DNA from: Acidobacteriota bacterium | GTDB lineage: Bacteria; Acidobacteriota; Vicinamibacteria; Vicinamibacterales; CAVVIG01 | DNA length: 33,198 bases | NCBI GenBank assembly: GCA_023265155.1 | Contig: JAHFUL010000008.1 | Location: 10,514-43,711 of the forward strand | Direction: 5' to 3' | Shown here: positions 1 through 33,198 of the stretch, in pieces | Position numbering within the stretch: position 1 is the first letter of the stretch | Layout: every line of letters begins with the position of its first letter | Translations under genes and position numbers: made by a program | Notes under the pieces: model-generated | The model's database searches: none | Told to the model about the DNA's origin: nothing | Seen by the model: the letters and a program-made list of their open reading frames with translations, nothing else

Positions 1-1106
<1,106 letters not shown>

Positions 1107-1140
1107 ATCCAGCTTTCAGCTGCCGGTTTCTGCCGTCAGC

Positions 1141-1626
1141 TCAGAATTCCACTTCGAGGTTCGCCCGCGTGATGATGCTGATCGGCACCCGGTGCCGCCG
1201 GCCATCCGCGCCGTCGATGAGCACCTCGTGGTCCTCGAGCCCGCACAGGCGGCCCTTGAAAAACGCCTGGCCGTCCACCTTTTCGCGGAGGACGATCTTC
1301 GCCTGCCGACCCGTGAAGCGACGATAGTCGTCCGCCCGCCGCAGCGGCCGATCCAAACCGGGCGACGACACCTCGAGGGTGTACGCCACCGGGATCACGT
1401 CCTCGACGTCGAGAAGCGCGCTGAGGTCGCGGCTGACTCGGACGCAATCTTCCACGCTGACCGATTCCTCAGCGGTTGCGGCTGAGCCAGGTCGATCGAT
1501 CCGGACCCGCAGGACCATGCCGCTGGCCTCTCGCCGGTACTGCACGTCGAAGATCTCGAGGCCGTGCGTGGCCGCAGCCCGCGTGGCTACCATACGAACG
1601 TGTTCGACGAGGTCTGCCGCGGCCAA
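1141..1626 (-). CDS. rimP: Ribosome maturation factor RimP
   Basis: RimP assists late maturation of the 30S subunit. The 161-residue product has the two-domain RimP pattern: an N-terminal alpha/beta domain (GLEIFDVQYRREASGMVLRV, followed by VSVEDCVRVSRDLSALLDVED), the hallmark YTLEVSSPGLDRPLRRADDY, and a C-terminal SH3-like barrel ending in IITRANLEVEF. Length is normal for the family. The start is TTG at 1626; an AGGGG on the minus strand just upstream fits as a Shine-Dalgarno sequence and supports it. It is the first gene before nusA, downstream of a terminator-like hairpin and a TATAAT box. Confidence 0.95.
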   Translation of the reverse strand: MAAADLVEHVRMVATRAAATHGLEIFDVQYRREASGMVLRVRIDRPGSAATAEESVSVEDCVRVSRDLSALLDVEDVIPVAYTLEVSSPGLDRPLRRADDYRRFTGRQAKIVLREKVDGQAFFKGRLCGLEDHEVLIDGADGRRHRVPISIITRANLEVEF

Positions 1627-1643
1627 AACGCGCCCCTAAAACT

Positions 1644-1667
1644 AAAAAAGTGGGCACACGCCCACTT
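1644..1667 (-). terminator. Terminator-like hairpin in the rimP-nusA leader
   Basis: On the minus strand an 8-bp perfect stem (AAGTGGGC / GCCCACTT, arms 1667-1660 and 1655-1648, four-base loop) runs into a run of six T (1649-1644), the shape of an intrinsic terminator. It ends 17 bases before the rimP TTG and about 30 bases after a TATAAT box, so it lies inside the leader and cannot terminate an upstream gene's transcript only. It may act as an attenuator for rimP-nusA. Terminator-like leaders before rimP/nusA are known in other bacteria; function here is inferred. Confidence 0.75.
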
Positions 1668-1696
1668 CGGTCCTCAACCCAAGGTACGAAGCGGAA

Positions 1697-1702
1697 ATTA
1701 TA
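1697..1702 (-). promoter_or_regulatory. Probable -10 box for rimP-nusA
   Basis: A perfect TATAAT on the minus strand lies about 70 bases upstream of the rimP start in a locally AT-rich patch. No good -35 hexamer is seen at 16-18 bases (GGCGAA at best). A 9-bp inverted repeat, GTAACGAAG at 1710-1718 and CTTCGTTAC at 1765-1773, flanks the expected -35 area and could be an operator or chance. The call rests on the -10 match and position only. Confidence 0.5.
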
Positions 1703-1778
1703 GCACAGGGTAACGAAGCTTCGCCTCAAACCGCCGGGTGATAAAACGAGCAGCCGATGCGAACCTTCGTTACTAGAA

Positions 1779-3224
1779 CTAGACGGGCCGCGCAATCAAG
1801 TCGTAGTCGCGCGACCCGACGATTTCGGCCGCAATAAACCCCCCAATCGGCAAGCTCGCCGGGTCGCAATCGGTCAGGTACACGCAGGCGTCGATGTCGG
1901 GGGCCTGCGTTGCGAGCCGCCCCTTCAGGACGAGCTCAGACTCGCTGGCCGGGCCGTCGATCACCACTCGGGTCCGTTCCCCGACCCGCGCGCGCTGCCG
2001 CCGCCGGGCGATTCGCTTCTGAAGGCCCATCACGCGGTTTCGGCGGGCGGTCTTGGTCCGCGCCGACACGTCGTCGGTCAGGTCGTGCGCCGAGGTGCCC
2101 TCCTCATGCGAGTAGGTGAACACCCCGAGATGGTCGAATGTCTGCTCCCGGACGAAATCGCACAACTGAGCGACGTCCGCTTCGGTTTCCCCTGGGAACC
2201 CCACGATGAACGTCGTCCTGAGCGCCACGCCGGGCACCCGGGCACGGATGCGCGAAAGCAGCCGATCGTAGTTCTGGCGCGTGCCCGGCCGCTTCATCCG
2301 CTTCAGCACGGGGTTCGACGCGTGCTGCAGCGGCAAGTCGATGTACTTGCACACCTTGTCGCACTCAGCCATCGCCGCCATTGTGACGTCGTCAATGGTG
2401 GTCGGGTAGAGGTAGAGGAGACGAATCCATTCGAGGCCTTCAACGGCATTCAACTCGCGGAGCAGTCTGGCCAGCGCGCCGCGCTCGTGCCGGTCGATGC
2501 CGTAGAACGTCGTGTCCTGCGAGATGAGGAGCAGCTCCTTCACGCCCCGCGCGGCGAGGGCGCAGGCTTCACGCACGATCGATTCGGCCGGCCGGCTGCG
2601 ATAGTTGCCCCGCAGCGTGGGGATGATGCAGAACGCGCACTTGTAGTCACACCCTTCGGCGATCTTGATGTACGCGTAATGCCGCGGTGTGGCCAGCATC
2701 CGCGGTGTGTCGGCGTCGTAGATGTATGTCGGCAGGGATCGGGGAGTCGCGCGTGGCGATTCGCGCCCGGCGACCGGGTAGGCTCGAGTAGGCCCGAGCT
2801 TTAGCTCGGGCGCCTCAGGGCATGCTCGATAGAAGTTGAGCGGCAGGGTTCCCGGCATTCCGGACATTTTCGACAGCGCCGCTCCGCCAATGGCTCTGAC
2901 AATCTCGGGGACCTCGCCGGTGCCCAGGACGGCGTCAATCTCGGGAATCTCGGTGCGCAGCTCCTCGCGATATCGCTCGGCCAGACAACCGGTGACGACC
3001 AGCCGCCGGCAACTCCCGCCTTTCTTGTGCCGGGCCATCTCCAGAATGGCGTCGATCGATTCCTTCTTCGCCGAGTCGATGAATGCGCAGGTGTTGACGA
3101 CGAGCACATCGGCGTCCGCGGGATCCCTCGTCAGCTCGTGGCCCGCGCTTTGGGCAAGACCCAGCATCACCTCGGAGTCGACGAGGTTCTTGGGGCAGCC
3201 GAGGGAAATCAGTCCTATTTTCAT
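1779..3224 (-). CDS. rimO: Ribosomal protein S12 methylthiotransferase RimO, with a repeat-derived in-frame insertion
   Basis: RimO is a radical-SAM enzyme with two Fe-S clusters that methylthiolates an aspartate of ribosomal protein S12. The 481-residue product opens MKIGLISLGCPKNLVDSEVM. Cluster cysteines are C10, C46 and C80 in the N-terminal UPF0004 domain and C192, C196 and C199 in the radical-SAM motif GCDYKCAFC. A TRAM domain follows from about residue 410. The family pattern is clear, but residues about 119-163, between the N-terminal domain and the conserved LPTYIYDADTPRMLATPRHY segment, form a poorly conserved stretch longer than usual. It contains APELKLGPTR (138-147), encoded by a palindromic repeat found again at 27148-27222. 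Both cofactor motifs are intact, so the enzyme is probably active. The ATG at 3224 has no strong Shine-Dalgarno sequence. Confidence 0.95.
   Translation of the reverse strand: MKIGLISLGCPKNLVDSEVMLGLAQSAGHELTRDPADADVLVVNTCAFIDSAKKESIDAILEMARHKKGGSCRRLVVTGCLAERYREELRTEIPEIDAVLGTGEVPEIVRAIGGAALSKMSGMPGTLPLNFYRACPEAPELKLGPTRAYPVAGRESPRATPRSLPTYIYDADTPRMLATPRHYAYIKIAEGCDYKCAFCIIPTLRGNYRSRPAESIVREACALAARGVKELLLISQDTTFYGIDRHERGALARLLRELNAVEGLEWIRLLYLYPTTIDDVTMAAMAECDKVCKYIDLPLQHASNPVLKRMKRPGTRQNYDRLLSRIRARVPGVALRTTFIVGFPGETEADVAQLCDFVREQTFDHLGVFTYSHEEGTSAHDLTDDVSARTKTARRNRVMGLQKRIARRRQRARVGERTRVVIDGPASESELVLKGRLATQAPDIDACVYLTDCDPASLPIGGFIAAEIVGSRDYDLIARPV
2788..2813 (-). repeat. GC-rich palindromic element inside rimO
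   Basis: The core is GTAGG followed by stem arms GCCCGAGCT (2792-2800) and AGCTCGGGC (2803-2811) around a two-base centre. It matches the two copies at 27148-27222 over 26 bases with one mismatch in the loop. Read on the minus strand in the rimO frame it encodes APELKLGPTR with no stop. Of the three frames in this orientation, one of the other two would hit TGA, so an open frame is used. Confidence 0.85.
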
Positions 3225-3230
3225 CAGCTG

Positions 3231-3382
3231 TTCACCACGAAGACACGAATGCCACGAAATGGCGAAATCACGAAACGGACTGCGTCGCGCGTTCGGAGTT
3301 TCGTGGTTTCGTGTTGTGGTGGCGAATGCATTCTTATGAGATGACCTCTATTCTTCGTGAACTTCGTGACTTCGTGGTTTCC
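3231..3382. repeat. CACGAA-rich inverted repeat cluster between asnS and rimO
   Basis: The left part (3231-3276) has repeated CACGAAG/CACGAAT/CACGAAA words. The right part has their complements: GTTTCGTGGTTTCGTG at 3298-3313 and CTTCGTGACTTCGTGG further on (about 3361-3379). Together they could fold as a large imperfect hairpin. Similar CACGAAG-type intergenic repeats are widespread in environmental bacterial genomes. The stretch fills most of the 165-base asnS-rimO gap; no gene or clear promoter is seen in it. Confidence 0.7.
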
Positions 3383-3389
3383 TGACAGA

Positions 3390-4682
3390 TCACGGATATA
3401 GACGATACAACATCCGCGGATAGGGAATCGTCTCGCGGACGTGCTCCAGGCCGCAGATCCAGGCCACCACGCGTTCGATGCCCATGCCAAAGCCTCCGTG
3501 CGGCACCGACCCGTACCGCCTCAGATCGAGATACCACTCGAAGGCTTCCTTCGGCAGCTGGTGTTCTTCGATGCGGCTCAGCAGCAGGTCGAGGTCCGCC
3601 AGGCGTTCGCCGCCGCCGATGATTTCGCCGTAGCCCTCGGGGGCCAGGACGTCGATGCCGAGCGCAAGCTCCGGGCGTTCCGGATCCGGCTTCATGTAGA
3701 ACGCTTTGATCGCCGCCGGATACCGGTGCACCATCACCGGGCGATCGAACTGCTGTGACAGCGCCGTTTCGTCGGGCCCGCCAAAGTCGCCGCCCCATTC
3801 CATGGGCAGCCCCTGCGCCTGCAGGCGCGTGACCGCTTCGTCGTAGCTGATTCGCGGGAAGGGCGCCTGGACGGATTCGAGCTTCGTCGTGTCGCGCTCG
3901 AGGGCCTTCAGCTCGGGCCGGCGTTTGTCGAGGACTCGCCCGACGACCGAGATCACCAGGCCCTCGGCGAGGTCCATGACGTCGTTGAGATCCGCATAAG
4001 CCATCTCGGGCTCGACCATCCAGAACTCAGTGAGATGCCGGCGGGTCTTCGACTTTTCCGCGCGGAACGTGGGGCCGAAGCAGTAGACGCGGCCGAGCGC
4101 CATGGCGTTCGCTTCGAGGTAGAGCTGGCCGCTTTGCGTGAGATACGCCTTCTGCTCGTCCAGATACTCGACTGGAAACAGCGTCGTCGTTCCCTCGCAG
4201 GCGGCGGGGGTGAGAATCGGCGCGTCGGTGAGGATGAAGCCGCGCGTGTTGAAGTAGCCGCGTACGGCATCGACAATCTCGTGCCGAATGCGCAAGATGG
4301 CCTGCTGTTTCTCGCTGCGGATCCAGAGATGCCGGCGGTCCAGCAGATAGTCGACGCCGTGCTCTTTGGGCGTGATGGGATAGTCGTGGGACGCGCCGAC
4401 CACTTCCAGGTGCTTCACGTCGATCTCATATCCGCTCGGCGCCCGCGTATCGGCGCGCGCGGTGCCGGTCACGATCACCGACGTTTCCTGCGAGAGATGG
4501 TCGGCGGCCATGAAGAGCTCGTCGCCCACGGCGGCCTTGGACATCACGGCCTGGATGAAGCCGCTGCCGTCGCGAAGGGTCAGGAAATGGATCTTTCCAC
4601 TCGATCGGCGGTTGTGCAGCCAGCCTTTGATGGTGACTTCCACACCTTCATGCTTGCCGATGTCTTCGATGTAGACGTGCAT
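3390..4682 (-). CDS. asnS: Asparaginyl-tRNA synthetase
   Basis: This class II aminoacyl-tRNA synthetase charges tRNA-Asn. The 430-residue product has an N-terminal OB-fold anticodon-binding domain (about 1-100, [21 protein letters not shown] cut here to its core [15 protein letters not shown]) and a class II catalytic core. In the core are motif 2, with [20 protein letters not shown], and motif 3, [27 protein letters not shown] and [15 protein letters not shown] favour AsnRS over AspRS, and the bacterial AspRS-specific insertion domain is absent. Length is normal for AsnRS. The ATG at 4682 lies directly after an AGCTATC repeat block, with no visible Shine-Dalgarno sequence. A non-discriminating AspRS cannot be fully excluded. 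Confidence 0.92.
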
Positions 4683-4690
4683 AAGCAGTT

Positions 4691-4728
4691 TTCAGCTATC
4701 AGCTATCAGCTTTCGGCTATCGGCTCTC
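4691..4728. repeat. Short tandem repeat of TCAGCTAT/TCGGCTAT type
   Basis: The block is made of TTCAGCTATCAGCTATCAGC followed by TTTCGGCTATCGGCTCTC, i.e. degenerate 8-9 base units. Related AGCTTTCAGCT/AGCTCTCAGCT sequence occurs at about 1110-1141 and 23181-23280. It fills the gap between the sugar isomerase and asnS and probably contributes no regulation. Confidence 0.75.
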
Positions 4729-4730
4729 TA

Positions 4731-5600
4731 CTACCAGGCCGCAAAGAGACGCTCCATCCGTTGCCGGGCCGCGCGCGCCTTCTGCAGGGTCTCTTTTTCC
4801 GGGCCGTGCGCCGCGATTTCCAGCATCAGCGTCCCATCGTAGCCGACCTTCTGTACCGCCGTGAGGGCAGCCGGCCAGTCAATCGATCCCTCGAAAGGCA
4901 CGAGGTGCTCGTCCGTCCGCCCTCGATTATCGTGCAGGTCGGTTGCGATCACGTGCTCGGAGACGGTCTCCACGGCGTCCACCACGTCGCCGTCCATGTG
5001 CGCGTGCCCGAAGTCGAGGCAGATCCCGACGCCTGTCACGTCGATCACTTCTTCGATGAAGTGCACCAGCGAGGCCGCGCGTGACAATTCGTTCGGGATG
5101 ACTTCCACGGCGACCCGGACACCGAGCGGCTCCGCGATCCGCCGGAGTGCCTCGATGCTGCGCCGTGCCCCATCACGACTGTTGTCGATCGGCTCGGGCT
5201 GCTGTGACCGCGGCGTACCGAGATGCGCCACGAGCACCTCGAAGGGAATGCGCCGGGCCATCTGGAGCGCCTGCACGGCTTCGTCCAGCGCGCGCGTCCG
5301 GGCGTCCGCGTCGGCGCTCGCCAGGGTCAAGGGCGCGCCCCAACGCCCTCCCGTCAGGCTCTCGTTGATCGGGGCGTGCACGGAATGCAGCTCGAGCCCC
5401 GCTTCGGCGAGCCACTGCTGCAGGTCGGCGATTGCTGCGGGATTGTGGTAGTCGAAGTGGGTTCGCGTCGCGAACACCTCGACCGCTTCGAATCCGTGAG
5501 CGCCGATGGCAAGCAAATGGTCCCGGTTGAGCCGGTGACCGTGATAGAGACGCGTTGACACTCCGAACGGGCGCTTCCCAGGCACGAGACGAACTTCCAA
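4731..5600 (-). CDS. Sugar phosphate isomerase/epimerase family TIM-barrel protein
   Basis: The 289-residue product belongs to the xylose-isomerase-like/AP endonuclease 2 TIM-barrel family. Strand-end motifs are visible: GFEAVEVF, LHSVHAPI, VAVEVIPNE (metal-binding Glu), ICLDFGHAHMDGD (Asp/His ligands), TDLHDNRGRTDEHL (His ligands) and GTLMLEIA (Glu). The set fits a divalent-metal-dependent sugar isomerase or epimerase; the substrate cannot be read from sequence. The longest frame starts at TTG 5600 (MEVRLVPGKRP). A GTG five codons later (5585) is an alternative; neither has a strong Shine-Dalgarno sequence. It lies between the AmgK gene and asnS, separated from both by repeats, so co-transcription with either is uncertain. 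Confidence 0.85.
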   Translation of the reverse strand: MEVRLVPGKRPFGVSTRLYHGHRLNRDHLLAIGAHGFEAVEVFATRTHFDYHNPAAIADLQQWLAEAGLELHSVHAPINESLTGGRWGAPLTLASADADARTRALDEAVQALQMARRIPFEVLVAHLGTPRSQQPEPIDNSRDGARRSIEALRRIAEPLGVRVAVEVIPNELSRAASLVHFIEEVIDVTGVGICLDFGHAHMDGDVVDAVETVSEHVIATDLHDNRGRTDEHLVPFEGSIDWPAALTAVQKVGYDGTLMLEIAAHGPEKETLQKARAARQRMERLFAAW

Positions 5601-5671
5601 TTGTAGACCAACCCTATCAGCCCGTAGTGAAGGGCAGATCGGGTTGCAGTCCGAGGCGCACGAGAAAAAAT

Positions 5672-5716
5672 GGGTCAGACCCCTTTCTTTGCGCGTATGG
5701 AAACGGGGTCTGACCC
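5672..5716. repeat. REP-like palindromic repeat (GGGTCAGACCCC / GGGGTCTGACCC)
   Basis: Two 12-base arms, 5672-5683 and 5705-5716, are perfect reverse complements across a 21-base spacer. Each arm is itself nearly palindromic (GGGTCAGACCC). The same motif appears in compact form at 21423-21446. It lies just downstream of the AmgK gene and could act as a transcript-end hairpin. Such GGGGTCAGACCCC repeats are common in many bacterial genomes, and mobilisation by a REP-type transposase is plausible but not shown here. Confidence 0.85.
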
Positions 5717-5752
5717 CTTCTTCTGGCGGCCACCCACTTGCGCGACGGACTG

Positions 5753-6811
5753 CTATCGCAGTTCCTGGAGATGGGCCGACAGCAGCTCGCGCAGCCGGCC
5801 GAAGCGCGGGTATTTCTCCAGGCTTGCTCGGGTGTACCGCAGCGTGCGCGGGATGTACTGGATGTACACCGTGTTTGCGCGCGTCAACGTCTGATACCCG
5901 AATGTCCCGAGGGCCTTCAGGTTGCGCTGCAGCGCCATCAGGTCGAAGCGCCTCCGGAATTCCTGCGCGCCGGCGTCGCTTCCCTGCGGCTTGGTTGTCC
6001 CCATGGACGCGTCACGTTGCAACGCCAGAAAGTACGCGATGAGATCGTCGAGATCGCGATCGCCGATGTCGACGTACGAATCACGCAGCAGGGAGGCCAG
6101 GTCGTACGTGTCGGGCCCCAGGCGGGCATCCTGAAAATCGATGATGTAGAGCCGGCCGCGGTGGAGCATCAGATTGCGGCTGTGATAGTCCCGGTGACAG
6201 ACCACACGCGGCTCGGACGACAGTTCGTTCGCGATGCCCGCCCATTCCTCGGCGATCGCGCCTCGCTCGGCGGAGGTGAGCGCCGCACCACGGTATCCCT
6301 CCAGGAAGTGTTTCAGGAAGAAATTCAGCTCCCACGTCAGCTTGTCGCTGTCGAACGCGACGGCGTACGGGACGAACCGATCGCTCGTCAGTTGGGCGCC
6401 GCGCCGTTGCAGCAGCTCAACGAGCGCGACTGCCTCGCGGTAGAGCCCTTCGTGTTCGGTCGGCGAGGCGGCTCCCAGATGCGCCTGCAGCGTCACGTCC
6501 CCGAGGTCCTGCAGCGCCACGACGCCGTTGGCGTCCGAGTGGCCGAGGATCGCCGGGACCGGAAGCGGAACGGCGCGCAGCAGCTCGGCAACGTTCGCGA
6601 ACGGCAGTGACGCAAACTCGATCGGGCCAGTGTGCAGGGCGAGCACAATCGATTCCGCCTCTGGTATCAGGATCCGGAAGTAGCGGCGATCCGACGCATC
6701 GCCGCTCAGAGGCACGACCTTGGGACCGCGCTCCGCAAGGCCGCTTGCGTGAAGGTAGCGACCAATCCGTTCGTCGATGACGGCGACGGGGCGCTCCGAT
6801 TGCCGTGTCAT
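5753..6811 (-). CDS. amgK: AmgK-like anomeric amino-sugar kinase (aminoglycoside phosphotransferase fold)
   Basis: In Pseudomonas, AmgK phosphorylates N-acetylmuramate and GlcNAc at C1 in peptidoglycan recycling and hands the product to MurU. This 352-residue protein has the phosphotransferase fold: PLSGDASDRRYFRI near residues 34-47, the Brenner motif CHRDYHSRNLML (H206, D208, N213) and a magnesium-binding IIDFQDARLG (D225, D228). SGDAS-DRRY and the C-terminal LKALGTFGYQ region are typical of AmgK-type members. The start was set at ATG 6811 because it overlaps the murU stop (ATGA), giving tight coupling. The open frame runs 35 codons further upstream, but that part is murU in another frame. 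Substrate is inferred from family and neighbour. Confidence 0.87.
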   Translation of the reverse strand: MTRQSERPVAVIDERIGRYLHASGLAERGPKVVPLSGDASDRRYFRILIPEAESIVLALHTGPIEFASLPFANVAELLRAVPLPVPAILGHSDANGVVALQDLGDVTLQAHLGAASPTEHEGLYREAVALVELLQRRGAQLTSDRFVPYAVAFDSDKLTWELNFFLKHFLEGYRGAALTSAERGAIAEEWAGIANELSSEPRVVCHRDYHSRNLMLHRGRLYIIDFQDARLGPDTYDLASLLRDSYVDIGDRDLDDLIAYFLALQRDASMGTTKPQGSDAGAQEFRRRFDLMALQRNLKALGTFGYQTLTRANTVYIQYIPRTLRYTRASLEKYPRFGRLRELLSAHLQELR

Positions 6812-7755
6812 GCCTGGTCCAGTGACGTCGCCGCCACTCCCTCGGGGGTCTGGATCAAAATGGCCCGGCGATAGGCCGCTCCCGCCCGCAGCGTGACGCG
6901 GTCGGTCACGATGCATTCATGGAGACTGCAGTCGCGTCCGATCTCGATGTTGTCCCAGAGGATGGTGTCGCTCAGCCGCGCGGTGGGATCGACGCTGATG
7001 TGCCGGACAGGTTCGGTCTTCGAGGCGCCGGACGGTTCACTGCCGGAGAGTGCGCGCGACGTGGTGACGTAGTCGCTCACGGTGCCGATATCCCAGAAGG
7101 CCGCGTCCGAGACAAAGCCGGTCACGCTCCCGGGCCGCTCGGCGATCAGTCGATCGTAGGCGCCCCCGATCGAATTGACGGCCGTACCGCCCGGCAGCCA
7201 ATTGAACGCGTCCGCGTGAACCGCCTGAATGCCAACGACGTGAAAGGAGCCTTCGGCCTCTCGCCCGCGAGGGACGACTCCGGTCACCCGAGCGTGGCGA
7301 TCCATGACGAGACCGCCATATCGCCGCGGCTGGCGGTTCGGGGTCACCGCAATCGTGACCAGCGCGGCGGAGGACCCATGGGCGGCCCACAGCGCATCGA
7401 GATCGACGTCCGTCAACGTATCCCCGTTGACGATCAGAAAGGTCTCCGAGCCGACGAGCGGCAGTGCCTGACGCGGTCCTCCCGCCGTGCCGAGCAGCAG
7501 CGGCTGCTCCCAGGAATAGCGGGCTCGGACACCCAGATCGGCGCCGTCACCCATCACCGCCGTGAGCGTGGCAGGCAAGTGATGAAGGTTCAGTACGACG
7601 TCGGTGACGCCGTTTGCGGCGAGCCACCGCACGATGCGCCGCACGAGCGGCTCGCCCCCGACGGGAATGGCCGGCTTCGCGCGCACGAGCGTCAGCGGAC
7701 GGAGCCTCGTGCCCGTGCCGGCCGTGAGCACGAGTGCGTGTCGACGATCAGCCAC
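6808..7755 (-). CDS. murU: MurU-like sugar-phosphate nucleotidyltransferase
   Basis: MurU converts MurNAc-1-phosphate to UDP-MurNAc, bypassing de novo synthesis and the fosfomycin-sensitive MurA step. The 315-residue product has the nucleotidyltransferase signature TAGTGTRLRPLT (11-22; the usual first residues LAAG are LTAG here), AKPAIPVGGEP (27-36), LLGTAGG (87-93) and the metal-binding NGDTL (110-114). A left-handed-helix-like tail follows from about residue 250. MurU proteins are usually shorter (around 220-240 residues), so the tail is extra; a general GDP-mannose or glucose-1-phosphate type enzyme is an alternative. Pairing with the AmgK gene favours MurU. It starts at GTG 7755, overlapping the CYTH gene end by 8 bases, and overlaps amgK by 4. 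Confidence 0.82.
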   Translation of the reverse strand: MADRRHALVLTAGTGTRLRPLTLVRAKPAIPVGGEPLVRRIVRWLAANGVTDVVLNLHHLPATLTAVMGDGADLGVRARYSWEQPLLLGTAGGPRQALPLVGSETFLIVNGDTLTDVDLDALWAAHGSSAALVTIAVTPNRQPRRYGGLVMDRHARVTGVVPRGREAEGSFHVVGIQAVHADAFNWLPGGTAVNSIGGAYDRLIAERPGSVTGFVSDAAFWDIGTVSDYVTTSRALSGSEPSGASKTEPVRHISVDPTARLSDTILWDNIEIGRDCSLHECIVTDRVTLRAGAAYRRAILIQTPEGVAATSLDQA

Positions 7756-8305
7756 GGCCGAACAGCATGTCGGTGACCCGGACGCCTCGTTCCTCGCATC
7801 GCCGCACGAAGAGTGCGCGATAAGACTCTGTCACGTATTCATCGGGTTCGCGGCCGAGCGCGCGCGCGGCACGAGTGACGCCGCCCTCGCTGCCTTCGAT
7901 CTCGACGAACGTTCCGATCGGCGTCTCGTCCACGGCGATCACAACATCGAGGGTTGCGAACTCCTCCCGATATTTCTCGTAGCGGAACCACACGCGGAGA
8001 CCGAGCCGATCAAGGATCGACAGCAGGATGCCGGCGTCGCCGGCCTCCGTCTCGATTTCTTCGCGCAGCTTCATCGTGGACGGCTGCGCGGGACCCTTGA
8101 ACGTCAGCACCGTCCGCCCCTGCTCACTCCTCACCCGCAAGGTGAACCTCCTGGTCATCAGGAGGTCGTCCGCGGTATCGAGCAGACAGTCGTGCTGCAG
8201 CCGGCGCGCCCTGAGCGGCGTGGCCCCGATCGCGAGGACGGCAGCCCGCGCAGTCTGCGGGTCGTCGAATGGCAGCTTGACCTCTCGCTCGAACTTGACG
8301 GGCAT
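7748..8305 (-). CDS. CYTH domain protein (class IV adenylate cyclase / triphosphatase family)
   Basis: CYTH enzymes form a metal-dependent tunnel fold that acts on triphosphates; members include CyaB-type adenylate cyclase, thiamine triphosphatase and inorganic triphosphatase. The 185-residue product opens MPVKFEREVK, which holds the ExExK signature (E6, E8, K10). Other family features are DTADDLLMTRRFTLRVRSEQG, VLTFKGP, KLREEIETE, RYEKYREEF and TFVEIEG, which supply the charged residues of the tunnel. Reaction cannot be decided from sequence. It lies between the MidA gene (16-base gap) and murU (8-base overlap), so it is made with the murU-amgK products; a link to nucleotide or triphosphate by-products of that pathway is only a guess. 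Confidence 0.88.
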   Translation of the reverse strand: MPVKFEREVKLPFDDPQTARAAVLAIGATPLRARRLQHDCLLDTADDLLMTRRFTLRVRSEQGRTVLTFKGPAQPSTMKLREEIETEAGDAGILLSILDRLGLRVWFRYEKYREEFATLDVVIAVDETPIGTFVEIEGSEGGVTRAARALGREPDEYVTESYRALFVRRCEERGVRVTDMLFGRG

Positions 8306-8321
8306 GGGAGTGGGCTGCGAT

Positions 8322-9764
8322 CTACGTCACCCGCATGCGATAGGAGCACCCCTGCAGGGCCGGCGTGCCGACGCCCTTGCCGAGGATCAGCACCTTCATC
8401 GTGCTCCCGAGTCCCCCGGGCATCATGAGGGTCTTCAGGGCCAGACGATCTTTGAGGTTCGCGAGGTTCACAGGGTTCACGAGGTTCGCTGGGTTCGATG
8501 GGTTCACAGGGTTCACGAGGTTCGCTGGGTTCGATGGGTTCACAGGGTTCACGAGGTTCGCTGGGTTCGATGGGTTCACAGGGTTCACGAGGTTCACAGG
8601 GTTCGACGGGTTCAGAGAGTTCGATAGATTCACCGGGTGCAGGGGGTTCACGGAGTTTGCGCCGCAGAGACCCATGAGGAAGTAGGTTTGATCCAGGAGT
8701 CCGAGCGTGACGAGCCCCTCGGCTTCAGCGGCCATGCGCACGCTCGTGAAGTCCACATGGGCGGTGATGTCTTGTTCGCCGGGGCGGGAAAGCCATGGAG
8801 GCTGTCCGGCGGCGGCATCGGGTCCGGTCATGGTGTGCCGCGAAAATGAGGTGAGGGTGCCGGTTGCGTGCGTCACGGAGTACAGCTCGCGCGCCGGATG
8901 TCCATAATCAATCAGGATGATGAATCCGCGCCGCAGCCGCTCGGAGGCCTCGCGCATCCAGGCGACAGCGGCAAGGTTGATCTCGACACGCCAGCCGGGC
9001 TCGAGCGCGACGTTCACGCCGGGGAGCACGGCGAGCCGGGCGAGGTAGTCCTCCAATGCCGGAGTCGACGGCGGACCCTCCCTGGTCAACAGCGATCCGG
9101 CGTGCACATCGACATAGACCTCACGCAGCCCCTCGTCGCGCATGACGACCTGGTGAACCGGGAGGGCGTCGAGGAGCTCGTTGGCGAACAGCACGCCTTC
9201 ATAGGATGCGGGAAGCCGCGCGCTGGAGGATGCCAGGAGGCCGGCGCTGTCGCCGAGGATGTCGGCCTGTCGCGCGCGAGCGGCGGTGCTGGCTTCGACC
9301 AGATGAAGCCGCACGCCGTCGTACGCGCGTGGATGCTCGTGCTGCAGGGCACGCAGCACGTCGGCAGAGAGTTGGCCATTCCCGGCACCCGCCTCCACCA
9401 GGTCCCAGGTCGGGCCTGAGAAGGCCCGACCCGCGTCAGTCCGCGAGGCCCGGCCCGCATTGGTCGGAGAGGCCCGGCCCGCGGCGCTCGCGGAGCCCAG
9501 GCACTCTGCCATTTCGGCGAGTTGCTGAGCCAGAAGCCGCCCGAACAGCGCGCCAACATCCACGCTGGTAAAAAAATCGCCCGCGCGCCCCGATCGCCGG
9601 GCCGCGCGGGCGTAGTAGCCGAACCGCTCATCGTAGAGCGCGAATTCCATGAACGCGGCGACTGTCAACGGGCCGCGTTCACGAATCAGGTTCACCAGTG
9701 AATCGGCAATCTCCAACCTGAAATCTGCAGTTTCACTTTGCACGCTGCAATCTGCACTCTGCAC
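8322..9764 (-). CDS. MidA-family SAM-dependent methyltransferase, expanded by two in-frame repeats
   Basis: This belongs to the MidA/NDUFAF7 family (COG1565), arginine methyltransferases whose eukaryotic members act on complex I. Conserved parts are GPLTVAAFMEFALYDERFGYY, the SAM-binding VEAGAGNGQLSADVL (about 123-137), FANELLDALPVHQ, and the end LALKTLMMPGGLGSTMKVLILGKGV. Two stretches foreign to the family interrupt it in frame: residues about 91-118, three 8-residue units (AGRASPTN, AGRASRTD, AGRAFSGP), and residues about 369-437, a tract with Asn every third residue. Both come from DNA repeats, and the 5' end (GTG 9764) lies in a third. The true start may be a GTG or TTG 7-17 codons later. 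The frame stays open despite the repeats, so the product may be functional. It lies between the htrA and CYTH genes. Confidence 0.85.
   Translation of the reverse strand: MQSADCSVQSETADFRLEIADSLVNLIRERGPLTVAAFMEFALYDERFGYYARAARRSGRAGDFFTSVDVGALFGRLLAQQLAEMAECLGSASAAGRASPTNAGRASRTDAGRAFSGPTWDLVEAGAGNGQLSADVLRALQHEHPRAYDGVRLHLVEASTAARARQADILGDSAGLLASSSARLPASYEGVLFANELLDALPVHQVVMRDEGLREVYVDVHAGSLLTREGPPSTPALEDYLARLAVLPGVNVALEPGWRVEINLAAVAWMREASERLRRGFIILIDYGHPARELYSVTHATGTLTSFSRHTMTGPDAAAGQPPWLSRPGEQDITAHVDFTSVRMAAEAEGLVTLGLLDQTYFLMGLCGANSVNPLHPVNLSNSLNPSNPVNLVNPVNPSNPANLVNPVNPSNPANLVNPVNPSNPANLVNPVNLANLKDRLALKTLMMPGGLGSTMKVLILGKGVGTPALQGCSYRMRVT
8454..8660. repeat. 9-bp minisatellite (23 units) within the MidA gene
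   Basis: Twenty-three consecutive 9-base units of the form NNGGTTCNN (for example GAGGTTCGC, TGGGTTCGA, TGGGTTCAC, AGGGTTCAC) run without a frame break. Units 4-15 (8481-8588) form three perfect 36-base higher-order copies. The outer units, especially the last four near 8625-8660, are degenerate. Read in the coding frame the array gives NPV/NPS/NPA/NLV triplets, so Asn recurs every third residue. The unit length (multiple of three) means copy-number change would keep the frame. Confidence 0.95.
9409..9495. repeat. Hairpin plus three 24-bp direct repeats within the MidA gene
   Basis: Arms GTCGGGCCT (9409-9417) and AGGCCCGAC (9422-9430) pair perfectly over 9 bases around a GAGA loop. The right arm begins a series of AGGCCCGRCCCGC units starting at 9422, 9446 and 9470, spaced exactly 24 bases. 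They give the 8-residue protein repeat AGRASPTN/AGRASRTD/AGRAFSGP. The same consensus, on the plus strand and in a different frame, occurs in the VOC gene at 16457-16510. Confidence 0.9.
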
Positions 9765-9780
9765 TCTGCACGCTGCACTC
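9739..9780. repeat. TGCACTC/TGCACGC short tandem repeat at the 5' end of the MidA gene
   Basis: The block is a series of CTGCACTC, CTGCACGC and CTGCAATC words in 7-9 base steps. It covers the proposed GTG start of MidA (9764) and most of the 23-base gap to the HtrA stop (9788). Its sequence leaves the true MidA start and ribosome binding site uncertain. No other feature is visible in the gap. Confidence 0.75.
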
Positions 9781-9787
9781 TCCTGCG

Positions 9788-11341
9788 TCAGTCCTTCCTG
9801 ACCGTCACGAACACGCGGGCATTGTTCCGCCAGACGAGAATCCTTGCGTTGCGACCCGACTGAACGCGCTGCATCTCACGTCCCGCTTCGGCGGCATTCG
9901 AGACCACCTGATCGTTGACCGAGAGGATCACATCGTCCTGATCGAGTCTGCCAAACGACGGTCCGTCCGGATCGACTTCGGCAACCACCGCGCCGAGCCG
10001 CCCTGAGGGCAGCCGCAGGCGCCGCGCATCCGCCGCCGTGACGTTGCTGAGCGACAGGCCGAACTTGTCCTGACCCTGCACGTCCGGGGGGGCCTGCTGC
10101 GGAGCGCGTCCCGGAAGGCCCTGCTGTTCGGCCTGGAGATCGAGCTCTTCAACCGTCACCCGGAGCGTCCGCTCTTTCTTGTCGCGCATCACTTTGACCG
10201 ACGCTGAGGTGCCCGGCTTGGTCGCGGCGACGATCTTCTGAAGCTCGCTGGAGTTCGGGATAGCGGTCCCGTTGAACTCGACGATCACGTCGCCGGCCTC
10301 GATGCCGCCTTTCTCCGCCGCACCGCCCGAGAGGGCTCTCGTGACGATGACACCCATGCGCGTCTTCAGGCCAAAGTCCTCGAAGCCATCCCGCGGGACC
10401 ACGTCGATCTGGACACCGATGCGGCCGCGCACGACCTTGCCGGTGTTCAGCTGCGGCAGGAGATCCTTCACGGTGTTGATGGGGACCGCGAACCCGATGC
10501 CGATGTTGCCCTCCGCCCGGCCGCTGCTGAAGATGGCCGTGTTGATGCCGATGACCTCGCCCCGCAGATTCAACAGCGGACCCCCGGAGTTACCGGGGTT
10601 GATGGCGGCATCGGTCTGGATCATTTCGCTCTGCCGGCCATCGGTGATGTTGAAGGGGCGCTGCATGGCGCTGATCACCCCCACGGTGACCGTCCACCCC
10701 TGATTGAACGGGTTTCCGATCGCCATCACCCAGTCGCCGGCGGCCATCTGAGAGGAGTCGCCGAACTTGGCCTCGGGCAGCGCATGATTCGGCTTCTGAA
10801 CGAGCTGAATCAGAGCGCTGTCTGAGTACTGATCGCGCCCAATCAACTTGGCCTCGTAGTCCTGATCGTTCTCTTCGCCGAAGAGCGACACCGAAATCTT
10901 CACCGCGTCTTCGACGACGTGGTTGTTGGTCAGGATCAGGCCGTCCTTGCTGATGAGAAAGCCGGTGCCCGCCGCCGTCATCGGCGGACGACGGCCCTGC
11001 GGTCCCTGCCGTCCCTGCGGTCCGCCCGGATCCCCGGGCTGCCCGAAGAACCGGAATAGATCGTCGGGCGAGCCGCCGCGGCCGCCGAACAGGTCGGACA
11101 TGTCGGCCGTCTGGCGTCTCACCTCGGTCTTGATGTTCACGACCATCGGCTGCTGCGCTTTGGCGACGTTCCGGAACGTCTGCGCGTCCAGCGCTCCGGT
11201 GATGGGCGCGCTGTTCGTCACTGGTACGACGAGCGTCTGCGCCGACGAGGTAGGTGTCAGATCGAGCCGTGAGGCGATCACCATGCCCGCGGCGAACGCG
11301 ATCAACACAGCATAGACGAGAGTGGTCTTGCGAGTGGACAT
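9788..11341 (-). CDS. HtrA/Deg-family periplasmic serine protease with two PDZ domains
   Basis: The family acts in envelope protein quality control. The 517-residue product has an N-terminal hydrophobic segment (about 7-24, VYAVLIAFAAGMVIAS) that serves as signal or anchor. The trypsin-like domain has the triad H141 (TNNHVVED), D174 (QYSDSALIQL) and S252 (NPGNSGGPLL). PDZ1 (about 300-400, RIGVQIDVV then GIEAGDVIVEFNG) and PDZ2 (about 425-515) follow. Before the catalytic His, residues 84-120 form a Gly/Pro/Gln-rich linker (QGRQGPQGRRPP), the variable LA-loop area of DegP-type proteases. ATG 11341 is preceded by AGGAGG. The stop codon of the upstream M24 gene lies inside that AGGAGG region (TAGGAGG), so translation is probably coupled. 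Confidence 0.93.
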   Translation of the reverse strand: MSTRKTTLVYAVLIAFAAGMVIASRLDLTPTSSAQTLVVPVTNSAPITGALDAQTFRNVAKAQQPMVVNIKTEVRRQTADMSDLFGGRGGSPDDLFRFFGQPGDPGGPQGRQGPQGRRPPMTAAGTGFLISKDGLILTNNHVVEDAVKISVSLFGEENDQDYEAKLIGRDQYSDSALIQLVQKPNHALPEAKFGDSSQMAAGDWVMAIGNPFNQGWTVTVGVISAMQRPFNITDGRQSEMIQTDAAINPGNSGGPLLNLRGEVIGINTAIFSSGRAEGNIGIGFAVPINTVKDLLPQLNTGKVVRGRIGVQIDVVPRDGFEDFGLKTRMGVIVTRALSGGAAEKGGIEAGDVIVEFNGTAIPNSSELQKIVAATKPGTSASVKVMRDKKERTLRVTVEELDLQAEQQGLPGRAPQQAPPDVQGQDKFGLSLSNVTAADARRLRLPSGRLGAVVAEVDPDGPSFGRLDQDDVILSVNDQVVSNAAEAGREMQRVQSGRNARILVWRNNARVFVTVRKD

Positions 11342-11349
11342 CGAGCCTC

Positions 11350-12582
11350 CTACACGAGAGCGCGAATTTCGGTTTGCAATGGTCCGGTGACGAGCGCGTC
11401 GCGCGCATCGACGATCATATTGATCTCCGAGCGCTCGCCGAAATCGGGGAAGTAGACGCCGGGTTCGATGGTGAATCCGGTGCCCGGGAGCAGGCGCCGG
11501 TCGTCGTGGGTTTCGAAATCGTCCATGTTCACGCCGTTGCCGTGGACCGTTTCGCCGAGGCTGTGTCCGGTCCGGTGCAGAATGTGATCCCCGTAGCCGG
11601 CCTCGCCGAGGACGGTGGACGCCGCGCGGTCGACCTCCCAGCCACGCAGATCGCGGCCCGTCCTGGCCGCTGTCTGGACGAGCGCGACCGCCGCGTCGCG
11701 CGCGCCGCGCACCGCCTCGAAGGCGCGCACGAAGCGCTCCGGCGTGCGCCGGCCCGTGTACCCCATCCAGGTGATGTCGGCGAACACTGCACCGGGCCGA
11801 TCGAGCTTCGCCCAGAGGTCCAACAGGACGAGCTCGTCCGGACCGATCGCGCGAGAAGAGGTCGCCGTCGGCAGATAGTGCGGATTCCCGGCATTCTCGG
11901 CGGCCGAGACGTTCGGCGCTGAGTCGCTGACGAGCCCCTCCTCATCGAACCAGCGCGCCATCAGTTGCTGTACCTCGTACTCGGTCGTCGATCCGCCGTC
12001 GCGGGTCAGGCGCGCGATCGCTTCGAAGGCGCGATCCTTGACGCGGTGAAGCTTCTCGGACGCCGCCCGGTGCGAGGCGATCGCAGGCTCATCCCAGACG
12101 GCCGAGAACCGCTGGACCAGATCACCCGACGACCGCACATCGATCGGAGAATCCCCGCCTCCCGACCGACGAATCAGTTCGATCGTACCGGCATCGACCC
12201 TCGCGATGTACGGAATTGCGCACCCCGGCGAGTATTCCATGGCTAACAGCCGGATACCGGCGAGCAGCCGCTCGAGTCCATCCTCGAGCTGTTCGCGACC
12301 CGCATACCGCGTGGTCGTCCCGGGCAGATGGGCGAGGGTTTCGGGTTCGATCGCGTGAACCAGACCGCGTGGATCGCCCACTGCTGGAATCAGGTAGTAC
12401 CAGCGGCGTGTCGCCAGATGACCGCCCTGCCGGCCCGCCCCTGTGACATCGGCCGCGATCGGGTTGATTCCGCGGAAATCGTAGAGGAGCCAGCCGTCCA
12501 GCCCCTCTGCCGCGAGCGCCGTCCGCACGGCCGACACGTCCAGCCGCACGGCCGAGGCTGCTGCGATTTCGACACGTGTCAC
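11350..12582 (-). CDS. M24 family metallopeptidase (Xaa-Pro aminopeptidase-like)
   Basis: The 410-residue product has a creatinase/prolidase-type N-terminal domain (VSAVRTALAAEGLDGWLLYD, about 15-130) and a pita-bread M24 catalytic domain. Metal ligands of the dinuclear site can be placed: Asp in LLDLWAKLD, Asp in VFADITWMGY, His in HRTGHSLGETVHGNG, Glu in FTIEPGVYFP and Glu in ERSEINMIV. This suggests an Xaa-Pro dipeptidase or aminopeptidase, or a creatinase-like enzyme. GTG 12582 was chosen since homology starts right after it and a TATACT box lies just upstream. The open frame continues far upstream only as antisense of the VWA gene. It is first gene of the six-gene minus-strand run; its stop overlaps the HtrA ribosome binding site. 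Confidence 0.9.
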   Translation of the reverse strand: MTRVEIAAASAVRLDVSAVRTALAAEGLDGWLLYDFRGINPIAADVTGAGRQGGHLATRRWYYLIPAVGDPRGLVHAIEPETLAHLPGTTTRYAGREQLEDGLERLLAGIRLLAMEYSPGCAIPYIARVDAGTIELIRRSGGGDSPIDVRSSGDLVQRFSAVWDEPAIASHRAASEKLHRVKDRAFEAIARLTRDGGSTTEYEVQQLMARWFDEEGLVSDSAPNVSAAENAGNPHYLPTATSSRAIGPDELVLLDLWAKLDRPGAVFADITWMGYTGRRTPERFVRAFEAVRGARDAAVALVQTAARTGRDLRGWEVDRAASTVLGEAGYGDHILHRTGHSLGETVHGNGVNMDDFETHDDRRLLPGTGFTIEPGVYFPDFGERSEINMIVDARDALVTGPLQTEIRALV

Positions 12583-12588
12583 GGTCTC

Positions 12589-12594
12589 AGTATA
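12589..12594 (-). promoter_or_regulatory. Possible -10 box for the M24-to-AmgK run
   Basis: TATACT on the minus strand lies 6 bases before the GTG start of the M24 gene, so the transcript would be leaderless or nearly so. No -35 match better than four of six (TCGACT at 19 bases) is present. It lies 12 bases from the plus-strand TATAAT, so the two directions would compete in this 81-base gap. Confidence 0.35.
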
Positions 12595-12606
12595 GCGCCC
12601 CGACGC

Positions 12607-12612
12607 TATAAT
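12607..12612 (+). promoter_or_regulatory. Probable -10 box for the VWA gene
   Basis: A perfect TATAAT on the plus strand lies 51 bases before the ATG of the VWA gene in an AT-rich patch. The best hexamer at 17 bases (GTCTCA) is a weak -35. The position between two divergent genes supports the call. Confidence 0.45.
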
Positions 12613-12663
12613 CAGTCGATAGGCCCCGGCGCGCGGACCAGGTCCCCAGAGAAAGCAAATTGT

Positions 12664-15210
12664 ATGAACCGACCACTGAAATTGGCGGGGTTGTTCGCGC
12701 TCGTCTCCGGAGCCGTCCTCGGCGCCGGTCAGTCGCCGCAGGGCGTGGCCCCCCAGCGCCCGATGTTCCGGACGCAGGTCGAATACGTGGAAGTCGATGT
12801 GCTCGTCAGCGATGCGGACGGTCGTTTCGTCCCCGGCTTGAGAAAGGAAGATTTTCAACTCCGCGAGGACGGCAAGGCGCAGTCCATTACCGCGTTTTCG
12901 ATGGTGAACGTCCCCCTTGATCGCCCGGATGTTCCCCTGTTCGCCAGTCAGCCGATCCTGCCCGACGTCCAGACCAATGAGCGGCCGTTCGACGGACGCA
13001 TTTACGTCCTGCTGCTCGACGACCTCCATGTCGATGCGACCCGATCTCAGCGGGCGAAAAACACGGCGCGCGCGTTCATCGAGAGAAATCTCGCGGCCAA
13101 CGACCTGATGGCCGTGATGACCGTCGGCGGGAGTGAGGCGGCCACGCAGGAATTCACCAACAACAAGGGTTTGTTGCTGGCCGCGGTCGACAACTTCATG
13201 GGGGCGAAGGTCGAGTCAGCCACGCTGGCGCGCAACAACGAGTACTTCATCCAGCTGGCCGTGGAAAACCGGAGCACGCTCGGCCGCGACGCCGTGGTGG
13301 CGGATCCGCTCGAGCTCACACGGTTGTTCAACGCGCGAGCGGCGCTCAGGACCATCCGTGACGTCTCCGAATGGTTCGGAGGAGTTCGGGGCCGAAGGAA
13401 ATCGGTGCTGATGGTCAGCGAAGGCCTCGACATCGACGTGAACCATACAACCTCCCTGAGCATCGCCGGCTCGGCGACTCAGATCCAGTCCGACAATCAG
13501 GGCGGCGCCCTGGTCATCAACGACATGCTGGAAGCGATCGGCGCCGCGCAGCGGTCCAACGTAACCCTCTACACGATCGATCCGCGCGGCCTGAGCAATC
13601 TCGGGGACGATGCCATTACGGTCACGGGATTTGCGCAGCAGAATGAAGCGAACCTGGCGCCAGGCACCGCGCAGAACTCGATGGCCAGGAATATCGGATC
13701 GACGTCAATTCGCGACGAGCTGCTGCGTTCCCAGGATGACTTGCGCACACTGGCCGAGGAAACGGGCGGGCTCGCTGCCGTCAATACCAACAATTTCGAC
13801 ACCGCGTTCGATCGCATCGTCCGCGACAGCAGCTCGTACTACGTCCTGGCGTACTACCCTCCGTCGGAAAAGCGCGACGGGAAATTTCACAAGATTGATG
13901 TCCAGGTGAAGCGGCCCGGGGTGACCGTCCGCGCCAGGCGCGGGTATGCGGCGCCGCGCGGTGCCGCGCCGGGACCGGAGCTCCCGTCGGGCGCCCGAAC
14001 GATGTCGCCCGAGCTCCGGGACGCCCTCAGCAGCCCTTTGCCGATCAGCGGGCTCACCATGCACGTCTTTGCCGCGCCGTTCAAGGGGGATGGTCTCAAG
14101 CCGTCCGTGCTGCTCGGCGTCGATGCGGTCGGCGACAAATTGAATCTGGCTGACAAGAACTCGCTGGAGCTGTCCTACATGGCGCTCGACACACAGCGCC
14201 AGATTCGGGCAGGCAACAGCGATCGGCTCAGTCTGAATCTGCGGCCCGAGACGAAAACGCGAGCTCAGCAAACGGGAATCCGCATCCTCAATCGCATAGA
14301 CCTCGAGCCGGGCCGGTACCAGGTGCGCGTCGCCTCGCACGACAGCCTGGGCGGCTCGGTGGGGTCAGTGACCTGGGATCTGGAGGTGCCGGACTTCAAC
14401 AAGGATCCCCTGATGATGAGCGGGATCGTGCTGACGTCCGTGACCAGTTCCGCGTGGCCCACCGGAAAGGCCGACGAGCAGATGCGGAAAGTGCTTCCGG
14501 CGCAACCCACGGCGCTCCGCGCGTTTCCGCAGGACGACGAGATCGCGCTCTTCGCCGAGGTGTACGACAACCGGGTGCTCACGCCGCATCAGGTGGAGAT
14601 CGTGGCTTCCGTGATGTCCAACGAAGGGCGTGTGCGCTTCAAGACACAGGAAGAGCGTTCCTCCGTCGAGATCGCCGGTGGAACGAGCGGCGCCTACGGG
14701 TTCACGGCGCGCATTCCTCTCAAGGACGTCCCTCCGGGCAGCTATGTGCTGAACGTCAGAGCGCGATCCAGCTTGAACGACGGCCAAGCAGAGCGGCAGC
14801 TGCAGTTTCGCGTGCAGGGCGCATCCTCAGCGCGGACGCCCGCATCCGCTCCCGGACAACGAACCGTGGAGAAGGGCGACATGAGCTTCGCCGACTCCAT
14901 GCGCCAGTTCACGGCGCGCACCGAGGCCGAGTGGACCGCGATCTGGCGGCAGCACGCCGCCAACCGGCCTCAGCCCGCGATCGATTTTTCACGGGAGATG
15001 GTAGTTGGGATTTTTCTCGGCAGCCGTCCGACTGGCGGCCACAGCGTCGAGATTGTCGGGATCCGGGATGATCAGGGGGCGCTGGTGGTTCAATACCGCG
15101 AGACCCGGCCCGACCGGAACGTGGTGACGACGCAGGTGGTGACTTCGCCGTACCACCTCGTCGCCATTCCAACACGCCCGGGAACTGTGCGCTTCGAAAA
15201 GATCGAGTAA
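12664..15210 (+). CDS. Secreted VWFA-related protein with a C-terminal PrcB-like domain
   Basis: The 848-residue product starts MNRPLKLAGLFALVSGAVLG, a signal peptide, with no lipobox. The segment TQVEYVEVDVLVSDADGRFV leads into a VWFA-related domain of the type frequent in Acidobacteriota. Its metal site is degenerate (LLLDDLHVDATRS, about 115-127). Conserved GRRKSVLMVSEGLD and the closing YYVLAYYPPSEKRDGKFHKI mark the end of the VWA portion near 420. A beta-rich middle follows. The tail (about 740-848) holds TARTEAEWTAIWRQH, VVGIFLGSRPTGGHSVEIVG and TQVVTSPYHLVAIP, which resemble the PrcB C-terminal domain known from the Treponema dentilisin complex. Role is unknown; binding or protease-complex assembly in the periplasm is a guess. 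Start ATG 12664 has only a weak Shine-Dalgarno sequence. Three bases separate its stop from the next convergent gene. Confidence 0.88.
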   Translation: MNRPLKLAGLFALVSGAVLGAGQSPQGVAPQRPMFRTQVEYVEVDVLVSDADGRFVPGLRKEDFQLREDGKAQSITAFSMVNVPLDRPDVPLFASQPILPDVQTNERPFDGRIYVLLLDDLHVDATRSQRAKNTARAFIERNLAANDLMAVMTVGGSEAATQEFTNNKGLLLAAVDNFMGAKVESATLARNNEYFIQLAVENRSTLGRDAVVADPLELTRLFNARAALRTIRDVSEWFGGVRGRRKSVLMVSEGLDIDVNHTTSLSIAGSATQIQSDNQGGALVINDMLEAIGAAQRSNVTLYTIDPRGLSNLGDDAITVTGFAQQNEANLAPGTAQNSMARNIGSTSIRDELLRSQDDLRTLAEETGGLAAVNTNNFDTAFDRIVRDSSSYYVLAYYPPSEKRDGKFHKIDVQVKRPGVTVRARRGYAAPRGAAPGPELPSGARTMSPELRDALSSPLPISGLTMHVFAAPFKGDGLKPSVLLGVDAVGDKLNLADKNSLELSYMALDTQRQIRAGNSDRLSLNLRPETKTRAQQTGIRILNRIDLEPGRYQVRVASHDSLGGSVGSVTWDLEVPDFNKDPLMMSGIVLTSVTSSAWPTGKADEQMRKVLPAQPTALRAFPQDDEIALFAEVYDNRVLTPHQVEIVASVMSNEGRVRFKTQEERSSVEIAGGTSGAYGFTARIPLKDVPPGSYVLNVRARSSLNDGQAERQLQFRVQGASSARTPASAPGQRTVEKGDMSFADSMRQFTARTEAEWTAIWRQHAANRPQPAIDFSREMVVGIFLGSRPTGGHSVEIVGIRDDQGALVVQYRETRPDRNVVTTQVVTSPYHLVAIPTRPGTVRFEKIE

Positions 15211-15213
15211 GGC

Positions 15214-15744
15214 CTACTTCTTCGCCGCTGCTGCCGCCGGCTTCGCTGTTGCCGCTGCCGGCTTCGCCGCTGCCGCTGGCTTCTCGGCCGCGGTCCCTGG
15301 TACTAATTTCGAGACCTGCTTCGCCCTCACGGTCCCATTCGCATGCGTAAAGTTGAACCCGTCTCCGTTGTAGATCGGTTTCGCTTCCGACTCTATGGTG
15401 ATGGTCTTCACTTCTCCCGGCTGAAACAGGCCCTCCACGGCGCCCTTGCCGCCGCCAACGGTGTTGTTGGCCTTGTCGAACCACGTTTGAATGATGGTCA
15501 GGCGGGCGATCGGAGCCAAGCCGATATTCTTCACCTGGAAGGTGGTGACGATCGTATCGTTGACTCTCTTGCGAGTCGGCAAGGTGTATTCCACGATCAC
15601 CTCGCCCCTGGCGGGCGGCGTCAACTTCTTCCCGGCAAGCACCGATTTCATCGGGGGCGCCTGCGTGGCTTGAGCGGCTGACAAGCCTGCACCGAGCGTC
15701 AGAGCCACAAGGGTCGCGGCGAATGACAAGCGCGCGCGATTCAT
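15214..15744 (-). CDS. Secreted hypothetical protein with an Ala/Lys/Pro repeat tail
   Basis: The 176-residue product has a signal peptide (ARLSFAATLVALTLGAGLSAAQA) and one beta-sandwich-like domain (about 45-130). In that domain VTTFQVKNIGLAPIARLTI then FDKANNTVGGGKG and PGEVKTITIES resemble FxLYD-type domains of bacterial secreted proteins. The last 30 residues (KPAAAAKPAAATAKPAAAAAKK) are a low-complexity, positively charged tail like those that bind nucleic acid or polyanions, or simple slippage. ATG 15744 is preferred over ATG 15750 as GGGAGG sits next to the latter but at a good distance from the former. It is convergent with the VWA gene. Function unknown. Confidence 0.75.
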   Translation of the reverse strand: MNRARLSFAATLVALTLGAGLSAAQATQAPPMKSVLAGKKLTPPARGEVIVEYTLPTRKRVNDTIVTTFQVKNIGLAPIARLTIIQTWFDKANNTVGGGKGAVEGLFQPGEVKTITIESEAKPIYNGDGFNFTHANGTVRAKQVSKLVPGTAAEKPAAAAKPAAATAKPAAAAAKK

Positions 15745-15808
15745 AAACATCCTCCCGGAAAAAACAGACGAGCTAACAGGAACGGTCGATTATAACAGTG
15801 CTCGCTTC

Positions 15809-16267
15809 CTACATCTCCCCGTTCCAGTCCTCCGGTTCGGGGCTCACGGAACGGAAGATTTCCATGTGCCACTTGCCTCCGCCCCAGGGTTCGATGACCT
15901 CCGCGGCGATGACATCGACGAGCAATTCGGAAAAGATTCGCCCTTCCGGGTCGCCTTCCAGATGGTAGGCGGGCTCGTCCCAGCCAAAGTTCGGGTACAG
16001 CGTCAGCGTGAGAAACAGGTCGTATCCATCGTCGACGACGATGAGCTGACCGCACGGTCGCTTGATCGTCGAGTGATAGATCAGGTATTTCTCGGCGCTG
16101 TGGGCGCGGATGTACCGCTTCAGCGCGAAGTCGTGCGCCACGATCTCCTCGACCGCGATCTTCTTGTCCCAGCAGTCGCGGCAGTACTTCTCCTCGCCGC
16201 GCGGCTCCGAGACTTCCTTGGCGCCGCAGAGCGCACAGCGCGCCTTGACGACGGTCTTGCGTGGCAT
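15809..16267 (-). CDS. Zinc-ribbon hypothetical protein
   Basis: The 152-residue cytosolic product starts with MPRKTVVKARCALCGAKEVS and has two CxxC pairs, CALC (11-14) and CRDC (29-32), that can form one zinc site. The rest is a single alpha/beta domain (KRYIRAHSAEKYLIYHSTI, QLIVVDDGYDLFLTLTLYPN) ending in ...EPEDWNGEM. No known enzyme motif was recognised. The start overlaps the VOC gene promoter region: only 16 bases separate the two divergent starts, so any promoter for one lies within the coding sequence of the other. Confidence 0.75.
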   Translation of the reverse strand: MPRKTVVKARCALCGAKEVSEPRGEEKYCRDCWDKKIAVEEIVAHDFALKRYIRAHSAEKYLIYHSTIKRPCGQLIVVDDGYDLFLTLTLYPNFGWDEPAYHLEGDPEGRIFSELLVDVIAAEVIEPWGGGKWHMEIFRSVSPEPEDWNGEM

Positions 16268-16283
16268 AAGATGAGTCTACATC

Positions 16284-16712
16284 ATGGAGCGGCCGACACA
16301 CATTGGGCTCCGGCACCTGGCGCTGAACGTCCGGCGCCTCGACGAGATGAAACGCTTCTACGTGGACCTGCTCGGGTTCAGCGTCGAGTGGGAGCCCGAT
16401 CCCGACAACGTGTATCTCTCGTCGGGAACGGACAACCTCGCCCTGCATCGTGAAATGCCGGACCTGAAAGGTCCGGCCCGCAGCGAGGGAGGTCCGGCCC
16501 GCGAGGAAGGTCAAGCGCTCGATCATTTTGGACTGATTGTGCGGGAAGCAGACGACGTGGATCGGTGGGCGGCGTTTTTGGAAGGCCGCGGCGTCAGGAT
16601 GGATGCGAAGCCCCGCACCCATCGTGACGGTGCACGGTCATGCTATTTCCGCGATCCGGAAGGCAACTCGGTTCAGATCATCCACCATCCGCCGATCAGC
16701 GGGAAGGCGTGA
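16284..16712 (+). CDS. VOC-superfamily (glyoxalase/bleomycin-resistance fold) protein with a repeat insertion
   Basis: The 142-residue product has two VOC beta-alpha-beta modules: IGLRHLALNVRRLDEMKRFY with LLGFSVEW, and HFGLIVREADDVDRWAAFLE with CYFRDPEGNSVQIIH. Ligands for a divalent metal are available (H16 in RHLALNV, the His of DHFGLIV and Glu in DPEGNSVQI). Members include glyoxalase I, dioxygenases and resistance proteins; the substrate is unknown. Between NLALHREMP and HFGLIV lie about 20 extra residues (DLKGPARSEGGPAREEGQ), encoded by the repeat at 16457-16510. The start ATG 16284 is 16 bases from the divergent zinc-ribbon gene. Confidence 0.85.
   Translation: MERPTHIGLRHLALNVRRLDEMKRFYVDLLGFSVEWEPDPDNVYLSSGTDNLALHREMPDLKGPARSEGGPAREEGQALDHFGLIVREADDVDRWAAFLEGRGVRMDAKPRTHRDGARSCYFRDPEGNSVQIIHHPPISGKA
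16457..16510. repeat. Palindromic unit with direct repeats inside the VOC gene
   Basis: Arms GCCGGACCT (16457-16465) and AGGTCCGGC (16469-16477) pair over 9 bases around GAA. The right arm continues as AGGTCCGGCCCGC (16469-16481), repeated at 16490-16502. The layout, hairpin then AGGYCCGRCCCGC direct repeats, matches that in the MidA gene. Here it is read on the plus strand, in frame, as LKGPARSEGGPARE. Confidence 0.88.
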
Positions 16713-16806
16713 GGCGGACCTCAGATCGCCCGAGCTGCCGCCCTCGCGCATTAGAGCTCATTTCATTGCACCACCGGCTGCTCGCCGGCTGGAATCTGGC
16801 GAGCGC

Positions 16807-16828
16807 AGGCCGGAAGGTCCGGGCCTAC
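16807..16828 (-). repeat. Palindromic unit at the 3' end of the PEBP gene
   Basis: On the minus strand the unit reads GTAGGCCCGGACCTTCCGG and continues CCT, an imperfect hairpin of the same build (GTAGG plus stem) as the rimO element. Its TAG is the stop codon of the PEBP gene. The 112 bases between the VOC and PEBP stops hold this and nothing else recognisable. Confidence 0.65.
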
Positions 16829-17424
16829 TTCTGGTACGGCGTGATGAGCTGCCCTTGGCCGACGATGTGGCCAGCCATGGCTTCGAGCAGCTGCATCTTG
16901 TTCATCCCAGGCTGCAAGTCGAGCGCGGTGTCGAGTGCGTACACCGTGAAGGTGTAGTTGTGCACACCGCTTCCCGCGGGCGGCGCCGGTCCGCGGTAGA
17001 CCGGTGGAGGAGGCTCCGCGCCGCCGCGCCCGCGACCACCGAATCCTGAGATGCCCTGAATCGCACCGTTGGCTGGTCCCGACGCAATCGTGACGCCTGC
17101 GGGAATCCCCTCAGGAAGCCCCGAGGCTGTGCCGGGGATCTTGTACACGACCCAGTGGACAAACGGCATGCCCGCGCGTCCGGCATTCGGATCGTCAAGG
17201 ATGAGCGCGAACTGCTTCGTGCTGGCGGGCGCTCCCGACCATGCGAGCGGCGGCGAGACGTTCTTGCCGTCCGACGTGTAGTCGACCGGCATTGTCTGAC
17301 CTTCCTTCAGGGTCGAACTGGTCACCGTGATCTTCGCAGGTGTAGCCTGCGCGGACATCCGCGCGAAGCCGGCACCCGCGATGGCGACACCGGCTGCCAG
17401 GACACTGACACACAATGTTTTCAT
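16825..17424 (-). CDS. YbhB/YbcL-type phosphatidylethanolamine-binding (PEBP) protein, secreted
   Basis: The 199-residue product has a signal peptide (LCVSVLAAGVAIAGAGFARMSA) and the PEBP fold: MPVDYTSDGKNVSPPLAWSG, FALILDDPNAG (ligand-pocket DDP), FVHWVVYKIPG and Y(R)GPAPPAGSGVHNYTFTVYALD, which match the bacterial family. PEBP proteins bind small anionic or phosphate-containing ligands; the physiological role in bacteria is unclear. A Gly/Arg/Pro-rich loop (GFGGRGRGGAEPPPP) in front of the last motif is an expansion. The start ATG 17424 is preceded by purine-rich GGGAGAGGCAGG. It lies 31 bases after glgP on the same strand and probably shares its transcript. The stop lies in a palindromic repeat. 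Confidence 0.88.
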   Translation of the reverse strand: MKTLCVSVLAAGVAIAGAGFARMSAQATPAKITVTSSTLKEGQTMPVDYTSDGKNVSPPLAWSGAPASTKQFALILDDPNAGRAGMPFVHWVVYKIPGTASGLPEGIPAGVTIASGPANGAIQGISGFGGRGRGGAEPPPPVYRGPAPPAGSGVHNYTFTVYALDTALDLQPGMNKMQLLEAMAGHIVGQGQLITPYQK

Positions 17425-17455
17425 GATGCCTGCCTCTCCCTTTCCAATCCACCTT

Positions 17456-19606
17456 CTAACTTTTCATCTGGAGCCTTCGCGCGAGCGCCGGTACGTACAT
17501 CCGCTCGACGTATTCCTTGACCATCCGGCGCGCCGAAAAGCGCGGTGTCACCGTACGGATGGCTTCCTTCACCGTCCGCAGCCACCGATGCGGTACGCCT
17601 GATTTGTCGCGGTCGTAGAATGCCGGCACGACTTCTTCCTCGAGCAAACGATATAACGCGTCGGCGTCGGCGGCGTCCACCGCGTCGTAATCGTCGCCCG
17701 TCTTCCCCCCGTCGATAACCCAGCCGTTCTCGCCGGTGAACCCCTCCGCCCACCAGCCGTCGCCGATGCTCAGATGCGGCACGCCGTTGATGGCGGCCTT
17801 CATGCCGCTGGTGCCGCTCGCCTCGAGCGGCTTGCGCGGATTGTTCAGCCAGACATCGCAGCCTTGCACGAGGAAATGCGCCACGTGCAGATCGTAGTCG
17901 TCGACGAACGCGACGCGTCCGCCGAAGAGGGGGTCGAGCGCGCGCTTGTAGACGCGCTGCAGATGGTGCTTGCCGATGTCGTCGGCCGGGTGCGCCTTGC
18001 CGGCAAAAATGATCTGTACGGAGCGCTCCGCCGCGTTCAGGATGCGCGCGAGACGTTCCGGATTGTGGAAGATCAGCTCCGACCGCTTGTAGCCCGCGAA
18101 GCGGCGCGCGAAGCCGATCGTCAGCGATTCGGAGTCGAGCAGGGTGCCGGCCGCGACGATGCGCGGCGTCGCGACATGCTCGATGGTCCACCGCTGCCGC
18201 GCCCGTTCGCGGATGAACGTGAACAGATAACGCCGGAGCGCTTCCCGCACCGTCCACAGTTCCTCGTCGGGAATGCCGTGCACGCCCTCCCAGAGCGCGG
18301 GGTCGTCGTGCCGATCCAGCCAATCGCGCCCGAGATGCCGTGCGAACAAGTCGGCGAGATCGGACGCGATCCACGTGGGTACGTGCACGCCGTTGGTGAC
18401 ATGCGTCACGGGTCTCGCCTTGGGGGCCACGCCGGGCCACATCGGGGCCCACATGTCTCGAGTGACCTCGCCGTGCAGGCGGCTGACCGCGTTCACCTCC
18501 GCGGCTGAACGCAACGCGAGCGCCGTCATGTTGAACTGCTGCCCGCCGCCGTTGTCGTACGATCCGAGCGCCAGGAAGCGAGGCCGGTTCGGACCGAGCG
18601 TGCCCCAGCACCCCGCGAGGTGCGTTTCGACCAGTGCGAACGGAAAGGTGTCGTGCCCGGCGGGCACGGGCGTGTGGGTGGTGAAGACCGTGCTCTGGCG
18701 GATTTGCTCCAGGGCCGCATCGAAGGTCGAGCCCTGCTCGATCAGGTCGCGGATGCGCTGAAGGACGACGAATGCGGCGTGTCCTTCATTGAGGTGGAAG
18801 ACGGTCGGATCGCAGTCGAGCGCCTTCAGGGCCCGCACGCCGCCGATGCCGAGAATGATCTCCTGCTGGATCCGCGTCTCGCGATCTCCGCCGTACAGGC
18901 GCGCCGACAGCTCACGGTCCCAGGGCGCGTTCTCCTCGAGATCGGTGTCGAGCAGGTAGAGCTTCACGCTCCCCATCCGGACCTGCCAGACGGCCACGAG
19001 GACCGACCGATCGCCAAGCGGCACCGCGGTCACGCACGGCTTGCCCTCCGGGGTCAGCGCCGGCTCGATGGCGACGTCAGCCCAGCTGAGACGCTCGTAG
19101 CTTTCCTCCTGCCATCCTTCGGCCGACACGTGCTGGTGAAAGTAGCCCTGGGGGTACATGAAACCCACGCCGATGAGCGGCACGCCGAGATCGCTGGCTT
19201 CCTTGCAATGATCGCCCGCCAGCACGCCAAGCCCGCCCGCGTAGATCGGCAGTGACTGATGCAAGGCGAACTCGGCGGAGAAGTAGGCGATCGATTGTCC
19301 GTTGTACTGGGACAGGTGGTTCGCCCACCAGGACTTGCGCCCCGACCTCGCCGCGTCCAGTCCGGCGATCGCGCGATCGTATCGCTTGACGAACTCCGGA
19401 TCTGCGGCGGCGGCGTCGATCTTCTCGCGCGGAATGACTGACAGCATCCGGACCGGGTTGTGCGCCGTCGCCCGCCACAACGCGTAGTCGAGGCGCCGGA
19501 AGATCATTCGGGCCTCGGCGTGCCAGCTCCACCAGAGATCCACGGCGAGCTCATCGAGCCGACTGAGTGCCTCCGGAAACGGCGGGAGCGAGGAGTATCT
19601 ATTCAT
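17456..19606 (-). CDS. glgP: Alpha-glucan (glycogen) phosphorylase
   Basis: It cleaves alpha-1,4-glucans with phosphate to give glucose-1-phosphate. The 716-residue product is the shorter bacterial/archaeal form: an N-terminal DUF3417-like segment (LSRLDELAVDLWWSWHAEA, about 1-95), then the GT35 catalytic domain with YFSAEFALHQSLPIYAGGLG, VFHLNEGHAAF, VTNGVHVPTW, and the pyridoxal-phosphate site EASGTSGMKAAINGVPHLS (K603). Length fits this subfamily (about 700-850) and lacks the longer N-terminus of E. coli GlgP. The start ATG 19606 has no strong Shine-Dalgarno sequence. It precedes the PEBP gene; glycogen breakdown is a normal housekeeping function. Confidence 0.94.
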   Translation of the reverse strand: MNRYSSLPPFPEALSRLDELAVDLWWSWHAEARMIFRRLDYALWRATAHNPVRMLSVIPREKIDAAAADPEFVKRYDRAIAGLDAARSGRKSWWANHLSQYNGQSIAYFSAEFALHQSLPIYAGGLGVLAGDHCKEASDLGVPLIGVGFMYPQGYFHQHVSAEGWQEESYERLSWADVAIEPALTPEGKPCVTAVPLGDRSVLVAVWQVRMGSVKLYLLDTDLEENAPWDRELSARLYGGDRETRIQQEIILGIGGVRALKALDCDPTVFHLNEGHAAFVVLQRIRDLIEQGSTFDAALEQIRQSTVFTTHTPVPAGHDTFPFALVETHLAGCWGTLGPNRPRFLALGSYDNGGGQQFNMTALALRSAAEVNAVSRLHGEVTRDMWAPMWPGVAPKARPVTHVTNGVHVPTWIASDLADLFARHLGRDWLDRHDDPALWEGVHGIPDEELWTVREALRRYLFTFIRERARQRWTIEHVATPRIVAAGTLLDSESLTIGFARRFAGYKRSELIFHNPERLARILNAAERSVQIIFAGKAHPADDIGKHHLQRVYKRALDPLFGGRVAFVDDYDLHVAHFLVQGCDVWLNNPRKPLEASGTSGMKAAINGVPHLSIGDGWWAEGFTGENGWVIDGGKTGDDYDAVDAADADALYRLLEEEVVPAFYDRDKSGVPHRWLRTVKEAIRTVTPRFSARRMVKEYVERMYVPALARRLQMKS

Positions 19607-19657
19607 CGACGCTTGAGATCTGCGTGTCTTGTCTTGGGGGTTTACGAATCTGCAACG

Positions 19658-20650
19658 CTACGAATTCGACGCACAATTGTCGCATGCACCAACGAGGGAT
19701 GCGAATTTCGGGAGGTCGATATTGCCACCCGACACGACGGCGACAATCTTGCCGGATCCGGCGCGTCCGCTGAGCGCTGCCGCGATGGCGCAGCCGGCGG
19801 CGCCTTCAGCGATGACGCGCGCGCGCTCAGCGACAAACCGCATGGCGCGCGCGGTGTCGTCGAGCGACACCACGAGTGAGCCGGCGAGGGTCGAGAGGAG
19901 CGGCCACATCGTCTCCAGCACGGACTTGCCGCCCGCACCGTCGACGAACGACGACGTCCACCCGTCGAAGTAGACGGGGCGGCCCGCGGCAAGCGAGGCC
20001 GACAGCGGCGCGGCTGTGGCCGGCTCGGCGGCGAAGACACGAGTCTGCGGCCGAAGCCCGGCGGCCGCTGCGGCGATACCGGCCAGGAGGCCGCCACCGC
20101 CGAGCGGAGCCACGATCGCATCGACATCGGGCAGGTCTTCGAGAATCTCCAGCCCAACGGTCCCGTTGCCCGCGATGAACCGATCATCGTCGAACGGATG
20201 TACGAGGTAGCCCTTCATGCGGTCGGAGCCGTGTTCGATGACCGTGCGCCAGCACTCGTCGTACGTCGCTCGAACGATGGAGGCACCCAGCCGTTCAATC
20301 GCGCGGATCTTCGCGTCGGGTGCGGTGTCCATCACCATCACCGAGCAGGGGACCCCAACCGTGCGCGCCGCGAGCGCCACGCCCTGCGCCGCATTGCCCG
20401 CGCTGACCGTCCACACGCCGTCCTTCAGCTCGTTCGGCGCAAGCTGGCGCACGACGTTGTAGGCTCCGCGGATTTTGAACGATCCAATCGGCTGCAACGT
20501 TTCGAGCTTGAGGAAGATTTCGTGCAGCGGGCCGTCGCGAGGAAGCTCGACGCGGACGAGCGGCGTTCGGACGGCTGCCTCGTACACCCGGGTGGCAGCG
20601 TCGCGCACGTCGGACAGCGTGATGCGGCGGGTCGGCACGGTGATCGGCAA
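19658..20650 (-). CDS. Threonine ammonia-lyase-like PLP enzyme (serine/threonine dehydratase family)
   Basis: This is a fold-type II PLP enzyme of the threonine dehydratase/serine racemase family that deaminates hydroxy-amino acids. The 330-residue product has the PLP-lysine motif PIGSFKIRGAYN (K59), SAGNAAQGVALAA (SxGNxxQG), the phosphate loop PLGGGGLLAGIA and VVSGGNIDL. No C-terminal ACT regulatory domain is present, so it is the short catabolic/unregulated kind; the C-terminus is DNCASNS. Substrate (threonine, serine or hydroxyaspartate) cannot be assigned. The frame opens at TTG 20650; GTG four codons later (20638) is an alternative start. It lies 51 bases from the glgP start, and co-transcription is possible. 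Confidence 0.88.
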   Translation of the reverse strand: MPITVPTRRITLSDVRDAATRVYEAAVRTPLVRVELPRDGPLHEIFLKLETLQPIGSFKIRGAYNVVRQLAPNELKDGVWTVSAGNAAQGVALAARTVGVPCSVMVMDTAPDAKIRAIERLGASIVRATYDECWRTVIEHGSDRMKGYLVHPFDDDRFIAGNGTVGLEILEDLPDVDAIVAPLGGGGLLAGIAAAAAGLRPQTRVFAAEPATAAPLSASLAAGRPVYFDGWTSSFVDGAGGKSVLETMWPLLSTLAGSLVVSLDDTARAMRFVAERARVIAEGAAGCAIAAALSGRAGSGKIVAVVSGGNIDLPKFASLVGACDNCASNS

Positions 20651-20694
20651 CAGAACGGGATCCTAGCTGGCGATGCGAAGAGGCGTCAACGCCC

Positions 20695-21381
20695 ATGAGC
20701 GCCGGCACGGCCTGCCGGCTCCTCGGAGACGTAAAATGGCCACGCGTGCGATTGCCGGCAATCCTCTTGTGCTCGGTGCTGATCGTTCTGGGTTCCGGCC
20801 CGCAGGCGCGTGCGCAGGATCCGCCGCCGGCCATCGGCCCGGTGGTCGTCGACCTGCGCGGGATCCTTCCCAAGTTCACCGAAGATCTCGCGCTCGCGCA
20901 AAGTCGAGGGCTCGCATCGTCGGACCTTCCAGGGCGGGGGATCGGGATTGAAGCGGGCGCGCATGTGTATCCCCTCGGATTGGGCGTCGCGACGGTGGGT
21001 CTTGGCGGGCAGATCACGCTGGTGCGGTCGGGTTCAGCGGCAAAGGAGCCGTCTCCGGCGGTGACCGCACGCTTCACCGCCCTCGCGTCGCAGATATCCT
21101 TGAATTTCGGTACCGGCGACGGGTGGAGCTACATCAGCGGCGGCTTCGGCGCTTCGCGCTGGTCCATCGTGCCCGAAGGCGGTGAACCGCGAGTGGCAGA
21201 CGAGGCGTGGGTGAGAACGTTCGACTATGGTGGCGGCGCCCGCTGGTTCAGGAAGCCTCATGTGGCGTTTCACATCGATGTGCGGGTGCATGCGATCGAT
21301 CCTGGACCGGTCCAGGTTCAACTGCGGCGTAGTCCTCGGACGAACCTGCTGATCATTGGTGCAGGGATTTCAATCAAGTGA
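20695..21381 (+). CDS. Predicted exported protein, possibly outer-membrane beta-barrel
   Basis: The 228-residue frame has a hydrophobic signal (RLPAILLCSVLIVLGSG, then PQARAQ cleavage). The likelier start is the GTG at 20746, codon 18, since the signal peptide begins there. The ATG 20695 version would have an unusual 17-residue polar lead. The mature part alternates hydrophobic and polar residues in strand-like runs (GIGIEAGAHVYPLGLGVATV, GWSYISGGFGASRWSI, ARWFRKPHVAFHIDVRVHAI) and ends in TNLLIIGAGISIK. These are typical of small beta-barrel proteins, but no family was recognised. It faces away from the dehydratase gene. Confidence 0.72.
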   Translation: MSAGTACRLLGDVKWPRVRLPAILLCSVLIVLGSGPQARAQDPPPAIGPVVVDLRGILPKFTEDLALAQSRGLASSDLPGRGIGIEAGAHVYPLGLGVATVGLGGQITLVRSGSAAKEPSPAVTARFTALASQISLNFGTGDGWSYISGGFGASRWSIVPEGGEPRVADEAWVRTFDYGGGARWFRKPHVAFHIDVRVHAIDPGPVQVQLRRSPRTNLLIIGAGISIK

Positions 21382-21422
21382 CGTCGTGCCGGCTTCCGCC
21401 TCTGCCGACCTTAACGGTTAAC

Positions 21423-21446
21423 GGGGTCAGACAGGGGTCTGACCCC
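21423..21446. repeat. Compact GGGGTCAGAC/GTCTGACCCC palindrome
   Basis: Arms 21423-21432 and 21437-21446 are perfect reverse complements over 10 bases around a four-base loop. It is the same REP-like family as 5672-5716 and lies 42 bases after the exported-protein gene, where it may fold in the transcript. The rest of the 122-base gap to the next gene shows no other feature. Confidence 0.8.
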
Positions 21447-21503
21447 GAGTTACCGGCTGGTTTTGCTGAACATTCACTCCGCTCTCCACGTCTGAGGAGG
21501 TAG

Positions 21504-21845
21504 ATGGCTGGCAGGGGCCCATCCCCCGGTGTCCTTCGCCGGACGGGGCTCGCTCTCGTGGCCGCGACCATCTGCGTCGCTGCCGCATTCCTGCTGCTGC
21601 CGCTCGCAGTGCAAGGCTTGTTGCGGGTGCTCGATCTGGCGCTGACCGGGTGTATCTGGCTGACGACATCGCTCGGAAGCGACGCGGACGCCTGGACGAT
21701 TCTGACGGCGGTCGGCCGGGCTGCCGCCCACGCCTTGATGACGAGCAGGGTCCTCGCCGTGCTTGGCGCGCTCGTCCTCGTCAGCGCCCTCGCCTTGTAC
21801 GGACTGCAGCGGTTACTTGGTACCCAGGAGGAGTCTTCGCCATGA
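21504..21845 (+). CDS. Small membrane protein coupled to the bactofilin-like gene
   Basis: The 113-residue product has two or three hydrophobic segments: TGLALVAATICVAAAFLLLP then LAVQGLLRVLDLALTGCIWL, and VLAVLGALVLVSALALYGLQ near the C-terminus. No family was recognised. ATG 21504 has an AGGAGG Shine-Dalgarno sequence (21495-21500). Its TGA overlaps the ATG of the next gene (ATGA at 21842-21845), so the two products are probably translationally coupled and may form a complex. GTG starts further in are unlikely given the strong Shine-Dalgarno sequence. Confidence 0.75.
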   Translation: MAGRGPSPGVLRRTGLALVAATICVAAAFLLLPLAVQGLLRVLDLALTGCIWLTTSLGSDADAWTILTAVGRAAAHALMTSRVLAVLGALVLVSALALYGLQRLLGTQEESSP

Positions 21846-23200
21846 TTGGACGATCAACGCTGACGGCGGCCGTGCTGGCAGCCGCGACCGCATGGAGCGG
21901 TGATCTGGCCGCTCAGACGCCCTCGCGCCCCGCGCCGGGCAGCCTGGAGACGCTACGCCGACAGGTGGAGCGGCGATTCGATCCCCTTCCATTGCGCGAA
22001 GGCATCAACCTGCGGCCCAAGGTGCCGATGCGGGGCGTGCGATCGATCGAAGTCAGCGGCGGCACGATTGCGGTGGATGGATCGCTCGTGACCGGCGCCG
22101 AGCTGCGCGAGCGCATCGGCGACGATGCGGATGTGGTCATTCAACTCTCGTATCTCGATGCGGACGCGCGTCGCGCGCTGTTTGGGGGGCCCGCTCCCGC
22201 CGACCTGGCTCCCGCTGCCGCAGGACAGCCGCCGGCGATCGAGTTGCCCAGTACGCCGCCACCACCTGCGCCGGCCGCCCCCCGTAATCCGGGGCGACGC
22301 GACCGCTCCGACCCTCGCATCAATATCGGCGGCAGCGTCCGCGTTGGTCCCGACGAGGTCATCGACGGCGACGTCGTCGCCGTCGGGGGCTCCGCGTACG
22401 TCGAAGGCACGGTCCAGGGCGACGTGGTCGCTGTCGGCGGCAGCGTCGACCTGGGTCCTCACGCCGTCGTTGAGCACGACGTGGCAGTGGTCGGCGGCTC
22501 TCTGCGTCGCGCCGAGGGTTCCCGGATCGACGGCAACATCAAAGAGGTTGGCTTCGGCTCATTCAGCGGCGACTGGATTCAGCCCCGGGCCTGGTTCGGC
22601 GGATGGTCGGGCAGCGGAATAGGATCGATGTTCGCGTTCGTGTCGACGCTCACCCGCATGGCGGTTCTCTGTTTGCTCGCAGCGCTCGTCGTGCTGCTCG
22701 GGGGAAGCTATGTCGATCGGATCAGCCTTCGAGCCTCGGCCGAGCCGCTGAAGGCTGGCGCCATCGGGTTTTTGGCGCAGTTATTGTTCCTGCCACTGCT
22801 GATCATCACGATCCTGGTGCTGGTCGTGACCATCGTCGGCATCCCCCTGCTGGTGCTCATTCCGTTCATTCTGCTCGGTCTGGGGGTTGTCTGGCTCGTT
22901 GGCTTCACGGCCGTCGCTCACCAGCTTGGGGCCCACGTTGGCCGGCGGCTTGGCTGGAGTAATCCCAGTGCGTACCTGACAACGTTTGCCGGCGTCGTCG
23001 CGATTCTGCTGCCGGTGTTGTTGGCGCGTCTTGCGCTTCTCGCGGGCGGAACGGGCGTTGCGCTGTTGTGGCACGGGCTCGCGCTGGCGGGCTTCTTCGT
23101 CGAGTACCTGGCGTGGACGGTGGGATTTGGGGCCGTGGCGCTGGTGAGATTCGGGAAGAGGCTCTCAACGGATGGCTCCCAGCTCGCAGCTCTCAGCTGA
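21842..23200 (+). CDS. Secreted/membrane protein with a bactofilin-like beta-solenoid and C-terminal transmembrane helices
   Basis: The 452-residue product has a signal peptide (LTAAVLAAATAWSG), a leading alpha/beta segment (about 35-115), a Pro/Ala-rich linker (115-155), and polymer-forming hexad repeats (about 160-235: VIDGDVVAVGGSAYVEGTVQ, GDVVAVGGSVDLGPHAVVEH) as in bactofilins. Four to five hydrophobic helices follow from about 270 to 435. Bactofilins are usually cytosolic filament formers; the signal peptide and membrane tail suggest an envelope-located relative. ATG 21842 has AGGAGGAG 8 bases upstream. The final residues STDGSQLAALS and the stop come from a repeat at 23181-23280, so the native end is replaced or extended. 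Confidence 0.8.
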   Translation: MIGRSTLTAAVLAAATAWSGDLAAQTPSRPAPGSLETLRRQVERRFDPLPLREGINLRPKVPMRGVRSIEVSGGTIAVDGSLVTGAELRERIGDDADVVIQLSYLDADARRALFGGPAPADLAPAAAGQPPAIELPSTPPPPAPAAPRNPGRRDRSDPRINIGGSVRVGPDEVIDGDVVAVGGSAYVEGTVQGDVVAVGGSVDLGPHAVVEHDVAVVGGSLRRAEGSRIDGNIKEVGFGSFSGDWIQPRAWFGGWSGSGIGSMFAFVSTLTRMAVLCLLAALVVLLGGSYVDRISLRASAEPLKAGAIGFLAQLLFLPLLIITILVLVVTIVGIPLLVLIPFILLGLGVVWLVGFTAVAHQLGAHVGRRLGWSNPSAYLTTFAGVVAILLPVLLARLALLAGGTGVALLWHGLALAGFFVEYLAWTVGFGAVALVRFGKRLSTDGSQLAALS

Positions 23201-23280
23201 CAGCTCTCAGCACAGTGCCGAAAGCCGAGAGCTGAAAGCCGAGAGCTGAAAGCCGAGAGCCGAGAGCTGAAAGCCGAAAC
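23181..23280. repeat. AGCTCTCAGCT / GAAAGCCGAGAGCT inverted repeat between convergent genes
   Basis: The left half has AGCTCTCAGCT units (about 23189-23210), the right half GAAAGCCGAGAGCT units at 23220-23233, 23234-23247 and further degenerate copies. The two halves are nearly complementary (CAGCTCTCAGC against GCCGAGAGCTG), so a long imperfect hairpin can form. It supplies the last codons and stop of the bactofilin-like gene and ends at the peroxiredoxin stop. A bidirectional terminator role is plausible but no T-run is seen. Confidence 0.75.
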
Positions 23281-23835
23281 CTAGTGCTGATGCTGCATTT
23301 CTGCGACCTTCAGCTCGCCGAGCTTCGCCGCCATGTACTCGGCTGAGGTCGCCAGATGGGCATTCACGTCCTTGTCGATGTACGTGATCGCCCCGCTCTT
23401 GTCGATGTAGAACGTCCAGCGGTTCGCGACGCCGCGCTGGCCGAGCACGCCGTACGCGGTGGCGGTTTCCTTGGCTGGATCGCTCAGCAGCGGGAAATCG
23501 GCCTTGTGTTCTTTGGCGAACGCGATGTTGCCTTTCTCACCTTCGAGCGCGTCGACACTCGCCATGAAGTAGGTGACGTCGTACTTCTTGATCATGTCCC
23601 CGTGCTCCGCGAGCGATTTGCACTCAATCGTGCATCCTGATGTGAAGGCGGCGGGGAACCACGCCAGCACGACGGCCTGTTTGCCTTTGAAATCGGCGAG
23701 CTTGTAGGTCTTGCCATCAGACGCCTTCAGCGTGAAATTCGGCGCCTGATCGCCGACCTTGAGGTCGGCCGCCGAAGCGGTCGACGCCAGTCCGACGGCC
23801 ACGACGCCCAGCATTGCGAACACGAGTGCCTTCAT
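23281..23835 (-). CDS. Secreted peroxiredoxin (AhpC/TSA, PrxQ/BCP-like)
   Basis: The 184-residue product reduces peroxides with a cysteine pair. A signal peptide (KALVFAMLGVVAVGLASTAS) predicts a periplasmic location. The thioredoxin fold has GDQAPNFTLKASDGKTYKL, then FPAAFTSGCTIEC with peroxidatic C68 and likely resolving C72 (the PrxQ spacing), and conserved T65. In PrxQ proteins the motif is usually PxxxTxxC; here it reads PAAFTSGC. Later parts DFPLLSDPAKETATAYGV and RWTFYIDKSGAI fit the family. ATG 23835 has a GAGGAGG sequence just upstream. It follows glpK by 28 bases on the same strand and may be co-transcribed. Confidence 0.9.
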   Translation of the reverse strand: MKALVFAMLGVVAVGLASTASAADLKVGDQAPNFTLKASDGKTYKLADFKGKQAVVLAWFPAAFTSGCTIECKSLAEHGDMIKKYDVTYFMASVDALEGEKGNIAFAKEHKADFPLLSDPAKETATAYGVLGQRGVANRWTFYIDKSGAITYIDKDVNAHLATSAEYMAAKLGELKVAEMQHQH

Positions 23836-23863
23836 TACCCCTCCTCAAAAAAGAGGCTCAATC

Positions 23864-25357
23864 TTACACGGAACCTGTTTCCCAGGCTTTCGATCGTCCG
23901 ACGGCGGCGGACCAGCGCTCACGCAACGCACGGACGGCCGGCTGAGCCATAGCGGGTTCGAATCGTCGGTCCACCTGCCACTGACCGGTGATTTCCTCCA
24001 CGGAATCCCAGAATCCCACGGCCAGGCCGGCGAGATAGGCGGCCCCGAGCGCCGTCGTTTCGGTGACGGCCGGGCGAACGACTGGCGCGCCCAGCAGGTC
24101 CGCCTGGATCTGCATCAGCATGTTGTTACCGGACGCTCCGCCATCCACCCGCAGCTCCCTGAGCGCAATGCCGGAGTCGGCGTGCATGGCGTCGAGCAAG
24201 TCCGTGACCTGGAAGGCGATGCTTTCGAGCGCCGCGCGCGCGATGTGCGCCGCGGTCGTGCCCCGGGTGACGCCCAGAATGGCGCCGCGCGCGAACGGAT
24301 CCCAGTGCGGCGCACCGAGGCCGGCGAATGCGGGCACGAGGTAGACGCCGCCGTTGTCGGGCACCGATGCAGCGAGCGGTTCGATGTCGGCGGCGGCGCG
24401 AATGAGGCCCAGGCCGTCGCGGATCCACTGGACCACGGCGCCGCCGATGAACACGCTGCCTTCGAGCGCGTACTCGGTTCGGCCGCCAAGCTGCCAGGCG
24501 ACTGTGGTGACGAGCTGCTGGCGCGAGAGCGTCGGAGTGCTCCCGATGTTCTGGAGCAGAAAACAACCGGTGCCGTACGTGTTCTTCGACATCCCGGGCG
24601 TGCGGCACATCTGGCCGAAGAGCGCCGCCTGCTGATCCCCGGCGACGCCGGCAATCGGAATCTTCGCAAGGCCCGCTGAGGACACTTGGCCGTACACTTC
24701 GCTCGACGCTCGCACCTCCGGAAGGATTGCGGCCGGCACGCCGAACAACCGCAGCAGTTCATCGTCCCACTCGAGCGTCCCGATGTTGAACAACATCGTT
24801 CTGGATGCGTTGCTGACGTCGGTGACGTGCTGCTGGCCGCCAGTGAGCTTCCAGATCAGCCAGGTGTCGACAGTACCGAACGCGAGCTTGCCGGCGTCGG
24901 CGCGCGCGCGCGCACCCGGCACGTGGTCGAGGATCCAGCGAATCTTACTGGCCGAGAAGTACGCGTCGATGAGCAGTCCGGTTTTCTGCTGGACCATCGG
25001 ACCCGCGCCGGCGCTCTTCAGCGTCTCGCACAGCTCCGCCGTGCGGCGGTCCTGCCACACGATGGCGTGATGGATCGGCTCGCCGGTCGCGCGATCCCAG
25101 ACAATGGTCGTTTCCCGCTGATTGGTGATGCCGACGGCGGCGATGTCGTCCGCCTGGAGGCCCGCTCGCCCGAGCACTTCCACGGCGACGCCGATCTGCG
25201 ACGCCCAAATCTCGGTGGCGTCGTGTTCGACCCATCCGGCCTTCGGAAAGATCTGCGTGAATTCTTTCTGCGCCACCGCGCGGATCCCGCCGTCGTGATC
25301 GAACACGATCGCGCGGGAGCTCGTGGTGCCCTGATCGAGCGCAAGGATGCACGCCAT
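23864..25357 (-). CDS. glpK: Glycerol kinase
   Basis: GlpK phosphorylates glycerol to glycerol-3-phosphate. The 497-residue product is standard length for the FGGY family. It starts [20 protein letters not shown] (phosphate-binding DQGTTSSR, residues 8-15), with [36 protein letters not shown] and the FGGY signature [18 protein letters not shown]. The start is ATG 25357, where homology begins; the open frame runs 63 codons further as antisense of glpF. It is divergent from glpF, 58 bases away, and a regulator site may lie in between. A peroxiredoxin gene follows. Confidence 0.97.
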
Positions 25358-25415
25358 GGGACGCAGTGAGTCTACAATGAGCGGCCTGCGGATTCCGGAT
25401 TTCTCAGGAGGCTCC

Positions 25416-26195
25416 ATGCGACCGGCTCTCGTTCGGGAGATGCTTGCCGAGTTCCTCGGCACGTTCGTGCTGATCGTGTTCGGCGTCGGCGTTGTCGCGC
25501 AGACGGTTCTCAGCAAGGGAGCGGCGGGCACAACCCTCTCCATCAATATTGCCTGGGGACTGGCGGTGACGATGGGGTGCTACGTCTCGGCCGGCGTGAC
25601 CGGTGCGCATCTCAACCCGGCCGTCACGCTGGCTCTGGCCGTCCACCGCCGCCTCCCATGGAGCCGGGTCGTTCCCTATGTGACGGCGCAGTGTTTCGGC
25701 GCGTTTGTCGCATCGACGGTGGTGTACCTGACGTATCGTGAGGCACTCACCGCCTTCGATGGCGGCGTGCGGCACATCCTCGGTCCGATGGGTACGGCTG
25801 GGATCTGGGCCACCTATCCGCAGCCGTTCCTGAGTGTCTTTCCGGGCGGCTTTATCGATCAGTTCGTGGGTACCGCGCTGCTGGTGGGCGTCATTCTCGC
25901 CATCACCGATACGAGAAACTCTCCCGCGCCCGCCGGACTCGCGCCGGTCATCGTCGGCCTCCTGGTGCTTCTCATTGGCGCGACTTATGGATTCAATTCC
26001 GGCTACGCGATCAACCCGGCGCGTGATTTCGCGCCGCGTCTGTTCACCGCGGTGGCCGGGTGGGGATCTGGTGTGTTCAGCGCCGGCAACGCCTGGTGGT
26101 GGGTGCCGGTGATCGCACCGTGCGTGGGGGCGGTTGCTGGGGGATGGGTGTACGACGCCTGCGTTGGAAACTGGTTCCCGGAGTCAGGAGCCTGA
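25416..26195 (+). CDS. glpF: Glycerol uptake facilitator (aquaglyceroporin, MIP family)
   Basis: This six-helix channel lets glycerol into the cell for GlpK. The 259-residue product has both NPA boxes, [13 protein letters not shown] (NPA 67-69) and [15 protein letters not shown] (NPA 200-202). The Asp after the second NPAR marks glycerol-type rather than water-only channels. ATG 25416 was chosen as CAGGAGG lies 4-5 bases upstream; the frame's earlier ATGs lack this. The divergent partner is glpK. A TACAAT at 25373-25378 may be its -10 but no -35 is seen. It precedes a 6PGDH-like gene by 61 bases. Confidence 0.95.
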
Positions 26196-26256
26196 TCGTG
26201 TGCCGCCTGCAGCTCGTCGCGGCTGCGGCGATCGGGATGGAGAAAGGCGAAAAGCC

Positions 26257-27111
26257 ATGGCGCGAGTGGCGTTCATCGGAACAGGGTTGCTCGGAAGCGG
26301 GATGGTCGAGGCGATGTGCGGCCGGGGCGATACGGTCACCGTCTGGAATCGGACGGCGAACAAGGCACGGGCGCTCGAAGCGTTTGGCGCGACCGTCGCA
26401 CTGACGCCGGAGGAAGCGGTTCGGTCCGCCGAGCGTGTGCACCTGGCGCTTCCCGATGATCCCATCGTCGATGCGATGCTCGAGCGGATCGCGCCGCGGC
26501 TCGCCGCCGACGCCGTGGTGATCGATCACACGACCACAGCGCCGGCAGCCACGAGCACACGCGTGGTGAACGCCGCGCGACGGGGCGTCAGGTTCGTGCA
26601 CGCTCCGGTGTTCATGTCGCCGCAGATGTGCCGCGACGCCGCCGGCCTCATGGTCGTCGCCGGGCCGAAGGCCGTGTTCGACCTGGTGCGCCCGTCGCTC
26701 GAGAAGATGACGGGCGAGGTCTGGTACGTCGGCGAACGCCCCGATCTGGCGGCGGCCTACAAGATTTTTGGAAACGCACTGCTGTTCGTCATCACGGCGG
26801 GCATCGCCGACGTCCTGGCGATGGCGAAGAGTGTCGGCGTGCCGCCGCAGGATGCCGCTGGTCTCTTCTCGAAGTTCAAGGTCGGCAGCGTCGTCGCGGC
26901 CCGCGCCGAGAAGATCGCGAGGGGCGACTTCGCCGCGACCTTCGAGTTGACGATGGCGCGGAAGGACATCCGCCTGATGATCGAGGCTGCGGGACAAGAG
27001 CCCCTGGCCGTGCTGCCGGCGATCGCGAAGCGGATGGACGAGGCGATCGCCAACGGACACGGCAAGGACGACCTGGGCGCCATGGCCGCACAGAGCGTCA
27101 GTCCTCGGTGA
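26257..27111 (+). CDS. NAD(P)-dependent 6-phosphogluconate/3-hydroxyisobutyrate dehydrogenase-like oxidoreductase
   Basis: The 284-residue product opens MARVAFIGTGLLGSGMVEAM, a Rossmann NAD(P) motif (GxGxxG), followed by TVWNRTANKARAL, which suggests NADP preference by the NRT after the second strand. The catalytic area has the Lys of AAYKIFGNALL (K169) and N173, as in beta-hydroxyacid dehydrogenases (KLxxN). Helix-rich C-terminal domain follows to ...GAMAAQSVSPR. Substrate is unknown: short-chain hydroxyacids such as succinic semialdehyde, glyoxylate or 3-hydroxyisobutyrate are options. ATG 26257 lies at the onset of homology; the 41-codon extension upstream is unlikely. It follows glpF on the same strand and might be co-expressed. 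Confidence 0.9.
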   Translation: MARVAFIGTGLLGSGMVEAMCGRGDTVTVWNRTANKARALEAFGATVALTPEEAVRSAERVHLALPDDPIVDAMLERIAPRLAADAVVIDHTTTAPAATSTRVVNAARRGVRFVHAPVFMSPQMCRDAAGLMVVAGPKAVFDLVRPSLEKMTGEVWYVGERPDLAAAYKIFGNALLFVITAGIADVLAMAKSVGVPPQDAAGLFSKFKVGSVVAARAEKIARGDFAATFELTMARKDIRLMIEAAGQEPLAVLPAIAKRMDEAIANGHGKDDLGAMAAQSVSPR

Positions 27112-27147
27112 TTGTTCGTCGTGCGTGAGTCGCAACCGCGTAGTCGC

Positions 27148-27180
27148 AACCTCGTAGGCCCGAGCTTCAGCTCGGGCGCT
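27148..27180. repeat. GC-rich palindromic element, copy 1
   Basis: The copy has stem arms GCCCGAGCT (27158-27166) and AGCTCGGGC (27169-27177). It is identical over 33 bases to copy 2 and matches the rimO element with one loop difference. Minus-strand translation gives APELKLGPTR. It lies just past the 6PGDH-like gene, in the 333-base gap to the DUF4159 genes, which otherwise holds only copy 2 and the DUF4159 remnant. Confidence 0.92.
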
Positions 27181-27189
27181 GGCTTCAGC

Positions 27190-27222
27190 AACCTCGTAGG
27201 CCCGAGCTTCAGCTCGGGCGCT
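27190..27222. repeat. GC-rich palindromic element, copy 2
   Basis: Second copy, same orientation, 42 bases after copy 1. Its minus-strand frame is continuous with copy 1 and with the DUF4159 remnant that ends immediately upstream at 27232. The junction ...GYAI then DASAPELKLG shows it lies where the end of the DUF4159 gene should be. Confidence 0.92.
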
Positions 27223-27231
27223 GATGCGTCA

Positions 27232-27444
27232 ATCGCGTAGCCGCGCGGAGAGCAGAGATCGAAGCAACTCCCGCAGGTACTCGTTTCCCGCTCCCAGGTA
27301 TCCGCGATGTCGGTGTTGTGCGTCATCAGCACCACCAGGCGACCCTGCTGATTCTGCACCCCACGGAAATGGACCTGCCGGCTGTCGTAGCCGCGCTCGG
27401 ATGTCACGCCCGGGTTCTGGCGCCATCTCTGGATCGGTGGGTCA
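27232..27444 (-). pseudogene. Truncated remnant of a third DUF4159 gene (C-terminal fragment)
   Basis: Minus-strand translation reads PPIQRWRQNPGVTSERGYDS, then RQVHFRGVQNQQGRLVVLM, THNTDIADTWER and ...SPRGYAI, matching the C-termini of the two downstream-listed DUF4159 proteins (GATSERGFDSAEVHFRG, THNTDISDTWEREG, SPRGYAIGVNVILY). The N-terminal ~230 residues are absent: homology starts within a few bases of the stop of the neighbouring copy (27445), in a different frame from it. The last 11 residues (GVNVILYAMSH equivalent) are replaced by palindromic repeats. A GTG at 27407 could start a short product but none is expected. Confidence 0.85.
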
Positions 27445-28359
27445 TCAGTGACTCATGGCGTACAGGATGACGTTGACGCCGATCGCGTAGCCGCGTGGTG
27501 AGAAGAGATCGAAGTACGCCTTCGGCTCTTCGCCCTCCCGTTCCCAGGTGTCAGAAATGTCGGTGTTGTGCGTGATCAGCACCATGATCCGGCCGTGCGA
27601 ATCCAGGATGCCGCGGAAGTGTACCTCCGCGCTGTCGAAACCGCGCTCCGATGTCGCACCGCCATTACTTCTCCAAAAGCTGATCGCCGGCACTTGCGGG
27701 ATCTCGGTGACCTGATAGAGCGTGTGCATGATCGCATGGGTGACGGGGATATCGATGATGGGATACTCGCGGGGCGGAAGCACGCGACTGATTTCGGACG
27801 CCCAGTTTTCCCACGCCGCCGAGCCCCAGAAGTCGTCCACCCACAGAAAGCCGCCCTTGAGGAGAAACTCCCGAAGCGGCTTCAGTTCGTCGTCTTCGAA
27901 CCGGAGCGATTGCACAGCCTCCATGAAGAGGATGGGGCACCGGTACAACAACGGATCGGTGAGGGAAACGACCGCGTAGTTGGGCAGGCGGTTCTCGTCG
28001 AACCGGACCTTCACGCGCGTCAGTTCTGCGAGGCGAACGGAGAAGTTGTTGTCGGCGCCTGGATAATCAGTCCGCCAGCTGCCGCCCCCCCCGCCACCGC
28101 CACCGCCGCCGCGCCTGCCGCGTCCCCCTCGGAAGCCAAATCCGTTGCCTCCGCCAAAGCCGTTGGTGTAGTACGCGCGGCAGTAAACGAACGAGCCATC
28201 GAAATCGGCCAGCGTCGCCCATTTCGGCGGCACGTTTCCTTCCCCTCGGAGGAAATTGGTGCCGACCCAGATCTGCTGTGCGTAGACGCCGCCTGCGGCA
28301 AGCAGGAGGACGGCGAGCACCGTCGGGAGGCGTCGACGCGGGCTCTGCAGGGCATTCAT
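27445..28359 (-). CDS. Secreted DUF4159-domain protein, copy A
   Basis: The 304-residue product has a signal peptide (RLPTVLAVLLLAAGGVYA) and the DUF4159 domain: PPKWATLADFDGSFVYCRAY, DYPGADNNFSVRLAELTRV, the central FLLKGGFLWVDDFWGSAAW, and C-terminal THNTDISDTWEREG and SPRGYAIGVNVILYAMSH. The family has an amidotransferase-like alpha/beta fold of unknown function. Between YYTNGFGGG and the SWRTDY block lies a Gly/Arg-rich tract with a run of ten glycines, absent from copy B. It starts one base after the copy B stop (TGA-G-ATG), so the two are coupled. About half of the sequence is shared with copy B. Confidence 0.88.
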   Translation of the reverse strand: MNALQSPRRRLPTVLAVLLLAAGGVYAQQIWVGTNFLRGEGNVPPKWATLADFDGSFVYCRAYYTNGFGGGNGFGFRGGRGRRGGGGGGGGGGSWRTDYPGADNNFSVRLAELTRVKVRFDENRLPNYAVVSLTDPLLYRCPILFMEAVQSLRFEDDELKPLREFLLKGGFLWVDDFWGSAAWENWASEISRVLPPREYPIIDIPVTHAIMHTLYQVTEIPQVPAISFWRSNGGATSERGFDSAEVHFRGILDSHGRIMVLITHNTDISDTWEREGEEPKAYFDLFSPRGYAIGVNVILYAMSH

Positions 28360-28360
28360 C

Positions 28361-29224
28361 TCAATGGCTCATCGTATAGAGAATGACATTCACGCCGATG
28401 GCATAGCCCCGTGGAGAGAAGAGCTCGAAGTAGTCCTGATTCTCGCCTTCACGCTCCCACGTGTCGGAAATATCGGTGTTGTGCGACATCAGCACCATCA
28501 GGCGCTGGTGATCATCCTGAATCCCGCGGAAGTGGACCTCGGCGCTGTCGGCGTAGCGCTCCGACGTGCCGCCGCCGGTCTGCCGCCAGTGCCCGATGTT
28601 CGGGACCTGGGGGATGCCCTTGACGTCGTACAGCGTGTGCATGATGGCGTGCGTCATGGGCACGTCGAAGATCGGAAACTCGCCGGACGGCAGGACGCGG
28701 TTGATCTGCTTGACCCAGTTGTCCCAGGCGTACGAGCCCCAGAAGTCGTCGACCCAGAGAAAACCGCCCTTCAGAAGGAAGGCGTGCAGCTGATTCACTT
28801 CCTCTTCACTGAAGTTCGCCGTCCCCACATCTTCCATGAACAGCATGGGGCAGTGGAACAAGAGCGGATCGTTCAAACCGACGACGACGTAGTTGGGCAG
28901 ACGATTCTCATCGAGCTTGACGTGCACCCGGGTGAGCTCGGCGAGCCGCACGGAGAAGTTGTTGTCCGATCCTGGGTAGTCAGTGCTCCACCCCGACCCG
29001 CCGGCCTCCTGGTACCAGCTGGTGTAGTACGCCCGGCAATACACAAACGAACCGTCGAAATCAGAGGGGGTCGCCCATTTGGGGGGCACGCCTCGACCGG
29101 TCCGGCCGCCGCCGCGTCCGCCAACCCAGATCTGCGCGGATACGAGCGACGCCGCCGCCAGCACGGCGACAAACGCCAGTGCCATCAGGCGAGAGGTGGA
29201 TCGCACGCCGGCGGAACGGGTCAT
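28361..29224 (-). CDS. Secreted DUF4159-domain protein, copy B
   Basis: The 287-residue product parallels copy A: signal peptide (RLMALAFVAVLAAASLVSA), PPKWATPSDFDGSFVYCRAYY, DYPGSDNNFSVRLAELTRVH, FLLKGGFLWVDDFWGSYAW, GTSERYADSAEVHFRG, SHNTDISDTWEREG and SPRGYAIGVNVILYTMSH. Start ATG 29224 matches the signal peptide; the frame's earlier TTG at 29260 adds a polar lead and is less likely. It is a tandem duplicate of copy A, with the zinc-ribbon gene 60 bases upstream on the same strand. Function is unknown; DUF4159 genes are often near MoxR/DUF58 clusters, but none is in this window. Confidence 0.88.
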   Translation of the reverse strand: MTRSAGVRSTSRLMALAFVAVLAAASLVSAQIWVGGRGGGRTGRGVPPKWATPSDFDGSFVYCRAYYTSWYQEAGGSGWSTDYPGSDNNFSVRLAELTRVHVKLDENRLPNYVVVGLNDPLLFHCPMLFMEDVGTANFSEEEVNQLHAFLLKGGFLWVDDFWGSYAWDNWVKQINRVLPSGEFPIFDVPMTHAIMHTLYDVKGIPQVPNIGHWRQTGGGTSERYADSAEVHFRGIQDDHQRLMVLMSHNTDISDTWEREGENQDYFELFSPRGYAIGVNVILYTMSH

Positions 29225-29284
29225 CGAGTTGATCTTCCATCCGAAGCCGGGGGCAAGCAAGCAATATGTGGGGATGGACGTCTG

Positions 29285-29680
29285 CTAGCGGAACGTGGTC
29301 AGTTCGATGGAAATGATTCGTTCGCACTCCGGGCAGACGATGACGCGTCCCCCCCGCGGAAGGGTCGAAGTGAAGGCAACCTGCGTACGTGTCATGCGCA
29401 GGACGCGCACCGAGCGAATGGGCTCGCGACAGTTCGGGCAGCGGGCCGGGAGCTCGAGCGTGTACAAGGCCGCGCCCTGCCAGTTGGCCGGGATCTTGGT
29501 GACGGCGTTCGAAAGGTCGTACACGCCGTCCGCGTCTTCGACGCCGGCGATGTCCTCCATATCGTCAGTGTCCGCCGGCTGCACGTCGGGCTCACACACC
29601 GGCTGCACGTCGTGCTCACATAGAGGACACCGCTGAGCGCCGGGCGGGAGCTCCTGTGTGCAGAACGGACACTCGGCCAT
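29285..29680 (-). CDS. Double zinc-ribbon protein with a small internal repeat
   Basis: The 131-residue product opens MAECPFCTQELPPGAQRCPL and has two four-cysteine sites: C4, C7, C18, C21, and C81, C84, C116, C119. Both are CxxC pairs as in rubredoxin-like ribbons. The first is followed by an acidic linker (DTDDMEDIAGVEDADGV). Between the sites two 8-residue units, CEHDVQPV and CEPDVQPA, come from a 24-base tandem repeat (29575-29622) and add one extra cysteine (C29). No catalytic motif; a regulatory or metal-binding protein is likely. ATG 29680 was preferred since the 32-codon extension upstream is not zinc-ribbon-like. It is first in the DUF4159 run. Confidence 0.8.
   Translation of the reverse strand: MAECPFCTQELPPGAQRCPLCEHDVQPVCEPDVQPADTDDMEDIAGVEDADGVYDLSNAVTKIPANWQGAALYTLELPARCPNCREPIRSVRVLRMTRTQVAFTSTLPRGGRVIVCPECERIISIELTTFR
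29575..29622. repeat. 24-bp tandem repeat in the zinc-ribbon gene
   Basis: Two copies of a 24-base unit beginning CCGGCTGCACGTCG differ at two positions and start at 29575 and 29599. They encode the CEHDVQPV/CEPDVQPA repeat. The length is a multiple of three, so the frame is kept. Confidence 0.9.
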
Positions 29681-29813
29681 TTCCCATCTATCGGCACGTA
29701 GCGCCACCGGCGTTAGAGCGCCGACAGCGCCGTGGAGCATTCTCGCTCGTCGCGCCTTGCCAGTCGAGCGCATCACCGGCCTCGGTGCCGCGCCGGTCCT
29801 TCACCACGGGCCG

Positions 29814-30698
29814 CTAGGGCGACGGCGGACGCTGATTCTTCCTCACGATGTTGAAGAACGAGAAGACCTTCGACATCATCTCCCGGTCCTTCGCGATGAA
29901 ATTCGAATGGTCTCCCCCCTTGGCCTCGACGTACACGTACGCCATCCCGATCTGTTTCATGCGCGCGACCCACTGACGCGTTTGCGCGACCGGCACCGAT
30001 TGGTCGGCGTCGCCCTGGAGCACGAGAATCGGGATGTGCTTGAACCTTTCGAGCGCCTCGGGGTTGACGCCAATCGAGGAAGAGGGAGCGGGTGCCGCGA
30101 CGGCGAGAGCCGCCCAGAGATCAGGATGTTTGGCGGCCAGATGATAGGTGCCGGCGCCTCCCATCGAGTGCCCCCAGAGATAGATGCGATCGGGATCGAC
30201 GTTGAAATCGCGCCGCGCGATCTCGAGCACGTTCATGACGTCCTGCTCGCTGAGCTCTCCGAGATTGGGCGGGGACGGTTCCGCCGCGGTCGTTCCTCGG
30301 GCAGGAGCCGCGCCTGGTCCTGCAACGCCAGGCCCCCGGCTGCCGTACCAACCACGGCTGTCGTACCCCAGCGGTGTGACCATGAGGTAACCGTCGCGCT
30401 CGGCGAAATCGATGATCCCGTCGTAGCCCATCAGCCAATCGTACGGACGGCCGAGTCCGTGCAATCCGACAATGAGTGGCCACTTCTGTGCCGTGCTGTA
30501 GGTCGAGGGCACGAAGAGGGCGTACGGAATCTGTTTGCCGGTCTCGCGGAAGACGTAGGTTCGCCCCTGGACCCGCTTATCGGCGGCAATGACGGTCCCG
30601 GGCTCCTGGGCCCGCAGGGAATGGCCCAGGGAACCGAGAAGGGCCGCGACGAGAAGCAGTCGAGTGGCGTGCCAGGCGAGGCGGTCAGTCAGTCTCAT
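29814..30698 (-). CDS. Secreted alpha/beta-hydrolase esterase (PHB depolymerase/feruloyl esterase-like)
   Basis: The 294-residue product has a signal peptide (ATRLLLVAALLGSLGHSLRA) and the esterase fold: KWPLIVGLHGLG (oxyanion HG), IYLWGHSMGGAGTYHLA (nucleophile S178), LQGDADQSVPV (Asp near 230-232) and KGGDHSNF (H264), so all triad residues are present. The substrate could be a polyester, feruloyl or acetyl ester; a more precise call is not possible. A Gly/Pro-rich loop (RGPGVAGPGAAPARG) lies before the core helices. The ATG 30698 was chosen as CGGAGG lies six bases upstream; the GTG at 30704 overlaps that Shine-Dalgarno sequence. Confidence 0.88.
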   Translation of the reverse strand: MRLTDRLAWHATRLLLVAALLGSLGHSLRAQEPGTVIAADKRVQGRTYVFRETGKQIPYALFVPSTYSTAQKWPLIVGLHGLGRPYDWLMGYDGIIDFAERDGYLMVTPLGYDSRGWYGSRGPGVAGPGAAPARGTTAAEPSPPNLGELSEQDVMNVLEIARRDFNVDPDRIYLWGHSMGGAGTYHLAAKHPDLWAALAVAAPAPSSSIGVNPEALERFKHIPILVLQGDADQSVPVAQTRQWVARMKQIGMAYVYVEAKGGDHSNFIAKDREMMSKVFSFFNIVRKNQRPPSP

Positions 30699-30718
30699 GA
30701 GCACCTCCGTGCGAGCCG

Positions 30719-30727
30719 AATTATAAT
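30719..30727. promoter_or_regulatory. Overlapping divergent -10 boxes
   Basis: The AATTATAAT segment gives TATAAT on plus (30722-30727) for the cytochrome gene and TATAAT on minus (30725-30720) for the esterase gene. The two genes start 45 and 27 bases away respectively. No strong -35 is found on either strand. Sharing the same bases means polymerase cannot occupy both directions at once. Confidence 0.5.
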
Positions 30728-30766
30728 GACTTCAGCCTGAGGATGAGGACCCGGAGGAGATCAACG

Positions 30767-31234
30767 ATGAGTGTCAAGCCTGTCTCTTTTGTCGTCGCGG
30801 GGATCGCGGCGATTGCCCTGTCACATTCGGCGGTCGTCGCCTTTCAAGCCGCACCCAAGTCCATCTGGGACGGCGTGTATGCGGAAGAACAGGCGAAGCG
30901 GGCCGAACCGCTTTATTCGGAAAAGTGCTCGAACTGTCACGGAGCCGAGCTCACCGGCAACGATGCCCCGGCGCTGGTGGGCGCCGAGTTCAGCGCCAAT
31001 TGGAACGACCTGCTGCTCAACGATCTGTTCGAACGCATTCGTCTCACGATGCCGGCCGACAGCCCCGGGAGCTTGAGTCGCGCCCAGGTCGCCGACATCA
31101 TCTCGCTGATCTTGAAGCGCGCCGAGGTCCCGGCCGGGAAAGCTGAGTTGCCGTCCACGTCCGAGGTCCTGAAAGGGATCAAGTACATCGGCTCGCGTCC
31201 CGAGTCGTCGGCGACCACAACGACCAGGCCGTAG
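30767..31234 (+). CDS. Small c-type cytochrome
   Basis: The 155-residue product has a signal peptide (VSFVVAGIAAIALSHSAVVA) and one heme-binding motif CSNCH (C54, C57, H58). Likely axial methionine is M95 in RLTMPADSPGSL, the usual cytochrome c pattern near GxxMP. It is thus a periplasmic electron carrier. The partner enzyme is not obvious; the esterase next door is unlikely to be a redox partner. ATG 30767 has GGAGGAG seven bases upstream. The ORF extends a further 8 codons upstream but that lead lacks a ribosome binding site. Confidence 0.9.
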   Translation: MSVKPVSFVVAGIAAIALSHSAVVAFQAAPKSIWDGVYAEEQAKRAEPLYSEKCSNCHGAELTGNDAPALVGAEFSANWNDLLLNDLFERIRLTMPADSPGSLSRAQVADIISLILKRAEVPAGKAELPSTSEVLKGIKYIGSRPESSATTTTRP

Positions 31235-31243
31235 TCGGTTCCC

Positions 31244-31267
31244 GAGGCGGAGCACCGGCTCCGCCTC
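31244..31267 (+). terminator. Hairpin after the cytochrome c gene
   Basis: A perfect 10-bp stem (GAGGCGGAGC / GCTCCGCCTC) with a four-base loop starts nine bases after the cytochrome stop. No T-run follows (ATCCCCTCTC), so it may be a processing or Rho-linked site instead of an intrinsic terminator. The rest of the gap to 31375 has no feature that I can support. Confidence 0.5.
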
Positions 31268-31375
31268 ATCCCCTCTCAGGTCAATTCTCATTCAATTCCG
31301 AGCAGTCAGCGGCGGCTCGCCGCGTATGATGCACCTGGCCGTGAAGGCATCGTTTGAATTCTCGAGGCGTCTCAG

Positions 31376-32926
31376 ATGGCTGATCCTTTCACCGTTGCGA
31401 AAACGGCCAGCGGGACCGAGCTCCAGCTCCTGCCCACGATGGCCAATCGTCATGGGCTGATCACTGGCGCGACCGGCACCGGCAAAACCGTCACACTGCA
31501 GGTCTTCACGGACCACTTCTCCCGGCTTGGCGTACCGGTCTTTCTGGCCGACGTCAAAGGCGATCTCTCGGGAGTCGCGGCCGCAGGGTCGGCGACACCC
31601 AAGCTTCGGGAACGTCTCGAGCTCATCGCCGCTTCGGAGCCGGAGTGGCGGGCCAACCCGGCTGTCCTCTGGGACGTCTTCGGTCGCAAGGGCGTGCCTG
31701 TCCGCGCCACGATTTCCGATCTCGGACCGCTGCTGCTCGCGCGCCTGCTGAACCTCAACCCCACACAGCAGGGAGTACTGACGCTGGTGTTCAAGATCGC
31801 AGACGATGCGGGGCTGTTGCTGCTGGATTTGAAAGACTTGCGGGCCATGCTCCGGGAGGTGGGCGCCCGCGCGCAGGAGTTCACCACGGCCTACGGCAAC
31901 ATCTCGTCGGCGTCGATCGGTGCGATTCAGCGCGGGCTCGTCGAAATCGAACAGCAGGGCGGTGAGGCCTTTTTCGGGGAGCCGATGCTCGACATCGACG
32001 ACCTCCTTCAGACCGATCGCGGCCAGGGCGTTGTCAATATCCTCGTCGCCGACGAGCTCGTCCGCGGGCCGAAGGTGTACGCGACCTTCCTATTGTGGAT
32101 GCTGTCGGAGCTATTCGAGCGGCTGCCGGAAGTCGGGGACCGGGACGAGCCGACGGCCGTGTTCTTCTTTGACGAAGCCCACCTCCTGTTCGAGGATGCG
32201 CCTGGCTCGCTGGTGGACAAGATCGAACAGGTCGTGCGTCTCATCCGGTCGAAGGGTGTGGGCGTGTACTTCGTGACGCAGAACCCGACTGACATTCCGG
32301 ATTCGGTGCTGGGGCAGCTTGGGAACCGCGTGCAGCATGCCCTGCGCGCCTTTACGCCGAGGGATCAGAAGGTCGTGAAGGCTGCGGCGCAGACGCTGCG
32401 GCCCAATCCAGGATTGAACATCGAGGAAGCGATCACCGGGCTGTCGATCGGTGAAGCGCTCGTCTCCATGCTGGACGAGAAGGGAAGTCCGACGCCGACG
32501 GAGCGTGCATGGATCCTCCCGCCCGCCTCGCGCATCGGTCCGCTCGGCGACGCCGAGCGGGACGACATCCGCAAGCGGTCGATGTCGGGCTATGGCCGCT
32601 ACGAACAGCGAGTCGATCGCGAGTCAGCGTACGAGACGCTGAAGAACCGGACGCTGGAGAGGCACGGCGCCCAGCCGCCGCCCTCGTCTTCGAGGGATGA
32701 GACGAAGTCGTCTGGCCAGCCGGCCGAGGCGACCTCCCCGACGGGTTCTCTGCAGAGCATCCTGTTTGGATCGACCGGTCCGCGCGGCGGACACCGCGAG
32801 GGATTGGTGGAAGCGGCTTCGAAGAGCGCGGTGCGCTCGATCGGATCGAGCATGGGGCGCGCGATCATCAGGGGCGCGCTCGGTTCGATTTTCGGCGGCG
32901 GCGGATCCTCGCGCACACGCCGGTGA
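31376..32926 (+). CDS. YjgR/HerA-like P-loop ATPase (DUF853)
   Basis: The 516-residue product is a FtsK/HerA-superfamily ATPase. It has Walker A GATGTGKT (31-38) in [20 protein letters not shown], Walker [12 protein letters not shown] (D266, E267), and a glutamine sensor region [25 protein letters not shown] and a Ser/Gly-rich C-terminus ([13 protein letters not shown]) are typical of YjgR. No substrate or membrane part is visible. HerA relatives pump DNA or act in DNA ends repair; YjgR itself has no settled function. ATG 31376 has weak GAGG upstream. A membrane protein follows on the same strand. Confidence 0.92.
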
Positions 32927-33012
32927 GCTGAGTCCGCGCTCCTCGAGCGGTGCGGGTCGCTCACGGCGTCGCCGTGGCCACATCACCGAACCAATCTCCC
33001 GAGTGGGTCGTC

Positions 33013-33198
33013 GTGACAAATGTGGGAAAGTTCCTGCTCTGGTGCATCCTGCTCGTGCTCTGCTGGCCGCTGGCCCTGTTGGCTGTAGTCGTTTACCCGA
33101 TCGTGTGGATCCTCCTGATTCCATTCCGCCTCGCGGGCATTGCCGTTCAGGGCGTCCTCGGGCTGTTGCGCGGTCTCGTGACATTTCCGGCCAGACTG
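33013..33198 (+). CDS. Membrane protein (cut by the right window edge)
   Basis: The open frame from GTG 33013 gives 62 residues to the edge, with no stop. It reads VTNVGKFLLWCILLVLCWPL, then ALLAVVVYPIVWILLIPFRL and AGIAVQGVLGLLRGLVTFP, i.e. at least one strong transmembrane span. GTG 32974 in the same frame is an alternative start. No family was recognised. It lies about 90 bases after the YjgR-like gene on the same strand and may be in its operon. Confidence 0.6.
   Translation, partial: MTNVGKFLLWCILLVLCWPLALLAVVVYPIVWILLIPFRLAGIAVQGVLGLLRGLVTFPARL

Follow-up and report, generated by a model that had tools for sequence, protein, structure and literature searches.

Organization of the DUF4159 locus

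The window, meaning the whole stretch of 33,198 nt that was analysed, carries two intact DUF4159 genes, copies A and B, which run convergent to a dehydrogenase gene. Copy A and the dehydrogenase are separated by a third, incomplete piece of a DUF4159 gene and by two copies of a palindrome. The features are listed below, together with a further copy of the palindrome elsewhere in the window.

26257–27111, plus strand: NAD-binding dehydrogenase (HIBADH / 6-phosphogluconate dehydrogenase-like, PF03446), convergent, used as synteny anchor
27128–27153, plus strand: flank of REP copy 1, near-perfect 14-nt tandem AGTCGCAACCGCGT / AGTCGCAACCTCGT (repeat family D16)
27154–27177, plus strand: copy 1 of the palindrome, classed by sequence as GTAG-tagged REP, GTAG GCCCGAGC TTCA GCTCGGGC
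27178–27195, plus strand: spacer GCTGGCTTCAGCAACCTC between the two REPs (direct reading and comparison with half-element arrays)
27196–27219, plus strand: REP copy 2, identical to copy 1 and in the same orientation
27231–27443, minus strand: probable remnant of a third DUF4159 gene, reading DPPIQRW...SPRGYAI (translated and aligned to 22 intact copies)
27445–28356, minus strand: copy A, intact DUF4159 gene (PF13709, E 2.7e-33)
28361–29260, minus strand: copy B, intact DUF4159 gene (PF13709, E 1.4e-33)
2788–2811, plus strand: third REP of the window, with a TTTA loop, inside rimO (1779–3224, minus strand), reading APELKLGPTR in frame

Seen from the DUF4159 fragment, the stop of the dehydrogenase at 27111 lies beyond the pair of palindromes. 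The flank of REP copy 1 contains a lone GTAG at 27140–27143. CAACCTC is terminal in this flank as well as in the spacer, which also contains GCTTCAG, a motif similar to the loop part of the REP.

A truncated third DUF4159 copy

The fragment is an open stretch of 71 codons (DPPIQRWRQNPGVTSERG...SPRGYAI, 27443–27231 on the minus strand) and, as the original prediction had stated, starts 2 nt from the stop codon of copy A (27445–27447) in a different frame. It matches the C-terminus of the DUF4159 proteins (PF13709); copies A and B are complete representatives of this family, whereas about three quarters of the protein are absent from the fragment. The start and about 220 N-terminal codons are lacking, and what remains of the domain is its final third, from which the 11 terminal residues (GVNVILYAMSH) are missing. 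Since the 5’ part is gone the fragment cannot have been functional in its present form and is presumably a pseudogene. The earlier view, that the locus captures an element in the act of invading the end of a coding region, is thus a possibility rather than a demonstrated event. A frameshift inside the fragment, suspected from the reading TSTCGSC versus GEEPKAY, was discarded because the DNA alignment revealed no change in length compared to copy A.

The reading frame of the fragment indeed continues through the palindromes as DASAPELKLGPTR...APELKLGPTR. The last residues had been described as replaced by the first base of a palindrome. Their absence is confirmed, but fragment and palindrome do not abut: weak DUF4159 homology extends past GYAI to about position 27226 and the nucleotides 27220–27225 belong to neither part.

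In several members of the family one to three DUF4159 genes are found in tandem beside the dehydrogenase and/or aquaporin-glpK, and the gene order DUF4159(1-3)-[dehydrogenase]-aquaporin-glpK is conserved in family members. Three full tandem copies exist in genome G010, and an intact copy is located directly before the dehydrogenase in G006, G019 and G021. The fragment itself occurs in none of the family genomes examined. In G006 and G021, both belonging to other genera, the corresponding intergenic region comprises about 110 nt and contains no such palindrome.

The fragment had been regarded as a partial duplication of copy A. It is a third DUF4159 piece, but its best match is the G021 copy (66% identity), which is intact and adjoins the same dehydrogenase gene in the syntenic place; identity amounts to 62% with copy A and 61% with copy B, compared to 74% between A and B over the same columns. 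The fragment is equally distant from copy A and from the intact copies of other genera. In the tree it groups with the dehydrogenase-adjacent copies (support 78/72), and pairing with A (p 0.34) or with B (p 0.57) was not rejected by tree tests. A recent duplication of copy A was considered; the identities weigh against it and the tree is compatible with a pairing to A. Since the best match is the dehydrogenase-adjacent copy of G021 and three full copies exist in G010, sequence comparison favors a relic of an older third paralog over a partial duplicate of A, as a preferred rather than a proven reading.

Identity of the palindromes as GTAG-tagged REP elements

The two identical palindromes have a length of 24 nt and lie inside a 36-nt direct repeat with a period of 42 nt. 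Chance alone would give 0 occurrences of the core palindrome in the window. Each copy folds into a hairpin with an 8-bp stem and a 4-nt loop at −10.3 kcal/mol (z about −3.2). GTAG-tagged REPs carry an unpaired GTAG at one end of a palindrome of 20–40 bp and have a stem of 6–13 bp with a short loop. Both properties were found here and, judged by sequence and predicted fold, the palindromes are GTAG-tagged REP elements. Both copies share the frame of the fragment, as predicted, which is a consequence of the 42-nt period. Four of the six frames through the REP are free of stop codons as read from the sequence, so that together with the period no selection need be assumed.

The source genome is a 2.5-Mb draft of 114 contigs and 66.5% completeness. 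Allowing up to 3 mismatches we detected the REP at 201 places dispersed over many contigs, compared to 0 for a reversed-pattern control; at up to 2 mismatches 160 matches remained. None of the 26 other genomes of the family contained a match at up to 2 mismatches. One exact copy was present in the genome collection, in the Acidobacteria draft SCUN01000322, and none in phage contigs. The palindromes are thus repeated, as had been claimed, with about 200 near-copies in their own genome, and apparently mobile.

Of 115 sites, 104 have a TTNA loop, and one variable stem pair co-varies over the same number of sites (G-C in 79, C-G in 31, mismatched in 5). Immediately before GTAG, 87% of 135 sites have a C, and immediately after the stem 97% have a G; beyond these two bases the flanks are unrelated.

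Most REPs of the genome are located between genes, often near gene ends. Clusters with both neighbors called (n = 37) lie mostly between unidirectional (23) or convergent (8) genes and less often between divergent ones (6), in a non-random sample of stretches around REPs with home-made, codon-based gene calls. Head-head dimers are present at two loci (L006 and L115) and absent from the DUF4159 locus, where the copies are arranged head-to-tail and do not constitute a REPIN, that is two inverted REPs acting as a unit. At L115 (C31:78300-79300) at least five tandem units of 94 nt were observed, each an inverted pair of the stem variants GACC/GGTC and GAGC/GCTC. Two further loci (L021, L030) carry another type of palindrome, GTAGCGCAGGACTT(T)CAGTCCTGC, so that this genome may harbor a second family of GTAG REPs.

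Probable mobilization of the REP elements

No match to PF01797 or NF047646, and hence no REP-associated tyrosine transposase (RAYT, HuH/Y1 family), was found in the 66.5% complete draft. In three genomes of the same family or order (G024, G025 and G036) a GTAG palindrome stands on either side of the RAYT gene; these hairpins are of similar build and of other sequence than the REP described here. Matches to NF047646 were above the cut-off at L077 and L087 and partial at L082. A target duplication of at least 3 nt adjoined none of 31 single REPs (0.97 expected by re-pairing), in agreement with RAYT-mobilized REPs, which lack target-site duplications, and none adjoined the ends of the array. HuH/Y1-type events are expected to leave no target duplication, so that the check for one proposed earlier could not decide about an insertion.

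In GTAG end, perfect 8-bp stem and 4-nt loop the REP agrees with the GTAG-tagged REPs described by Di Nocera et al. 2013 (PMC3733652). High copy number, restriction to a lineage and occasional intragenic location are also shared, as is the occurrence as single elements, dimers and tandem arrays; arrays carrying flanking DNA have been described for these elements. Here the host lineage is apparently acidobacterial, and the comparison with these elements, for which 24 family consensuses exist, covers their architecture. The group-3 REPtron of Marinomonas Mb (Corneloup et al. 2021, PMC8266576) likewise has a perfect palindrome and a TTNA loop in which the third base alone varies, TTNA being the measured loop requirement of group-3 TnpA_REP. 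In contrast to Mb, with a 5-bp stem and a 2-base gap, the 8-bp stem directly follows GTAG here, and no cognate transposase was found in the draft genome. By analogy with these systems we infer that the REP was probably mobilized by a RAYT in the source organism.

REP elements inside genes

In the sampled loci 13 of 64 REP clusters lie inside predicted genes, one of them weakly predicted; the sample is non-random and the codon-based calls are home-made. Inside the window this concerns rimO (TIGR01125, E 3e-150), where the REP at 2788–2811 reads APELKLGPTR and falls in the linker that precedes the radical-SAM domain. Length and sequence of this linker vary among the aligned relatives. For an M1 aminopeptidase, the loop at the REP position is shorter in most of 18 relatives, and for an acyl-CoA synthetase the insert is largely missing from five relatives. 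Intragenic copies are read in each of the four open frames, giving the peptides VGPSFSSG, PELKLGPT, RRPELQLGR and ARAxARAY. The REP has apparently taken up in-frame positions in conserved genes, rimO among them.

Further predicted genes bearing a REP include a GFO/IDH/MocA oxidoreductase, an M23 peptidase, a sulphur transporter, the M1 aminopeptidase and apparently the acyl-CoA synthetase; in-frame REPs were noted in predicted genes at 11 further loci. At L148, around position 714–737, a loop of a predicted acyl-CoA synthetase apparently contains an in-frame expansion (VGPSVGPSVGPIVGPIVGPSFSSG) of a 12-nt quarter-element, GTAGGCCCGAGC.

Small palindromes inside genes are known from the Rickettsia palindromic elements (RPE) and the REPs of Opitutus terrae (PMC3733652), and in both cases they are read in frame as they are here. 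Sequence and lineage are different, and tandem arrays with expansions of quarter- and half-elements are found in the present genome.

Half-element arrays

Several arrays consist of the left half of the element, that is GTAG, arm and loop, followed by a second copy of the 7–12 nucleotides that precede GTAG; a complete palindrome closes the run. Such runs were seen at L141, L142, L153, L119, L117, L116, L115/L008 and L006. The sampled loci contain 14 left-only and 3 right-only half-elements. Simple pattern counts over the whole genome gave 172 left and 183 right halves and hence no asymmetry, the pattern for the right half being so short that it picks up other sequence as well.

The sequence pattern suggests, short of proof, a hairpin-guided step in array growth: synthesis or strand transfer would halt at the apex, after GTAG, left arm and loop, and jump back to a point 7–12 nt upstream of GTAG. 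We put this slippage forward tentatively and consider it rather unlikely to be the actual mechanism. If true, it would produce runs of half-elements with re-copied flank, and where the unit length fits it would lengthen proteins in frame. The array of the DUF4159 locus would then be a worn example.

Origin of the junction

The explanation that accounts best for the junction, with a probability of about 0.72, is that the tail of a dead third DUF4159 gene lies next to an array of GTAG-tagged REPs. We infer the following order of events. In the locus or its ancestor, a run of DUF4159 genes would have stood beside the dehydrogenase. The copy nearest to the dehydrogenase would have lost its start and the first ~220 codons, leaving a non-functional tail, and a short head-to-tail array of the lineage-specific GTAG REP would sit in or beside this dead 3’ end. 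The REP would be a non-autonomous hairpin whose single-stranded form is cut and rejoined by a RAYT (HuH/Y1) without target duplication. Local tandem duplications, taking flanking DNA with them, would subsequently enlarge the arrays. As a possible side effect the hairpins may terminate transcription between the convergent genes. Against this explanation stand the 66.5% complete draft genome, in which no RAYT was found, and a tree that is compatible with the fragment being sister to A or B. The same DUF4159 fragment without the palindrome was found in none of 27 genomes of the family, and dating of the events is precluded as no close relative exists. A 7-nt sequence, CGCGTAG, occurs at 27137–27143 and at 27234–27240 (shuffle p about 0.015), away from the edges of the palindromes.

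Possible, and in our estimate somewhat unlikely, is a different order in which the REP array was already present between the genes and was brought up against the remains of a dying third gene by a subsequent deletion. The mostly intergenic position of the REPs fits such a course, as does the fact that decaying DNA gathers deletions and that the other end of the fragment has already suffered a large one. The right end bears no direct trace of a deletion, however, and other orders are as likely.

We regard it as doubtful that the fragment is a partial tandem duplicate of A whose last codons were replaced by a palindromic element inserted in the coding end, even though the fragment lies directly behind A, a REP is found where the last 11 codons belong and the tree does not reject the pairing. 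The identities given above, the absence of a start and an N-terminal part, the six nucleotides belonging to neither side and the single REPs without target duplication all argue against it. The original prediction thus described a real feature whose outline it had right, and the insertion mechanism that it put forward is possible rather than demonstrated.

An intrinsic bidirectional terminator instead of mobile repeats would suit the convergent position and the stable 8-bp hairpin; with some 200 near-identical copies of fixed edges, among them intragenic copies and multi-unit arrays, and no T-run following either hairpin, it is very improbable. Slightly less credible still is a mis-assembly of the fragmented, metagenome-derived draft with its N runs in some REP arrays, since the junction is internal to an N-free contig and the sequences to its left and right are parts of one conserved gene neighborhood.

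Significance of the locus

The junction is a case of ordinary genome decay beside a common repeat, a two-unit REP array next to the tail of a dead third DUF4159 gene. Elements of this kind are already known and so are intragenic REPs in other organisms; the case of this lineage is a new addition. With a REP amplified to about 200 copies and apparently established in frame in conserved genes, another lineage would take its place beside Rickettsia and Opitutus. The half-element arrays could show how REP arrays grow, a process that is still poorly understood.
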